Notes under the pieces: generated by a model | Database searches by the model: none | What the model was told of the DNA's origin: nothing | Seen by the model: only the letters and a program-made list of their open reading frames with translations | Position numbers and translations under genes: made by a program | Shown: positions 1 through 64,000 of the stretch, piece after piece | Numbering within the stretch: position 1 is the stretch's first letter | Layout of the letters: each line of letters opens with the position of its first letter | Source of the DNA: Thiothrix unzii | Lineage (GTDB): Bacteria > Pseudomonadota > Gammaproteobacteria > Thiotrichales > Thiotrichaceae | Assembly (NCBI RefSeq): GCF_017901175.1 | Contig: NZ_CP072793.1 | Coordinates: forward strand, 3,286,001 to 3,350,000 | DNA: 64,000 nt | Reading direction: 5' to 3'

Positions 1-101
1 GCTTCGCCTAAATCGCCGCCCATATTGCGTAATTTTTTGGTGCCAAACAGCAGAATGACAATGACTAAGACGAGGATCAATTGTAGTGGGCTAAAATGCA
101 T
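1..101 (-). CDS. tatA: Twin-arginine translocase subunit TatA/TatE (partial)
   Basis: This is the N-terminal part of a TatA/E protein, cut by the left edge of the window. The visible 33 residues start [20 protein letters not shown], one transmembrane helix, followed by the [14 protein letters not shown] hinge and start of the amphipathic helix, which is diagnostic of TatA. TatA forms the pore for export of folded proteins in the Tat system. The ATG lies 19 bases beyond the hisE stop and has a GGAAGGA ribosome binding site. Placement of tatA just after hisE is common in proteobacteria. The C-terminal tail and the tatB/tatC genes would lie outside the window. Confidence 0.88.
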
Positions 102-120
102 GGTTGCTTATCCTTCCAAT

Positions 121-444
121 TTAGGAGTGTCGATTGGCTTTTTCTACCAGACCTGACATGCCGAAACGTCGCGCGAGTTCATTGAGCACGTCGTCGGGGT
201 GCAGGTTCTGCTGCGCCAGTAATACCAGTGTATGAAACCACAAATCCGCGACTTCATACACTATTTTATCTTTGTCACCGTCTTTCGCTGCCATGACGGT
301 TTCGGTGGCTTCTTCACCGACTTTTTTTAGGATGCTATCCAAGCCATTGGCGTAGAGTTTAGCAACATAAGAGCTATCAGCCGGAGCTTGTTTGCGGCTT
401 TCCAGCACTTCAGCGAGTTGGTTGAGTACGGTATCGTGTTTCAT
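121..444 (-). CDS. hisE: Phosphoribosyl-ATP pyrophosphatase
   Basis: HisE hydrolyses phosphoribosyl-ATP to phosphoribosyl-AMP, the second step of histidine biosynthesis in the cytoplasm. The 107 residues match the normal length of stand-alone HisE and contain the MazG-like core ([18 protein letters not shown], then [17 protein letters not shown]) with the acidic metal-binding residues. The start lies 7 bases after the hisF stop, so it is the distal gene of a hisA-hisF-hisE operon. A hisI (cyclohydrolase) gene, which often sits between hisF and hisE, is absent here and must be elsewhere. Confidence 0.95.
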
Positions 445-451
445 TACGCGA

Positions 452-1225
452 TTATAACCTCATTTCAATGCCTTGGGCTGCCATATAGCGTTTGGCATCA
501 CCCACGGTGTATTCACCAAAGTGGAAAATACTCGCGGCAAGTACTGCATCCGCCCCGCCTTTGAGTACGCCATCGGCTAAATGTTGCAAATTACCCACCC
601 CGCCGGAAGCGATCAGCGGAATACCCACACGGTCAGTAATTGCACGGGTTAAGCCGAGGTCAAAACCGACTTTTGTGCCATCGCGATCCATGCTCGTGAC
701 CAGCAATTCACCCGCGCCGTATTGCGCCATTTTTTCTGCCCATGCCACCGCATCAATACCGGTACGGTTGCGCCCGCCGTGGGTGAATACTTCCCAACGA
801 TCCGGTTCGCCCGGTTCATTGACGCGCTTGGCATCAATCGCCACTACAATGCATTGCGACCCAAAATAGTCGGTGCATTCACGTACCAAATCGGGGTTGG
901 TAATCGCAGCGGTGTTAATCCCGACTTTATCCGCACCGGCATTCAACATGCGGCGCACGTCTTCGGGTTTGCGGATACCGCCGCCGACGGTGAGCGGAAT
1001 GAACACTTGCGAGGCCACGGCTTCCACCATGTGGATGATAGTATCGCGGTTGTCAGAACTGGCGGTGATGTCGAGGAAGGTGATTTCGTCCGCGCCTTCG
1101 CGGTTGTAACGGGCGGCGATTTCCACCGGGTCGCCCGCATCACGGATGTCAACGAAGTTCACGCCTTTGACGACACGACCGTTGTTCACGTCAAGGCAGG
1201 GAATAATGCGTTTGGCGAGTCCCAT
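452..1225 (-). CDS. hisF: Imidazole glycerol phosphate synthase, cyclase subunit
   Basis: HisF is the (beta/alpha)8-barrel cyclase that combines PRFAR with ammonia delivered by HisH to give imidazole glycerol phosphate and AICAR. The 257 residues are the usual length. The N-terminus [18 protein letters not shown] carries the catalytic Asp of the CLDV motif, and the second half repeats the barrel with [13 protein letters not shown] (second catalytic Asp) and IASGGVG (phosphate binding). The gene starts 2 bases beyond hisA, so the two are translationally close. HisH is not in the window; it would be expected upstream of hisA or elsewhere. Confidence 0.97.
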
Positions 1226-1227
1226 AA

Positions 1228-1962
1228 TTATTTCACCGAATCGACGTATTGTTGCGCGGCTGCCAGATCAATTGTGCCTTCGTAGATCGACCGACCGAGG
1301 ATTGCGCCCATAATGCCTTGGTCTTCCACCGCGCACAGGGCTTTAATGTCATCCATATTGGTCACGCCACCGGAGGCGACGACGGGAATCTTGATGCTGG
1401 CGGCAAGTTTCGCGGTTTCTTCCACGTTCACGCCTTTCATCATGCCATCGCGGGCAATGTCGGTGTAAACAATCGCGCTGACACCGGCTTGCTCAAACTG
1501 CTTGGCAAGTTCAATCGCGGAAACTGAAGACACTTCCGCCCAGCCGTCGGTGGCGACCATGCCGTTTTTCGCATCAATCCCAACGATAATGTGACCGGGG
1601 AATTGCTGGCACAGGTCGATAACGAATTGCGGTTCTTGCACCGCTTTTGTGCCGATTATGCAATATTGCACACCCGCTTCCAGATACGCCGCTACGGTGG
1701 CTGCATCGCGGATACCGCCGCCGATTTGCACCGGAACATTCGGGAAACGTGCTGCGACCGCGCGAACCACGTCGCCATTCACGGGCTTGCCTGCAAATGC
1801 ACCGTTCAAATCGACCAAGTGCAGACGGCGTGCGCCCGCATCCACCCAACGTTGGGCAACATCGACGGGGTTGCTGGCAAACACAGTGGTGTCATCCATA
1901 CGGCCTTGGCGCAGGCGCACACATTGGCCGTCTTTCAAATCAATCGCGGGGATCAGCAGCAT
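1228..1962 (-). CDS. hisA: ProFAR isomerase HisA
   Basis: HisA isomerises ProFAR to PRFAR, the step before HisF. The 244-residue barrel protein begins [20 protein letters not shown], with the catalytic Asp of AIDLKDG, and has the half-barrel repeat signatures VQIGGGIRD and [21 protein letters not shown] holds the second catalytic Asp. It is the first his gene in the window and is divergent from tkt across a 221-base spacer. HisA and HisF are ancient paralogues; assignment here is clear because each has its own N-terminal signature. Confidence 0.97.
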
Positions 1963-2113
1963 GGTTCAATCCTTGGTTGTGAAGCGTGAATGCTACCGCA
2001 AAATAACCAAAGCGTCAGGCTTTATAGCCCATTACTCACCCAAACGATACAGTTTATCTATCCAACAAGGGAGAGTTGCCCCTGAGGGGGAAGTCCGACA
2101 CAATACAAAGCTT

Positions 2114-2119
2114 TATACT
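2114..2119 (+). promoter_or_regulatory. Candidate -10 element upstream of tkt
   Basis: TATACT lies 65 bases before the tkt start within the 221-base hisA-tkt divergent spacer. No good -35 hexamer is found at the expected distance, so an activator (CbbR is the usual one for Calvin-cycle genes) may be needed; no CbbR site could be recognised with confidence. The rest of the spacer shows a small inverted repeat at about 2076-2092 (CCCC, TGA, GGGG core). Confidence 0.3.
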
Positions 2120-2183
2120 GCCTGAATAATAAATACTCACAAGGCACTGCTGATCCAAACTTGAAACTACAGGAGACCCGTCA

Positions 2184-4181
2184 ATGACTACACGCCGTGA
2201 GCTGGCTAACGCAATCCGCGTCTTGGCTATGGATGCCGTACAAAAAGCAAATTCCGGTCATCCGGGCGCACCGATGGGCATGGCAGACATTGCCGAAGTC
2301 CTCTACAACGATTTCATGTCCCATAATCCACAGAATCCTACTTGGGCAAACCGTGACCGTTTCGTCATGTCCAACGGTCATGGCTCAATGCTGCCATACT
2401 CCGTGCTGCACCTGACTGGCTACGACCTGAGCATGGACGACCTGAAAGCGTTCCGCCAATTGCATTCCAAAACCCCAGGCCACCCTGAGTACGGTTATGC
2501 ACCGGGCGTTGAAACCACCACAGGCCCACTCGGTCAAGGTATCACCAACGCTGTCGGTATGGCATTAGCTGAAAAAATCCTCGCCGCGCAATTCAATAAG
2601 CCGGGTCACACCATTGTTGACCATTACAGCTACGTGTTCTTGGGCGATGGCTGCTTGATGGAAGGTATTTCCCATGAAGCATGTTCTTTCGCAGGCACAA
2701 TGGGCTTGGGCAAACTAATTTGCTTCTACGACGACAACAATATCTCTATCGACGGCGAAGTCGATGGCTGGTTCACCGACAACACCCCTAAGCGTTTTGA
2801 AGCTTACGGCTGGCACGTGCTGAGCGTTGACGGTCACGATGCTGACGCGATCAAAGCAGCAACTGAAGCAGCGAAAGCAGAAACCGGTAAGCCTTCGATG
2901 ATTTGCTGCAAAACCACCATCGGTTTTGGTTCACCGAACAAAGCAGGTTCACACGATTGCCACGGCGCACCACTGGGTGACGCTGAAATCGCGCTGACTC
3001 GCCAAGCATTGGGTTGGACTAACGCTGAACCGTTTGCGATTCCTGACAATGTTTACGCAGGTTGGGATGCGAAAGCGAAGGGTGCTGCGGCTGAAGAAGC
3101 ATGGAACGGCACGTTTGCAGCTTATGCAGCGGCTTACCCAGCAGAAGCGGCTGAATTCAAACGTCGTATGGCTGGCGAATTGCCTGCTAACTGGGCTGAA
3201 GCATCTGCGGCAGCGATCGCGGCGATTGATGCAAAAGCTGAATCACCTGCAACGCGCGTGGCTTCCAAAAATGCACTGGATGCGTTTGCACCATTGTTAC
3301 CGGAATTCCTCGGCGGCTCGGCTGACCTGACACCTTCCAACAACACTTTCAACAAGTCCAGCAAGCACATCAGTGCAGGCCACGGCAAAGCGCAAGATTT
3401 CAGCGGCAACTACCTGTCTTATGGTGTGCGTGAATTCGGTATGAGCGCGATCATGAACGGTATGGCATTGCACGGCGGCTTGCTGCCTTACGGTGCTACC
3501 TTCCTGATGTTCTCCGAATACGCGCGTAATGCCCTGCGTATGGCGGCGTTGATGAAGATTCAAAGCATCTTTGTTTACACTCACGACTCCATCGGTCTGG
3601 GCGAAGACGGCCCTACCCATCAGCCAGTTGAGCAAATCCCAACGCTGCGCATGATCCCGCGTATGTCCGTTTGGCGTGCATGTGACGCGGTAGAAACTGC
3701 TGTTTCTTGGAAACATGCGATTGAATACAAAGGCCCTAGCACCTTGATTTTCTCGCGCCAAAATCTGAAACATCAAGTACGTGATGCGGCGACGATTGCT
3801 AACATCGCTAAAGGCGGCTACGTGTTGAAAGACACCGACGGCACACCGGACGTGATCGTGATTGCTACCGGTTCTGAAGTCGAATTGGCAATGCAAGCAG
3901 CGGCGAAATCTGACAAGAAAGTGCGCGTGGTTTCCATGCCTTCTTGCGATGTATTCGATGCACAAGATGCGGCGTACAAAGAATCCGTATTGCCTGCCGC
4001 AGTCACTGCCCGCGTTGCAGTCGAAGCAGCCATCGGTGACGCTTGGTACAAGTACGTGGGTCTGAACGGCAAGGTCATTTGCATGACTACGTTCGGCGAA
4101 TCTGCACCGGCGGATCAGTTGTTCAAGCAGTTTGGTTTCACTGTTGACAACGTTCTGAACGCTATCAATAGCGTTGCGTAA
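2184..4181 (+). CDS. tkt: Transketolase
   Basis: Transketolase moves two-carbon units between sugar phosphates in the Calvin cycle and pentose phosphate pathway, using thiamine diphosphate (TPP). The 665 residues are the full bacterial length. The TPP/Mg motif begins [13 protein letters not shown] and continues to [22 protein letters not shown] near the N-terminus and [19 protein letters not shown] in the pyrimidine-binding domain are transketolase signatures. The ATG has an AGGAGA ribosome binding site. It opens a tkt-gap-pgk-pyk-fba cluster typical of autotrophic proteobacteria, so a role in carbon fixation (CbbT) is inferred. Confidence 0.97.
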
Positions 4182-4190
4182 GCAAAATGA

Positions 4191-5264
<1,074 letters not shown>

Positions 5265-5270
5265 GGTTCA

Positions 5271-5300
5271 AGAGGTGGGCGGGGAATCCCTCGCCCTCTT
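5271..5300 (+). terminator. Intercistronic hairpin between gap and pgk
   Basis: AGAGGTGGGCGGGGA and TCCCTCGCCCTCT form an interrupted GC-rich stem 7 bases beyond the gap stop. The following bases (TTTCCCAG) are only weakly T-rich, so partial termination or mRNA processing is more likely than full stop of transcription. Confidence 0.4.
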
Positions 5301-5371
5301 TCCCAGATCCGTCACATAAATCACCCCGCGCTTTATTTGACTGATTTGATTTCTGCAAGGAGTTCCACCAC

Positions 5372-6553
5372 ATGGCTTTCATCAAAATGACCGATCTGGA
5401 TCTGAAGGGCAAACGTGTTCTGATCCGTTCCGACCTGAACGTTCCTGTCAAAGACGGCAAAGTAACTTCCGACGCACGTATTACTGCTTCAATGGCGACT
5501 ATCAAGTTCGCAATGGATGCGGGTGCAAAAGTCATGGTGACTTCTCACTTGGGTCGTCCGACCGAAGGCGAGTGGTCTGAAGCCGTTTCCCTGAAACCGG
5601 TTGCTGACAATATTGCAGCGCGTTTGGGTTCAGACGTGCGCTTGATCAAGGATTGGGTTGACGGTGGTTTTGACGTGGCTGACGGCGAATTGGTCGTGTT
5701 GGAAAACTGCCGCGTTAACAAAGGCGAAAAGAAAAACGTTGAAGAAACCGCCAAGAAATACGCTGCCCTGTGTGATGTATTCGTGATGGATGCGTTTGGT
5801 ACTGCGCACCGTGCTGAAGCATCAACTTACGGCGTAGGTATGTTTGCCCCAGTCGCAGCCGCTGGCATGTTGCTGACTGAAGAACTGCTGGCGTTGGACA
5901 AAGCATTGGCAAACCCGGCTCGCCCAATGGTGGCTATCGTTGGCGGCTCTAAAGTTTCCACCAAACTGACCGTCTTGGAAGCCTTGTCTAAGAAGTGCGA
6001 ACAGTTGGTTGTCGGCGGTGGTATTGCGAATACTTTCCTGAAAGCCACAGGTCATAACGTCGGTAAGTCTTTGTGCGAAGACGATTTGGTTGACACCGCC
6101 AATGCGCTGATCACCAAAATGACCGCACGCGGCGCAATCATCCCCATCGCGGTTGATGTGGTTTGCGGCAAGAAATTCGACCCAGCCGAACCAGCCGTAT
6201 TGAAAGACGCCAAAGACGTGGCTGACGACGACATGATTTTCGACATCGGCCCCAAGTCTGCGCAAGAACTGGTCGACATTATCATGAACGCTGGCACTGT
6301 CGTCTGGAACGGCCCGGTCGGTGTATTCGAGTTCGACCAATTCGGCGAAGGCACGAAAGCGATTTCAATGGCAATGGCGGAAACCAAAGCCTTCACCTTG
6401 GCAGGCGGCGGCGACACCATCGCAGCGATCCAGAAGTACGACATTTACGACAAAATTTCCTACATCTCCACAGCGGGCGGTGCTTTCCTCGAATACCTCG
6501 AAGGCAAAGTCCTCCCAGCGGTTGCCATGTTGGAAGAACGCGCTAAGGGTTAA
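5372..6553 (+). CDS. pgk: Phosphoglycerate kinase
   Basis: PGK transfers phosphate between 1,3-bisphosphoglycerate and ADP, running in the ATP-consuming direction during CO2 fixation. The 393 residues cover both domains: [19 protein letters not shown] and [10 protein letters not shown] in the substrate domain, and [17 protein letters not shown] and [13 protein letters not shown] in the nucleotide domain. The start has an AAGGAG site. It is the third gene of the tkt-gap-pgk-pyk-fba cluster. Confidence 0.97.
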
Positions 6554-6563
6554 TGACCCTTCC

Positions 6564-6592
6564 GTAGGGGGTGAAAAATATTTCCCCCCTAC
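6564..6592 (+). terminator. Strong hairpin after pgk
   Basis: GTAGGGGGTGAAA pairs with TTTCCCCCCTAC across a four-base loop, 11 bases after the pgk stop. There is no T run after the stem, so it may be a stability or processing element that separates pgk expression from pyk rather than an intrinsic terminator. Confidence 0.45.
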
Positions 6593-6662
6593 AATCCCAC
6601 ACAAATGACATAAAACAAGCATAAACTAAGCACTTTACAGCACACAGTTAATAGGTAATCCA

Positions 6663-8105
6663 TTGAGAAGGACAAAAATTGTAGCGACTATGGGGCCTGC
6701 TACCGATACGCCGGAGGCGATTGAAGCCATTATCCGGGCTGGCGTGAACGTGGTGCGAATGAATTTTTCGCACGGCACGCACGCAGAACACGCGGCACGT
6801 GCGGCTTTGGTGCGTGAGTTAGCGCATAAAGCAGGGCGTATCGTCGGTATTCTCGGCGATCTGCAAGGGCCTAAATTACGTATTTCACGTTTCAAAGACG
6901 GCAAAATTACCCTGAAATCGGGTGATGCCTTCATTTTGGATGCGGATCTTGCCAGCGATGCCGGAACCCAAGAGCGCGTTGGCCTCGGTTACAAAGAGTT
7001 GGTCAATGACGTGAGTGCCGGAGACGAACTCTGGTTGGATGACGGGCGCATTGTGTTGGAAATCGTCGAAGTGCGGGGACAGGAAATCCATACTCGTGCC
7101 ATCAACGGCGGTATTCTCTCCAATAACAAAGGCTTGAATCGGCGCGGCGGTGGCTTGAGTGCCGAAGCCTTGACCGATAAAGACAAGGAAGACATTGCGG
7201 CTGCTGCCAGCATTGGGGTGGATTTCTTGGCAGTGTCATTCCCGCGTTCGGCTGACGACATTCACGAAGCCCGGCGTTTGGCACTGGAAGCCGGTTGCAA
7301 AGCCGCGATCGTTGCCAAAATGGAACGTGCGGAAACGATGGAACCCACCATTCGTGATGAAATCATTCTCGCATCCGACGTGATTATGATTGCTCGCGGC
7401 GACTTGGGCGTGGAAATCGGCGATGCGAAGTTGCCACAGGCGCAAAAATGCCTGATCAGCCGTGCACGTAGCCTGAATCGTGCAGTGATTACTGCTACGC
7501 AAATGATGGAAACCATGACCGACAACCCGATCCCGACGCGGGCGGAAGTCTTCGACGTGGCAAACGCGGTCATGGATGGCACGGATGCAGTGATGCTATC
7601 CGGCGAAACCGCTACCGGCAAACATCCTGCGCTCGTGGTTAAAACGATGGCAGCGATTTGTAAGGAAGCGGAAAATTCCAACGAAACCCGCCGTTCCGGG
7701 CATCGCATGGAAAACCGTTTTGATCGCATCGACGAGGGTATCGCGATGGCGACTATGTACACCGCTAACCACATGGGTGTACGTGCGATTGCAGCACTGA
7801 CCGAATCCGGTGCAACCCCGTTGTGGATGTCGCGGATTCGTTCCGGTATTCCGATTTACGCGCTGACCTCCAATGATGAAGCGGCGCGGCGGGTAAGCAT
7901 GTATCGCGGGGTTTATCCGGTGAAATTGCATGAACCGATGAAAGACCCGAAAATAGCCAACCGTCAAGCGGTCGAGTTGATGATTGAAGAAGGCATCGTC
8001 GAAAACGGTGACTTAGTGATCATTACCAAAGGCGATCTGATGGGCACGAAGGGCGGCACCAATCAGATGAAAATCCTGCGGGTCGGTGAACACGAAAACG
8101 GCTAA
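6663..8105 (+). CDS. pyk: Pyruvate kinase
   Basis: Pyruvate kinase makes pyruvate and ATP from phosphoenolpyruvate. The 480 residues include RRTKIVATMGPATD at the N-terminus, NVVRMNFSHG, the catalytic Lys segment AAIVAKMERAE, MIARGDLGVEIG and ATQMMETM. The start is a TTG codon: an in-frame TAA lies 12 codons upstream with no ATG or GTG between, and the family normally begins MRRTKIVAT, so TTG at 6663 is the only sensible start. A weak AGGT precedes it. A poor start may keep pyruvate kinase low relative to its neighbours. Confidence 0.95.
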   Translation: MRRTKIVATMGPATDTPEAIEAIIRAGVNVVRMNFSHGTHAEHAARAALVRELAHKAGRIVGILGDLQGPKLRISRFKDGKITLKSGDAFILDADLASDAGTQERVGLGYKELVNDVSAGDELWLDDGRIVLEIVEVRGQEIHTRAINGGILSNNKGLNRRGGGLSAEALTDKDKEDIAAAASIGVDFLAVSFPRSADDIHEARRLALEAGCKAAIVAKMERAETMEPTIRDEIILASDVIMIARGDLGVEIGDAKLPQAQKCLISRARSLNRAVITATQMMETMTDNPIPTRAEVFDVANAVMDGTDAVMLSGETATGKHPALVVKTMAAICKEAENSNETRRSGHRMENRFDRIDEGIAMATMYTANHMGVRAIAALTESGATPLWMSRIRSGIPIYALTSNDEAARRVSMYRGVYPVKLHEPMKDPKIANRQAVELMIEEGIVENGDLVIITKGDLMGTKGGTNQMKILRVGEHENG

Positions 8106-8149
8106 AGCACACACGTTAACAGTTTAAACAACATTTCGAGGAGAACAAC

Positions 8150-9214
8150 ATGGCTTTGATTTCTTTGCGTCAATTACTGGATCACGCGGCTGAAAACAGC
8201 TACGGGATGCCAGCGTTCAACGTCAACAACATGGAGCAAATTCACGCCATCATGCAAGCGGCTGATGCGTGCAACTCCCCTGTTATCCTGCAAGGTTCTG
8301 CTGGTGCGCGTTCTTACGCAGGCGAACCGTTCCTGCGTCACTTGGTACTGGCTGCGGTTGAAATGTACCCGCACATCCCAGTGGTTATGCACCAAGACCA
8401 CGGTTCTGAACCGGCAGTTTGCTTCCGTTCCATCCAGTCTGGCTTCTCATCTGTGATGATGGATGGCTCGTTGATGGCGGATGCGAAAACTCCATCCAGC
8501 TACGAATACAACGTTGAAACTACCCGTAAAGTGGTTGAGCTGGCTCATGCTTGCGGCGTTTCTGTTGAAGGCGAACTGGGTTGCTTGGGTTCACTCGAAA
8601 CCGGCATGATGGGCGAAGAAGACGGTCACGGCGCAGAAGGTGTATTGGATCATTCCCAATTGCTGACTGACCCAGAAGAAGCGGCTGACTTCGTGCGCAA
8701 GACTGGCGTTGACGCGCTGGCGATTGCCATCGGTACGTCTCATGGTGCATACAAGTTCACCAAGAAGCCTACCGGCAACGTCTTGCGTATCGACCGTGTG
8801 AAAGAAATCCACGCTCGCATCCCGACCGTTCACTTGGTTATGCACGGCTCTTCTTCTGTTCCAGAAGATTGGCTCGAAATCATTAACAACTACGGCGGCG
8901 ACATGGGCCAAACCTACGGCGTGCCGGTTTCTGAAATCGTTGAAGGCATCAAGCACGGCGTGCGTAAAGTTAACATCGACACTGACCTGCGTATGGCATC
9001 GACTGGTGCAATCCGTAAGCACCTGTTTGACAACAAGGCTAACTTTGACCCACGCAAATTCCTGAAAGAAGCAACCAAAGCGATGTCAGGCATCTGTAAA
9101 GACCGCTTTGAAGCGTTTGGTTGTGCCGGTCAAGCCAGCAAAATCAAACCAGTTTCACTGGAAGTCATGTTTAATGAATACAAAGCTGGCAAGCTCGACC
9201 CGAAAGTGTCGTAA
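8150..9214 (+). CDS. fba: Fructose-bisphosphate aldolase, class II (Calvin-cycle type)
   Basis: Class II (zinc) aldolase; joins DHAP with glyceraldehyde 3-phosphate or erythrose 4-phosphate, thus serving Calvin cycle and gluconeogenesis. The 354 residues fit the Calvin-cycle subtype, with [19 protein letters not shown] at the N-terminus, MHQDHG and [12 protein letters not shown] carrying metal ligands, and the [17 protein letters not shown] phosphate-binding region. The GAGGAG site is 8 bases before the ATG. Last gene of the cluster, closed by the terminator at 9264-9296. Confidence 0.96.
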
Positions 9215-9224
9215 ACCAGCCAAT

Positions 9225-9252
9225 GTAGAGACGCAAGATTTTGCGTCTCTAC
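9225..9252. repeat. Perfect 28-base palindrome between fba and its terminator
   Basis: GTAGAGACGCAA and TTGCGTCTCTAC are exact 12-base complementary arms around a GATT loop. It is separate from the intrinsic terminator that follows 12 bases later. Similar GTAGAGACG...CGTCTCTAC palindromes are known to me as interspersed repeats in filamentous cyanobacteria. It may be a REP/MITE-like element. No second copy was seen in this window. Confidence 0.8.
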
Positions 9253-9263
9253 GGCAAGCGCGT

Positions 9264-9296
9264 AAAAAAAGGGAGCTTCGGCTCCCTTTTTGTTTT
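9264..9296 (+). terminator. Intrinsic terminator after fba
   Basis: A GGGAGC-TTCG-GCTCCC stem, extended by flanking A and T tracts and followed by TTTTTGTTTT, is a textbook Rho-independent terminator. It separates the carbon-metabolism cluster from the hydrogenase operon. Confidence 0.93.
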
Positions 9297-9384
9297 GCCC
9301 AGATTGCTTGAGTTAAGTCATACATTGGTTGCAGGGTGGCGTTACAATATCCATCTAGACACGCAATAAAACGAGTCATCTGCC

Positions 9385-11139
9385 ATGCCAAAATCATTAT
9401 CTTCTGGCGTAGGTCAGCAACCTCACGACCACTTATTACATCGCTTGCACGACTTGCAACGCCAATTCTTGCACATTCCTCCACGGGAAATCGCCCCACT
9501 CGCGGCGGAACTTGGGCTGCCCATCAGCCAAGTCGAAGCTGTCATTGATTTCTACAGCTTTTTCCACCGTAGCCCGCGCGGGCGCATTGATTTGCTCTTC
9601 AGCAATTGCACCAGTTGCGGCGATTTGTCGCTGATGCACACGTTATGCGATTTGCTGGGCGTTACCCCCGGCGTTACCCGTGCGGATGGTGCAGTTAGCA
9701 TTGACGAAACTTCCTGTATGGGGATGTGCGATCAAGGTACGGCAGCCTTAGTGAACGGGCGCGTTCTGACCCAACTGACGGCACGACACTTGCCGTCGTT
9801 GGTGTCGCTGATCAATGCAGGTACACCGCTGGATGATTGGCCTGCGGAATGGTTTGTCGTGCAAGACAATATCCGTCAGGCGGGTTTATTGCTCAGCAAT
9901 AACGTGCCAATGGGTGCTGGTTTACGCGCTGCACTACAAGGCGGTGTGGAAAACTTGCTGGCTGAAATGACGCAATCCGGTTTGCGTGGACGTGGTGGGG
10001 CAGGCTTCAACACCAGTTTGAAATGGCAATTGTGCCGCGCAGTACCCGCTACACCCCGCTACCTGGTATGCAATGCGGATGAGGGCGAACCCGGTACGTT
10101 CAAAGATCGGGTTCTACTAAACAGTTATGCGGTACAAATGTTTGAAGGCATGGCGTTGTGTGCTTATGCCATCGGGGCGCAACACGGCTATTTGTATTTG
10201 CGCGGCGAATACCGTTACCTCTTGCCGCAACTCGAAGCGACGCTGACAAGCCTGCGTGAGGCTAACTTGCTGGGCGCAAACATCCTCGATCAGCAGGATT
10301 TCCATTTCGACATTAGCATTGTAATGGGTGCGGGCGCGTACATTTGCGGCGAAGAATCGGCGTTGCTCGAATCGTTGGAACAAAAGCGCGGTGTGCCACG
10401 GGTACGCCCGCCGTTTCCGGTGATGCACGGCTATTTGGGGCAGCCGACGGTAGTGGATAACGTGGAAACACTGGTTGCCGCGACACACATTGCTGTACAT
10501 GGCGGGGAATGGTTCAAGGCGCATGGCACAGCGCAATCCGCAGGCAGCAAGGTGTTCAGCGTCAGTGGCGACTGCACTGCACCCGGTATTTACGAATACT
10601 CCTTTGGCATTAGCGTGCAAGATTTGCTGGAAGCCTGTGGAGGGCAAGACGCGCAAGCCGTACAAGTTGGCGGGCCTTCCGGTGCATTGATCGGGCGGGC
10701 GGAATTTGGGCGTAAGCTGGCGTTTGAAGACCTCGCCACCGGCGGCTCAATCATGATTTACGGCGCACAGCGCGATTTGCTGGCGGTGGTGCGCAATTTC
10801 ACCCATTTCTTTGCCCACGAAAGCTGCGGTTTTTGCACGCCTTGCCGCGTAGGTACGCCGTTATTGCGTAAGTATATCGACAAGATTGCTTCAGGGCATG
10901 GCACACCTTACGACCAAGCCGAAATGGCACGGTTGGCAATGGTGGTGAAACGCCGTTCGCATTGCGGGCTGGGGCAAACCGCCGCCAATCCGCTGCTGGA
11001 TTTGCTGGCAAAATTCCCGCAAGTCTACGCCGACCGCTTGCTGCATCAGGATTACGAGCCGTTCTTTAATCTGGATGCCGCCCTTGCCACTACCCGCGAG
11101 TTGACCCACCGCGATGATGCGGAGGCACATTTGTCATGA
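9385..11139 (+). CDS. hoxF: NAD-reducing hydrogenase diaphorase subunit HoxF
   Basis: HoxF is the FMN/NAD-binding diaphorase subunit of the soluble NAD-reducing [NiFe] hydrogenase. The 584 residues join a NuoE-like N-terminal domain (about 1-150; Cys75, Cys78, Cys111, Cys115) to a NuoF-like part with the FMN motif GRGGAG (202-207), NADEGEPGTFKDR (230-242), GAGAYICGEESALLESLE, and a 4Fe-4S site at Cys481, Cys484, Cys487 and Cys527. This fused layout is that of Ralstonia-type HoxF rather than the separate HoxE/HoxF of cyanobacteria. The first Cys pair is spaced C-x2-C, unlike the C-x4-C of classic NuoE. The stop overlaps hoxU as ATGA. No clear sigma-54 site was found upstream; a TACAAT at 9343-9348 could be a -10. 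Confidence 0.95.
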   Translation: MPKSLSSGVGQQPHDHLLHRLHDLQRQFLHIPPREIAPLAAELGLPISQVEAVIDFYSFFHRSPRGRIDLLFSNCTSCGDLSLMHTLCDLLGVTPGVTRADGAVSIDETSCMGMCDQGTAALVNGRVLTQLTARHLPSLVSLINAGTPLDDWPAEWFVVQDNIRQAGLLLSNNVPMGAGLRAALQGGVENLLAEMTQSGLRGRGGAGFNTSLKWQLCRAVPATPRYLVCNADEGEPGTFKDRVLLNSYAVQMFEGMALCAYAIGAQHGYLYLRGEYRYLLPQLEATLTSLREANLLGANILDQQDFHFDISIVMGAGAYICGEESALLESLEQKRGVPRVRPPFPVMHGYLGQPTVVDNVETLVAATHIAVHGGEWFKAHGTAQSAGSKVFSVSGDCTAPGIYEYSFGISVQDLLEACGGQDAQAVQVGGPSGALIGRAEFGRKLAFEDLATGGSIMIYGAQRDLLAVVRNFTHFFAHESCGFCTPCRVGTPLLRKYIDKIASGHGTPYDQAEMARLAMVVKRRSHCGLGQTAANPLLDLLAKFPQVYADRLLHQDYEPFFNLDAALATTRELTHRDDAEAHLS

Positions 11140-11867
11140 GTAATACCTTATTTATTGATGGGCAAGAAATCCCTTTCGCGCCCGGACAAACCATCATGGA
11201 TGCTTCATTGGAAGCAGGCATCTACATCCCGCACCTGTGCCACAAACCGGGGCTGACCCCGCACGGCAGTTGCAAGCTGTGTACCGTGGAAGTGGACGGG
11301 CGCAGTGTTTCCGCCTGTACCTTGCCCGCTGCGGCTGGCATGAAAGTCGACAACAACACCCCCGCCTTGCAGGAAGTGCGCAAGACGCTGCTGCAAATGC
11401 TGTTCGTGGAAGGCAACCATTTATGCCCAACCTGTAGCAAAACCGGCGACTGCACCCTGCAAGCCCTCGGCTACCATTTCGGCATGTTGGACGGGCATTT
11501 CCCGCCGTTTTACCCGCGCCGTGAGGTGGATGCTTCCCACCCCGACCTGGTGCTGGATCGTGACCGTTGCGTGCTGTGCGAATTGTGCGTGCGTGCCAGC
11601 CGCGAACAGGACAGCAAAAACGTGTTCGCCATCAGCGGACGTGGTGCAAGTGCGCACATTATCGTCAACACCTCCAGCGGCAAACTGGGCGACAGCGATC
11701 TGACGCTGGACGATGCCGCCGCGCATATCTGCCCGGTCGGGGCAATCCTGCCGAAAAATCATGGCTGTGAAGTCCCGTTCGGGCGGCGCACCTTCGACCT
11801 GCATTCGGTTGCCGAGTCCGATGTTGCCCACGTTGGCCTACAAAAAACGGAGCATCACGATGAGTAA
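11136..11867 (+). CDS. hoxU: NAD-reducing hydrogenase diaphorase subunit HoxU
   Basis: HoxU carries iron-sulfur clusters that pass electrons between the hydrogenase module and HoxF, like the N-terminal part of NuoG. The 243 residues show a 2Fe-2S site (Cys35, Cys46, Cys49, Cys61), a His/Cys-ligated 4Fe-4S site (HLCPTCSKTGDC) and a further 4Fe-4S site (DRCVLCELC, then HICPVGA). The start overlaps the hoxF stop by four bases, and the 3' end overlaps hoxY by eight, indicating coupled translation. Confidence 0.96.
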   Translation: MSNTLFIDGQEIPFAPGQTIMDASLEAGIYIPHLCHKPGLTPHGSCKLCTVEVDGRSVSACTLPAAAGMKVDNNTPALQEVRKTLLQMLFVEGNHLCPTCSKTGDCTLQALGYHFGMLDGHFPPFYPRREVDASHPDLVLDRDRCVLCELCVRASREQDSKNVFAISGRGASAHIIVNTSSGKLGDSDLTLDDAAAHICPVGAILPKNHGCEVPFGRRTFDLHSVAESDVAHVGLQKTEHHDE

Positions 11868-12396
11868 GATCCGTATTGCCACTACCTCACTGGCAGGCTG
11901 TTTCGGTTGCCACATGTCGTTTCTGGACATGGATGAGCGGCTGGTCGGCTTGCTGGAATACGTCGAGTTTGACCGCTCCCCCCTCACCGACATCAAGCAT
12001 TGCCAGCCCTGCGACATTGGTCTGGTGGAAGGCGGCTTGTGTAATGCCGAAAACGTGCATGTGCTGCGCGAATTCCGCCAGCAGTGCAAAATCCTGATTG
12101 CGGTCGGTGCGTGCGCCATCAACGGCGGCGTTCCGGCGATGCGCAACCATTACACGGTGCAAGAATGTCTGGAAGAAGCCTATTTAAACGGCGTGGGGGT
12201 GGATAATCCGATGATTCCGTCTGACCCCGAATTGCCGCTGCTGCTGTCCAAGGTTCACCCCCTGCATGAAGTGGTGCGGGTGGATTACTACCTGCCGGGT
12301 TGCCCGCCACCGGGCGATGCGTTTTTCACCATCCTGAGCGACTTATTGGCGGGTAAAGAACCTTCCCTGCCGAAAGCCATGCTGCATTACGATTGA
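11860..12396 (+). CDS. hoxY: NAD-reducing hydrogenase small subunit HoxY
   Basis: HoxY is the small subunit of the [NiFe] module and holds the proximal 4Fe-4S cluster. Ligands are seen as Cys14 and Cys17 (AGCFGCHMSF), Cys85 (GACAINGG) and Cys148 (PGCPPPGD). The 178-residue length fits HoxY, which lacks the C-terminal cluster domain of membrane hydrogenase small subunits. The frame stays open upstream, but ATG at 11860 with a CGGAG site gives the conserved N-terminus MSKIRIATTSLAGCFGC. No Tat signal is present, consistent with a cytoplasmic enzyme. Confidence 0.96.
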   Translation: MSKIRIATTSLAGCFGCHMSFLDMDERLVGLLEYVEFDRSPLTDIKHCQPCDIGLVEGGLCNAENVHVLREFRQQCKILIAVGACAINGGVPAMRNHYTVQECLEEAYLNGVGVDNPMIPSDPELPLLLSKVHPLHEVVRVDYYLPGCPPPGDAFFTILSDLLAGKEPSLPKAMLHYD

Positions 12397-12406
12397 GGGT
12401 CTGGAC

Positions 12407-13876
12407 ATGGAACACACTGCAAGCAACACGCGCCGCATCGCCATTGACCCGGTATCGCGGGTGGAAGGGCACGGCAAGATCACCCTGCTGCTGGATGCCG
12501 ACAATCATGTGCAGGAAGCGCGTTTACACATTGTCGAATTTCGCGGCTTTGAGAAATTCATCCAGGGTCGCCCTTACACCGAAGTGCCGTATTTTGTGCA
12601 ACGGCTGTGCGGTATCTGCCCGGTGTCGCATCATCTAGCGGCGGCGAAAGCGGTAGACCAGATTGTCGGGGTGGATGAACTGACCCCAACCGCCACCAAG
12701 CTGCGCCGCCTGATCCATTTCGGGCAGGTGTTGCAATCGCACGCGCTGCATTTTTTCCACCTGTCCTCACCCGATTTCCTGTTCGGTTTCGGCTCGAATC
12801 TGGCGCACCGCAATATCGTCGGTGTGCTGGAAGATTACCCCGACATTGGCCTGAAAGGGGTGAAACTGCGCAAATACGGGCAGCAAGTCATCGCCGCGAT
12901 TGCAGGTAAGCGTATCCACGGCGCGGCAGCGATTCCCGGTGGCATGAACAAAGCCTTGAGCGATGATGAACGCAAAGCCCTGCTGGTGGACATTGCCGAT
13001 ATTATCCGCTGGTCGCAGGATGCGGTCACACTCAATGAAACCATCCACCTACAACACCCGGAAAACCATGCTTTTGCTACCCTGTCGACCAACTATCTGG
13101 GCATGGTCGGGGCGCAGGGCGAACTGGAGTTGTACCACGGCGGTTTACGCGCCCGACGTGCCGATGGCAGCGATATTTTCGACCAGTTCGATTACCGCGA
13201 TTACGGTTCCGCCATCCGCGAAGAAGTGCGCAACTGGTCGTACATGAAATTCCCTTACCTCACTGCGATTGGCAAGGACAATGGCTGGTATCGGGTCGGG
13301 CCACTGGCGCGGGTCAATCTGTGCGACAGCATTCCCACCCCGCTGGCGGAAGCGGCGCGGGTACGCTTCCGTGCCTTTGCGGATGGCGCGTATGTGCATG
13401 ACACGTTGGCGTTCCACTGGGCGCGGATGATCGAAATGCTGCATTGCGCCGAAGCGATTCAGGAACTGCTCAACGACCCCGACATTACCGGGACGGATTT
13501 GGTGGTAACGGGCGAAAAACGGGCGCAAGGGATCGGTGTCATCGAAGCCCCTCGTGGCACGTTGTTCCATCACTATCAGGTCAATGAGCAAGGCTTGATT
13601 GAAAAAGCCAACCTGATTGTTTCCACTACCAGCAATAACCACGCCATGAATGAGTCGGTACGTTCGGTTGCCAACCACTATCTTGATGGGCAGGAAATCA
13701 CCGAAGGCTTGCTCAACCATCTGGAAGTGGCGGTGCGGGCGTATGACCCTTGCCTGTCGTGTGCTACCCATGCGCTGGGCAAGATGCCGTTACAGGTGGA
13801 GCTGGTCAGTGCGACCGGGGAAGTTCTCAATCGCGTCAGCAAAAACATGGATGGTGTGGTCGAGTGTGCGCTGTGA
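12407..13876 (+). CDS. hoxH: NAD-reducing hydrogenase large subunit HoxH
   Basis: HoxH carries the NiFe active site. The four Ni-binding Cys are in RLCGICPVSHH (Cys68, Cys71) and DPCLSCATH (Cys449, Cys452). After His455 a 34-residue C-terminal extension begins ALGKMPLQ; in this family it is removed by a dedicated endopeptidase once Ni is inserted. The 489 residues match group 3d HoxH. The stop codon overlaps the GTG start of the protease gene as GTGA, linking the enzyme to its processing factor. Hyp maturation genes are not in the window. Confidence 0.97.
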   Translation: MEHTASNTRRIAIDPVSRVEGHGKITLLLDADNHVQEARLHIVEFRGFEKFIQGRPYTEVPYFVQRLCGICPVSHHLAAAKAVDQIVGVDELTPTATKLRRLIHFGQVLQSHALHFFHLSSPDFLFGFGSNLAHRNIVGVLEDYPDIGLKGVKLRKYGQQVIAAIAGKRIHGAAAIPGGMNKALSDDERKALLVDIADIIRWSQDAVTLNETIHLQHPENHAFATLSTNYLGMVGAQGELELYHGGLRARRADGSDIFDQFDYRDYGSAIREEVRNWSYMKFPYLTAIGKDNGWYRVGPLARVNLCDSIPTPLAEAARVRFRAFADGAYVHDTLAFHWARMIEMLHCAEAIQELLNDPDITGTDLVVTGEKRAQGIGVIEAPRGTLFHHYQVNEQGLIEKANLIVSTTSNNHAMNESVRSVANHYLDGQEITEGLLNHLEVAVRAYDPCLSCATHALGKMPLQVELVSATGEVLNRVSKNMDGVVECAL

Positions 13877-14343
13877 GTGCGCTGTCCCCGATTCTACTGT
13901 TTGGCTACGGCAATCCGGGGTGTGGTGATGATGCCCTCGGCGTATTGTTGCTGGAAGCAATCGCCGCTCAAGGCTTGCCCGGTGTCGAATGCCAAACCGA
14001 TATGCAGCTCCAAGTTGAGCACATTACCGACTTAGTAGGGCGCGAATACGTGCTGTTCATGGATGCGGACGTGAGCTGTGCTGCGCCGTATGTGGTGGAA
14101 CAACTCACCGCGCGACAGGATAGCAGTTACACCAGTCATGCGCTGTCGCCTGCTGCGGTGCTTCATGCTTTCCGGCAAGTGTACGGGGTGGATACGCCGT
14201 CTGCATATTTGTTACACATACGCGGCTATGCGTTTGAATTGGGGGATGCGTTAACGGCGCAGGCAGCGGAGAATCTAGCGGCGGCACTGGCGTGGGTGCA
14301 GCATTTTGTGAGTCTTAGCGCGGCGAATGTTAATGAGCGGTGA
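13873..14343 (+). CDS. hoxW: Hydrogenase maturation protease HoxW
   Basis: HoxW-type endopeptidase that clips the C-terminal extension of HoxH after nickel insertion. The 156 residues begin, from a GTG that overlaps the hoxH stop, with SALSPILLFGYGNPGCGDDALG, the GxGNP...DD signature of the HyaD/HycI/HoxW family. FMDADVS and SHALSPAAVLH provide the likely remaining metal ligands (Asp, His). The open frame extends upstream, but that part only shadows hoxH. The 3' end overlaps the convergent pbpC by 14 bases. Confidence 0.92.
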   Translation: MSALSPILLFGYGNPGCGDDALGVLLLEAIAAQGLPGVECQTDMQLQVEHITDLVGREYVLFMDADVSCAAPYVVEQLTARQDSSYTSHALSPAAVLHAFRQVYGVDTPSAYLLHIRGYAFELGDALTAQAAENLAAALAWVQHFVSLSAANVNER

Positions 14344-16657
14344 TTAACACCTCAAAGTCCGTTTGCACCCGATTCCCCGCTTCATCCACGACCACCAAAC
14401 GGTGCTTGCCCGCTGCGGGTTGCACCGCTTGCTGATGAAACGTCTGCGTCGTGCCCAAGAACTGGTTATCTAAATGCCAGTACAGCAAGGTTTCGGGGTG
14501 CGTTGGTACAGCACGAAACACCGTTTCCCCCAGCTTGCCATCGAGTTCTCGCGGCAAATAAATCTGCGTATTGTCTTGCGGATACACCACGCTCAGGGCT
14601 TCCCCTTGCCCGCTATCACTGCCCTGACAATCCGCCCGCCACGGTGGTAACGGCTGGTAATCGGCATGAAATTGCTGGTAATAATCTGCCTGATCCGGTG
14701 GCAGCACAAACCAGTTACGGGTTTGCATGTTCGCTACCGCTTCGCACTCGCTGGTAACGCGCCATTGCCCGGTAGCGTCCAGATGAATGCGTTGGTGGTA
14801 AGGCGTAATCCGCGCAAAGTGGCTGCTCAACGGCACGGATACCGTCTTGGTATCACACGCGCCATTACTCAAGTAACCGTCATCGCGGCACACTTCCATC
14901 TCGCTCATTTGCCAATCTGGGCGTTGAAACCAGCCCCTATTCGCTGGCAACAAACTGAAGGTATTGAACAAAATCGGCGCGGCACTTTGCGTCCCAGTCA
15001 ATCCCGCCCGCCCGACCCCATCGGCATTACCGACCCACACGCCCACAGTGTAATCCGGGGTAGTGCCTATCGCCCACGCATCGCGTTGCCCGTAACTCGT
15101 GCCAGTTTTCCACGCCACTTTGCGGCTGCTGCTGAATTTTTCCCAGTAACCGTCATCGCCGGGGCGGGCAACTTCCAGCAATGAATCCAGCGTCAGCCAT
15201 GCGGTAGCTGTGGAAAGCGTGGCAATGCGGGGACTATTGGCAGGCTGGATTTGCAACATCCGTCCCTGTTGCCAGAAGGTTTGCTGGTGTTGCTGATCTT
15301 GCGCCGCACGGTTGGCAAGGTTGGCGTAAGCCACGCTCAAATCCCACAGAGAGGTTTCCGCCCCGCCCAAAATCAGGCTCAAGCCGTAATCCCGCGCCGA
15401 ACGCTGCACATGGCTAAACCCCAGTTGGCGCAATTGCATCAAAAACGGCTCGACCCCGCGCACGCTGAGCATGTTCACCATTGGAATATTCAGCGACCGT
15501 GCCAAGGCTTCCCGCGCACTCACCGCGCCGTGGTAATGACGGTTGTAATTCTGAGGAGTAAAACCGCTGTAATTCACCGGCACATCCGCCACCAGCGAAT
15601 CCGGCACAATCAGCCCTTGCTCAATCATGTCGGCAAACAGCAAGGGTTTGAGGGTACTGCCGCTACTGCGCGGACGCTGGATCATGTCAATCGCGTGGCC
15701 TTGCTCACGCCGTGTGTCCATTGGGCGATTACCGACATACGCTTTCACCGCAAAGGTACGATTATCCAGCACCAGAATCGCCAGATTTTGCACGCCTTCC
15801 AGTGCCAATTGTTCGCCGCTGCGTTGCGCCAGCGTATTGAGTTGCTGCTGCAAACCCGCATCCAGCGTGGTGCGAAAACGTTGTCCGTCGGGGTGTTGCG
15901 CCGCCAACGTATCCAGCAAATGTGGTGCAAGGCGGGGCAATAGATGCGGTGCTTCGGGCAAAGGTTCAGCAATAGCGAGATCGTATTCCAGCTTCGACAA
16001 TACATTTTGGGCTAACAGCAAACCCAGTAAACGGTTACGTTTTGCCAGCAAACGTTCGCGGTTGCGTCCGGGGTGAATCAGGGCGGGGTTGTTGGGTAAT
16101 ACCGCCAGCATCGCGCTTTCTGCCCACGACAATTGTTCGGGGCTACGTGCAAAGTAACGCCATGCCGCCGCTTCCAAACCAACCACATTACCGCCAAACG
16201 GGGCGTGACTGGCGTAGCGTTTGAGAATGTCATCCTTGCTGTAACGGCTTTCCAAACGCCATGCCCGCAGCAGTTCCACCGCTTTTTCAGGCAAGGTACG
16301 CGGTGGATTGCCGCGTGAGAGGCGGATGACTTGCATACTCAAAGTGCTTGCACCGCTGACCACGCGCTGTTCACGCAGGTTGTCGTAAGTGGCGCGAGCA
16401 AGGGCGAGGAAGTCCACGCCGCTGTGTTGCCGGAAACGCTTGTCTTCAAACTGGATCAGTGCGGTGGCGAATTTTTCCGGCACGCTTTCGAGTTCGGGGA
16501 AACGCCATTGCCCATCGGCAGCAATGTGCGCACTGAGCAGCTTGCCGTCGCGGTCTAACAGCAAGTGCGAGTGGGTGGTGGCGAAGAGCGTGGGGGGAAG
16601 GCTGTAGAAGTACCACCAGAGGGCGAAGGTGATGAAGAGAAGAAGAATCCCCCCCAT
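14330..16657 (-). CDS. pbpC: Penicillin-binding protein 1C
   Basis: PBP1C is a bifunctional class A enzyme of the inner membrane with glycosyltransferase and transpeptidase-like domains. Visible are an N-terminal transmembrane helix (ILLLFITFALWWYFYSL), the GT51 motif EDKRFRQHSGVDFLALARA with GASTLSMQ, the serine motif SSGSTLKP, KTGTSYG, and a C-terminal BiPBP-type domain. The frame opens at a TTG at 16690, but ATG at 16657 with a GGAAGG just upstream is preferred, giving 775 residues. This start and its ribosome site lie inside a palindromic repeat. The upstream gene encodes an alpha-2-macroglobulin, the standard partner of PbpC. Confidence 0.93.
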   Translation of the reverse strand: MGGILLLFITFALWWYFYSLPPTLFATTHSHLLLDRDGKLLSAHIAADGQWRFPELESVPEKFATALIQFEDKRFRQHSGVDFLALARATYDNLREQRVVSGASTLSMQVIRLSRGNPPRTLPEKAVELLRAWRLESRYSKDDILKRYASHAPFGGNVVGLEAAAWRYFARSPEQLSWAESAMLAVLPNNPALIHPGRNRERLLAKRNRLLGLLLAQNVLSKLEYDLAIAEPLPEAPHLLPRLAPHLLDTLAAQHPDGQRFRTTLDAGLQQQLNTLAQRSGEQLALEGVQNLAILVLDNRTFAVKAYVGNRPMDTRREQGHAIDMIQRPRSSGSTLKPLLFADMIEQGLIVPDSLVADVPVNYSGFTPQNYNRHYHGAVSAREALARSLNIPMVNMLSVRGVEPFLMQLRQLGFSHVQRSARDYGLSLILGGAETSLWDLSVAYANLANRAAQDQQHQQTFWQQGRMLQIQPANSPRIATLSTATAWLTLDSLLEVARPGDDGYWEKFSSSRKVAWKTGTSYGQRDAWAIGTTPDYTVGVWVGNADGVGRAGLTGTQSAAPILFNTFSLLPANRGWFQRPDWQMSEMEVCRDDGYLSNGACDTKTVSVPLSSHFARITPYHQRIHLDATGQWRVTSECEAVANMQTRNWFVLPPDQADYYQQFHADYQPLPPWRADCQGSDSGQGEALSVVYPQDNTQIYLPRELDGKLGETVFRAVPTHPETLLYWHLDNQFLGTTQTFHQQAVQPAAGKHRLVVVDEAGNRVQTDFEVLITAH

Positions 16658-16759
16658 CCTAACCTTCCCCCGCAAGGGGGGAAGGAACAAGAGTCCCCCC
16701 CCTCTTTCATCTTCGCTCCCTTCACCCCTTGCGGGGGAAGGGTTGGGGATGGGGGGGAT
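16649..16759. repeat. Inverted pair of GC-rich palindromic repeats
   Basis: Copy A (about 16649-16685, core CCTTCCCCCGCAAGGGGG) and copy B in opposite orientation (about 16718-16759) share the pattern CCCCCATCC(CC)AACC(C)TTCCCCCGCAAGGGG. Each copy is itself a hairpin and the two together can form a larger one. It lies between the alpha-2-macroglobulin gene and pbpC and supplies the pbpC start codon and ribosome binding site. A related element is at about 40157-40196. Confidence 0.85.
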
Positions 16760-16773
16760 GACGGCTACGTCAC

Positions 16774-19700
16774 TCAGGGCATCGCCCCCGGCGCAACCTT
16801 CATAATCTTCACCGCCAAACCCGCCGTCCGCGCCCGCACCGCAGGCTGGTACATCGCTTCACCGCTAATCGCCGGGAAGTAGAACTCGCCCAGGAACGCT
16901 GCATTGAGTTTGACGCTGACCGTTTTGGTTTCACCCGCTGCCAGATCGAAATAGCTCAACACACGATCATCGCGCACATCCTGATAGGTAATGCCAGCAG
17001 GCTTGTCCGCACTCGCCGTGCCGATTTCCATACCGGAAGGCAGCAAGGTGGACAGGGCGACGTGCTTGATTGCCGACGTACTGGGGTTGGTGACGGTGAC
17101 ATTCAGTGTGTAATCCTGTCCTTGCTGCAATGGCAAGGTGGATGTGCCAGTTGCCGCCGTGGTATCCCACACCGTGCTGCCTTGCTTGTCGAGCAAGGTT
17201 GCTTGCAAGTCGATGCCTTGCGCTTCCGCCTGTTCGTTACCTGCCGGAGCAGTGCCACGTTGGGTTACGCTGGCGTAGAGCTTGCGGTCGCCGTCATTGT
17301 GCAAGGCAAGCTGGAATGCTGCATCTTGCGCATTCAGCAATTGGCTGAGCAATGGTTGGGCGCTGTTCAGCGGTGTCGCCGTGCCTTGGTCGAGCGTGTA
17401 TTGCACCGCCAGCGGTTGCTGACTGCTGCTGAGGTAATGCGCCACCGACAGCAATGCCCAACTCAGATCGTGGGTATTGTGGGCAGTGCCTGTACCCAGT
17501 TCAGCAGCGATTTGCTGCACCACCAGTTCCGCATCCTGCACCTTTTTCAGTGCCAGCAAGGTTTCCAGTTGCAAACCGAGTTGCCCCAGTTTTTGGCTGA
17601 AGGTTTGCTCGGACAGCGCGGTATTCAACTCAGTTGCCACCAAACCTTGCGTGGTTTGTTGCGCGGCTTCGGCTTGACCTGCCAGCAAATACCCGGCGGC
17701 GAGTAACCAGCGGGCTTGCGGATTGGCTTTGCCGGATTCGCGCAAACGGTTCATCGCACCCAACTGCGGTTTGCCTGCGACTGCCAGCACGTACAAGCGG
17801 TAGGCTTGGGTGGAACTGGTGTCTTCGCCGCTGCCTGCCGTCCAGTCTTGCGCCTGTTTTGCCTGATACGCTTGCCATGCGGTCAGCAAGCCGAGTGGTA
17901 CGCTGTAGCCTTGCTTTTGCGCTTCGATCAGGAAATGTCCCGCGTAAATGCTGGCCCAATCGTTGGCTTCGGTCGAACCCGGCCAGTACATCAAATTGCC
18001 ATTGCTGCTTTGGAAATCGCCCAGTTTGGTGATGGCGCGTTTGATGTGGTGTTCCACCTGTTTCTGGCGTTCAAGGTCAAGCTTGAGCAGTTTGGGTAAG
18101 TACAACTGCGGGAACACCGCCGAAGTGGTTTGCTCCAAACAGCCGTGCGGGTAGTTGACCAGATAATCCAGATGTTGTGCCAGATTCAGGTTGGGCAGGC
18201 TGGAAAGTTCCAGTGTGCTCTGGTTTGTACCCACCATGCCGTGCGGCGTGATGGTTTCTTTCCAGTCCGCTTTCGGTTCGAGCGTGGTGTTGACCGTGCG
18301 CAGGCTCGGTAAGTTTGGTGCTTGCACTTGCAGGTTTACCTCGTGGCTGCTGCTGAGTTTGCCGCTGGTGGCGGTAAATTTCAGCTTGCCCTGCATTGGC
18401 TTGTCGCCTGCTTTGAGGAACAGTGTCACGACCTTTTCACCCGCTTGGGTGAACGGCACGGTGAGTGTGGGACCAACGCTGGCAAATGCGCCATCCGCTT
18501 CCAGTTTCACCTCCACCGATTTCACGCTGGGATCGGATACGAACAGGGTCAACGGCACTTCGATGCGTTCGCCCACTTTCAGGGTACGCGGCAAGGATGA
18601 CAGCAACATCAGCGGTTGGCGCACGAACACAGGCTGTTCAGCCTTGCCGTAAGCCAGACCATCGGAGGCAACCGCCATAATGCGTACCGCACCAAGGTAA
18701 GACGGCAGCTCAACACTGTGTTCCTTGGTTTGCCCGGCATCCAGATGGAACGCGCCTAAGAATTTGACGACAGGTGGGAAGCGTTTCGGCTTGTTGGCAG
18801 CATCGTCAATTTGTGCTTCGTCGCCACCACCGATGGCGAGAATGCGTTCCAGATTGCCGCTGTATGCGCCGATTACGCTGTCGAACAAGTCCCACGTTTT
18901 GATGCCAAGCGCTTCTTTGCGGTAGAAGGCTTTGTGCAAATCGGGGGCTTCAAAGCGGGTCAATCCCAGCAAGCCTTCATCCACCACGGCAAGGGTGTAA
19001 TCCATGGCGCGACCGGATTGTTCGCTAATGCTAAACGTTGGGGTGCTTTCCGGTTGCCATTCTTCCGCCGCTTTCACGACAGGTTGCAACTTGGTTGCCG
19101 GGTCTTCCACTGTGAGCGGAATGATGCCGTACAAACGGATCGGACGGTCATTCTGCTTGTTCTGGTGCGCTTGCAACAAGGTCACGCTGACGTAGGCGTT
19201 CGGTGCCATATTCGCGGTAATCGGCAGCGGGATTTGGGTACGTTGCCCGTTAAAGTCGATCCAGCGTTGTTCCAGAATCTGGCTGCTGGTTTCGACCGTG
19301 AACAAGGCACGTCCGGCTTGCGCATCCGGCAATTGGATTTGCGCGGTTTCGCCGACCTGATAGCTGGTTTTGTCACTGCTGAAACGCAACATCGCGGCAG
19401 CACCGCTGCCATCTTCCTGCGCACGCCCTGCCCAGCCAGGCCAATCCACGTACAGCGTTTTACCGGTGCAATGCTTGCCCTGCAAATCACAAGCGCGGAT
19501 TAAGTAACGCCCCCATTCCGGGTATTTGATCTGGAATTTCCACTCGCCCTTGCCGTTGGTGGTGCTGACGATGGATTGCTGCAATTTGCTGCTGTGGCTG
19601 GAATCGGCGTATTCAGCGAGTGAATCCGGGGTTTTGTCCCACCACCATTTCCACTCGATTTTGTAGAGGGTGACTTCGACTTGCGGCAAGGACACCTCCT

Positions 19701-22410
19701 GCCCATCCGCATTGAGGCTGCCGATGGAAACGGTGTGTTCAGTGTCGGTCAGCAACATGTCGCGTTCGGCATCGCCCTTGGGCAACTTGATACCGACATA
19801 ATGCTCAAACGGGTGGTAGTCGATTTCCTGTTTGCTGATGCTGAAACCGCCGCCCTCTTCATGCACACGACTGGTAAACCACGCGCTTAACATGCCCGGT
19901 GCAGGCTTTTCCGGCTGGAAACCTTTGCTGAAGCGCAAATAGCCTTGCTCGTCCAGATAGCCTTCCAGCAATTGCTGTTCTTCGCTGTCCAGCTTGCGGG
20001 TCGGATCATCGAAGGCATAATCGGCAAAGCGGGTAAATTCGGTGGTTTTTTCGCGCAACTTAACGCTGACATCAGCTTTCAGCTTGCTCGCCGTGCCGCC
20101 GTGTAACCATTGCCCAAACAAGGTAGCTTCAGGTAAATCACGGTAGCCATGCAATGCGGTGACACCGTAATTCAGCTCCACTTTCAAGCGGTTGGGACGC
20201 ACGGTTTCGATTTTCAGGGTTTTGTCGAAGGTGCTGCTGCCGAGTACCGCTTTCACCAACCAGTCACCCGTCGGGTCGCTTTCCGCCGTTTTCAGGGTGA
20301 AGGGGTAAAACGCGCCTGTGGGCTGTTTGTTGGTGACGGTTTGCTTGAGTTTGCCGGTCGGATCAAACAGTTGCACCGTAACCGGATGATTCGCGGGCAA
20401 GGTTTTGGCGCGGTCTTGCAATACGAACGTGAGGTGAATGTCATCGCCGGGACGCCATACGCCGCGTTCGCCATACAGCACGCCTTTCAAGCCTTTTTGC
20501 ACGGTTTCGCCGCCGACATCGAACTGGCTGGTTTCGAGTGCATTCTCGCCATTGAGTTTGAGGTAAGCGCGGTCGTCTGCTTTTTCCGCTACCAGTAAAA
20601 ACGGCGTGTTGGGGTCAGTGATTTCAGCAAAACCATCGCCATTGGTAGTGGCAGTGGTGAGCGTTTGCCCTTGGAAATTGCGTAAACTCAGGCTCACACC
20701 CGCAGCCGCTTGAGCTGTGCGCAAGTCGGTAGCGATAATGTGCAACTGCCCTTTGCCGTCTTGTTTGGCGATCAAACCCAGATTGCTGGCAACAAAATTA
20801 TGCCCTGCTTTCACATCGTCACTGTGGTGAAAATAGCTGTCGGTGCAAGCATCTTCGCGCTTGTCCCAGTCGTAATCTTCGCTGGTGAGAGTGTATTCCT
20901 CAATGCCGTCCCAGCCGCTGGTTTCAGTGCCGTTGTCATCTTCAGCACTTGCCAACGGTTTATCGCTGACTTGCGGCGCGGGCGTTCCCGCAGGGCAAGG
21001 GAACAGCGAATGGCGGCGGTCAACCGACAGTTCTAAGCGATACAGCGTACCCGGTTTGGTTTTAAACAATTCGCTGGCATCAATGCTGTAACGGTTCCAC
21101 TGGTTAGGATTAGCGGCAGTCAGCGGGATGGTTTTACGCCACACGTAACGTCCGACGCGCTCCAATTCGCGCTCACCATCCAAGCCGTTGACTTGCAGGA
21201 ATTGCTCAACGTTTTCGGGGAATACTTCCATCGCGGTTAATTGCACCGCATTCACGCCACGCGCTTCCAGCGGAATGGTCATGTTTTGGCCTTCCGGTAA
21301 GATGCTGCCTTTACCAACAAAACGCACGGCGGGTTTGGGCGGCTCGAGGGTAATGGCTTGCTCAGTGCGTTCGGCGAGTGTGCCCAAGGTAGTGGTGGCG
21401 GCTTTGATACCAGCTTGCAGGATTAATTTATGTTCGCCCGCTTCGAGTTCGCCAGCGGGGTAAACCAACAGGCGACTGCCGACAATTTGCGTAGTCACTT
21501 CGCCGCTGCCCAGTTGCACCAAGCCTTTCAGGTCTTGCTGGGGGTCGAGTGCGTCGGAAAAGCTGATGCTGACGTGCGGTTTGCCTTCCGCATTGGCGTG
21601 CAGGGTATCAATGCGGGTAATGCTAAAGGTTTGCTGACTGGGTATTTTGAAATCGCGTGAACCGTTGCTATCCGTGTTTTGTGCGTTCAGGCTTTTGCCA
21701 TCCCAGCTCAGGTGTAAATCCGTGCCAAAGGTTTCACGGGGAACATTCACTACCACAAAGCGGTGTTCTGTACCGTTGTCGTTGTGTTCCCAGCCGATGC
21801 TCAACGGTTTTTGTTGCGTACTGGCTTGCAGGATTTTTTCTACTGCGGCGGCTTCCACGTAATCAGCGGTGAAAACCTTGCCTTCCAATTGCATCTGGTT
21901 TGGCTGATCGGCTACCGGGTCTAGCCCCTGAATTTGAATATCCAATTCCATTGGTGCGGTTTTAAACGCAAATTCAACGGGTTGAGTGTCCGCCGGTATA
22001 TTCAACAAGCCCGCTGGCTTGACGCTGACGGTGTAATTTTGCCCTGAAGCCAACGCAGCGTCAGGGACAAACACGATACTGCTGGCGGTGTCGAATTGCG
22101 CCTTGCCCGCCACACTGGGGGAAAACTTGAGGTAAGCGGTGGCATCACTGCCGATTTTATCATCGCTAATCACCGCTTGGCGAAAACCAATCGTCAACGG
22201 TTTGTTACGTCGTTGCACGCTGGGCGGGCGTTGGCTGAACAACTCGGTCAGTACGCGGGTACGCTCTTGCGCGGCGGCATCGGGTTTAGCGGTGGTAGTT
22301 TGCGCAGTGGTGGTGCTGGTGGCATCGTCACCACAACCTGTCAAAGTTGCACTGGCAGACAGCAGCAACAGGACAAGGAGGGCGCGAAACAGGGGTGGAA
22401 ATATTGTCAT
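16774..22410 (-). CDS. Bacterial alpha-2-macroglobulin lipoprotein (YfhM/MagD-like)
   Basis: A very large periplasmic lipoprotein thought to trap proteases that breach the outer membrane. The signal peptide MTIFPPLFRALLVLLLLSAS ends in the lipobox LTGC. The thioester site GCLEQTT sits near residue 1423 and is intact, so covalent trapping is possible. Macroglobulin beta domains fill the first half; an alpha-helical thioester domain and a C-terminal receptor-like domain (QGQDYTLNVTVTNPSTS) follow. The frame opens at 22449, but ATG at 22410 has a GGGGA site at the right distance and gives a normal signal peptide, with 1878 residues. It is followed 116 bases later by pbpC, whose product would repair the wall breached at the same time. 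Confidence 0.93.
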   Translation of the reverse strand: MTIFPPLFRALLVLLLLSASATLTGCGDDATSTTTAQTTTAKPDAAAQERTRVLTELFSQRPPSVQRRNKPLTIGFRQAVISDDKIGSDATAYLKFSPSVAGKAQFDTASSIVFVPDAALASGQNYTVSVKPAGLLNIPADTQPVEFAFKTAPMELDIQIQGLDPVADQPNQMQLEGKVFTADYVEAAAVEKILQASTQQKPLSIGWEHNDNGTEHRFVVVNVPRETFGTDLHLSWDGKSLNAQNTDSNGSRDFKIPSQQTFSITRIDTLHANAEGKPHVSISFSDALDPQQDLKGLVQLGSGEVTTQIVGSRLLVYPAGELEAGEHKLILQAGIKAATTTLGTLAERTEQAITLEPPKPAVRFVGKGSILPEGQNMTIPLEARGVNAVQLTAMEVFPENVEQFLQVNGLDGERELERVGRYVWRKTIPLTAANPNQWNRYSIDASELFKTKPGTLYRLELSVDRRHSLFPCPAGTPAPQVSDKPLASAEDDNGTETSGWDGIEEYTLTSEDYDWDKREDACTDSYFHHSDDVKAGHNFVASNLGLIAKQDGKGQLHIIATDLRTAQAAAGVSLSLRNFQGQTLTTATTNGDGFAEITDPNTPFLLVAEKADDRAYLKLNGENALETSQFDVGGETVQKGLKGVLYGERGVWRPGDDIHLTFVLQDRAKTLPANHPVTVQLFDPTGKLKQTVTNKQPTGAFYPFTLKTAESDPTGDWLVKAVLGSSTFDKTLKIETVRPNRLKVELNYGVTALHGYRDLPEATLFGQWLHGGTASKLKADVSVKLREKTTEFTRFADYAFDDPTRKLDSEEQQLLEGYLDEQGYLRFSKGFQPEKPAPGMLSAWFTSRVHEEGGGFSISKQEIDYHPFEHYVGIKLPKGDAERDMLLTDTEHTVSIGSLNADGQEVSLPQVEVTLYKIEWKWWWDKTPDSLAEYADSSHSSKLQQSIVSTTNGKGEWKFQIKYPEWGRYLIRACDLQGKHCTGKTLYVDWPGWAGRAQEDGSGAAAMLRFSSDKTSYQVGETAQIQLPDAQAGRALFTVETSSQILEQRWIDFNGQRTQIPLPITANMAPNAYVSVTLLQAHQNKQNDRPIRLYGIIPLTVEDPATKLQPVVKAAEEWQPESTPTFSISEQSGRAMDYTLAVVDEGLLGLTRFEAPDLHKAFYRKEALGIKTWDLFDSVIGAYSGNLERILAIGGGDEAQIDDAANKPKRFPPVVKFLGAFHLDAGQTKEHSVELPSYLGAVRIMAVASDGLAYGKAEQPVFVRQPLMLLSSLPRTLKVGERIEVPLTLFVSDPSVKSVEVKLEADGAFASVGPTLTVPFTQAGEKVVTLFLKAGDKPMQGKLKFTATSGKLSSSHEVNLQVQAPNLPSLRTVNTTLEPKADWKETITPHGMVGTNQSTLELSSLPNLNLAQHLDYLVNYPHGCLEQTTSAVFPQLYLPKLLKLDLERQKQVEHHIKRAITKLGDFQSSNGNLMYWPGSTEANDWASIYAGHFLIEAQKQGYSVPLGLLTAWQAYQAKQAQDWTAGSGEDTSSTQAYRLYVLAVAGKPQLGAMNRLRESGKANPQARWLLAAGYLLAGQAEAAQQTTQGLVATELNTALSEQTFSQKLGQLGLQLETLLALKKVQDAELVVQQIAAELGTGTAHNTHDLSWALLSVAHYLSSSQQPLAVQYTLDQGTATPLNSAQPLLSQLLNAQDAAFQLALHNDGDRKLYASVTQRGTAPAGNEQAEAQGIDLQATLLDKQGSTVWDTTAATGTSTLPLQQGQDYTLNVTVTNPSTSAIKHVALSTLLPSGMEIGTASADKPAGITYQDVRDDRVLSYFDLAAGETKTVSVKLNAAFLGEFYFPAISGEAMYQPAVRARTAGLAVKIMKVAPGAMP

Positions 22411-22514
22411 CATAATCCCCGCAGTCTCATGGTTGGTTTTCAGTATCATTTTAGACCTGAATATTAACGCTTGTTCAACCTAAAACACAAAACACTTCAC
22501 TCAAATTGGCATGT

Positions 22515-22532
22515 TTGATAGCATTGATAGCA
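22515..22532 (+). promoter_or_regulatory. Tandem 9-base repeat, likely antitoxin operator
   Basis: TTGATAGCA occurs twice head to tail, ending 26 bases before the antitoxin start. Ribbon-helix-helix antitoxins bind short repeats of this sort in their own promoter, so this is a candidate autoregulatory site. Confidence 0.45.
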
Positions 22533-22557
22533 TTCTTGCTGTGTGGAACTCAAAATT

Positions 22558-22794
22558 ATGTCGAATTTGATCGTCCGTAAACTTGAGCCTGAAATTATCG
22601 AGGCACTCAAGCAACGTGCTGCCCGTAACGGCAGAAGTGCTGAAATGGAACACCGCGCCATTTTGCGAGAGGTGTTGTTGGTGCTGAAAAAACGCAGTCT
22701 TGCCGAAATTTTAGCGGCAATGCCTAACGTTGGCACAGATGCGGATTTTGAACGCATCCAAGGTAAGCAGCAGGTTGCTGATGTATTTGCTTGA
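22558..22794 (+). CDS. FitA/VapB-type ribbon-helix-helix antitoxin
   Basis: A 78-residue protein that starts MSNLIVRKLEPEIIEALKQR and continues AARNGRSAEMEHRAIL, the pattern of FitA-like Arc/MetJ antitoxins (beta strand, two helices; RSAE.E.R.IL). The C-terminal part is likely to bind the toxin. The start was set to ATG 22558 rather than the GTG at 22543. The 3' end overlaps the toxin gene by 14 bases. It would repress its own promoter, perhaps through the tandem repeat upstream. Confidence 0.88.
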   Translation: MSNLIVRKLEPEIIEALKQRAARNGRSAEMEHRAILREVLLVLKKRSLAEILAAMPNVGTDADFERIQGKQQVADVFA

Positions 22795-23197
22795 TACCAA
22801 TGTCATCAGCGAAATCCGTAAAGGTCAACGCGCTAATTCGGGTGTGCAAGCCTTTTTTCAACGAGTCATCAACAACGGTGACAGGTTATGGCTTTCAGCG
22901 GTCACTATCGGTGAATTGCGGCGGGGAATTGAGCTGATCCGTCGTCGTAATGACGCTACACAAGCCCTTCAATTGGAACACTGGTTGGAACAAATTCTGA
23001 GCGAGTATCAAGATCATATTATCGGGGTTGATGCTGATACTGCTCAATTGTGGGGACGATTGCGTGTCCCACACCACGAACATGAGCTGGATAAACTGAT
23101 CGCTGCCAGCGCGTTACTCTATGATTTAACAGTGGTAACACGCAATGTGGATGATTTTGCAGGAACCGGGGCGAAACTCCTGAATCCGTTTAGCTAA
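22781..23197 (+). CDS. PIN-domain toxin (FitB/VapC-like RNase)
   Basis: The 138-residue protein begins MYLLDTNVISEIRKGQ, with the first catalytic Asp of the PIN fold. SAVTIGELRRGIE gives the conserved Glu, and LDKLIAASALLYDLTVVTRNVDDF gives the later Asp residues. PIN toxins cleave tRNA or other RNA. All acidic active-site positions appear present, so the toxin looks active. Start chosen at ATG 22781, overlapping the antitoxin stop. Confidence 0.92.
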   Translation: MYLLDTNVISEIRKGQRANSGVQAFFQRVINNGDRLWLSAVTIGELRRGIELIRRRNDATQALQLEHWLEQILSEYQDHIIGVDADTAQLWGRLRVPHHEHELDKLIAASALLYDLTVVTRNVDDFAGTGAKLLNPFS

Positions 23198-23223
23198 ACC
23201 CGGTTTTTGCATCCGACTGGTGC

Positions 23224-23251
23224 TTGACATCTGTTGTTTTTACGCTACACT
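23224..23251 (+). promoter_or_regulatory. Sigma-70 promoter of the rtcB leader RNA
   Basis: A perfect -35 TTGACA (23224-23229), a 16-base spacer and a -10 TACACT (23246-23251) predict transcription from about 23258. This is 185 bases before the rtcB start, with a terminator in between. Confidence 0.75.
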
Positions 23252-23288
23252 TTTCCCTCATTATCAACCTCAACTACGGAGACACAAC

Positions 23289-23327
23289 ATGCTGAATGAA
23301 CAAATACGGAGCAGTTTACTTAACTAG
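23289..23327 (+). CDS. Possible 12-codon leader peptide
   Basis: ATG at 23289 starts MLNEQIRSSLLN and stops at TAG 23325-23327, preceded by GGAG at a suitable distance. The GGAG is part of the stem that pairs just after the stop codon, so translation of the peptide would open the first hairpin. This is speculative; the only support is the ribosome site and its position in the leader. Confidence 0.25.
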   Translation: MLNEQIRSSLLN

Positions 23328-23404
23328 TGTCTCCCGCGCTTGTGCCGGGGGACTGATGTCAGTCATCCGGCGTAAGAATGCGGTGCTTCGTGTGCAGCAT
23401 GTCG

Positions 23405-23442
23405 AAAACCCCGGATGGCCTAAAAACCAACGGGGTTTTTTT
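23405..23442 (+). terminator. Intrinsic terminator immediately before rtcB
   Basis: The stem AAAACCCCG / CGGGGTTTT with T7 ends directly at the rtcB start codon. The loop contains a small TGG/CCA helix. Such a position is typical of transcription attenuation. Confidence 0.8.
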
Positions 23443-24645
23443 ATGCCTATCAGTTTTATGCTCAATAAGGGCAAGGTTCCGGTCAAGATTTTTACTGACG
23501 ATGTGGATAGCGGTTCGCTGACACAATTGGGAAATCTGTCGCAACTGCCCTTCATCCACAGCCACATTGCGGCGATGCCCGACGTGCATCACGGCATTGG
23601 TGCGACCGTGGGTTCAGTGATTCCCACCCGTGGCGCGATTATTCCCGCTGCCGTCGGCGTGGATATTGGTTGTGGAATGAACGCGGTACGTTTATCGCTC
23701 AAAGCCCACGACTTGCCTGACAACTTGTACAGCATTCGCACGGCGATTGAACAGCGCGTGCCTACGGGTTTCGATGAACACGAACGCCCCAGCATCAACG
23801 GTTCTACACTCAATAACATGGGTAAGCATCTGGATGTGATTACCGACAAGCACCCCGGATTGGTGAAAATGTTGAAAAATTTTCACCGCCAATGGGGCAA
23901 GCAACTCGGCACACTCGGCGGCGGCAACCATTTTATCGAGCTGTGCATCGACGAAAGTGATGACGTGTGGGTGATGCTGCATTCCGGCAGTCGCGGGGTT
24001 GGCAATGCCATCGGGCGCTATTTCATCGAAAAGGCCAAAAAGGATGTGGGGCGGGAACTCGGTCAATTGCCGGACAAAGATCTCGCCTACTTCACCGAAG
24101 GCACGCAACATTTTGATGATTACGTGGAAGCCGTCGGTTGGGCGCAGGATTACGCCATGACCAACCGTCGCGAAATGATGCGTTTGGTATTGGACGCGTT
24201 GCAACGTAGCAAAGCCTTGCCCGCGTTCACTACCACTCGCGAGGCGATCAACTGCCACCACAATTACGTGCAAAAGGAAGAGCACTTCGGCGCGGAAGTT
24301 TACCTGACCCGCAAGGGCGCAATCAGTGCGCAGTTGGGGCAGCTCGGCATTATTCCCGGCAGCATGGGCGCGAAATCGTACATTGTGCGCGGCTTGGGCA
24401 ACGAACAATCGTTCTGCTCCTGCTCGCACGGCGCGGGGCGACGCATGAGCCGCACCGAAGCCAAACGGCGTTTCAATACACTCGATCTGGAAGCGCAGAC
24501 CAAGGGTATCGAATGCCGCAAGGACAAAGGCGTGGTCGATGAAATTCCCGGCGCGTACAAGGACATCGACGTGGTGATGCAGAACCAAAGCGATCTGGTC
24601 GAGGTCGTACATACATTGCGTCAAGTCATTTGCGTGAAAGGCTAA
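23443..24645 (+). CDS. rtcB: RNA 3'-phosphate/5'-OH ligase RtcB
   Basis: RtcB joins RNA ends with 2',3'-cyclic phosphate or 3'-phosphate to 5'-OH ends, using GTP and Mn. The 400 residues carry the metal ligands in GVDIGCGMNAVR (Cys), GGGNHFIEL and HSGSRGVGN (His), and the His guanylylated in CSCSHGAGRRMSR. The open frame starts at 23296, but that part is the leader RNA. ATG 23443 gives 12 residues before PVKIFT, the same distance as in E. coli RtcB. The next gene starts 12 bases after the stop, so the two form an operon. Confidence 0.95.
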   Translation: MPISFMLNKGKVPVKIFTDDVDSGSLTQLGNLSQLPFIHSHIAAMPDVHHGIGATVGSVIPTRGAIIPAAVGVDIGCGMNAVRLSLKAHDLPDNLYSIRTAIEQRVPTGFDEHERPSINGSTLNNMGKHLDVITDKHPGLVKMLKNFHRQWGKQLGTLGGGNHFIELCIDESDDVWVMLHSGSRGVGNAIGRYFIEKAKKDVGRELGQLPDKDLAYFTEGTQHFDDYVEAVGWAQDYAMTNRREMMRLVLDALQRSKALPAFTTTREAINCHHNYVQKEEHFGAEVYLTRKGAISAQLGQLGIIPGSMGAKSYIVRGLGNEQSFCSCSHGAGRRMSRTEAKRRFNTLDLEAQTKGIECRKDKGVVDEIPGAYKDIDVVMQNQSDLVEVVHTLRQVICVKG

Positions 24646-24657
24646 ACGAGGTGAAAC

Positions 24658-25608
24658 ATGGAGAAAACACAAGTTGAACTGATCCGCGAATGCTTAAGCG
24701 GCAACCGCACGGTGTTTCGCTACGCACCGGATAGCTACGCGCTGCAATTGCTCAAGGATTACATTGGCAATGGCATGGGGATTGGTGCATTGCGCCGCTC
24801 CCCTTACGCCAAATTGTTAACCAAACCTATCGTCGCAGAAGCCTTGGCTTTAGCAGGCAATGGCATGTTGGAGCCTTGGCATTTGGAGTCGGTGTTGGCG
24901 CAATACCGCGATCACAAGCCGCTGAATTTCATCCTCACGCTGGACGAGTGGGGCACAGATGACAAGGACGACCGCCATTGGAAGCAGATTTGCCGCACCG
25001 GTTACGACCTAGTGCTGCAACTGAATTTTGCCAACGACCACCATCAGCATTACAAAACACTGGTTAAAACCGACGATGTTGCGCCGTTTTCCTACCACGG
25101 GCATCCGGTGCGTAAAGATGGCAACCTAGAAACGCTGGCTTGGGCGCGAATTGATCTTGATTTCGCCAGTAATCAGGCATTGATCGAGGAAATTCAGTCC
25201 GATTGGATCAAAGGTGCGAATAACAATGCGCACGATTGGTTGTACGGCGACAGCAATATGCAGGAATACCGCGAAGTGCTGCGCCCCTATACGCGGGTGT
25301 GGGATGAAGCAATTCTCACCGCAGCTCTGTGCTTTATTCGGCGCGAACTGGGTATTCGTGAAGTGTTTTACCACAGCTACGATACCGGAAACCGCCTCAA
25401 GGGGATTGAGCGTTATTACGAATACGGCAAGCCGCCGCGTTATTTGTACACCGAATTGCCCAAAAAGTTTTGCTTCGTCAAAACCAGCGAAGCCCCGGAC
25501 TTCCTCAAACCTGTCCGGTATCTGCATTACCTGCAACGGCACGGTAAAGCGCAATGGTTCAAACTGCCAACACAGGAGAAATCGTATGGCAAACAAGCAG
25601 CGGCGTAG
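24658..25608 (+). CDS. Unrecognised protein with an EIQSDW motif, in the rtcB operon
   Basis: I do not recognise this 316-residue family. It is soluble, with no signal peptide or membrane helix. The most striking segment is ALIEEIQSDW at residues 174-183; EIQSDW is a motif I associate with domains of large polyvalent proteins of phages and mobile elements, which is suggestive only. The N-terminal part (NRTVFRYAPDSYALQLLKDY) and the C-terminal RYYEYGKPPRYLYTELPKKF are rich in Tyr and basic residues, compatible with RNA binding. It starts 12 bases after rtcB with a GAGGTG site and overlaps the next small gene by 23 bases, so a function linked to RNA repair is inferred from context. Confidence 0.8.
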   Translation: MEKTQVELIRECLSGNRTVFRYAPDSYALQLLKDYIGNGMGIGALRRSPYAKLLTKPIVAEALALAGNGMLEPWHLESVLAQYRDHKPLNFILTLDEWGTDDKDDRHWKQICRTGYDLVLQLNFANDHHQHYKTLVKTDDVAPFSYHGHPVRKDGNLETLAWARIDLDFASNQALIEEIQSDWIKGANNNAHDWLYGDSNMQEYREVLRPYTRVWDEAILTAALCFIRRELGIREVFYHSYDTGNRLKGIERYYEYGKPPRYLYTELPKKFCFVKTSEAPDFLKPVRYLHYLQRHGKAQWFKLPTQEKSYGKQAAA

Positions 25609-25792
25609 CCGCAATCCCGTTGCACACCACCTGTTTATTCATCGGGGTGGGGCGCACGTCAAAAGTAATTCTGCTAAACGGCAGGAAGATAAACGCCAGT
25701 TGCGTAAGCTGGTGGATAAAGCAGGGGGCGGATTTTCCGCCCCCGATTTTTTTAACCCCACACTTCTCACTTGTACTAAACTGGCAGCCTAA
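25586..25792 (+). CDS. Small basic protein with terminator inside its gene
   Basis: ATG 25586 has a strong AGGAG site and overlaps the upstream gene by 23 bases. The 68-residue product starts MANKQRRSRNPVAHHLFIHR and is very rich in Lys and Arg up to residue 46. A perfect intrinsic terminator lies within the last third of the frame, so most mRNA should end before the stop codon. The family is not recognised with certainty; the size, charge and in-frame terminator recall ArfA, but the sequence motif of ArfA is not seen. Alternatively the protein may simply overlap a terminator and the tail after about residue 46 may be unimportant. Confidence 0.7.
   Translation: MANKQRRSRNPVAHHLFIHRGGAHVKSNSAKRQEDKRQLRKLVDKAGGGFSAPDFFNPTLLTCTKLAA
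25724..25753 (+). terminator. Intrinsic terminator of the rtcB operon, inside an ORF
   Basis: GGGGGCGGA-TTT-TCCGCCCCC is a perfect 9-base stem, followed by GA and seven T. It lies 37 bases before the in-frame stop of the small gene 25586-25792. Confidence 0.93.
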
Positions 25793-25812
25793 ACCCTTTA
25801 GGAAGCCTAATC

Positions 25813-26544
25813 ATGCCTTACAAAGTCCTGCCCCTGATTGCTTGTTTATTCCCACTCTATGCACACGCAGAAACTGCCACTCCCCGCACTTGGGACGTAG
25901 GTTTAGCCGTCACCGCCAACCAATCTCCGTTTGTTGATGGCGATACGGTCATCAGTGCACGTCCGGTCAAGTTGAATAACAGCGGTTTTGACATTCCGGG
26001 GATCACTTGGTCATTCAGCAAAGCACCACAGCGCGAATTTTACGTGGGCGCAGGCTTGGATGAATGGGATCACGAGCGTGGCGATAGCCAAACCCTTAGT
26101 GATATGCGCAAATTAGACCGTGCCGTCAATGTGCGGGTCGGTGGCGCGTGGAAATTACCCAGCGGTGTCGCGAATGTCGATGTGGCGCAAGACGTAGCCA
26201 ATGCCCACAAAGGTACGCAAGCAAAATTACGTTACACCCACAACCCCGCGCCGCATCAAGCCAGCGTGCGCCCGTATGTGGAAGCGCAATGGTTATCCAG
26301 CAAATTGACCGATTATTACGTGGGTGTGGATGCGGCTGAAGTCAAAGCCGGTCGCCCTGCGTATCAGGCGGGTTCAGCGGTAGCATTGAAAACCGGCTTG
26401 ACCTTACGGAAAGCCTTAACCCCGAAACTTACCTTGGTCGGCGGAGTAGATGCTACCCATTACGGCAGCGCGATTACCGACAGTCCGTTAGTGGAACGCA
26501 GCACCGTGTGGGGAACTTACGCAGGTATGACTTACCGTTGGTGA
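25813..26544 (+). CDS. MipA/OmpV-family outer membrane protein
   Basis: The 243-residue protein has a signal peptide (MPYKVLPLIACLFPLYAHA, cleaved before ETA) and then alternating beta strands ending in TYAGMTYRW, with the aromatic C-terminal residue of outer membrane barrels. WDVGLAVTANQSPFVDG and a late YGSAITDSPLVERS segment fit the MipA/OmpV (MltA-interacting) family, some members of which scaffold murein enzymes. It is a single gene with its own short upstream region after the rtcB operon terminator. The exact ligand or partner is unknown. Confidence 0.85.
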   Translation: MPYKVLPLIACLFPLYAHAETATPRTWDVGLAVTANQSPFVDGDTVISARPVKLNNSGFDIPGITWSFSKAPQREFYVGAGLDEWDHERGDSQTLSDMRKLDRAVNVRVGGAWKLPSGVANVDVAQDVANAHKGTQAKLRYTHNPAPHQASVRPYVEAQWLSSKLTDYYVGVDAAEVKAGRPAYQAGSAVALKTGLTLRKALTPKLTLVGGVDATHYGSAITDSPLVERSTVWGTYAGMTYRW

Positions 26545-26675
26545 GGCGCGATGCGTTAGTCAGTGTTAACCCTTGGCTTTATCGGAAATGCACCAACCGC
26601 TAACGTGGGATATGGTAAACTGCGGTCGATTTAATCACACTTCCTCAGTTCCCACGATTTAAGGGTACTCCCCGC

Positions 26676-27833
26676 ATGATAATAAAGCGTAAGTGGCTCG
26701 CCGCGTGTTGCGTGGCTTTGGTATGGTGGGCGGCAAGCGTTAATGCTGCCGTTTTAGAACACCGCCATGTGCAGGATGTCCTCGCGTGGCTGGGGAATTA
26801 TCAGCCGCAAGCATTACACGACGGTAAACGTTTAGCATTCCCAGCGTTGATTGAGGCATTAGATACGCACCGCGTGGTTTTTGTTGGGGAAACGCACGAC
26901 CGTTATGACCATCATTTGAACCAATTGGCGATTTTGCAGGCGTTGCATCGGCGTAATCCGCAAGTGGCGATTGGGGTGGAATGGTTTCAGCAACCGTTTC
27001 AGCCGGTGGTGGATGCGTGGTTAGCGGGCAAAATCGACGAAGCCGAATTGCTGCGCCGTACCGAATATTTTGATCGCTGGCGTTACGACTACCGCATGTT
27101 GCGCCCGATTATGGAATACGCCAAAGCCAACGGTTTGCCGGTCATGGCTTTGAACGCCCCCACTGAATTAACCCGCAAAGTGGCTCAAGGTGGTTTGGAA
27201 GCCTTGTCGTCGTCGCAACGTGCGCAATTGCCTGCCAGTATCAGCCCGCCCGATCCAGCTTACCGTTCACGTCTGGAAAAAGTATTTGCGCAACACGCTG
27301 GCGCACAGCATCAACTGGATAATTTCATGCTGGTGCAACGGGTGTGGGATGAAACGATGGCGCAGAATGTTATCCGTTTTTTACAACCCAATCCGCAGTG
27401 GCGCATGGTGGTGTTTTCAGGCTCCGGGCATATCAGCCACGGTGCAGGAATTCCACAAGACGTGACTCAGCAACGCCCTGATATAAGCGTGACTACTGTT
27501 GCCAGCAGTGACGAAAGTGATGTGCAGGCGGAAACAGTGGATTATTACCTGTTGACTAAGCCGCTGGCGTTACCAGCGACAGGTCGTTTGGGGGTGAAGT
27601 TAAACACCGCCCCCAACGCGGTGACGATCGGCGCGATGTTGGAAAACAGCGCGGCACAACGCGCCGGGTTGCAAACCAATGACCGCATTACCGCGATTGA
27701 CGCGCTCAGTGTCACGAGTATGAGCGATTTGATGCTGGCATTGGCACGTTATAAGCCGGGGCAACAGGCGCAGGTGACGGTGCAACGCCAAGGTGTTGCG
27801 GATTTAGCCGCTTATAACGTGGTCTTGCAGTAA
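26676..27833 (+). CDS. ChaN-family protein with C-terminal PDZ domain
   Basis: The 385-residue protein has a signal peptide (cleavage after SVNA, near residue 24), a ChaN/DUF399 domain (about 60-280; VVFVGETHDRYDHHLNQLAI, GVEWFQQPFQPVVD, VVFSGSGHISHG), and a PDZ domain (about 295-380; GAMLENSAAQRAGLQTNDRI). ChaN of Campylobacter binds haem and is linked to iron uptake. The LAAC near residue 8-11 resembles a lipobox, but too few residues precede it, so a soluble periplasmic form is more likely. The 3' end overlaps the convergent gene by about 120 bases. Confidence 0.85.
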   Translation: MIIKRKWLAACCVALVWWAASVNAAVLEHRHVQDVLAWLGNYQPQALHDGKRLAFPALIEALDTHRVVFVGETHDRYDHHLNQLAILQALHRRNPQVAIGVEWFQQPFQPVVDAWLAGKIDEAELLRRTEYFDRWRYDYRMLRPIMEYAKANGLPVMALNAPTELTRKVAQGGLEALSSSQRAQLPASISPPDPAYRSRLEKVFAQHAGAQHQLDNFMLVQRVWDETMAQNVIRFLQPNPQWRMVVFSGSGHISHGAGIPQDVTQQRPDISVTTVASSDESDVQAETVDYYLLTKPLALPATGRLGVKLNTAPNAVTIGAMLENSAAQRAGLQTNDRITAIDALSVTSMSDLMLALARYKPGQQAQVTVQRQGVADLAAYNVVLQ

Positions 27834-28719
27834 ACAAATCCGCCGGTGGTGTCAGCTCCCGCGACCAAGTGGGGCGGGCACTGCGGGTATGCATTTGGCA
27901 TAAAATTTCCGGTTGTAAGTCGGCGACTAACAGCATTTCGGTATTAGCAGCCCCTTCGCTGACAACACCGTCGTGGGAATGGCTGAAATCGCAGGCACTT
28001 AACACCACGTTTTGGGCGTATTGACTGCCCATGCCACTCACGCCCTGCAAGTAACCCACATTGCCGCTCAAAATCACGTATGCCGGATTTTCCAAGGCAC
28101 GTGCCTGTGCCGCATGGCGTAGCCGCAGGTAATGTTCGCGCAATGTAGAGCAGTGTGGGGTGAATAATAAACCCGCGCCTTGGTTAACCAAACGCCGCGC
28201 TAGTTCCGGGCTTTCCACGTCTTGCCCTAATAAAATGCCAATTGTGCCGCAGTCGGTTTCCAGCGCGTCGGCAGCATCGCCCGAACAAGTACTCCATGTG
28301 CGGCTTTCGGCTTCAGGAATATGGATTTTCGCACGGTGGTGCAAACTGCCATCACGTAACGCGATTAAACAAACGTTTTCCACCTGACCATTGGGACGGC
28401 TGATTAAATGACTGCCACCAATCACGTTAATGCGGTATTTACTGGCGAAACGTCGCAGGCTTTTTTCAATCTTAAACGTATAATGATTGAGGATGGCGAG
28501 TGCTTCGCCACTGCTGGGTTTGCGCGGCGATAAACTTAGCAGTTGCAGGGTAAAGCGTTCGGGCAGAACTACAAAATCCGCCTGTTGTTCGGCTGCGGTG
28601 CTGATCCAGTGTTCCAGTTGTTTGCTAAAATCGTCAAACGCACGGATTTGCCCCTGTAAATATTGTACGCTGGCAACCCGGACGTTATCGGGGGAATGGG
28701 AAAAGTTTGCGCCACCCAT
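27712..28719 (-). CDS. Nitrilase-fold protein lacking the catalytic cysteine
   Basis: The 335-residue protein has the carbon-nitrogen hydrolase fold: VRVASVQYLQGQI at the N-terminus, the Glu of FVVLPERFTLQ and the Lys of HHRAKIHIPEAE. Where the nucleophile should be (consensus GVxxCYDxEFPE) the protein reads GILLGQDVESPE, so Cys is replaced by Gly. It is therefore likely not an amidase or may use another chemistry. The C-terminus is Pro-rich and overlaps the end of the ChaN gene on the other strand. Members of this branch are often annotated simply as carbon-nitrogen hydrolase family protein. Confidence 0.82.
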   Translation of the reverse strand: MGGANFSHSPDNVRVASVQYLQGQIRAFDDFSKQLEHWISTAAEQQADFVVLPERFTLQLLSLSPRKPSSGEALAILNHYTFKIEKSLRRFASKYRINVIGGSHLISRPNGQVENVCLIALRDGSLHHRAKIHIPEAESRTWSTCSGDAADALETDCGTIGILLGQDVESPELARRLVNQGAGLLFTPHCSTLREHYLRLRHAAQARALENPAYVILSGNVGYLQGVSGMGSQYAQNVVLSACDFSHSHDGVVSEGAANTEMLLVADLQPEILCQMHTRSARPTWSRELTPPADLFTARPRYKRLNPQHLGVAPSPAPVAPAYNVPMPASNRSYS

Positions 28720-28867
28720 GATTTTGCCCTTTTTTCAAATGATTGAAGAGACCAACTAACTGTTGCTTATAGTACACAGGTTGTTGTGGTAAATATAAGA
28801 CAAAGTTTTTTAACCCCTATAAGCAGATTCATTGCACCTTTGGTCGGTTTTTTCTTGGAGATTCAGG

Positions 28868-29530
28868 ATGCATACAGATTTTTGGTTGGAACGCTGGGAA
28901 CAGAATCAAATCGGTTTTCACCAAGACGATTTTAACAACCACTTGCAGGCGTTTTGGGATCAATTGCAGATTCCCGCCGGGAGCAATATTTTCGTGCCGC
29001 TGTGTGGCAAAAGCCAAGATTTATTGTGGTTGCGGGCGCAAGGTTACGGCGTGATTGGGGGGGAATTAAGCCCGATTGCGGTGCGCGATTTTTTTGCTGA
29101 AAATCGTTTAGAACCGACGATTACCACACATGGCGTGTTACAGCGTTGGGAAGCCGATGGTCTGGTGATTTGGCTGGGTGATTTCTTTGCATTAAGTGCG
29201 GCGGAAGTGGCGCAGTGTGCGGGGGCATTTGACCGCGCTTCGTTAATTGCTTTGCCACCGGCAATGCGTGAGCGTTATGCCCAACATTTAATCCAGATTT
29301 TACCGGCGCACTGCCGCACTTTATTGATTACGCTGGAATACGATCAGCAACAGATGAATGGCCCACCGTTTGCGGTGTATGAAGCGGAAGTGCAGGTGTT
29401 GTACGCGGATGCATTGGCGGTCAGCTTATTGTTTGTGACCGATGTGCTGGATGACAGCCCCGGTTTTCGCCAGCGCGGGTTAACCAAACTCGAAGAAAAA
29501 GTCTACGTGTTGCAGGAACAAACCGCATGA
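28868..29530 (+). CDS. tpm: Thiopurine S-methyltransferase-like protein
   Basis: The 220-residue SAM-dependent methyltransferase begins MHTDFWLERWEQNQIGFHQ, the hallmark of the bacterial TPMT family. VPLCGKSQDLLWL is motif I for SAM binding, and DRASLIALPPAMRERYAQHL is a further family signature. Bacterial homologues methylate selenium and tellurium compounds or thiopurines; the physiological substrate is not known. ATG 28868 was chosen over an upstream start because it gives the conserved N-terminus. The stop overlaps the polA start as ATGA, so the two are cotranscribed. Confidence 0.93.
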   Translation: MHTDFWLERWEQNQIGFHQDDFNNHLQAFWDQLQIPAGSNIFVPLCGKSQDLLWLRAQGYGVIGGELSPIAVRDFFAENRLEPTITTHGVLQRWEADGLVIWLGDFFALSAAEVAQCAGAFDRASLIALPPAMRERYAQHLIQILPAHCRTLLITLEYDQQQMNGPPFAVYEAEVQVLYADALAVSLLFVTDVLDDSPGFRQRGLTKLEEKVYVLQEQTA

Positions 29531-32280
29531 AATCGACCAAACCGCTCGTCCTCGTGGACGGTTCATCCTACCTGTTCCGCGCTTTCCACGCGCTCCCCCC
29601 GCTGACTAATACGCACGGCGAGCCTACCGGTGCGATGCACGGCGTGTTGAATATGCTGGATAAATTGCGCAAGGATTACGACCCAGAGCACATGGCGGTG
29701 ATTTTCGACGCACCCGGCAAAACCTTCCGCGATGACCTTTACCCGCAATACAAAGCCAACCGCCCGCCGATGCCGGACGATTTGCGCTGCCAAATTGAAC
29801 CGTTGCTGGCGATTATCCGGGCGCAAGGCTACCCGCTGCTGATTATTCCTGACGTGGAAGCCGATGACGTAATCGGCACCTTGGCGGCGCACTACGACGG
29901 CAAAGTGATTATTTCCACCGGCGACAAAGACATGGCGCAATTGGTGGATGAGCGCGTTCACCTGATTAACACCATGAGCGGGCATTACGCCGACCCCGCT
30001 GGTGTGGTGGAAAAATTCGGGGTTGCGCCGGAACGCATCCGCGATTACCTCGCGCTGATTGGCGATACCGTGGATAACGTCCCCGGTGTCAACAAAGTTG
30101 GCCCCAAAACAGCGGTCAAATGGCTGGACGAATACGGTTCGCTGGAAAACATTATGGCACGAGCCGCCGAGTTCAAAGGCAAAATCGGCGAAAACCTGCG
30201 CGAAGCCTTGGCACATTTACCGCTGTCTTTCGAGCTGGTCACGATTAAATGCGATGTGGAACTGGATTTGCAGCCGGAAACGCTGGCGTTTGATCCGCCG
30301 GATGTGGAAACCTTGCGGGGATTGTATGAGCGGTATGGGTTTCGGACGCGGTTGGCGGGGTTGGATGTAGAGAAGAAAATCCCCCCTAGCCCCCCTTTTT
30401 CAAAGAGGGGAACAGAAGAAGATGAACTGCAATTGCCTCTTACTCCCCCCTTTGAAAAAGGGGGGGCGGGGGGGATTTATTCTTCAATCCTCACCCAACC
30501 CGACCTAGAAGCTTGGCTAACCCGCCTACAAGCCGCCGCCGAATTCGCCTTCGACACCGAAACCACCAGCCTTGACTACATGGAAGCGCAAATCGTCGGC
30601 GTGTCTTTTGCCATCACACCGGGAGAGGCTGCTTACCTGCCATTGGCACATGATTACCTCGGTGCACCACCACAACTCAATCGCGAAGCAGTGTTGGCGC
30701 AATTCAAGCCTTTGCTGGAAGACCCTGCTATTCGCAAGATCGGGCAAAATCTCAAATACGACCGCAGCGTATTGCTGAATCACGGGATTACCTTGCGCGG
30801 TATTGCCCACGACACCATGCTGCAATCGTATGTGCTGGATTCGACCGCCAGCCGCCACGATTTCGACACGCTGTGTGCCAAGCACCTCAACCATACCACT
30901 ATCAGCTTTGCGGATATTGCCGGGAAGGGCAAAAACCAACTGACGTTTAATCAGGTCGGGTTGGAACAAGCGACACCGTATGCGGCGGAAGATGCCGATT
31001 ACACCCTACGCTTGCATCAGCATTTTTGGGCGCAACTGCAAGCCCTCGACGGGCAGCGCAAGCTCTACGAAAGCGTGGAAGTACCGCTGGTGAGTGTGCT
31101 ATCCACCATTGAGCGCAATGGGGTGAAAGTCGACGCGGCGATGTTGGCGCATCACAGTAAGGAACTGGAAACGCGGATGCATTCCGTGATGTTGGAGGCT
31201 TACGCAGCAGCAGGGCAGGAATTTAACCTTGCCTCACCCAAGCAATTGGGGGAAATCCTTTACACCAAACTTGGTTTGACCGCGCCGCGCAAAACCCCCA
31301 AAGGGCAGCCGTCTACCGCTGAGGACGTGCTGGAAGAACTCGCGGATATGGGGCATGAATTGCCTAAGCTGATTTTGGTGCATCGTGGGTTGGCGAAACT
31401 CAAATCCACGTACACCGACAAATTGCCACAGCAAATTAACCCACGTACCGGGCGGGTGCATACCTCTTACCATCAGGCGGTGGCTTCGACCGGGCGGTTG
31501 TCATCGTCAGACCCTAATTTGCAGAATATCCCGATCCGCAATGAGGAAGGGCGGCGCATTCGCCAAGCGTTTATCGCGGAAAGCGGCTGTCAATTGCTGG
31601 CGGCGGACTATTCCCAGATCGAATTACGCATTATGGCGCATTTGTCCCGTGATGCCGGTTTGCTGAATGCGTTTGCGCAAGGGTTGGATGTGCATCGTGC
31701 CACGGCTGCTGAAGTTTTCGGTACACCGTTGGCGGAAGTGACCACGGAACAACGTCGGGCGGCGAAGGCGATTAACTTCGGGCTGATTTACGGGATGTCG
31801 GCATTTGGTTTGGCAAAACAGTTGGGGGTGGATCGGCGTGATGCGCAAGATTACGTCAATCTGTATTTTGCCCGTTACCCCGGCGTGAAACAGTATATGG
31901 ATGACACCCGCGAACAGGCTCGCGCCCAAGGCTATGTGGAAACGCTGTTCGGGCGGCGTTTATTCCTGCCGGATATTCATTCAAAAAATGCCGCTACCCG
32001 TCAGTATGCGGAGCGCACTGCGATTAATGCGCCGATGCAAGGCACGGCGGCGGATATTATTAAAAAGGCGATGCTGGCGGTGGATGCTTGGCTGCAAAAC
32101 AGCGGCTTGCGTACCAAAATGATTATGCAAGTGCACGATGAACTGGTGTTTGAAGTGCCTGAAAACGAAATGGCAACGGTGCGTGAACACGTGGTTGCGC
32201 TGATGACGAATGTCGCAGTGTTAGCAGTGCCATTGTTGGTGGAGAGTGGGGTGGGGAATAATTGGGATGAGGCGCATTAA
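29527..32280 (+). CDS. polA: DNA polymerase I
   Basis: PolA fills gaps and removes RNA primers. The 917 residues have a 5'-3' exonuclease domain (about 1-284; LVDGSSYLFRAFHALPP), a 3'-5' exonuclease domain (starting about residue 330; FAFDTETTSL with the DxE pair, so proofreading is likely), and the polymerase domain (DYSQIELRIMAHLS, AAKAINFGLIYGMSAFGL, VHDELVFEVPE). Residues about 285-317, between the two nuclease domains, are encoded by an inverted pair of palindromic repeats inserted in frame, seen as PPSPPFSKRG and PPFEKGGAGG. The insertion sits in the natural linker of the protein, which explains how it is tolerated. Confidence 0.97.
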   Translation: MKSTKPLVLVDGSSYLFRAFHALPPLTNTHGEPTGAMHGVLNMLDKLRKDYDPEHMAVIFDAPGKTFRDDLYPQYKANRPPMPDDLRCQIEPLLAIIRAQGYPLLIIPDVEADDVIGTLAAHYDGKVIISTGDKDMAQLVDERVHLINTMSGHYADPAGVVEKFGVAPERIRDYLALIGDTVDNVPGVNKVGPKTAVKWLDEYGSLENIMARAAEFKGKIGENLREALAHLPLSFELVTIKCDVELDLQPETLAFDPPDVETLRGLYERYGFRTRLAGLDVEKKIPPSPPFSKRGTEEDELQLPLTPPFEKGGAGGIYSSILTQPDLEAWLTRLQAAAEFAFDTETTSLDYMEAQIVGVSFAITPGEAAYLPLAHDYLGAPPQLNREAVLAQFKPLLEDPAIRKIGQNLKYDRSVLLNHGITLRGIAHDTMLQSYVLDSTASRHDFDTLCAKHLNHTTISFADIAGKGKNQLTFNQVGLEQATPYAAEDADYTLRLHQHFWAQLQALDGQRKLYESVEVPLVSVLSTIERNGVKVDAAMLAHHSKELETRMHSVMLEAYAAAGQEFNLASPKQLGEILYTKLGLTAPRKTPKGQPSTAEDVLEELADMGHELPKLILVHRGLAKLKSTYTDKLPQQINPRTGRVHTSYHQAVASTGRLSSSDPNLQNIPIRNEEGRRIRQAFIAESGCQLLAADYSQIELRIMAHLSRDAGLLNAFAQGLDVHRATAAEVFGTPLAEVTTEQRRAAKAINFGLIYGMSAFGLAKQLGVDRRDAQDYVNLYFARYPGVKQYMDDTREQARAQGYVETLFGRRLFLPDIHSKNAATRQYAERTAINAPMQGTAADIIKKAMLAVDAWLQNSGLRTKMIMQVHDELVFEVPENEMATVREHVVALMTNVAVLAVPLLVESGVGNNWDEAH
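30379..30477. repeat. Inverted repeat pair inserted in frame in polA
   Basis: Copy A (30379-30412) and inverted copy B (30443-30477) share the core CCCCCCTTTTTCAAAG and flanks ATCCCCCC. They are separated by about 30 bases and keep the polA frame open. Repeats of this type are usually intergenic. Confidence 0.88.
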
Positions 32281-32389
32281 TTCTTGCCAATAGTTAGACT
32301 ATTTACCTCATTTATTGGTCTTATAAAACTTTCTTCTCCTATTTGTTTCTGTTAATTTCTTGATCGAGGAAACAAGAGGAGAAACTGTC

Positions 32390-33616
32390 ATGAAATCTAT
32401 TTTTTCCAGAAATATTCTGGTTGTTGCCGTTTTGTGTGGGCTGAATACGTCGGTTCACGCCGCCGGATTTGCTTTGGCTAACCAAGCCGGTTCTGGTACG
32501 GGTAATGCATTTGCTGGTAACACTGCGGTAGTGGAAGATGCATCCACCGCTTGGCTCAATCCAGCAGGGATGACCGAGTTAAAGTCTGATACACATATCA
32601 GTACATCCGCCCATCTGGTTATGCCGAAAGCACAATTTACCAACGATGGCTCAACACTACCGGGGGTTGGAACTGCCGATGGTGGCAAAAATGGAGTTGT
32701 TCCCGGCGTATACGTTGTGCGTCGTTTAAACGATAAAATGAGTGCGGGCTTATCAGTCAATGCACCTTTCGGTTTGGGAACAGAGTATAGCGATAATTGG
32801 GTTGGGCGTGCTCATGCCTTAGAATCCACTATCAAAACATTAAATATCAATCCATCCATCGCCTACAAGGTTAACGACCAACTCAGCGTAGGAGCTGGTA
32901 TTAGTGCGCAGTCAATGGAAGTAAAGCTAAAAAGTGCTCTTCCCACAGGGCCTACCGTGACTATCGCTGGTAAAGATCATCTATCCACTGGGGTTAACGC
33001 AGGACTTTTATACAAGCCAACAGAAAAAACGCAGATTGGCCTTCATTATCGTTCTGGTGTCGATCATAAATTGAAAGGCACGTCGAAATCTGATTTTGCA
33101 CCACTAAATGCAGATGTTACGGCCGATGCAAGCCTGCCAGCGCATATGTCGCTATCGGTCGGGCACAAAGTGAATGATAAATTGGAAGTGATGGGTGACG
33201 TTACTCGTACAAAATGGAGTAGCTATGAACGAATCAGGGTTGTGAGATCCAACGGAGTTGACCTATCTAATGAATATCAAGGCTGGAAAGACGCTAACCG
33301 TTACGCCATTGGTGCTAATTACCAGTATAGTGAACGTTTGAAGCTACGTGGTGGCATTGCACTAGATGAAAGTCCCGTTCCCAATGCACAACTGCGCAGC
33401 CCGCGCACACCAGATAATGACCGAACTTGGGTAGCAGTGGGTGCAAACTACAAGGTAAAGAAGAATTTCGACGTGGATGTTGCCTACACGCATATCTCCA
33501 CAAAAAGTACTCCTATTGAAAATACGAAAATGATCACGGGCATTCCATTTTTGCTTAAAGGTAACTACGACAGCAAGGTGGATGTGGTGGGTGTTCAGTT
33601 GAACTGGGCTTTTTAA
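32390..33616 (+). CDS. FadL/OMPP1-family outer membrane transporter
   Basis: The 408-residue protein has a signal peptide ending SVHA, then GFALANQAGSGTGNAFAGN and ASTAWLNPAGMTEL, which form the N-terminal hatch signature of FadL-type barrels (NPAxxxxL). It ends in VQLNWAF with a C-terminal Phe. FadL proteins import long-chain fatty acids or other hydrophobic compounds across the outer membrane. ATG 32390 has an AGAGGAGA site and gives a proper signal peptide. Base composition is more AT-rich than the neighbouring polA. Confidence 0.92.
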   Translation: MKSIFSRNILVVAVLCGLNTSVHAAGFALANQAGSGTGNAFAGNTAVVEDASTAWLNPAGMTELKSDTHISTSAHLVMPKAQFTNDGSTLPGVGTADGGKNGVVPGVYVVRRLNDKMSAGLSVNAPFGLGTEYSDNWVGRAHALESTIKTLNINPSIAYKVNDQLSVGAGISAQSMEVKLKSALPTGPTVTIAGKDHLSTGVNAGLLYKPTEKTQIGLHYRSGVDHKLKGTSKSDFAPLNADVTADASLPAHMSLSVGHKVNDKLEVMGDVTRTKWSSYERIRVVRSNGVDLSNEYQGWKDANRYAIGANYQYSERLKLRGGIALDESPVPNAQLRSPRTPDNDRTWVAVGANYKVKKNFDVDVAYTHISTKSTPIENTKMITGIPFLLKGNYDSKVDVVGVQLNWAF

Positions 33617-33712
33617 AATCCCCCAAACCCGATGTGAATATTGACACTTACCCCCTATTTGTCATTTCATTGCAATACCTGATTAGATTACTAGGCATTT
33701 GAGGAGATAGCG

Positions 33713-34012
33713 ATGAGCATTGAAATACCGGGTCGCGATGGTGACGGTTACTTGTTGAGCATGGACGATTGGACACCAGAAATCGGCAAAGCAATGGCAG
33801 AAGCGGATGGTGTCGAATTGACCGACGCGAAGTGGGATCAAATCATGAAAGCGCGTGAATACTACGATGACCAAGCGGTTGTGCCACCGATTCGCAAGTT
33901 TTCCAAATTCATCAATATGGATCAAAAAGAGCTGTTTGCGCAGTGGAAGACCGGCCCAATGAAGCCGATCACCAAATACGGTGGTTTGCCTAAGCCGACT
34001 GGCTGCGTGTAA
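33713..34012 (+). CDS. tusE: TusE/DsrC-family sulfur carrier protein
   Basis: The 99-residue protein ends GGLPKPTGCV, with the conserved penultimate Cys98 of DsrC/TusE. The second Cys of true DsrC, eleven positions upstream, is Thr87 here (PITKYGGL), as in TusE. It thus resembles a single-Cys sulfur carrier as used for tRNA 2-thiouridine synthesis rather than the dissimilatory sulfite reductase partner. FSKFINMDQKELFAQWKTGP is the family core. A GAGGAG site precedes the ATG, and it seems to be a single-gene unit. Confidence 0.9.
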   Translation: MSIEIPGRDGDGYLLSMDDWTPEIGKAMAEADGVELTDAKWDQIMKAREYYDDQAVVPPIRKFSKFINMDQKELFAQWKTGPMKPITKYGGLPKPTGCV

Positions 34013-34028
34013 ACGAATGAGTGCGGGG

Positions 34029-35231
34029 CTATACTGTTTGCCCCGCACACCACCCCGACGACCACGCCCACTGAAAGTTATACCCACCGAGCCAGCCCGT
34101 TACATCGACGGTTTCCCCGATAAAATATAAACCTGCTACCTGACGCGCTTCCATCGTTTTGGAGGATAACTCGCGCGTGTCTACCCCGCCTAAACTCACT
34201 TCAGCGGTACGCATTCCTTCTGTGCCTGCGGGGGTGATTTCCCATGCTTGTAATTGTTGTGCAATAGCTTGTAACGCTTTTTCACCGTATTGCCCTAGCG
34301 GACGGTTGGGAAATAGGGTTTCGCACAAGCGATGCGCGAGGCGCGTGGGTAAGACTTCTGCCAACACAGTTTTTAATTCGGCCTTGGGACGCTGTTTTTG
34401 CAGGGTTTGCAGCCAAGTGAACACAGGTTTACCCGGTAACAGGTTAATCCTGACAGCCGCGCCTTTTTGCCAGTAAGACGAAATTTGCAGCATTGCCGGG
34501 CCACTCAAGCCCCGGTGGGTAAACAACAGGTTTTCACGAAACGCGCCAGCCGCGCATTCAGCAGTGATTTCGGTGCTGATTCCTGCAAGTCCTGCGAATA
34601 AGCCATCAAGCATTTCCTGCGTCAAGGTAAACGGTACAAGGGCGGGCGAGAATGGAATATTTTTCAGGCCGAACTGTTTCGCGATGCGCAACCCGAAATC
34701 GGTTGACCCCATGCGTGGAATCGAAGGCCCACCCGTGGCGATAACTAACGATGTACAGTGGTAATGGCCTTGAGTGGTGATAAGGTCAAAACCCGCTGCA
34801 TCGTGAGTAACGCGCTCAATCTCGGTATCGAGGCGCAACGCTACGTCAGCAGCACGGCATTCCGCCCAGAGCATTTCGACAATTGCAGGAGCTTTTTGAT
34901 CGCAGAACAGTTGCCCCAAGGTCTTTTCGTGCCAAGTAAGCCGGTATTGGCGCATCAGGCTGAGAAAATCTTGCGCGGTGTAACGACTGAGCGCAGATTT
35001 GCAAAAATGCGGGTTCTGCGACAAGTAAGCAGCCGGATTGACGTTGAGATTGGTGAAGTTACAACGCCCGCCGCCGGAAATCAGGATTTTTTTACCAATT
35101 TTCTCAGCTTTGTCGAGCAGCAGCACGCGCCGTCTGCGTTTGCCTGCTTGCGCTGCGCACATGAGACCTGCCGCACCTGCGCCGAGAATAATGACATCAT
35201 AAGTATCTGTGGTTTGCATGGGGCGCATCAT
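34029..35231 (-). CDS. FAD-dependent oxidoreductase, HI0933/YhiN family
   Basis: The 400-residue flavoprotein begins with an FAD-binding fingerprint (DVIILGAGAAGLMCAAQAG), then KKILISGGGRCNFTNLN, a strict mark of the HI0933-like (YhiN/BaiN/RdsA) family. The C-terminal SLGGVDTRELSSKTME and GLYFIGETVDVTGWLGGYN are the second FAD-contact region. Substrate is unknown. Possible starts are 35231, 35228 and 35219. It is convergent with tusE, and 17 bases separate their stops. Confidence 0.93.
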   Translation of the reverse strand: MMRPMQTTDTYDVIILGAGAAGLMCAAQAGKRRRRVLLLDKAEKIGKKILISGGGRCNFTNLNVNPAAYLSQNPHFCKSALSRYTAQDFLSLMRQYRLTWHEKTLGQLFCDQKAPAIVEMLWAECRAADVALRLDTEIERVTHDAAGFDLITTQGHYHCTSLVIATGGPSIPRMGSTDFGLRIAKQFGLKNIPFSPALVPFTLTQEMLDGLFAGLAGISTEITAECAAGAFRENLLFTHRGLSGPAMLQISSYWQKGAAVRINLLPGKPVFTWLQTLQKQRPKAELKTVLAEVLPTRLAHRLCETLFPNRPLGQYGEKALQAIAQQLQAWEITPAGTEGMRTAEVSLGGVDTRELSSKTMEARQVAGLYFIGETVDVTGWLGGYNFQWAWSSGWCAGQTV

Positions 35232-35249
35232 AAGCCTTCGCCCATCAAG

Positions 35250-35276
35250 AAAAAAGCCCGCTTTTCAGCGGGCTTT
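35250..35276 (-). terminator. Intrinsic terminator after the 3D-domain gene
   Basis: AAAGCCCGC and GCGGGCTTT pair around a six-base loop; on the minus strand the stem is followed by six T. It ends transcription of the gene at 35305-35694, just before the YhiN-type gene on the same strand. Confidence 0.9.
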
Positions 35277-35304
35277 GGATAATCCTTCTATCATACCGGG
35301 GGTA

Positions 35305-35694
35305 TCACCAGTGAATGGCGACGTTACGTCTGCCCCAGCGTTTAGCAGCGCGGCGATCAGTACCCATATAGATGTCGATCTTTTTGCGCCAGCGGGGATG
35401 CATTTTGTCGAGAACAGTGTATTCGCCTTCCAAACCTTTGATCTTGATGGTGTCACCACGCGACAAGCCATAGTGTTTGAGAAGGTCTTTAGAAACGGCG
35501 ATGGCTTTCATACCAGGCCGTAGGCGGTCGCCCCAAGCGGCGATGTCAGGAGTGCTATCCGTTTGTCCCGGAATAGAGTTATAAGCTGTTGCGGTAACCA
35601 TGAGGTTGTTTGACCGCTCTTTTCCTGCGGTAGCAGTGCCGACTACGCCGAAGGCGAGCGCAACAACGACCAGAAAACGAGTTACAGTAAACAT
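35305..35694 (-). CDS. Secreted 3D-domain (double-psi barrel) protein
   Basis: The 129-residue protein has a signal peptide (MFTVTRFLVVVALAFGVVGTATA) and a 3D domain, as in MltA and RpfB-type wall enzymes: VTATAYNS near the N-terminus, IAVSKDLLKHYGLSRGDTIKI, and VLDKMHPRWRKKIDIYMG with the Asp residues of the motif. It would act in the periplasm, perhaps on murein. There are no other domains, so it is a minimal version of the family. A 10-base imperfect dyad lies about 90 bases upstream. Confidence 0.85.
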   Translation of the reverse strand: MFTVTRFLVVVALAFGVVGTATAGKERSNNLMVTATAYNSIPGQTDSTPDIAAWGDRLRPGMKAIAVSKDLLKHYGLSRGDTIKIKGLEGEYTVLDKMHPRWRKKIDIYMGTDRRAAKRWGRRNVAIHW

Positions 35695-35782
35695 GACTAT
35701 TGTACCTAAATGTTTGATTAAATGAAAATTAACGAAAAATTAATGAATGGTTTTAAAGGTATGATTGAAGGATGGGAGCGGA

Positions 35783-35808
35783 CATTAGCATACAGTTATA
35801 TACTAATG
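35783..35808. promoter_or_regulatory. Dyad symmetry in the 552-base spacer
   Basis: CATTAGCATA and TATACTAATG are inverted with one mismatch and a 6-base gap. The spacer 35695-36246, between the divergent 3D-domain and radical SAM genes, is AT-rich and holds no convincing gene. It also has a TATAAT at 36133-36138 (possible -10 for the radical SAM gene, without a clear -35) and a lone TTGACA at 35873. The dyad may be an operator for the 3D-domain gene. Confidence 0.4.
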
Positions 35809-36246
35809 GAAGCCTTTGCTTAACATTCCGACCAATGGGTTGCTGTTGGACGGTTTGTGATTTATTAATTTGTTGACATATAAATAATCTCTCTACGGGA
35901 ATTAGCTACCTGCTATCACGGAAACGCGCATCCTTTCGCTTCCCACTGCTCATTGTTTGCCCGCATTTTCTTGTTAAACATGAATTAATGCTTTCAAACA
36001 ATGAGATACGTGAAACGGAGTGTAGACTAGAAAAATCGCATTGTCATCATGTGGGTAATTTTTGTTCTATTTATGGCGTTTAAGAATGATTTTTTAATGG
36101 CTTTATTGCTTATTTATCATGATATTATTGCGTATAATTAATATTTCTCATGGTATTGAAATAGACAGGGTATTTTTTCTGTGGTCACACCGTTTATCGG
36201 CGAATACTGATAGAATCTTCTGCCATGACAATGAGCTTGGTTTGTG

Positions 36247-37752
36247 ATGCCTGATATTATTTTGACCACACTGAATGCCCGCTATAGCCATGCCTCGCTA
36301 GGTTTGCGTTATTTGTATGCAAACTTGGGTGAGCTGCAAGCGCGTGCGGTGATTCGCGAATTTACCATTGCGTTACGTCCGCTGGATATTGCTGAACAAC
36401 TGTTAGCGGAAAATCCCAAGATCATCGGTTTGGGGGTCTATATTTGGAACATTACTGAGGCAACGGCCTTGGTTAGCTTATTGAAGCAATTAGCCCCTAA
36501 TGTGATGGTTATTGTGGGTGGCCCGGAGGTTAGTTACGAACCGGAACAGCAAAATATCGTGAAAACCGCTGATTATTTAATCGCTGGCGCGGCGGAAGTG
36601 AGTTTTCGGCAAATTTGTGAGCAATTATTGTGCGGTCAGCGGCCTTTGCAGAAGATTACTAAGGGTGAACCCGTGCCTTTGGCGCAATTATCGTCACCCT
36701 ATCAGTACTACACCGATGAAGATTTGCGCACTCGCTTTATCTATGTGGAAGCCTCGAGGGGTTGCCCGTTCAAGTGTGAATTTTGCCTGTCTGCCTTGGA
36801 TAAAACCGCTTATCCCTTTGAATTAAATCGTTTTTTGGAAGAGATGGAAACCTTGTGGCAGCGTGGTTTGCGGCAATTCCGGTTTGTGGATCGTACCTTT
36901 AATCTGAAAATTCAAACCACGATTGCGATTCTGGACTTTTTTTTAGCACGTTTGGATTCAGAAACTTTTTTGCACTTCGAGTTGATCCCCGATCACTTGC
37001 CGGAAGCCCTGAAAGAGCGTATCACCCGTTTTCCGCCGAACAGCTTGCAGTTTGAAATTGGCATCCAAAGTTTTAATCCAGAAGTGCAAAGTTTGATCAG
37101 CCGCAAGCAGGACAATGACAAATCGGCGGAAAATATTCGCTGGTTGCGCGAAAATTCTACGGCACATTTGCATACGGATTTGATTTTTGGGTTGCCGGGG
37201 GAAGATCTGGCGAGTTTTGGGGATGGTTTTGATCGTTTGCTTGCGCTTGCACCGCATGAAATTCAGGTGGGAATTCTGAAACGGTTGCGTGGTACGCCGA
37301 TTACACGCCATACCGAGAGCTTTGGCATGGTGTATAACCCGTTGCCGCCCTACAATATTTTACGCACCGACCGCGCCGATTTTCGCACCACCCAGCAAAT
37401 GGGGCGGTTTGCACGTTATTGGGACATGATTGGCAATTCCGGGCGATTTGGGCAGGCATTGCCGCTGTTACTGGGTGACGCGCCGTTTACGCGGTTTTGG
37501 GCGTTGTCAGAGTGGATTTACGCACAAGATCAGCAAACCCACCAGATTGCGCTGCCACGCTTGTTCGTGATGGTGTATCAGGGTGGGCAGGAGGTCTTGG
37601 GTATTGCGCGTGAAACCTTGGAAACGGCGTTGCTGGAAGACTACTCGCGCACCGGGCAGAAAGGCCAGGTGCCATTTTTAAAGGAGTTCCGCCGCAATGC
37701 CCCGCAGGAACGCAGCGTTATCCGCAATCAACGCCAGTTACGCCACACCTGA
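36247..37752 (+). CDS. B12-binding radical SAM protein (DUF4080 type)
   Basis: A 501-residue protein with an N-terminal cobalamin-binding domain (about 1-135; IIGLGVYIWNITEA, VMVIVGGPEVSYEPEQ), a radical SAM domain with the CxxxCxxC cluster (EASRGCPFKCEFCLSALDKT) and a C-terminal DUF4080-like part. Such proteins are methyltransferases or mutases acting on unactivated carbons; the substrate is unknown. ATG 36247 is preferred to the GTG just before it. The 3' end overlaps hipA on the other strand by 15 bases. Confidence 0.92.
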   Translation: MPDIILTTLNARYSHASLGLRYLYANLGELQARAVIREFTIALRPLDIAEQLLAENPKIIGLGVYIWNITEATALVSLLKQLAPNVMVIVGGPEVSYEPEQQNIVKTADYLIAGAAEVSFRQICEQLLCGQRPLQKITKGEPVPLAQLSSPYQYYTDEDLRTRFIYVEASRGCPFKCEFCLSALDKTAYPFELNRFLEEMETLWQRGLRQFRFVDRTFNLKIQTTIAILDFFLARLDSETFLHFELIPDHLPEALKERITRFPPNSLQFEIGIQSFNPEVQSLISRKQDNDKSAENIRWLRENSTAHLHTDLIFGLPGEDLASFGDGFDRLLALAPHEIQVGILKRLRGTPITRHTESFGMVYNPLPPYNILRTDRADFRTTQQMGRFARYWDMIGNSGRFGQALPLLLGDAPFTRFWALSEWIYAQDQQTHQIALPRLFVMVYQGGQEVLGIARETLETALLEDYSRTGQKGQVPFLKEFRRNAPQERSVIRNQRQLRHT

Positions 37753-39012
37753 TGAATCTTGTTCGCGCTCGGTCAGCATGGCAATGCCATTTTGCCATAC
37801 CGTCACCATGCGCTCGCCAATCTCGGCAAATTCGGGGTTGGCGTGTTGATAGGCTTGCAATGCGGGTAAGGTGGTTTCCAGCCCGTGTACTACCCATTCC
37901 AGCAGCCGATTCGCCCGCCGTTCATTAATAGTGCAAAACTGCCGCGCAAACGTGAGCAGGGCTTTGCGGTTCGGAAATGCTTTGCTGCCCCCAAACAATA
38001 ACGCCAAGGTATCGTTGGGGATGTAAGGCGTGGTGGAAACAATGTCAAACGCGGGCGCAAAGCGCACTTCACCCTCTGGATCGTCGTAAAGCACCCCGAA
38101 ATTTTTCAAATGGGCATCGCCATTTTGCACCGCACAACTCAGGGTTAGCGATAGGAAAAACTGTTCCAAAGCTTCGTGAATCAAATGCGGTGAGACAAAT
38201 TGGCGGATGCGCTGGGCAATATCCTGGTAACTACCCACGTATTTGTCATCCGTTGCCAGCCCATTGAGTACGCAAAAATCTTCAAAGCCGTGATACCCAC
38301 CTTTATTATCCAGATCGAAGCGTTTCACCACCAATAATTGCCCTTGCGCCACCAATTCAACCTCTGGTGTTTCCAGACCGGCGTGACGTGCTGCTTGCAT
38401 ACAAAAGTATTCATTCGCGGCTAATTGCGGAAAACGTTCGGGATTCCACGCCTTTATAATGTGGGTTGCGTCGCGGTAACTGAATTGCTCCGGTTGCGCC
38501 ACGCTGGCGACGGTGTGGCTGTCACGCACCAGCACTTTGGGTTGCACCCCGGAAATCCCCGAATAACTGGCGTAACGTTGTAACAATTCCGTGAATAAGT
38601 CTTCTGTGCCGCTGTAAGTGCGCAACTGTTGCATATCTTGTAACGGCATTGCATCCGGCGTTTGCCCCACCGCAGCCAGCCGAATCCGCCCGATTTGCGA
38701 ATGCCCGACAATTCCTAGCAAGGCCAAGTCATCAAAATGCTGCACGGTTTTTTGAAAGCGGTTGCGTAACAATTCACGCAATTCGCCTTCCGGCAGATTC
38801 ATCTGAAAAATCGGGTGAATGCCTTGCTGGTAGCCGTATTGATCCGCCATCACGGGCATGGTGAGGGAAACCGCGTGGGTGGCGGGTGTTGTCGGGTGAT
38901 AACCAAACACATAGGTGTGTGGGCGCACGGCACTGCGTCCGAGTGTGCCACAGGATTGACCTTGCACAAAAATGGCTAAACTGCCTTGATCGGTCTGCGG
39001 GTGTTTGCTCAC
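37738..39012 (-). CDS. hipA: HipA-family serine/threonine kinase toxin
   Basis: HipA phosphorylates a cytosolic target (GltX in E. coli) and induces dormancy. The 424 residues include the N-terminal subdomain, SGISGVQPKVLV, AANEYFCMQAARHAG, LLVVKRFDLD, the catalytic loop NGDAHLKNFGVLY (catalytic Asp) and APAFDIVSTTPY (Mg-binding DFD-like motif). The kinase motifs look intact. The start overlaps the hipB stop as ATGA. Confidence 0.93.
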   Translation of the reverse strand: MSKHPQTDQGSLAIFVQGQSCGTLGRSAVRPHTYVFGYHPTTPATHAVSLTMPVMADQYGYQQGIHPIFQMNLPEGELRELLRNRFQKTVQHFDDLALLGIVGHSQIGRIRLAAVGQTPDAMPLQDMQQLRTYSGTEDLFTELLQRYASYSGISGVQPKVLVRDSHTVASVAQPEQFSYRDATHIIKAWNPERFPQLAANEYFCMQAARHAGLETPEVELVAQGQLLVVKRFDLDNKGGYHGFEDFCVLNGLATDDKYVGSYQDIAQRIRQFVSPHLIHEALEQFFLSLTLSCAVQNGDAHLKNFGVLYDDPEGEVRFAPAFDIVSTTPYIPNDTLALLFGGSKAFPNRKALLTFARQFCTINERRANRLLEWVVHGLETTLPALQAYQHANPEFAEIGERMVTVWQNGIAMLTEREQDSSGVA

Positions 39013-39281
39013 GGTTTACGACCTGTTTTACGGTGTTGTGCTTCATCCACAAGGGTGTGCAGGGTCGGGCGGCGCGTTGCCAGCGGTTGCGCCTGCAATT
39101 CCAAACCTAAGACAGCACACAATGCCATGATTTTACGGATGCCTACCTCATTAATCGTGCCGTTTTCAATGGCGGATAAAGTGGCGCGGCTCATGCCGAC
39201 TTTATCGCTGAGGTCGGCTTGGGTCAGGTTGCGCTGTTTACGGGCAGTGCGCAGGGTTACGCCCAAGGCTTGCATATCCAT
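39009..39281 (-). CDS. hipB: HipB-type helix-turn-helix antitoxin
   Basis: A Cro/CI-family DNA-binding protein of 90 residues from ATG 39281; a TTG at 39299 would add six. The HTH is TQADLSDKVGMSRATLSAIENG. The C-terminal tail QPLATRRPTLHTLVDEAQHR may contact HipA. There is no ribosome binding site; instead a consensus-like promoter places the transcription start at the ATG, so the mRNA is probably leaderless. Confidence 0.9.
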   Translation of the reverse strand: MDMQALGVTLRTARKQRNLTQADLSDKVGMSRATLSAIENGTINEVGIRKIMALCAVLGLELQAQPLATRRPTLHTLVDEAQHRKTGRKP

Positions 39282-39287
39282 GTAAAC

Positions 39288-39316
39288 TATATAATGCAAA
39301 ATGTGCTATTTTTCAA
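39288..39316 (-). promoter_or_regulatory. Promoter giving a leaderless hipBA transcript
   Basis: On the minus strand TTGAAA, a 17-base spacer and TATATA are followed by six bases and then the hipB ATG. The expected start of transcription falls on the A of this codon. Confidence 0.6.
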
Positions 39317-39445
39317 ATAATGAATCGTTTGTAATGCATTTTTAAACGTAGTCAGTGGCTTGTACACTCAATTAAAGGATAATCCTTGTATTTTCTGCCA
39401 AGTGCTTCCATATTCTGTGTAAGCAAAACACGATGAGGAACGGCG

Positions 39446-39733
39446 ATGGAAACGCGAATTGAAGTAGAAAATATCCGCTGTGGTGGCTGCGCCAACACCA
39501 TTACCAAAAAATTATTGGAAGACGAACGAATTACCGCCGTTGATGTCGATATAGCTAACCAGACAGTGATGGTGCAAAGCGACACAGACGTTCATGACGC
39601 TGCGGTAAAAATACTGTTTGGGCTGGGTTATCCTGAGCGTGGTACGGTGGCGGGTCTTGATGCCTTCAAAGAAAAGGCCATTTCCGTCGTCAGTTGTGCC
39701 ATCGGCCGAATTGATATGCATACCAAAGGTTAG
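39446..39733 (+). CDS. Heavy-metal-associated (HMA) domain protein
   Basis: A 95-residue protein with one HMA fold: METRIEVENIRCGGCANTIT has the CxxC metal site (Cys12, Cys15), and VDVDIANQTVMVQ follows as the second beta unit. Such proteins are copper or zinc chaperones or partial transport domains. The C-terminal 25 residues (FKEKAISVVSCAIGRIDMH) contain another Cys and are not part of the fold. A GAGG site precedes the start. The next gene starts 7 bases after the stop. Confidence 0.85.
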   Translation: METRIEVENIRCGGCANTITKKLLEDERITAVDVDIANQTVMVQSDTDVHDAAVKILFGLGYPERGTVAGLDAFKEKAISVVSCAIGRIDMHTKG

Positions 39734-39740
39734 TGAGAAT

Positions 39741-40136
39741 ATGAAACACATTTTAATCGCTGTGGCGGCGATCAGCATGAGTATGGCGGCAGTAGTGCAA
39801 GCAGAAGAGAATAAAGCACCCGTTGCCAGTGCCGTGGCTCCCGAAGTTGCGGAAAATACCACCTCAAACATGACTGATTTGTGTAATACCTATGCAGAGG
39901 AAGACGGTATTGCCGAGTCTGCTAAAGCTGCTTATGTCAGCAAATGCCTTGAGCGCATGACCGATTTAAGCGAAAGCATCCAAGAAAGCGTGCCATTGGT
40001 GGCCGATGTTACCGAAGAGCCACTGGCAGCACCGACTTCGGAAACGGTCAACAGTGACCCCGAACAACTGGTCAAAGGTGAGCTGGTCGAAATCCCCGAC
40101 CCCGGCGCAGAACAGCTAAGTGCTGAGAAAAAGTAA
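39741..40136 (+). CDS. Small secreted protein of unknown function
   Basis: The 131-residue product has a signal peptide (MKHILIAVAAISMSMAAVVQA) and a mature acidic protein. The part around residues 47-72 (DLCNTYAEEDGIAESAKAAY and VSKCLERM) has two Cys that may form a disulfide, with helical periodicity. The C-terminal half is rich in Pro, Glu and Ala and looks disordered. I do not recognise the family. It lies 7 bases after the HMA-domain gene, so a role in periplasmic metal handling is conceivable. Confidence 0.7.
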   Translation: MKHILIAVAAISMSMAAVVQAEENKAPVASAVAPEVAENTTSNMTDLCNTYAEEDGIAESAKAAYVSKCLERMTDLSESIQESVPLVADVTEEPLAAPTSETVNSDPEQLVKGELVEIPDPGAEQLSAEKK

Positions 40137-40156
40137 GAATTCCCTACCTCTTACGC

Positions 40157-40196
40157 CCTTCCTCTCTTGCGAGGGAAGGGCTAGGGATGGGGGACT
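40157..40196. repeat. GC-rich palindromic repeat between convergent genes
   Basis: CCCTTCCTCTCTTGCGAGGG and AAGGGCTAGGGATGGGGG form a hairpin unit of the same family as the pair at 16649-16759. It lies between the secreted-protein gene and speE, and could act as a bidirectional terminator. Confidence 0.7.
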
Positions 40197-40200
40197 CGTC

Positions 40201-41058
40201 TTACGCTAAAATCGCTTTCAGGAATTGTGGTAATGCCGCACTGCCCCGATGAATTTCCGCATTGTAGTAGCTGGTGGGGAAGCTCAGCGTTTGTGCAGTG
40301 GCTTCACGGGTAAAAGCAATGGAACCGCTTTTCGCAGCGATAGTGCAGCTCCACCACCCGGTCGGGTAGCATACTTGCTGGAATTGGTGCAATTGAATGT
40401 CGCTGAAACCCGCTTTACGCATGGTGTCGTGCATCGGCTTAATGATTTTCGCGGCGTGAACCAGCGGTGATTCGCTTTGTTGTACCAATAAACCGTTTTC
40501 CCCTAACGCCCGCCAGCAACCCCGGAAAAACTCCTCACTGTACAATACCGCGCCGGGGCCGACCGGATCAGTACTATCCACAATCAAAATATCCAGTGAA
40601 CCGGGTTCGGCGTTATTGATCCAGGCAATGCCATCTTCAAACGCGAGGGTGGCACGCGGGTCATTATTGGATTCGCACAATTCCGGGAAAAACATCTCGC
40701 TAACGCGGGTAACACGCTCATCAATGTCGATTTGAATCGCGGATTCCACTTCCGGGTGCTTCAGCACTTCGCGCAACGTGCCGCAATCGCCGCCACCGAT
40801 AATGCAAACCCGTTTTGGTGCAGGGTGGCTGAACAGTACCGGGTGCGACATCATTTCGTGGTAAACGAAATTGTCACGGGTTGTCACCATCGTACAACCA
40901 TCCAGCGTCATTAATTTGCCGAAGGTGGTGGTATCGTAGATTTCCAGTTTCTGGAACGGGGTTTGTTCTTCGTGGATTTTTGCCGCTTCGGTCAATTCCA
41001 GCCCGAAAATCGTGCCGGAATCAGACAGTTCAGTAAACCAGTTTGGGTTGGATGTCAT
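40201..41058 (-). CDS. speE: Polyamine aminopropyltransferase (spermidine synthase)
   Basis: SpeE transfers an aminopropyl group from decarboxylated SAM to putrescine. The 285 residues have WFTELSDSGTIFGLE, YHEMMSHPVLFSHP, the nucleotide motif IIGGGDCGTLREVLKHP and the active-site DILIVDSTDPVGPGAVLY. The length agrees with the E. coli enzyme. The start is ATG 41058; smg ends 71 bases upstream on the same strand. Confidence 0.96.
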   Translation of the reverse strand: MTSNPNWFTELSDSGTIFGLELTEAAKIHEEQTPFQKLEIYDTTTFGKLMTLDGCTMVTTRDNFVYHEMMSHPVLFSHPAPKRVCIIGGGDCGTLREVLKHPEVESAIQIDIDERVTRVSEMFFPELCESNNDPRATLAFEDGIAWINNAEPGSLDILIVDSTDPVGPGAVLYSEEFFRGCWRALGENGLLVQQSESPLVHAAKIIKPMHDTMRKAGFSDIQLHQFQQVCYPTGWWSCTIAAKSGSIAFTREATAQTLSFPTSYYNAEIHRGSAALPQFLKAILA

Positions 41059-41129
41059 GGCAGTGCCTTGCTAGGTGGTCATTCAAGGCGGCTATCATGC
41101 CACAAGCAATCGGCGGGGTGAATGTCTGT

Positions 41130-41603
41130 TCAATGAAACACGGGTGCGCCGCCATTCAGGTTTAAGCCTTCTGCCCAGAAAAAGCTGTTACCTTCTTCGG
41201 GACGGTTGATTAATACCATCAAAACCACCCATTTAAGGCGATCTAAATTGAAGTCTTCGTCTTTCAGTTCCAGTACGCGGTCAAGAATTTGTTCGCGGGC
41301 TTCGGGGCTAATCACTCCGGCTTGTTCCAGAAATACCAAATAACCTTGGCACTCGCTGTTTAACCAGCATTGTTCTTCCGGTGAAAACATGCGCGTAGCA
41401 GACGAGCGGTAAGTCACTTCGACGCGGGCAGCTTCATCACCAAGGCTTTCTAACCAGTCGAAAGCGCGGGTAATTTCACTATGTAAAAAACCAGCCTCTT
41501 GCAAATAACCGTGCATTGATTGACGGTCTTCCGGCAGGTTATCGCCCATGTCGGGGTAATTGTCGAAAAGGTAGAAGAGGACATCCAGTGTGTTTTCTTT
41601 CAT
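41130..41603 (-). CDS. smg: DUF494-family protein Smg
   Basis: The 157-residue protein from ATG 41603 begins MKENTLDVLFYLFDNY, the mark of the Smg/DUF494 family, always found beside dprA in gammaproteobacteria. Function is not firmly known. The frame extends upstream, but the dprA stop (TGATG overlap of one base) sets the start. The protein is acidic and helical with no membrane segment. Confidence 0.93.
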   Translation of the reverse strand: MKENTLDVLFYLFDNYPDMGDNLPEDRQSMHGYLQEAGFLHSEITRAFDWLESLGDEAARVEVTYRSSATRMFSPEEQCWLNSECQGYLVFLEQAGVISPEAREQILDRVLELKDEDFNLDRLKWVVLMVLINRPEEGNSFFWAEGLNLNGGAPVFH

Positions 41604-42778
41604 CAGTTTCCGTTTCTCGGCCCCAACCTCATGTAGTGCCCACCACCACATGCTGCTACAAAGCCCTGTAGTTCCAGCATCAGCAGAATGGAGGAAACTG
41701 CCTCAGCGGTCAAGCCTGTGTTCAGGATAATCTGGTCAATCGGTAGTGGTTCGTAGCCCAACGCATCAAGCACCTGTGCGTATTCAGGATCAACGGTATC
41801 AGCGAAGTTGAATTCGCTTTGGGTAACGCTAGGACGTTGTTCTGACAAGAGGTTACTGGCTTTATCCTGTTGCAGCCAGACGTTCAATTGCGGGGCAATT
41901 TCTTCCAAAATATCGTTAGCGGTTTCCACCAGTTTCGCACCTTGCTTAATCAAGTGATGGCAACCGCGTGCCAACGGGTTGTGGATTGAACCGGGAATTG
42001 CAAACACTTCGCGACCCTGTTCCATTGCGTGACGGGCGGTAACAAGCGTGCCGCTTTGCAAGGCTGCTTCCACCACCAATACCCCAAAACTCATGCCGCT
42101 GATAATACGATTGCGGCGTGGGAAATGTTGCGGGTGTGCGGGAATGCCAATTGGGAATTCCGACACAATTGCGCCGTGATTCACAATGCGTTCCGCCAGT
42201 TGGCGATTGCGCAACGGGTAAATAATGTCGAGGCCGTTGCCTACCACTGCAATAGTATTGCCGTTGGCATCCAGCGCGGCTTCGTGGCTGTGCGCGTCAA
42301 TTCCCACCGCCAGCCCGCTGGTGACAGTAAGGCCGTTATTGGCAAAGTGAGCGGCAAACGCGCGTGCATTGTCCTTGCCACCTTGGGTGGGGGAGCGGCT
42401 ACCGACCATACCCATTTGCGGGTCGTTCAGTAATTCCGCATTGCCCAGCACAAACAACAAAGGCGGCGCGGTGCGGATGCGTTTAAGCAATGCCGGGTAA
42501 CGGCTGTCTTCCGGCACCAAGATATGATGTTGCGGGTCGGCTTCCAGCCATTGCCAATCAGCAGCAGCGGCATTCGCAGGTAACGCACGGTAAGCCGTAA
42601 TGCCTTCCGCACGTAATCCTGCTTCCTGCAAGGCTTGATCGTTTACCCGTAAGGCTTCGGCGGCTCCCCCAAAGTGTTCCACCACGCGCCGCACACTGCC
42701 CGGCCCAATGCCTTTAGCTCGCCAGAAATGCAGGCGGGCGCGGAGTTCGTTATCACTTAAAGGATTGCTCTGGCTCAT
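41603..42778 (-). CDS. dprA: DNA-processing protein DprA
   Basis: DprA protects incoming single-stranded DNA and loads RecA in natural transformation. The 391 residues have a SAM-like N-terminal domain, the Rossmann core with MGMVGSRSPTQGG and TVTSGLAVGIDAHSHEAAL, SGTLVTARHAMEQGREVFAIPG and GCHHLIKQGAKLV, and a C-terminal winged helix. It precedes smg and suggests competence genes in this organism. Confidence 0.96.
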   Translation of the reverse strand: MSQSNPLSDNELRARLHFWRAKGIGPGSVRRVVEHFGGAAEALRVNDQALQEAGLRAEGITAYRALPANAAAADWQWLEADPQHHILVPEDSRYPALLKRIRTAPPLLFVLGNAELLNDPQMGMVGSRSPTQGGKDNARAFAAHFANNGLTVTSGLAVGIDAHSHEAALDANGNTIAVVGNGLDIIYPLRNRQLAERIVNHGAIVSEFPIGIPAHPQHFPRRNRIISGMSFGVLVVEAALQSGTLVTARHAMEQGREVFAIPGSIHNPLARGCHHLIKQGAKLVETANDILEEIAPQLNVWLQQDKASNLLSEQRPSVTQSEFNFADTVDPEYAQVLDALGYEPLPIDQIILNTGLTAEAVSSILLMLELQGFVAACGGGHYMRLGPRNGN

Positions 42779-42787
42779 GGGTACGCC

Positions 42788-43786
42788 TTATATCACCGCT
42801 GCTAATACGTCTTGGTGCGCTGCTTTCGGCAATCGCGCCCCGAAAACGGTGACAATACGTGACGCTGCCAGACTGGCTAATTGCCCCGCTTGCGCATTAC
42901 TCATGCCGTGCGTCATGCCGTACAGGAATGCCCCAGCAAACATATCACCCGCACCATTGGTATCAACCGCGGTGACCGGATTGGCGGCAACACGGGTTTC
43001 ACCGTCAGCATCGACGATTAATGCGCCTTGCGCACCTAAGGTGACGACCACTTTGCGTGCAAACGGTTTGATGGCGGCGATGGCTTGTGTCAAATCGTCG
43101 TGTCCGGTGAAAACGCTCATTTCTTCTTGATTGCAAAACAGAATATCCACGCCGTCGCCAATCATTTCGTCGATGCCTGCACGGAAAAAACGCACCATTG
43201 CCGGATCAGAAAAGGTCATGGCGGTTTTGACTCCGTGTTGCGCTGCGACTTGCCGTGCTTTTAACGCTGCGGCGCGTGACACGTCAGAGGTGACTAAATA
43301 ACCTTCGATGTACAGATATTGCGCTTGGGTTAATTCATCCAAATGCAATTCGCCTTCGGAAAAGTCGGCAGTGATCCCCAAAAACGTATTCATGGTGCGC
43401 TCGGCATCGGGTGTGACCATTACCATGCATTTACCGGTAACGCCTTCGCAACCGCAACGTACTTGATCCAGTTTGGTTTGCACCCCAGCCGCGTGTAAAT
43501 CCTGCATGTAAAACTCACCGGACTCATCGTTCGCGACTTTACAAGCATAAAAAGTACTGCCGCCAAACTGGCTGACCGCCACAATGCTATTGGCAGCAGA
43601 ACCGCCACTAGCGCGTTTTTTCAGACCAAAAGTCGCAGTTAAACCAGACAGTAAACGGTGTTGAGTCGGCTCGTCGATCAGGGTCATCATGCCTTTTTGG
43701 ATGCCGTGCGCTGCTAAAAACGCTTCCGTCACCTCGAATTCTTTGTCGACCAGCGCGTTGCCGATACCGTATACGTCGTATTTCAT
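42788..43786 (-). CDS. Adenosine kinase-like PfkB-family sugar kinase
   Basis: The 332-residue PfkB kinase has GIGNALVDKEFEV at the N-terminus, ASGGSAANSIVAVSQFGG (substrate lid) and AVDTNGAGDMFAGAFLYG, which holds the catalytic Asp and anion hole. The N-terminus and size fit bacterial adenosine kinase-type enzymes, which salvage adenosine. Substrate specificity within PfkB cannot be set by sight. The gene ends 9 bases before the dprA start, so the two share an operon. Confidence 0.9.
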   Translation of the reverse strand: MKYDVYGIGNALVDKEFEVTEAFLAAHGIQKGMMTLIDEPTQHRLLSGLTATFGLKKRASGGSAANSIVAVSQFGGSTFYACKVANDESGEFYMQDLHAAGVQTKLDQVRCGCEGVTGKCMVMVTPDAERTMNTFLGITADFSEGELHLDELTQAQYLYIEGYLVTSDVSRAAALKARQVAAQHGVKTAMTFSDPAMVRFFRAGIDEMIGDGVDILFCNQEEMSVFTGHDDLTQAIAAIKPFARKVVVTLGAQGALIVDADGETRVAANPVTAVDTNGAGDMFAGAFLYGMTHGMSNAQAGQLASLAASRIVTVFGARLPKAAHQDVLAAVI

Positions 43787-43826
43787 GAAAACCTCTTAGG
43801 TATTGAATGCGAAAAGATACTCACAG

Positions 43827-44073
43827 TTATCCACTAAGTTATCCACAGGGTATAGCGCGGTGGGGGATAACGTTACAGGATGGGGAGGTTGCCAATAAAC
43901 GGTGCAGATTGCCAGAGGCAGCTTAAAATAGTTACGTTTATCGGTAAAAAAACACCGCTCATCAGGAAAAACCTAGCCTAATCACCCTAAAATAGGGCGA
44001 TGGTGGTGAACGAAGGATTTAAGTTATTGCCGGTGACCTAAACATTTTTCAGATGAGCGGATAGTTATCCACA
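43827..44073 (+). promoter_or_regulatory. Cluster of three DnaA-box-like sites
   Basis: TTATCCACT (43827-43835), TTATCCACA (43839-43847) and TTATCCACA (44065-44073) match the DnaA box consensus and share orientation. They lie in the 307-base spacer between the FimV-like gene and the adenosine kinase gene. No gene is seen in the spacer. No AT-rich unwinding region or dnaA/dnaN neighbour is present, so a regulatory or DnaA-titration site is more likely than an origin. Confidence 0.5.
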
Positions 44074-44093
44074 CCGCTTGTGCAAAAACTGCA

Positions 44094-45281
44094 TCATCCG
44101 TTGAGCTTGGGTTCGGTGCGTTCGTCGGATTTTTCATCGAATGCGGGTTCAGCAGTGTAGCTGGCAATTTCCTTGCGCAGGCTGCGTTGCTGGCTGAAGG
44201 CTCGCCACAATAATGCCAAGATAAATAATAGCGAAATCAGCGCGATGATAAATGATAAACGTGAGGGCGTAACCGTGTTCGCAGTGGTTCCGTTGTGTGT
44301 ACCCGCAGGAGCGATGGCATCCGTCGTGCCAGTTGCTGTTGCATTTTGTTGCGCTTTGGCGGCGGCGGATTGCTGCTCTAATAAACTGGTGAGCGGTGTG
44401 CCGGTTGAGGCTGCGGGTGTTGGTATAGCACCAGCTACTTGATCAGTAAAAACGGCGGGCGGTTTAGCAGTGTTGCTGGCAGCCGGTGTGTCGGTTGGCA
44501 CTTCTGCTAACGTCAGTTGTGGTTTATTGCCGGTAGCCGCAGGCGGTGGTGGCACGCTTTCCGGGCTGGCGGTTTTGAGTTTGTCGTAAAGTGCTTGATT
44601 TTCAGCGTATTGCCGTTTGATGGATTCACTGGCTTCTTTGAGGGATGCCTGTAAATTTTTGATATGGGAATCTTTTTCCGCCAAGACGGTTTTCATTTCG
44701 GTGACTTGGGTGCGCAAGGTTTCCAAGTCCGCTGGTGTGGTCGTTGTGCCCGCTGTAGTCGCTTGCAGTTCACGAATCTTCGCGCTCAATTGGGTGCTGC
44801 GCTGTTGTTCTTGTTTGAGCTGAGTTTTCAGGGTAGCAATTTCGCGTTTAAGGCGTTGCTGGGTGGTGCGGGCGGCACTGAGATTGACGCGCGTGGCTTT
44901 GGGCTTGGCAGTTTTTTGAGGTGCTTTGGCGTAAGTGTGTTGCTGCCGTGCCTGCCAGTGACGGTTTTGTTGACGGGCATTGCGTAATGCCTGAATCCGA
45001 TCCAGTTGTTGAATTTCTGCCAGTGTGGGCAGTTTCAGTACCGAGCCTTTTTTCAGCGCGTTAATATTGGAAACGGTAAACGCTTGTGGGTTTTTCGCAC
45101 GGATCGCCAACATCATTTGTTGCGTGCTGACAGCGTAAGTGGGGCGCAGGCGACTGGCGATGCTCCACAGAGTTTCCTGCCCGGTAGTCGGCCCGTAAGT
45201 ATTCGCAGCCGTCGCGGGTTGAATGCTGACGCTAACGCTGAGTAATAGCCCAAGGATGATGCTAATGAATGGATTTTTCAT
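44094..45281 (-). CDS. Short FimV/HubP-like membrane protein
   Basis: FimV/HubP proteins mark the cell pole and bind peptidoglycan through LysM. The 395 residues have a signal peptide (about 1-25), a FimV N-terminal LysM region (YGPTTGQETLWSIASRLRP, residues about 29-85), a coiled coil (about 135-245), a Pro/Thr-rich linker and a transmembrane helix near 342-362 (LSFIIALISLLFILALLW). The long acidic cytoplasmic part and terminal TPR motif of full FimV are missing; only about 30 residues follow the helix. It would therefore bind the wall but lack most partner-recruiting parts. Confidence 0.85.
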   Translation of the reverse strand: MKNPFISIILGLLLSVSVSIQPATAANTYGPTTGQETLWSIASRLRPTYAVSTQQMMLAIRAKNPQAFTVSNINALKKGSVLKLPTLAEIQQLDRIQALRNARQQNRHWQARQQHTYAKAPQKTAKPKATRVNLSAARTTQQRLKREIATLKTQLKQEQQRSTQLSAKIRELQATTAGTTTTPADLETLRTQVTEMKTVLAEKDSHIKNLQASLKEASESIKRQYAENQALYDKLKTASPESVPPPPAATGNKPQLTLAEVPTDTPAASNTAKPPAVFTDQVAGAIPTPAASTGTPLTSLLEQQSAAAKAQQNATATGTTDAIAPAGTHNGTTANTVTPSRLSFIIALISLLFILALLWRAFSQQRSLRKEIASYTAEPAFDEKSDERTEPKLNG

Positions 45282-45400
45282 AATGTTTCCGCAACGACAC
45301 TCGAAAAAGGTATCCCCCTATATAGACGATCTGGCTACATTTTGCAGCCAGAGCGGGATGAAGGGGCATGATATACCCACGAGCGTTATCTGCGGAACAT

Positions 45401-46852
45401 TTATTGCGCTAGATGTGCGGCTGCGGGAATGTCGGTCGGCGGGCGATTTGCCCAACGATTAGCCAAACGGTATTTGGGTTTGCCAATGCCTTGTTCATGA
45501 TTGGGTTCTAATACCGCTTCTTGTGCCAGTTTTTCGAGGATTTTTTCGGCGATGCGCTGGCGTTCCGGTTTGCCGATTAATGATGGTTGTAACCCTAAGG
45601 TTTGGGTGTGATGGCGAATAACCTCCGTCACCGCGTCTGTCACCGGGCGCACCGTGGGTTTGATCGTGCCATTGATAATACGGGTGCGCACTTCCGTATA
45701 AATCAGCCGGAAAAAGCGTTCGCGGGTTAAATCCGGCACATTTGACGGCATCGGTTCAGGGCGTTCCTCGGCTGTTGCTGGCGCGGCGACAGGCACTTCA
45801 ACCGGTGTGGAGGGTTGCGCACGGGTTTCCGCTGTGCCATTGCTCACCGGCACACGCTCTGGTGTCACCCAGTTTAGGTAAGTTTCGCGCAAGGCATTGC
45901 CGTAATCTTTGGGAATGCCGTTTTCTTGAGCGGCGATTAATGCGGGATTTTCGGGGTGAATCAATTCACCGCGTGTGTCGCGCCCCAGCAGTAATAACGC
46001 GCGTTTGTGATCCGCGACATACGCCCCGACAAAGTGGAAAGCGTATTCAAACGTGCCAATAATAATCACTGAAAACAAAAACGATGCCCAAATCCCCGCT
46101 ACCCCAAACAAACCTTTAATCAGGCGAATCATGGCGTAATGCTTGTCCTCGTCGTATTCCAAGGCTTTGGCTTGCGCAATTGCCCCACCCAGCAAATTCG
46201 CATGGTTGCTACCTTGCCATTGGGTTTGCTGCTCGAATGACAGCGATTGCTGTTGATAGCGGGCAATATTGCGCTCAATGGTGGCAAACGAAGCTTTCAC
46301 CTTTGCCGCATTCGCCTGTTTTTGCGACCTGAGATTTTGCCAGTAATGCAATTGCGCCCGCGCATCAGCCAAGGCTTTTTGTTCCGGGGAAATTTGCGCG
46401 GCGGTGCTGGTTAAGGTGGTAATGCTGCCCAACGCGGCTTGGAACACTGGGGAGTTTTCCGAACGGTGGCGCACGGTAGCATCCTCACGTTCCATCGACT
46501 GCGACACTTCCGAAAACAGGCCGAAAAACACTACTACAATGGTGGCAGCAATTGCCGCCGAACCTTTGTAGCCGCTGGCGTATAAAAATGCTTGGGCGGC
46601 GGTAATCACAGCGGTAATGCCCAAACCTAATAGCGCGTTTGCCCATTGCTCCCCTGTCCAATTGGCGGGAATCATGTCGCCGCCCACGAAATATTTCACA
46701 ACAAAAAACGCGGAAGCCAGAAATGCCGCGAAGGCCGCCATCAATAACCACGCCTCGGCTTTGCGCAAATCCGCGAGGATGTCGCGCAGGGATTTGGTAG
46801 CCACCAGGTGCGCTGGTCGGTCAAGTTTGGTGTTTGTGGTAGAATCAGTCAT
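45401..46852 (-). CDS. Unknown polytopic membrane protein downstream of lexA
   Basis: The family is not recognised. From ATG 46852 with an AGGAGGG site it has 483 residues: three membrane helices near residues 35-57, 72-92 and 98-115; a coiled-coil domain near 140-240; a fourth helix near 260-285 (GIWASFLFSVIIIGTFEYAF); a Pro/Ala linker near 345-380; and a C-terminal region near 385-470 with winged-helix look (FFRLIYTEVRTRIINGTIKP). The domain between helices 3 and 4 is large and helical. It lies 80 bases after the small membrane protein gene, in the lexA operon, so SOS control is inferred. Confidence 0.78.
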   Translation of the reverse strand: MTDSTTNTKLDRPAHLVATKSLRDILADLRKAEAWLLMAAFAAFLASAFFVVKYFVGGDMIPANWTGEQWANALLGLGITAVITAAQAFLYASGYKGSAAIAATIVVVFFGLFSEVSQSMEREDATVRHRSENSPVFQAALGSITTLTSTAAQISPEQKALADARAQLHYWQNLRSQKQANAAKVKASFATIERNIARYQQQSLSFEQQTQWQGSNHANLLGGAIAQAKALEYDEDKHYAMIRLIKGLFGVAGIWASFLFSVIIIGTFEYAFHFVGAYVADHKRALLLLGRDTRGELIHPENPALIAAQENGIPKDYGNALRETYLNWVTPERVPVSNGTAETRAQPSTPVEVPVAAPATAEERPEPMPSNVPDLTRERFFRLIYTEVRTRIINGTIKPTVRPVTDAVTEVIRHHTQTLGLQPSLIGKPERQRIAEKILEKLAQEAVLEPNHEQGIGKPKYRLANRWANRPPTDIPAAAHLAQ

Positions 46853-46932
46853 AATGAAACCCTCCTGTGATCGAACTCTTTGAATGCAGGGATTAGACGT
46901 GGGGGAAGTTGCCGCTTTCCTCACGTCGCTTT

Positions 46933-47259
46933 TCACATCCAACCTGCTAACATCAGTAATACGCCTAAAAACCACAGCAAGTGACCATCAGCCTTTAAGC
47001 TGTGTGCTGCCACTACTGCGCCCACCAATGCCAAACCAATCAGCATGTACGGTAAGTGCAACGTCGCACTCGCCATGTCACTGATTTGCCCGACACCGGG
47101 AAATAAAATCAACAGTACCCACACCGCGACTGCCCACACCACCAGCAAAGCGCGGGTGACTTTCCAGACCTGCCCCCATTCCGGTTGTGCATTCAGGGTG
47201 TGCAATTCACTCAGTTCTTGGCTGAGTGGCGGTTGTTGCGTTGTCATATCGCTAGTCAT
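46933..47259 (-). CDS. Small three-helix membrane protein downstream of lexA
   Basis: The 108-residue protein has a 30-residue hydrophilic N-terminus and three predicted helices: TRALLVVWAVAVWVLLILF, LPYMLIGLALVGAVVAAH and LLWFLGVLLMLAGWM. No family is recognised. It has a full AAGGAG site and starts 21 bases after the lexA stop, which is close spacing for one transcript. Small membrane proteins under SOS control in other bacteria (for example SidA of Caulobacter) block division, so such a role is a hypothesis here. Confidence 0.8.
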   Translation of the reverse strand: MTSDMTTQQPPLSQELSELHTLNAQPEWGQVWKVTRALLVVWAVAVWVLLILFPGVGQISDMASATLHLPYMLIGLALVGAVVAAHSLKADGHLLWFLGVLLMLAGWM

Positions 47260-47280
47260 GGTTGTCTCCTTAGATGTTGT

Positions 47281-47886
47281 TTAATAGCTGCGGAATAAAC
47301 CGACCATTTTGCCCTGTACCTGTACGCTTTCCGCCGGATAGACCATTGGGCGCAGCGTGCTGTTTTCGGGGCGCAACTCAATGTTGCCGTCGGGTAAATA
47401 GTAAATACGTTTGAGAGTGGCTTCCTCGCGTTCCACTAACGCTACCACTACCTCGCCATCACGTGCTTCCTCTTGGGTTTGAATCACCACAAAGTCACCG
47501 TCCATAATGCCGATGTCGATCATGGATTCGCCTTTGACCTCCAGTACGAAACGCCCTTTACCACTGAATATATCCAGCGGGTTAATTTCATCACGACCGG
47601 GAATCGCGGCTATCGGCTTACCGGCAGCGATACAGCCAATAAACGGTAACGCTAACGGCTGCTGCGGGTGGTGCGACTCTGCCTCGGAAGGCATCCGGTA
47701 GGCACGTTTACCCGTCGCTGCTTGCAAATAACCTTCCCGGATTAGGATTTGCACGTGTTGATGCACCGTACTGCGGGTATTAATGCCGCTGGCAAGGGCG
47801 ATTTCATCCAAAGTCGGGGCGTAGCCGTTACGCGCGTACAAGGTTTGGATAATGTCCATAATTTGTTGCTGTCTTCGGGTGAGCAT
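47281..47886 (-). CDS. lexA: SOS repressor LexA
   Basis: LexA represses DNA-damage genes until RecA triggers its self-cleavage. The 201 residues from ATG 47886 start MLTRRQQQIMDIIQTLYARN, with a winged helix-turn-helix. The cleavage site is Ala88-Gly89 (CIAAGKP), and the catalytic pair is Ser121 (VKGESMIDIG) and Lys159 (EATLKRIYYL). The upstream part of the frame lacks homology; AAGGA precedes the chosen ATG. Two membrane protein genes follow on the same strand. Confidence 0.96.
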   Translation of the reverse strand: MLTRRQQQIMDIIQTLYARNGYAPTLDEIALASGINTRSTVHQHVQILIREGYLQAATGKRAYRMPSEAESHHPQQPLALPFIGCIAAGKPIAAIPGRDEINPLDIFSGKGRFVLEVKGESMIDIGIMDGDFVVIQTQEEARDGEVVVALVEREEATLKRIYYLPDGNIELRPENSTLRPMVYPAESVQVQGKMVGLFRSY

Positions 47887-47907
47887 GGGCTTTCCTTTTA
47901 TCAAAAC

Positions 47908-47922
47908 GAACAAAACACGAAC
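47908..47922 (-). promoter_or_regulatory. LexA operator of the GTTC-N7-GTTC type
   Basis: Read on the minus strand, GTTCGTGTTTTGTTC is an exact GTTC-N7-GTTC direct repeat, the operator type known for alphaproteobacterial LexA. It lies just downstream of the -10 element and 21 bases before the lexA start. The gammaproteobacterial CTGT-N8-ACAG palindrome is not seen. Confidence 0.7.
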
Positions 47923-47924
47923 CA

Positions 47925-47954
47925 AATATACGTAAGCAAGGGCGGACAAAGCAA
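47925..47954 (-). promoter_or_regulatory. Candidate lexA promoter
   Basis: On the minus strand TTGCTT, an 18-base spacer and TATATT form a plausible sigma-70 promoter. The GTTC repeat covers the expected start of transcription, as for a repressor site. Confidence 0.5.
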
Positions 47955-48055
47955 ATCAAAAATTCTTAACTAGATTCGCTTTTTGTTCGGTTTTACCGAT
48001 GAGCGGTAGATTTTGGGTGAGGTGACAAGGCTAGGTGATTGTTTTGGGAAGGATG

Positions 48056-48078
48056 CGGCTGCTTGGGGAAAGCAGCCG
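48056..48078. terminator. Hairpin after fghA
   Basis: CGGCTGCTT and AAGCAGCCG form a perfect 9-base stem with a five-base loop in the 224-base spacer between fghA and lexA. No strong T run follows on the minus strand, so it is a probable but weak terminator for the frmA-fghA unit. Confidence 0.45.
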
Positions 48079-48110
48079 TAGATTGATAATTTTTCAGTTG
48101 GTCAGGCGCA

Positions 48111-48947
48111 TTACCGTAATGCTTTGGCGTGCCAAGCAATATGTTCGCCGATAAACGTAGCAATGAAATGGTAGCTATGGTCATAGCCGTCTTGCATCCG
48201 CAAAGACAATGGCTGCTCAGCCTGCAAACAAGCGGCCTGAAATGCTTCTGGCTGTAATTGCCCGTCCACCAGAAACTCATCCGCAGTGCCTTGATCAATC
48301 AAGATCTCCGGCAGATGCGCCCCTGCCTGCACTAAGCATGTCGCATCATACGCTTGCCACAATGCAGCATTCTCACCCAAATACGCAGTGAAACAGCCCT
48401 TGCCCCACGCCGCATTCAGCGGGTGGCAAATCGGCGCAAATGCCGACACCGAACGGTAAGCTCCGGGATTTTTCAGTGCGGCAATCAATGCACCGTGCCC
48501 ACCCATCGAATGCCCACTAATGGATTTCACCCCCGGAATCAGCGGCAAATGCATTTCCACCAAATGGGGTAATTCTTCCACTACGTAATCGTACATACGA
48601 AAGTGCTTATCCCACGGCGGCTGAACCGCATTGACGTAGAAGCCCGCACCTTGCCCCAGATCATAATGTTCTGGGGCATCCGGCACGCTATCCCCACGTG
48701 GGCTGGTATCAGGAATAATCAGCGCAATGCCATGCTCGGCGGCGTAACGTTGCGCCCCGGCCTTCACCCGAAAGTTGTCATCGGTACAGGTCAGCCCTGA
48801 CAGCCAATACAACGCAGGCACATTGCTGTGCGCAGCCTGTGGTGGCAAATACATCGAAAACGTCATCTCGCTCTGGCACGCCACCGAATAATGGGTGTAA
48901 CGGTTGAGGTAGCCACCGAATTCTTTAACACTTTCAATCAGCTTCAT
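48111..48947 (-). CDS. fghA: S-formylglutathione hydrolase
   Basis: FghA hydrolyses S-formylglutathione to formate and glutathione, the second step of formaldehyde detoxification. The 278-residue alpha/beta hydrolase has PALYWLSGLTCTDDNF, the nucleophile motif ISGHSMGGHGAL, and the late Asp and His (DQGTADEFL, DGYDHSYHF). ATG 48947 is preferred because AAGGA lies 6 bases before it. The gene follows frmA by less than 10 bases. Confidence 0.96.
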   Translation of the reverse strand: MKLIESVKEFGGYLNRYTHYSVACQSEMTFSMYLPPQAAHSNVPALYWLSGLTCTDDNFRVKAGAQRYAAEHGIALIIPDTSPRGDSVPDAPEHYDLGQGAGFYVNAVQPPWDKHFRMYDYVVEELPHLVEMHLPLIPGVKSISGHSMGGHGALIAALKNPGAYRSVSAFAPICHPLNAAWGKGCFTAYLGENAALWQAYDATCLVQAGAHLPEILIDQGTADEFLVDGQLQPEAFQAACLQAEQPLSLRMQDGYDHSYHFIATFIGEHIAWHAKALR

Positions 48948-48956
48948 AGGCATTCC

Positions 48957-50066
48957 TTAGAAAATAATCACGGAACGGATGCTTTCGCCGCTGTGCATCA
49001 AATCAAACGCACGGTTGATGTCATCCAGCGGCATGGTGTGCGTCACCATGCTATCCAGCACGATTTCGCCGCTTAGGTAACGCTCGACGTAACCCGGCAA
49101 TTCGGTACGCCCTTTCACGCCACCGAAGGCAGTGCCTTTCCAAGTACGCCCAACCACCAAGTTGAATGGACGGGTAGCAATTTCCTGCCCAGCCCCCGCC
49201 ACCCCTATCACCGTGGAAACACCCCAACCCATGTGGGTGCATTCCAGCGCATCGCGCATCACGTGGACATTGCCAATGCACTCGAAGGAATAATCCACGC
49301 CGCCATTGGTGATTTCCTTGATGTATTCGCTGATCGAACCGTTCACGTCTTTGGGGTTAACGAAATCGGTAGCACCCAGTGCTTGCGCCATTGCCCACTT
49401 GCCGGGGTTGATGTCGATGGCAATAATGCGCCCGGCTTTTGCCATCACCGCGCCTTGGATGCACGACAAGCCTATTCCGCCCAAACCAAATACCGCAACC
49501 GTCGAACCTGGTTCAACTTTAGCCGTATTCAGCACCGCACCAATCCCCGTGGTCACGCCACAACCCAGCAAACACACTTTATCCAGCGGCGCGGCAGGGT
49601 TAATTTTTGCCAACGCAATTTCCGGCACAACGGTGTATTCCGAGAACGTGGAACAACCCATGTAGTGGTAAATCGGCTGCCCTTTGCAGGTAAAGCGGCG
49701 TGTATGGTCTGGCATATAGCCTGTCCACACCGTCGAGGCAATGGATTGGCACAAATTGGATTTGGTGGAATGGCAATATTCGCATTCACCGCACTCAGGA
49801 ATGTACAGCGGGATAACGTGATCACCCGGTTTCAGGTTTTTCACACCGGGGCCACATTCCTCCACAATACAGCCACCTTCGTGACCGAGGATACATGGAA
49901 ACGCGCCTTCGGGGTCATCGCCCGACAAGGTGAACGCATCGGTATGACACACGCCTGAAGCTACCACTCGCAGTAAAACTTCACCTTCACGCGGCTTTTC
50001 GACTTCAATTTCTTCAATCACCAGTGGTTTTTTAGGTTCCCACGCCACGGCTGCACGGCATTTCAT
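48957..50066 (-). CDS. frmA: S-(hydroxymethyl)glutathione dehydrogenase (class III ADH)
   Basis: FrmA/AdhC oxidises the glutathione adduct of formaldehyde with NAD. The 369 residues contain the catalytic zinc site ([24 protein letters not shown]), the structural zinc site ([15 protein letters not shown]) and the NAD-binding [12 protein letters not shown]. The Asp in [10 protein letters not shown] suggests NAD. It forms an operon with fghA and is divergent from a TetR regulator, with a dyad between the two starts. Confidence 0.96.
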
Positions 50067-50103
50067 ACGCTCTACTCCTAAATGTATTGTTCCTCAAAAG
50101 TAG

Positions 50104-50117
50104 AATGAATGTTCATT
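50104..50117. promoter_or_regulatory. Dyad between frmA and tetR
   Basis: AATGAA-TG-TTCATT is a perfect palindrome of the size bound by TetR-family dimers. It lies in the 95-base spacer between the divergent frmA and tetR-family genes and may control both. Confidence 0.5.
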
Positions 50118-50161
50118 TCTGTCAATTGCTATTTATCGGGGGATTGGCTAGGCTTGTCAGT

Positions 50162-50788
50162 ATGCCGTACTTAAAGAAGTGTCCTACCCAGCCCGAACCG
50201 ATTGACTGTCGTATTCTGACCGCAGCATTGGATTTGTTTGTCGAAAATGGCTACCACAATGTTTCAATCCACGAAGTGCAAAAGCGTGCGCAAGTCAGCA
50301 TCGGCTCGATTTACAATCACTTCGGCGGCAAAGAAGGCGTGGCGCAAGCACTCTACAAACATATCCTTAATGAAGTCGACGAGTTAGTGGATGCGGTCAT
50401 GGCGGAATACCCAACCCCTTGGCAGCAATGTGAAGCCATTATCCAGCAGTTATTTGGTTACACCGAAACCCACCGCAATATCATCGCCTTTGCGTTTCAT
50501 GCCAAGCACACCGAATTCATTTCCGAAGAACCGTTGGCGTGTCGTTCTGCCCCGTTTACCAAAATGCGTCAGATTGTGCGCCAAGGTATCGACAACGGTG
50601 ATTTCGTTGCGCTTGATCCGTGGGTCATTACCTCCAGCATTTTTGGTGGGGCGATCCGTATGATCCAGTTGCGCGTGGATGGTGTGATCGAAAATCCTTT
50701 GCCGGAATACGCGCCACAATTGCTGCAAACCATCCGTGCAGGCGTACTCCAAAACGGTGGTTGTCAGCAGGCGGCAACGGTCGGATAG
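50162..50788 (+). CDS. TetR-family transcriptional regulator
   Basis: The 208-residue protein has a TetR helix-turn-helix (ILTAALDLFVENGYHNVSIH, then QVSIGSIYNHFGGKEGVAQA) and a C-terminal ligand and dimer domain with a TetR_C-like helical pattern. The start is ATG 50162; the upstream part of the frame is not conserved in type. Divergent position to frmA-fghA suggests it senses formaldehyde or a related compound and represses these genes. This is inferred from context only. Confidence 0.88.
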   Translation: MPYLKKCPTQPEPIDCRILTAALDLFVENGYHNVSIHEVQKRAQVSIGSIYNHFGGKEGVAQALYKHILNEVDELVDAVMAEYPTPWQQCEAIIQQLFGYTETHRNIIAFAFHAKHTEFISEEPLACRSAPFTKMRQIVRQGIDNGDFVALDPWVITSSIFGGAIRMIQLRVDGVIENPLPEYAPQLLQTIRAGVLQNGGCQQAATVG

Positions 50789-50973
50789 GCTCGTGCGGCG
50801 CATTAAGCACAAAAACGGTGCAAATTCATTGCGCCTTCATCGTATTTCGCGGACAATTCTGTATCATCAATAACAATAACGTGCGTTAGATCAATACTGC
50901 GCATCCGTGTTCCGGCATATTATTTGCATACCCTTAACCATGTTTGTTTGCCGGGGCTTAGTGAGGAGGAATC

Positions 50974-52575
50974 ATGCCAACTGTTCAAGCCGCATTAGCG
51001 GCACATTTCCAAGCCATTCGTGATACACACCTGCGTGAATTATTTGCGCAAGATCCGGCGCGTTTCGAGCGGTTTTCCCTGCGTGTCGGCGGTATTTTAC
51101 TGGATTATTCCAAGAACCGAATTACGCCTGAAACCTTAAGTTTGTTGCTGCAACTGGCGGAAACAGCGGATGTTGCCGGATGGCGCGAGCGTATGTTCAG
51201 CGGTGATAAAATCAACCATACCGAAGGGCGTGCGGTATTGCACACCGCCTTGCGTAACGTCAGTAATACCCCGGTCATGGTCGATGGTGAGGATGTAATG
51301 CCAGCAGTCAATGCGGTATTAGTCAGCATGGAGGCTTTTGCCGCGCAGGTGCGTAGTGGTGCATGGCGTGGTTATACGGGCAAGCCAATCACCGATGTGG
51401 TGAATATTGGGATTGGTGGTTCTGATCTGGGGCCGCAAATGGTGTGCCAAGCCTTGAAACCGTATCAGTCACCGCAGTTGCGTGCGCATTTCATGTCGAA
51501 TGTGGACGGGGCGCATGTAGTAGAGATTCTGGAAAATCTTGACCCTGAAACCACCTTGTTTATCGTCGCCTCGAAAACCTTTACCACCCAAGAAACCATG
51601 AGTAATGCGCATTACGTGCGTGAATGGTTTTTACAGCAGGCGCGTGACCCGGCGCACATTGCCAAGCATTTTGTGGCAGTTTCCACCAATCGTGCGGCGG
51701 TAATGGATTTTGGGATTGACCCTGCCAATATGTTTGGATTTTGGGATTGGGTTGGCGGGCGTTATTCGCTATGGTCAGCCATTGGTTTGCCGATTGTGCT
51801 GGCTGTTGGGATGGAAAATTTCCGTGCCTTATTAGCCGGGGCGCACGCAATGGATCAGCATTTCCGTAGCGCACCGCTGGCAGAAAATATGCCGGTGATC
51901 CTCGCGTTGCTGGGGGTATGGTACAACAATTATTTCGCGGCTGAATCGCAGGTAATTTTACCTTATGATCATTACTTGCGCAGTTTGCCGATGTATTTGC
52001 AGCAGGCAGATATGGAAAGCAATGGTAAATCGGTTGACCGCGATGGCAACCCTGTTAGCCAGTCGACCGGGCCGATTATTTGGGGAGCGACGGGTATCAA
52101 TGGGCAACATGCGTTTTATCAGCTTATTCATCAGGGTACGAAACTGATTCCGGCGGATTTCATTATTTCGGTAACACCACCGACGGCCTTGCACGCGCAT
52201 CACGATATTCTGATGGCTAATTTCCTTGCGCAAACCGAAGCGTTAATGCGCGGGCGCACCTTGGAGGAAACCGTTGCCAGTGGTGCGAGCGAGCCGTTAG
52301 CCCCGAAGGTGTTTGCTGGCAATCACCCTAGTAATGCTTTATTGCTGGACGCGCTGACTCCGCATACCTTGGGCATGTTGATTGCGTTGTATGAGCATAA
52401 AATATTCGTGCAAGGTGTCATTTGGAACCTAAACTCTTACGACCAATGGGGTGTGGAACTGGGTAAGCAGTTAGCTAAGCAAATTTTGCCGGAATTACAC
52501 GCAGCAAGTGCGGTTCATAGTCACGATGCATCGACCAATGGTCTGATTAATCATTATCGCGAACAGGTGCAATAA
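50974..52575 (+). CDS. pgi: Glucose-6-phosphate isomerase
   Basis: Pgi interconverts glucose 6-phosphate and fructose 6-phosphate, linking the Calvin/glycolysis genes to glycogen. The 533 residues have [56 protein letters not shown] and the C-terminal [23 protein letters not shown] site precedes the ATG. It opens the pgi-glk-glgC-GH57-malQ-glgB-glgA region. Confidence 0.96.
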
Positions 52576-52680
52576 GGAAAATATTCATCGAACCTTGACC
52601 TGTCACAAGGTAAAGCACAACGTGAAGCTGTTAGCATTGAGCTAAAGACAGATAGCAAAAAATAGAACCACAGGTATTGC

Positions 52681-53679
52681 ATGGACATTATTGCAGGTGA
52701 TATTGGCGGCACCAAGAGCTGGTTGCTATGGGCAAAGGTTGTCGATGGCGTGGTGAGTGTGTGCTTTGAGCATGTATACGCGAGTGCCGATTTCGTCAGT
52801 GCCGATAGCCTCATGCAGCAGTTTGTTAGCGATGCCCGGCAAAGCGCGTCGCCAGCGGTGGTGTGCCTTGCCTTGCCGGGGCCGGTGCAGGATGGGGTTA
52901 TTCGTTTAACCAATCTCGACTGGACGCTGGAACGCATGGCACTGCAAGCAGCGTTGAAGACTCCACATTTACTATTTATCAATGATTTTCAGGCGGCAGC
53001 ACGCGGTGTCGCCACGCTGACAGCATCCGATTACGTTATGTTGAATCCAGCGGAACCGCTGGCTGGCGCAACCCGTGTTATTACCGGTGCGGGCACGGGT
53101 TTGGGTTTGGCATGGATGCAAGCCAAAACCAAGGGGCGTTACCACGCTTTTGCCACAGAAGGCGGACACATCGACTTTTCCCCAGCTAATCCGCAACAGC
53201 AACGTTTATTGAGTTTTATGCGTGAAACTTTTGCGCATGTATCGTGGGAACGGGTGTTATCCGGTCCCGGTGTGAATCAGGTTTACCGCTTTTGCTTGCA
53301 AGATATGACCGGGGAAATCCCGCCTGCGTTGGGTGCGCGTAACGGTGCGGAAGTGAATGCCGCCGCTTTAGCTGGCGATCCGGTGGCACACGCAGCAATG
53401 GAGCTGTTTGTGGACATATACGCTAATTGGGTGGGCAATCTTGCCCTGCTCTATCAACCACGCGGCGGTTTGTATCTGGGCGGCGGTATTTCCGCACGGA
53501 TTCAACCTTGGCTGCAAACTCCACGCTTTTTACAGGCGTGCTGCGACAAGGGGCGCATGTCCGGTTTAGTCCAGCAAACGCCTATTTATTTAATTACTAA
53601 TACGCGCCTCGGCTTACAAGGAGCTTTGGCAGCGGCACTTGACACCACAATGATCTGCGATGAGGAAGCAACAATATGA
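52681..53679 (+). CDS. glk: Glucokinase
   Basis: Glk phosphorylates glucose with ATP, here probably recycling glucose released from glycogen. The 332 residues have GDIGGTKSWLLWA (phosphate-binding loop), LFINDFQAAARGV, VITGAGTGLGLAW and the late GGLYLGGGISARI. The stop overlaps the glgC start as ATGA, so the genes are coupled. Confidence 0.95.
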   Translation: MDIIAGDIGGTKSWLLWAKVVDGVVSVCFEHVYASADFVSADSLMQQFVSDARQSASPAVVCLALPGPVQDGVIRLTNLDWTLERMALQAALKTPHLLFINDFQAAARGVATLTASDYVMLNPAEPLAGATRVITGAGTGLGLAWMQAKTKGRYHAFATEGGHIDFSPANPQQQRLLSFMRETFAHVSWERVLSGPGVNQVYRFCLQDMTGEIPPALGARNGAEVNAAALAGDPVAHAAMELFVDIYANWVGNLALLYQPRGGLYLGGGISARIQPWLQTPRFLQACCDKGRMSGLVQQTPIYLITNTRLGLQGALAAALDTTMICDEEATI

Positions 53680-55016
53680 CCTTGGATAAACAGCAACAGG
53701 CCAAGCTGTACCGCTATTACACTGAGCCAAAGATGGTCACGGAATTGACCCGTAAAACGTTGGCGTTGGTGCTGGCGGGCGGTGAAGGTTCACGTTTGAA
53801 AGATTTGACCATGTGGCGAGCGAAACCGGCAGTGCCGTTTGGTGGTAAATACCGCATTATCGACTTTGCCCTGTCTAACTGCGTGAATTCCGGGATTCGG
53901 CGCGTTGGGGTATTAACCCAATATAAATCGCACTCGTTGATTCGTCACTTACAGCGGGCATGGGGTTTCATGCGTGCGGAGATCGGCGAATTCGTGGAAA
54001 TTTTACCGGCACAACAACGTACTGCGAAGAAAGAGTGGTATCAGGGTACGGCGGATGCACTATTCCAGAATATGGATATTGTGCAGCGTCATGACCCCGA
54101 CTACGTGTTAGTGCTGGGCGGTGATCATATTTACACAATGGATTATTCCAAAATGTTGATGTATCACCACGAAACGGGAGCAGATTTCACCGTGGGCTGT
54201 ATTGAAGTGCCAGTGGAAGAAGCGAAAGGTTTTGGGGTGATGTCGGTGGATCAGGATTCACGGATTAACAAATTCGTGGAAAAACCCAGCCAGCCGGAAG
54301 AAATGCCGGGTAAGCCGGGTGTGGCCTTGGCTTCGATGGGGATTTACATTTTCTCGCGGGATTTCCTGTACCGCGTGTTGCATGAAGATGCATCTAAAGC
54401 CCATTCATCGCGCGATTTTGGCAAAGACATTATTCCGTCAAGTATCCATAAAGCCAAAGCAATGGCTTACCCTTTCCGCAAAAGCACGGGTGAACCGGGG
54501 TATTGGCGCGATGTGGGTACGCTGCATTCATACTGGCAGTCGAATATGGAGTTGTGCGGGGTTGATCCCGAACTGAATCTGTATGACCGTGATTGGCCGG
54601 TGTGGACTTATCAGGCGCAATACCCACCCGCTAAATTTGTGTTTGACGATGATGGTTGCCGTGGCGAAGCGATTGATTCGCTGATTTCTGCCGGGTGTAT
54701 CCTGTCGGGGGCGCGGGTCAAGCGTTCCATGATCTTTTTCGCTTCAACGGTGGAAAAGTACAGCATTATCAAAGACAGCGTGATTTTGCCGAAAGTCAGT
54801 ATTGGGCAGCATTGCCGCATTACCAAAGCCATTATTGATAAAGGCACGGTGATTCCTGACGGCACTGTAATTGGTGAAGATTTAGAACTCGACCGCAAGC
54901 GTTTCCACGTCACCGAAGAGGGGATTGTGTTAATTACGGCGGAAATGATGGGGCAGAAATTGCGCACCGGCAACAGTGACCAAGACAAGGATACCTTATG
55001 GCGGATGGCAAGCTAA
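53676..55016 (+). CDS. glgC: Glucose-1-phosphate adenylyltransferase
   Basis: GlgC makes ADP-glucose, the committed step of glycogen synthesis. The 446 residues have LVLAGGEGSRLKDLTMWRAK, PFGGKYRIIDFALSNCVNS (nucleotide and activator region), WYQGTADALFQN, VLVLGGDHIY, FVEKPSQP and a C-terminal left-handed beta-helix. Length and N-terminus suggest the allosteric fructose-1,6-bisphosphate-activated kind. It overlaps the next gene by 19 bases. Confidence 0.96.
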   Translation: MTLDKQQQAKLYRYYTEPKMVTELTRKTLALVLAGGEGSRLKDLTMWRAKPAVPFGGKYRIIDFALSNCVNSGIRRVGVLTQYKSHSLIRHLQRAWGFMRAEIGEFVEILPAQQRTAKKEWYQGTADALFQNMDIVQRHDPDYVLVLGGDHIYTMDYSKMLMYHHETGADFTVGCIEVPVEEAKGFGVMSVDQDSRINKFVEKPSQPEEMPGKPGVALASMGIYIFSRDFLYRVLHEDASKAHSSRDFGKDIIPSSIHKAKAMAYPFRKSTGEPGYWRDVGTLHSYWQSNMELCGVDPELNLYDRDWPVWTYQAQYPPAKFVFDDDGCRGEAIDSLISAGCILSGARVKRSMIFFASTVEKYSIIKDSVILPKVSIGQHCRITKAIIDKGTVIPDGTVIGEDLELDRKRFHVTEEGIVLITAEMMGQKLRTGNSDQDKDTLWRMAS

Positions 55017-56722
55017 ATGTCGTTTTGTGCTGGCACATGCACCAGCCTTGGTATCGTGATGGCTTAGACGGTGATTACCGTTTGCCGTGGGTTTACCTGC
55101 ACGGTTTGAAAGATTACAGCGATATGGCGGCACATTTGGAAATGCAGCCGCGTATGCGTTGTGTAGTGAATTTTTCTTCGGTGCTATTGGAGCAGGTGGA
55201 TGATTACGCGCAGTCTGTAACCCAGTTTCTGGAAACCGGCGCACCGATGCATGACCGCTTGTTGAATTTACTGGCGGGTATCGAGCCGATTCCCGTTGAT
55301 GTCAGTCAGCGTGCGGAACTGATCGGGGAATGCCAGCGTTGCCACGCGCCGACGATGATTCATAAGCACCCGCCGTTTCAGCGTTTGTTCAAAATGATTG
55401 GCGCAACCGATGAGTCGGGTGTGGGTAATCAGCGGTTTCGTTGTTCCTTGGTGTATTTAAGTGACCAGTATTTTCTGGATTTGCTGACTTGGTATCACTT
55501 GGCTTGGCTGGGGCAGTCGTTGCAACACCTTCCAAGTGTGCAACGCTTAATGGCGCAGGGTAAGGAGTTTACAGCGCAAGACCGGCATGAGTTGCTGCAA
55601 GTAATGCGTGATTGTTTGGCGGGATTGCTACCACGTTACCGGCAATTAGCGGAACGCGGGCAGGTTGAACTGTCGATGACTCCGTACATGCACCCGATTG
55701 TGCCGTTGCTCAACGATTTCCAGAATATGCGTTGTGCATTACCGGATGCACCTGCACCGCACGCAGCGGATTACCCGGAAGGTGTGGAGCGTTCGCGTTG
55801 GCATTTACAGCGCGGTATTGAAGTATTTGAGCATTATTTCGGGCGTAAACCGCAAGGTGTGTGGTTATCCGAAGGTGGTGTGAGCGAAGATGCGGTGCGC
55901 TTGCTGGATGAATACGGGATTCGCTGGACGGCTTCTGGTGAAGGTGTGTGGCGTAATAGTTGCCGCTTATCGGCTTACGACGGCGAGGACGAACACAGCA
56001 AACGCAGCCTGTTTATGCCTTACCAGTTGGCAGATTCTGAGGTGCGGGTGTTTTTCCGCGATGACGGCTTGTCGGATTTAATCGGCTTTAAATACAGCGA
56101 TTGGCACGCCCGTGATGCCGTGGGTGATTTCGTTCAGCATTTGGAAAACATTGCGGTTTTCTTAAATAGTCATGCACCGCAGCGCGTCGTGTCGATTATT
56201 CTGGATGGGGAAAATGCGTGGGAATATTACCCGAACAACGGTGCGTATTTCCTCGAAGCCTTGTATGCCGCATTAGTGAGTTCTGATCAGATTAATGTCA
56301 CCACCTTTGCACAAGTTAGCCAAACTTTACCCTCACGCCCATTGCCTGCGTTATGTGCGGGGAGCTGGGTGTATGGTTCGTTTTCGACTTGGATTGGTTC
56401 GCCAGACAAAAATCGTGGCTGGGATTACTTGGTGGAAGCCAAACACGTGTTTGATCGTGTGATGGCAGCAGGGTCATTAACACCGGCACAGCAAGAGCTT
56501 GCCAGCCGTCAATTAGGGGTGTGCGAAGGCTCCGACTGGTTCTGGTGGTTTGGGGATTACAACCCATCGGACAGCGTGCGTGATTTCGAGCGGTTGTATC
56601 GGCGGCAGTTGCGTAAGTTATACGCGCTGTTGGGTGTGCCAGCTCCCGATTATCTCGATAAGCCAGTTTCACAAGGCGGTGGCGGTGCGGAAAACGCCGG
56701 TACGATGCGCAGGAATACGTAA
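54998..56722 (+). CDS. Glycoside hydrolase family 57 protein
   Basis: The 574-residue protein begins MADGKLNVVLCWHMHQPWYR, typical of GH57 alpha-glucanases with the HMHQPxY motif. GVWLSEGGVSEDAVRLLDEY holds the likely catalytic Glu, and IILDGENAWEYYPNNG the later motif. GH57 enzymes cut or transfer alpha-1,4/1,6-glucan. Its place between glgC and malQ, with an overlap of 19 bases with glgC and one base with malQ, indicates a role in glycogen degradation or trimming. Confidence 0.93.
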   Translation: MADGKLNVVLCWHMHQPWYRDGLDGDYRLPWVYLHGLKDYSDMAAHLEMQPRMRCVVNFSSVLLEQVDDYAQSVTQFLETGAPMHDRLLNLLAGIEPIPVDVSQRAELIGECQRCHAPTMIHKHPPFQRLFKMIGATDESGVGNQRFRCSLVYLSDQYFLDLLTWYHLAWLGQSLQHLPSVQRLMAQGKEFTAQDRHELLQVMRDCLAGLLPRYRQLAERGQVELSMTPYMHPIVPLLNDFQNMRCALPDAPAPHAADYPEGVERSRWHLQRGIEVFEHYFGRKPQGVWLSEGGVSEDAVRLLDEYGIRWTASGEGVWRNSCRLSAYDGEDEHSKRSLFMPYQLADSEVRVFFRDDGLSDLIGFKYSDWHARDAVGDFVQHLENIAVFLNSHAPQRVVSIILDGENAWEYYPNNGAYFLEALYAALVSSDQINVTTFAQVSQTLPSRPLPALCAGSWVYGSFSTWIGSPDKNRGWDYLVEAKHVFDRVMAAGSLTPAQQELASRQLGVCEGSDWFWWFGDYNPSDSVRDFERLYRRQLRKLYALLGVPAPDYLDKPVSQGGGGAENAGTMRRNT

Positions 56723-58092
56723 TGGGTCAAGGGTTAAATACGGGGCGTGTTGCTGGTGTGTTGTTGCACCCGACATCATTGCCATCCGGTCGTTTGGATG
56801 CAGATGCTTATCGCTGGGTTGATTGGTTAGCGCAGGCGGGTTTACGGGTGTGGCAGATGTTGCCGTTGGGTGTGCCGCTGGTGGGGTTGTCGCCGTATCA
56901 GTGTGCGTCGGCGTTTGCGATTAATCCGGGGTTGTTTGCTGGCGGGGTGTCGGGGAGTGATGACGCTACCGCTTTCAGTGTTTGGTACGAAAGTCAGCGG
57001 CATTGGGTGGACGATTATGCATTGTTCATGGTGTTGAAGCAGCAGTTTGCGGGGCAGGAGTGGACGGCATGGCCGAGTGCGTTGCGTCAGCGCGAACCGC
57101 AGGCAATGGCGCAAGTGCGTAGTGAACACGCGGCGGCGATTAGCAGCTTGATTCAAGAGCAATACCGTTGTTATTGCCAGTGGCAGGATTTACGTCAATA
57201 CGCCACCCGGCAAGGTGTCGCACTGTTTGGCGATATGCCGATTTTTGTGGCTTATGACAGCGCGGATGTCTGGGCGCACCCGGAATTGTTTTTGCTGAAT
57301 GCAGACGGTGAAGCAGAATGGGTTACGGGCGTGCCGCCGGATTATTTTTCTGAAACCGGGCAACGCTGGGGCAACCCGCACTATCACTGGGAACGCATGG
57401 CGCAAACCGATTTCCAGTGGTGGCGGCAACGTTTGGAATACCATTTTGCGTTTTTTGATCTGGTGCGGATTGATCACTTTCGTGGCTTGGCGGCGAGTTG
57501 GATGATTCCGGCGAGTGAGCCGACCGCGATCAACGGTTACTGGCAAAACGTTCCCGGCGATGCCATGTTAGCCAGTATTCAAGCGGCTTTGGGCGATTTA
57601 CCGTTAGTGGCGGAAGATTTGGGGGTGATTACCCCGGATGTCACCGCGTTGCGCGATAAATACGCTTTACCTGGTATGAGCGTATTGCAGTTTAGCTTTG
57701 ACCATTTTGAAGATAACCCGCATAAACCGCAGAACGTGCGTGAAAATACCGTGTATTACACCGGGACGCACGACAATGATACCTTACTGGGCTGGTTTAA
57801 CAGTCTGGATGCTGCGATGCAGCAACACGTCTTGCAGTCGCTGGCAATTACCGATGTGAGCGCGTTAACCACCGCGATGCTGGATACGGTGTTTGCCAGT
57901 AATGCGTTATTGGCGTTAGTGCCGTTGCAGGATTTATTGCAGTTGGATAATGCGGCACGAATGAATGTACCGGGGACAGTCGACGGCAATTGGCAGTGGC
58001 GTTTCCAGTGGTCACAGTTGCCGGAAAACTTGGCATCGGTTTTGCACGAATCCTTATTACACCACCAACGTTTAGGAAATACACCGCCATGA
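56722..58092 (+). CDS. malQ: 4-alpha-glucanotransferase
   Basis: MalQ disproportionates maltodextrins. The 456 residues are a short GH77 enzyme: [59 protein letters not shown] (nucleophile Asp), [16 protein letters not shown] (acid/base Glu) and [14 protein letters not shown] (third carboxylate). Some MalQ are about 500 residues; this one is compact. It overlaps glgB by four bases (ATGA). Confidence 0.94.
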
Positions 58093-59978
58093 AACCACTG
58101 TTAAGTGCGTTCGACCTCAATTTGTTGATGGCAGGTAAGCATCATCATGCTTGGAAAATCTTGGGCGCACATCCGCTGGTACTAGAAGGCGTTGAAGGTT
58201 GCCGTTTTGCAGTCTGGGCTCCGGGCGTACAACGTGTGAGCGTGGTCGGCGATTTTAATCAGTGGGACGGGCGTGAACACCCGATGCGTTGTTGCGGGGA
58301 TTCCGGGGTGTGGGAAGTATTTATTCCCGGCTTGCCAAGCGGCGCGGCGTATAAATACGAAATTCTTAACCGTAATGGGCATTTGCTGGTTAAAACCGAC
58401 CCGTATGCCCAGCAAATGTTTTTACGCCCAGAAACCACATCATGCGTTCCGAGCGTAGGTGATTACACTTGGCAAGATGCGCAATGGGTAGCAGCACGCG
58501 CCGAGTTTGATTGGCAACATCGCCCACTCAGCGTTTACGAAGTGCATACCGGTTCTTGGCGCAAACACCCGGACGGGCGTTTTTATTCGTGGGCAGAATT
58601 GACGGAAACGTTGATTCCTTACGTGAAAGATTTGAATTACACCCACATTGAATTGCTCCCCGTAGCGGAACATCCGCTGGATGAATCGTGGGGTTATCAG
58701 GTGTCGGGCTATTACGCACCGACTGCCCGCCACGGTACGGCGGATGAATTTCGTGCTTTTGTGGATGCTTGTCACCAGCAAGGCATTGGGGTGTTGCTGG
58801 ATTGGGTTCCGGCGCATTTCCCGAAAGATGCTTTCGCGCTGGCAAAATTTACCGGCGAACCGCTGTACGAACACGCTGACCCACGCAGGGGCGAACATCA
58901 AGATTGGGGAACGCTGATCTTTGATTTCGGGCGTAATGAGGTGCGTAATTTCCTGATTTCCAACGCGCTGTTCTGGATTGATGAATTCCATATCGACGGG
59001 TTGCGGGTGGATGCGGTGGCTTCGATGCTGTATCTGGATTATTCGCGCAAGGCGGGTGAATGGTTGCCGAATCAGTACGGCGGGCGTGAAAATTTAGAAG
59101 CCATTGCGTTCTTGCGGGAAATGAATACGGTGGTTCATGGCTATTTCCCCGGAGTGCTGACGATTGCGGAAGAATCAACTTCATGGCCTGCGGTATCGCG
59201 TCCGGTGGAGCTGGGCGGTTTAGGTTTTAGCATGAAATGGAATATGGGTTGGATGAACGATAACCTGTCGTACATTGAGCAAAACCCGATTCACCGCAAA
59301 TATCACCATAATCTGCTGACGTTTAGCCAGATGTATGCGTATTCGGAAAACTTTGTGTTGCCGTTGTCGCACGATGAAGTGGTGCATTTAAAGCACAGTA
59401 TGCTGGATAAAATGCCAGGGGATTACTGGCAGGCATTTGCGAATTTGCGCTTGTTTTACGCATGGCATTACGCGCATCCCGGCAAGAAATTGCTGTTTAT
59501 GGGGTCGGAATTCGGGCAATGGGCAGAATGGAACGCCAAGCGTGAACTCGATTGGTCATTGTGCAGTTTTCCGGCACATGACAGCGTGCGCCATTTATTG
59601 CGGGATTTAAACCGGTTGTACCGGGATTTACCGGCGTTGCATCAGTTTGATTTTGACGGGCGCGGCTTTCAGTGGATTGATTGCCATGATTCGGATCAGT
59701 CGGTGCTGAGTTTGGTGCGTCGCGGCGAAACAGCGCAGGATACGGTGGTGATTTTGCTAAACTTTACCCCAGTGCCGCGCTATAACTACCGCATTGGTGT
59801 GCCGGAGGCGGCGAGTTATTGCGAAATTCTGAATACCGATTCGACTTATTATGGCGGTAGTAACTGCGGTAATGCGGGGGCGTTGTCGGTGTTGGCAGAG
59901 CCTTGGATGGGCTTTACGCATTCTGTGGAAGTGACTCTGCCACCGCTTGCCGCCTTGTTCTTATCGAGTGGAGCGTAG
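58089..59978 (+). CDS. glgB: 1,4-alpha-glucan branching enzyme
   Basis: GlgB adds alpha-1,6 branches to glycogen. The 629 residues have a CBM48 domain ([20 protein letters not shown]), the GH13 catalytic domain with [19 protein letters not shown] (nucleophile Asp), [13 protein letters not shown] (Glu) and [11 protein letters not shown] (His-Asp), and a C-terminal all-beta domain. The N1 domain of E. coli GlgB is lacking. ATG 58089 overlaps the malQ stop; the frame continues upstream only as a shadow. glgA should follow directly, but a three-gene cassette is present instead. Confidence 0.96.
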
Positions 59979-60021
59979 ATAATCGGTGTCATTCCATGTT
60001 TTCAAAGGAAATAAAATCATC

Positions 60022-61572
60022 ATGATTGATGAGTCCACGGAAATTGAGGCATCAGAGAATGGGGTTGTCCCAGAGAAACAGCTTACCACTATTCATGAAG
60101 CACGATCCGAGAGTGGTGAACCTGCGGGTGTCGAAGCTGATGATGCTGACGATCTGATTGAGCCATTTGATCCTGATTTGATTTCCATTGAACAGCGTGT
60201 TGTGCCGATGGATACCCTGATTCGGCGTTTGAAGCAAGGTTCTGTTCGTCTCAACCCCAATTTCCAGCGTAAAGAGGTTTGGGATGATGGGCGGCGTAGC
60301 CGTTTGATTGAATCTATTATCCTACGGATTCCTCTGCCGATGTTCTACGTGTCAGCGGATGTGGAAGGACGTTGGGACGTGGTGGATGGCTTGCAACGTT
60401 TGTCTACCATCCGTAATTTTATTTTGGGTGATGAGAACAACGCGAAATTGCGGCTGAAAAAACTGGAGTTTCTGGGGGAACGCTTAAACGGTAAAACGTT
60501 CGATGATATTGATATTAATAGTCCGGCCTATCAGCGGATGATCAATACCATCTTAGAAACAGAAATGCGCTTTACCATTATTAACCCAGGTACGCCAGAA
60601 GAAGTTAAGCGCAATGTTTTCAAGCGATTGAATACTGGTGGTTTACCGTTAACCTCCCAAGAAATACGTCATGCCTTGTATCAGGGGCAAGTAACAGATT
60701 TGCTCGCAACGTTAGCAGAAAGTAAATCTTTTAAGGAAGCGACAGATAACTCTATCAATGATAGTCGGATGGCAGCGCGTGAACTGGTGCTTTATTTCTT
60801 AGCGTTTGCGGTTTTTCCACACTCTGCCTATAAGGGTAATATGGATACATGGTTAAGTAATACCATGCGTGTTATTAACCTAATGCCCAATTTAGAGCAG
60901 TCAAAGCTTATAAAGATATTTGGTAGCCAAGAAAATATCCCTGAGATTAAAGTAAGAAGTATTAAATGCCTGAGTGAGCGTTTTGAACTTGCCATGAGGC
61001 GGGGGCTAATACTGTTTGGGAAATATACGTTCCGTAAATCCTTATCTGTTCGAGGTTATTATCGTACTCCGGTCAATAAAGCATTATTTGAAACATGGGG
61101 AAATATTCTCGCAGAATTAAATCAAGAAGATTTTAATGTATTGCATAGGAATAAGGAGCTTTTAGTGAGAGTATATGATATTCTGTTAAATGGCGATGAT
61201 AGGCTGCGAGAATTGATTGATCCGTTTTTAATAGCAGATTTTGATTTTAAAGAGGAATCTTTAATATATAAAACATCTGATGGAATAATAAAAGAATTTA
61301 ATTTAAAGAAATTGACATTTTTTGTATTTGGAGATGATATAGACTTTATCAGAGTATTCCCTCTGAGAATTCAAGAAACACCTTCAGAGGAAAATGAAAA
61401 AAGAATAGAAAATTATTCATGTCTTTTATTAAATGGACATATAGGGGAGTCACTTTACTCCTCTATCAGCCGCCATGCTTCAAAGGTTGAGAGCGTTAAG
61501 CGTCGTTATATGTATCTTGGTAATCTGGTGAAGAATATCATTACTTATGCAAAGCAGGAGCAAACGGCGTGA
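60022..61572 (+). CDS. DUF262-domain protein (GmrS-like), first gene of a cassette
   Basis: The 516-residue protein has a ParB-like DUF262 fold: LNPNFQRKEVWDDGRRSRLI, ILRIPLPMF, the nucleotide-binding-like DGLQR (122-126), and VFKRLNTGGLPLTSQEIRHA (200-218). DUF262 proteins include GmrS of the GmrSD type IV restriction system, where it provides NTP hydrolysis and sensing. The DUF1524 HNH nuclease half of GmrD is absent from this protein. The C-terminal half is unusually AT-rich: in 61261-61320 only 9 of 60 bases are G or C. ATG 60022 is preferred; a GTG at 59986 is possible. The stop overlaps the next gene as GTGA. Function is inferred. Confidence 0.85.
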   Translation: MIDESTEIEASENGVVPEKQLTTIHEARSESGEPAGVEADDADDLIEPFDPDLISIEQRVVPMDTLIRRLKQGSVRLNPNFQRKEVWDDGRRSRLIESIILRIPLPMFYVSADVEGRWDVVDGLQRLSTIRNFILGDENNAKLRLKKLEFLGERLNGKTFDDIDINSPAYQRMINTILETEMRFTIINPGTPEEVKRNVFKRLNTGGLPLTSQEIRHALYQGQVTDLLATLAESKSFKEATDNSINDSRMAARELVLYFLAFAVFPHSAYKGNMDTWLSNTMRVINLMPNLEQSKLIKIFGSQENIPEIKVRSIKCLSERFELAMRRGLILFGKYTFRKSLSVRGYYRTPVNKALFETWGNILAELNQEDFNVLHRNKELLVRVYDILLNGDDRLRELIDPFLIADFDFKEESLIYKTSDGIIKEFNLKKLTFFVFGDDIDFIRVFPLRIQETPSEENEKRIENYSCLLLNGHIGESLYSSISRHASKVESVKRRYMYLGNLVKNIITYAKQEQTA

Positions 61573-62636
61573 TTAGTGCCATACATTTAAAAGCTTTTAA
61601 ATCTTATCCTGATGCAGAAATTCCTTTTAAGCCACTGACTTTGCTATCGGGTTTGAATAATAGCGGCAAAAGCTCCCTGATTCAGGCGGTGCGGATGTAT
61701 CAACAAGCAGCAAATGGTCAATCGCCGCTGTTAGAACATCATGGTGATGTCAGTGATATGCGTTCACGTTTGTCTTTTCCAAGTGATGCGATTGAAATTA
61801 TGTGCATATTTACGGATGGCACGTCATCGCGTTTTCACTTGAATGATGATGCGTTGGAAAATCCCGAACGTTGCCCCGTCAGTTTTTATGTCAGTGCAGA
61901 CCGTTTGGGGCCACAAACTGTGTTGCCGTTGCGTCGGGCATTTTCGGCACTACCAGACATGGGAGAACAAGGCCGTTATGTGTTGGATGTGTTGGGACGA
62001 TTACGTGATTCACGGATACCTGACACATTGGTGCATCCCAAAGCGCAATCTAAATCATTGCAACATGTTCTGGATGGATGGTTAAGTGAGATTGCCCCCG
62101 GCATCGAGTTTTCATTTGAACCCGATGCAAAAGCGGATGTATCACGGGCAGAGATTGATACATTCCGTCCAGTCAATGTGGGTTTTGGCTTGAGCTATAC
62201 CTTGCCTATTTTGGTAGCGGTTTTGGGTATGGTTGCACAAGCACCTGCTGATGGATGGGTTAATAATTGGGGTGAACGTTGGGATGAGAAGCGGCAATCG
62301 GAAGGGAGATTGGTGATTCTGGAAAATCCAGAGGCTCACTTGCATCCACAGGGGCAGACGGCAATGGGACGTTTATTAGCTTTAGCGGCTGCTTCAGGCG
62401 TGCAGGTATTGGTGGAAACACACAGTGATCACTTGATGGATGGTATTCGACTGGCAGTAAAAGAAGGTTTGCTGGATGCAGATAATGTTGCTTTTCATTA
62501 TCTGACTAAAAATAAGGAGGGAGTGACTGAAGTTAAATCTCCTAAAATCTATCAAAACGGTAAACTGGATTTTTGGCCTGATGGCTTCTTTGATCAAGCC
62601 TTGAAAAACAGTGCATTGTTGGCGAAGCGGGGCTGA
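61569..62636 (+). CDS. AAA/OLD-like ATPase with DUF3696 C-terminus
   Basis: The 355-residue ATPase has the SMC/ABC-like N-terminus MISAIHLKAFKSYPDAEIPF, Walker A GLNNSGKS (28-35), Walker B LVILENPEAHLHP (248-260), an H-loop VETHSDHL (282-289) and DFWPDGFFDQALKNS near the end, the DUF3696 mark. No TOPRIM domain follows, unlike classic OLD nucleases. GTG 61569 overlaps the DUF262 stop by four bases, and the next gene begins 3 bases after its own stop. It is likely to sense or assemble on nucleic acid. Confidence 0.9.
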   Translation: MISAIHLKAFKSYPDAEIPFKPLTLLSGLNNSGKSSLIQAVRMYQQAANGQSPLLEHHGDVSDMRSRLSFPSDAIEIMCIFTDGTSSRFHLNDDALENPERCPVSFYVSADRLGPQTVLPLRRAFSALPDMGEQGRYVLDVLGRLRDSRIPDTLVHPKAQSKSLQHVLDGWLSEIAPGIEFSFEPDAKADVSRAEIDTFRPVNVGFGLSYTLPILVAVLGMVAQAPADGWVNNWGERWDEKRQSEGRLVILENPEAHLHPQGQTAMGRLLALAAASGVQVLVETHSDHLMDGIRLAVKEGLLDADNVAFHYLTKNKEGVTEVKSPKIYQNGKLDFWPDGFFDQALKNSALLAKRG

Positions 62637-62639
62637 TGC

Positions 62640-63548
62640 GTGGATATTAGTTTGTGCTTGAATCCAAACAGCTTCCCCGCTGCTTCTGCTGAGCAGGCTT
62701 ACCAATTATTTGAAGATTCTTGGCAGGGTGTTTTAGCTTTATACCAGAATGGTGATCGTTACCTTCTGTATTTGGATACGCTTTCTAATGATAATTTGCA
62801 TGATTTTTCTTTGGCGGAATCCTTCACTTACGATGATTTCTTGAACCTTTTAATGGCACGAGGAGAGCGGGATCTTCATAACTTTCTAACTCAGTTAGAG
62901 GATAAAAGTCCTGCTTTAGATTATTTAGACACAGAAACACTAGACGATATAGCCAGTTATTCGTTTTATATGCCGAATCATCCTATACCTAGATACGCGG
63001 ACACCTTCTCCTTAGCTTATTTCCTCGATGCTATTTTGCTGAGCATCAACACATCGCCACAATGGGCTAGTCACCAAGTGACAATTGCACGGATAGCGGA
63101 TGATGGGCGTTATATTGATGAGCAACTGGCTTTACACCATATTGCCACTCAGACACATGGGCAGCAATTATTTCAGCAGTTTTCACAGGATGATATTAAA
63201 GCTGTGTGTACTCAAGCGGTGATGACAGTTGAGTTCGTTAGTTGGTATCAAGAGCTTGCTGCTGAAAATAAACGGCGAGTGTTTGATAAGTTTAAGTTGG
63301 CTTGCGAACGCCAGTTTCAGGGAGCAAAACCTTTATTTGATTCACTCATCAATAGTGATGGTATCCGTGAAATACGCTTTAGTGCTTATTCCGGTGGAGC
63401 AATTCGCATCTTGTTCAAGGCGATGAGTGATGCTAAACACGCTATTTTGTTGGGCTTTATTAAGAAAAGTAACAGTGGTGGATATACTGAGAATATCCCT
63501 AAAGCAGAAGCGTTATTTCACCAGTTACAGATGCGAAATAACACATGA
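62640..63548 (+). CDS. Cassette effector candidate with RelE/HigB-like C-terminal domain
   Basis: The 302-residue protein is not recognised as a whole. Residues 1 to about 190 form an unknown, acidic, helix-rich domain (LDDIASYSFYMPNHP; WASHQVTIARIADDGRYIDE). Residues about 198-300 fit the RelE/HigB (Gp49-like) toxin fold: SWYQELAAENKRRVFDKFKL, then GIREIRFSAYSGGAIRILFK and AILLGFIKKS, ending in a helix (KAEALFHQLQ). Such domains are ribosome-dependent or free mRNA nucleases. Its GTG start is 3 bases after the ATPase stop. The RelE assignment comes from pattern reading and is not certain. Confidence 0.72.
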   Translation: MDISLCLNPNSFPAASAEQAYQLFEDSWQGVLALYQNGDRYLLYLDTLSNDNLHDFSLAESFTYDDFLNLLMARGERDLHNFLTQLEDKSPALDYLDTETLDDIASYSFYMPNHPIPRYADTFSLAYFLDAILLSINTSPQWASHQVTIARIADDGRYIDEQLALHHIATQTHGQQLFQQFSQDDIKAVCTQAVMTVEFVSWYQELAAENKRRVFDKFKLACERQFQGAKPLFDSLINSDGIREIRFSAYSGGAIRILFKAMSDAKHAILLGFIKKSNSGGYTENIPKAEALFHQLQMRNNT

Positions 63549-63612
63549 CAGAGCCACTAATTAATTTCTTCTCTAAAACTGTATTTTCAATGAGATTGTA
63601 GAGATCAATGCC

Positions 63613-64000
63613 ATGAAACTGTTGTTTGTTGCCAGTGAGGTGTTTCCTTTGGTGAAAACCGGGGGATTGGGGGATGTGGCCTACAGCTTGCCGTGTGCAT
63701 TGCAGGCGCAAGGGGTGGATGTGCGTTTATTGTTACCTGCTTACCGCGATGTGTTGCGGAAGTTGGGGACAATTCGCATTTTGGGTTGGCTGGATGTGCA
63801 AGGTGCAAACCGTCAGCATAGTGTACGCGTGGTGGAAGCAGAGCACCCGGATTTTCCGTTTCCGTTGTGGTTAGTGGATTGTCCGGCATTGTTTGACCGC
63901 CCCGGCAACCCGTATTTGCAGCCGGAAGGTTACGATTGGGGCGATAATGCCGAGCGTTTCACCGTGTTTGCGCGGGTTGCTGCTGCCTTGGCGGAAGATG
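63613..64000 (+). CDS. glgA: Glycogen synthase (partial)
   Basis: GlgA extends glycogen from ADP-glucose. The visible 129 residues begin [20 protein letters not shown], with the KTGGL ADP-glucose-binding motif, then [20 protein letters not shown], followed by [19 protein letters not shown]. The gene runs off the right edge. The 64 bases before the start show no clear promoter, so it probably depended on glgB readthrough before the cassette entered, or now on transcription through the cassette. Confidence 0.96.

What the first reader, a model, noticed from the sequence alone, without database searches (positions are those of the whole stretch)
60022..63548. Three-gene DUF262 / ATPase / RelE-like cassette inserted in the glycogen operon
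The order pgi-glk-glgC-GH57-malQ-glgB is tightly overlapping, and glgA should come next. Instead three translationally coupled foreign-looking genes separate glgB and glgA: a DUF262 protein without its HNH partner, an OLD/DUF3696-like ATPase without TOPRIM, and a protein ending in a RelE/HigB-like fold. The first gene has an AT-rich 3' half unlike the glg genes. Sensor-like, ATPase and RNase-like parts in one operon suggest an abortive-infection type defence system that I cannot match to a described one.
Basis: partly seen in the sequence, partly recalled or inferred. Interest (0 to 1): 0.85.

Follow-up and report, generated by a model that had tools for sequence, protein, structure and literature searches.

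The report
Known antiphage trio inside glycogen operon
Three genes of an already described bacterial antiviral system (Menshen) have been dropped into a sugar-storage operon; the last gene ends in an RNA-cutting toxin family domain, so the cassette probably stops infected cells from growing, and it is one more member of a known kind.

Summary
The three genes are real and at the stated place. They match the PADLOC models NsnA, NsnB and NsnC over nearly full length (E 4e-126, 1e-95, 6e-128); from recall, these are the components of the Menshen antiphage system. A paper read here describes the same layout as "ptuXYZ". The cassette is foreign: GC3 0.37-0.39 against 0.53-0.59 for the glycogen genes. 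In 15 of 15 congeners glgA follows glgB directly, including a sister with GlgB 99% identical over the part compared. NsnB lies beside NsnA in 74 of 80 named relatives, chosen by NsnA similarity. NsnC ends in a HigB/Gp49-type domain with family-invariant residues kept; its own structure model is too weak there to confirm the fold. Some other NsnCs end in other toxin types, such as YoeB. Best mechanism, inferred: NsnA/NsnB restrain, then release an mRNA-cleaving NsnC on infection. Oddities: about 84 extra residues in NsnA, long insert in only 1 of 55 relatives; IF2_N fused to NsnA in 2 of 56.

The parts
60022..61572 (+). NsnA: DUF262/GmrSD_N (ParB/Srx-type NTPase fold, per papers) protein, 516 aa, no HNH/DUF1524; VDGLQR motif at residues 121-126
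   Evidence: ORF; Pfam GmrSD_N 8.5e-25; PADLOC NsnA 4.2e-126 over residues 24-508; motif; D122, G123, Q125, R126 invariant in 56 rows
61252..61461 (+). Core of the extra AT-rich segment in the NsnA C-terminal region (about residues 411-480; between alignment positions 385 and 482 the window has 98 aa where 54 of 56 rows have 13-21); a long insert (75 aa) is also present in the Thiotrichaceae relative L122
   Evidence: GC 0.26 for 61228-61461
61569..62636 (+). NsnB: SMC/OLD-like ABC ATPase with C-terminal DUF3696, 355 aa, no TOPRIM; Walker A GLNNSGKS, Walker B VILENPE, ETHSDH (motif names recalled)
   Evidence: AAA_15 1.8e-22, AAA_21 1.3e-16, DUF3696 5.8e-12; PADLOC NsnB 1.1e-95; motifs
62640..63548 (+). 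NsnC: 302 aa; N-terminal NsnC domain (about 1-190, weakly PIN/VapC-like) plus C-terminal HigB/Gp49-type RelE-superfamily domain
   Evidence: PADLOC NsnC PDLC03894 5.7e-128 over 1-297; Gp49 2.3e-8; models; fold comparison
63222..63545 (+). HigB/Gp49-like domain of NsnC (residues 195-302); residues E244, R246, R256, K275 are invariant in the 16-row alignment
   Evidence: profile match to solved HigB toxin 6af3 E 8.5e-4
59945..63611 (.). Inserted/replaced segment (3667 bp) relative to sister genome G001, which has 57 bp here
   Evidence: glgB/glgA adjacent in 15 of 15 congeners

Best explanation
The cassette is a Menshen-type (NsnABC, equivalent in layout to ptuXYZ) antiphage operon of the HigB/Gp49-effector subtype, recently acquired between glgB and glgA. 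Most likely mechanism: NsnA, a DUF262 NTPase-fold protein, senses or transduces a phage-derived signal. NsnB, an SMC/OLD-type ATPase, forms the ATP-driven assembly that holds NsnC inactive until that signal. NsnC, docked by its PIN-like N-terminal domain, is then released and its C-terminal HigB-type RNase domain cleaves translated mRNA, stopping growth before phage progeny form. Shown here: identity of the three proteins, their linkage, foreign origin, domain make-up, and conservation of the HigB-family residues. Inferred: sensing, restraint by NsnA/NsnB, docking, ribosome-dependent cleavage, and abortive outcome.
Confidence: 0.6

Rival explanations
1. Restriction-like rather than abortive: NsnA (ParB/Srx-type fold) is the nuclease that attacks phage DNA, NsnB is its motor, and NsnC is an accessory or backup effector.
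For: DUF262 is the NTPase half of type IV restriction enzymes, and Gerdes 2025 suggests nuclease function for PtuX.
Against: No HNH/DUF1524 family in NsnA. In 56 NsnA rows GmrSD_N was found in 56; the only other families at E<=0.01 were IF2_N (2), IF2_assoc (1) and DUF790 (1). NsnC carries a toxin-family domain, and a third ORF of at least 240 aa follows in 68 of 80 loci.
Confidence: 0.2
2. A selfish addiction or plasmid-stability module that happens to sit in the operon, with NsnA/NsnB acting as the antitoxin complex for the NsnC toxin.
For: A toxin-family C-domain; the trio also occurs on an Acinetobacter plasmid behind a BrnT/BrnA pair and among what look by eye like transfer genes in Phocaeicola vulgatus (L153).
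Against: Occurs inside a BREX operon and within about 3 kb of restriction-type genes in two other loci. The family carries a defence label in PADLOC. Addiction and defence are not exclusive.
Confidence: 0.1
3. A decayed, non-functional remnant.
For: Unusual AT-rich insert in NsnA; found in no other of the 16 genomes of the genus.
Against: All three frames are intact with the motifs kept, and the genes remain tightly coupled.
Confidence: 0.07
4. Genes functionally part of glycogen metabolism.
For: Position inside the operon only.
Against: Absent from the glgB-glgA junction in 15 of 15 congeners; the relatives inspected sit in other contexts; foreign composition.
Confidence: 0.02

Closest known systems
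Menshen antiphage system (NsnA-NsnB-NsnC)
   Same: All three proteins match the dedicated PADLOC models over nearly full length. A DUF262 protein with a predicted OLD-type partner and no DUF1524 agrees with the description in Mariano & Blower 2023 (passages). That Nsn names belong to Menshen is recalled.
   Different: NsnC belongs to the HigB/Gp49-ended subtype (PDLC03894). NsnB shows no TOPRIM, whereas the review speaks of an OLD nuclease/TOPRIM component. NsnA carries an extra C-terminal segment.
ptuXYZ (Gerdes 2025, PMC11980606)
   Same: DUF262 protein without DUF1524, P-loop ATPase, third protein = PIN-like N-domain plus RelE-superfamily (BECR) C-domain (section read).
   Different: There the C-domain is called YoeB-related; here it is Gp49/HigB-type. 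Sequence identity with the ptuXYZ set itself was not tested. That paper has 0 occurrences of 'Menshen'.
PARIS (AriA/AriB)
   Same: NsnB scores against AriA ATPase models (9.3e-24); an ATPase holding a toxic effector in check until triggered is similar (recalled).
   Different: No AriB-type effector among the matches; extra DUF262 component; not a member.
HigBA/Gp49 type II toxin-antitoxin modules
   Same: The NsnC C-domain is of the same Pfam family (Gp49) with the invariant residues kept.
   Different: No HTH antitoxin gene behind it; the toxin-type domain is fused behind an NsnC-specific domain.
GmrSD / BrxU / SspE
   Same: DUF262 domain with a (V)DGxQR motif (motif described).
   Different: No DUF1524/HNH domain.

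Membership tests
Menshen (NsnABC) | nsnA: DUF262 protein matching the NsnA model | tested here: met
   4.2e-126 over residues 24-508
Menshen (NsnABC) | nsnB: ATPase matching the NsnB model | tested here: met
   1.1e-95 over 1-351 of 355
Menshen (NsnABC) | nsnC matching an NsnC model | tested here: met
   5.7e-128 over 1-297 of 302
Menshen (NsnABC) | three genes adjacent in the order A-B-C (order recalled) | tested here: met
   same order in relatives
Menshen (NsnABC) | protection against phage | not testable with these tools
   needs plaque assays
ptuXYZ | third protein with PIN-like N-domain | tested here: inconclusive
ptuXYZ | third protein with RelE-superfamily C-domain | tested here: met
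HigBA type II toxin-antitoxin | stand-alone toxin with adjacent HTH antitoxin | tested here: not met
   The next gene is glgA; 10 of 10 stand-alone relatives inspected have an HTH-like ORF, 3 of 3 tested by Pfam
GmrSD type IV restriction | DUF1524 HNH nuclease domain or partner | tested here: not met
   Only GmrSD_N found; partners are an ATPase and a Gp49 protein
PARIS | AriB TOPRIM-type effector (definition recalled) | tested here: not met
   The third protein matches only NsnC models and Gp49 at E<=1 in PADLOC and Pfam

The most novel reading that the evidence does not exclude
Menshen monitors translation: NsnA works beside the ribosome or initiation apparatus, and phage interference there triggers a ribosome-dependent HigB/RelE-type RNase. 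Two of the relatives of this cassette carry an IF2 N-terminal domain (one with the IF2-associated region) fused to NsnA, as if NsnA used an initiation-factor piece to dock or to act as a decoy. The NsnA insert of the window and its Thiotrichaceae relative could be a lineage-specific sensor surface.
Probability: 0.1. Interest if true: 0.6.

Novelty: new member of a known kind. Interest (0 to 1): 0.28.

Why it matters
It is a clean example of a defence cassette landing in a tight metabolic operon with the empty site preserved in a nearly identical sister genome. It also suggests that two published names, Menshen and ptuXYZ, describe one family. The shared N-domain with differing toxin-type C-ends (HigB/Gp49, YoeB, others) makes NsnC a natural set for asking how one sensor/ATPase pair controls different RNases.

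Tried and rejected
Relatives of NsnC by peptide patterns in genome contigs and viral contigs: none confirmed. NsnC by tblastn: 1 plasmid record and no phage record. NsnA by tblastn: 114 plasmid and 21 phage records, none covering 80% of it. NsnC model PDLC03894 in 369 genomes of the class: 26 with a match, of which only our own is full length; the others match the C-part only, except one with the N-part and another C-end (L010). Order search with NsnC: 2 of 63 genomes, our own included. The AT-rich NsnA segment is single copy in its genome. No repeat was recognised at the borders of the insertion. Promoter- and terminator-like sites are no more frequent than in shuffles. Fold search with the window NsnC model: a weak Foldseek top hit to HigB2, no RelE-type row in the VIA list. 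Profile A3 against PDB sequences gave 3 hits at E<=5, none a RelE or PIN chain. The spacings printed for loci on the minus strand are wrong, as they had not been turned; the junctions were read. C-end types on the NsnA tree (quick tree, 91 rows, 26 of 84 inner branches poorly supported): at least 6 changes against a minimum of 3 and a shuffled mean of 39.5, so types mostly follow lineage with a few exchanges. The labels came from letter patterns of mine; 5 of 93 NsnCs stayed unlabelled and some loci are present twice under two ids. The proteins tested were picked by eye from 13 loci, so they give no rate of defence linkage; 2 of those 10 had no match at 1e-10.

Full report
What is there. Between glgB (ends 59978) and glgA (starts 63613) three same-strand genes were found: 60022-61572 (516 aa), 61569-62636 (355 aa, 4-nt overlap) and 62640-63548 (302 aa). 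Pfam gives GmrSD_N (DUF262) for the first; AAA_15/AAA_21 and DUF3696, among other AAA families, for the second; Gp49 (a HigB-type family) at 202-292 for the third. PADLOC gives NsnA 4.2e-126, NsnB 1.1e-95 and NsnC 5.7e-128, all nearly full length. That Nsn genes form the Menshen system of Millman et al. 2022 is recalled; that paper was not seen. [quoted passage not shown]

Foreign and recent. GC3 of the three genes is 0.366, 0.385 and 0.373, against 0.526-0.591 for the seven neighbouring genes measured. NsnC is found in 1 of 16 genomes of the genus, our own, and in 2 of 63 of the order, our own included. In the other 15 genomes of the genus glgA follows glgB directly. The closest (G001, 99% identical over the 355 GlgB residues compared) has an empty site: similarity ends at window 59944, inside the last codons of glgB, and resumes at 63612; 57 bp in G001 correspond to 3667 bp here. 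No integrase or transposase gene lies between glgB and glgA, and I saw no repeat at the borders.

The trio travels together. From 398 genomes of the phylum, 68 have an NsnA-model match at 1e-10; the same model rings in 4 of 14 control genomes. Of 80 places (our own included), 40 others were fetched. Of the 25 fetched with more than 320 bits (2 further such places were not fetched), 23 have an NsnB match alongside; of the 15 fetched with 259 bits or fewer, 0 have. In named genomes the best 80 of 269 NsnA relatives were taken; four of them at least are the same loci as in the first sample. 74 of 80 have NsnB next to NsnA; 3 of the 6 without it have fewer than 230 bases left on the contig. 73 of 80 have a further ORF behind, 68 of at least 240 aa. 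Hosts span Pseudomonadota, Bacteroidota, Nitrospirota, Chloroflexota, cyanobacteria and others (titles). Settings seen include a BREX operon (PglX upstream; PglZ and BrxL downstream; L123), a type I specificity gene about 3 kb away (L130) and a type II methyltransferase about 1.2 kb away (L145), an Acinetobacter plasmid, and what look by eye like conjugation genes in Phocaeicola vulgatus ATCC 8482 (L153). These were picked by eye and give no rate.

The window NsnC itself. Its own model is good for the N-domain (block pLDDT 63-96) and poor from residue 181 on (35-58), perhaps because the alignment mixes different C-ends. Foldseek's first hit is HigB2 (E 0.11, prob 0.72); the VIA list shows no RelE-type chain in its 50 rows; a phmmer search of the domain against PDB found nothing. 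Sequence-family evidence is firmer: Gp49 above its curated cut-off, alignment with 14 stand-alone Gp49 proteins and L033 with E, R, R and K invariant (NsnC residues 244, 246, 256, 275), and a profile match to a solved HigB toxin. Ten of those stand-alone proteins were inspected and all ten have a small ORF right behind with the look of an HTH antitoxin (by eye); three of three tested have HTH families. The window cassette has no such gene.

Oddities. NsnA of the window has 98 residues where 54 of 56 aligned rows have 13-21; the only other long one (75) is the Thiotrichaceae relative L122. This explains the very AT-rich stretch (GC 0.26). IF2_N occurs on NsnA of L122 and L173 (2 of 56 rows), with IF2_assoc on L122. 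In L134 (Candidatus Thiomargarita) the NsnB frame runs on into a HigB-like end.

Literature seen. Li et al. 2025 (NAR gkaf357, Menshen domain polymorphism): title only, in reference lists. PMC12704722, PMC12839542, PMC12926258 and PMC10121019: passages only. So I cannot say that the Gp49 subtype or the IF2_N fusions are unpublished.

Mechanism and verdict. Best reading: NsnA and NsnB form the sensing/ATPase assembly that restrains NsnC, and infection releases its RNase domain. Identity, linkage, origin and domains are shown; sensing, restraint, cleavage and abortive outcome are inferred. The cassette is a new member of a known kind.

Noticed in passing
L122:4558-6267 and L173:5815-7218: NsnA carries an N-terminal IF2_N domain (translation initiation factor IF-2), in L122 with the IF2-associated region too (PF04760 6.1e-9, PF08364 8.1e-9; in L173 PF04760 4.6e-5, below its cut-off); 2 of 56 NsnA rows.
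   Followed up: partly
L134:6945-8285: In Candidatus Thiomargarita nelsonii the NsnB reading frame (446 aa) continues into a HigB-like C-end, as if ATPase and toxin were fused without the NsnC N-domain; a deletion or assembly artefact is possible.
   Followed up: no
L123:2545-13092: A Menshen trio sits inside a BREX operon of Paraglaciecola sp., between pglX and pglZ-brxL.
   Followed up: yes
L122:6263-7332: NsnB of the closest relative is split over two frames (164 and 202 aa), so that copy may be broken or misassembled.
   Followed up: no
L192:8153-9007 and L193:2935-3774: NsnC variants in Bacteroidales/Bacteroides records end in a YoeB toxin domain (L192) or a CARF7-DUF2103-like stretch (L193) instead.
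   Followed up: partly
window 59945-59978: The last codons of glgB differ from the nearly identical sister genome, so the exchange may have reached into the glgB 3' end.
   Followed up: partly
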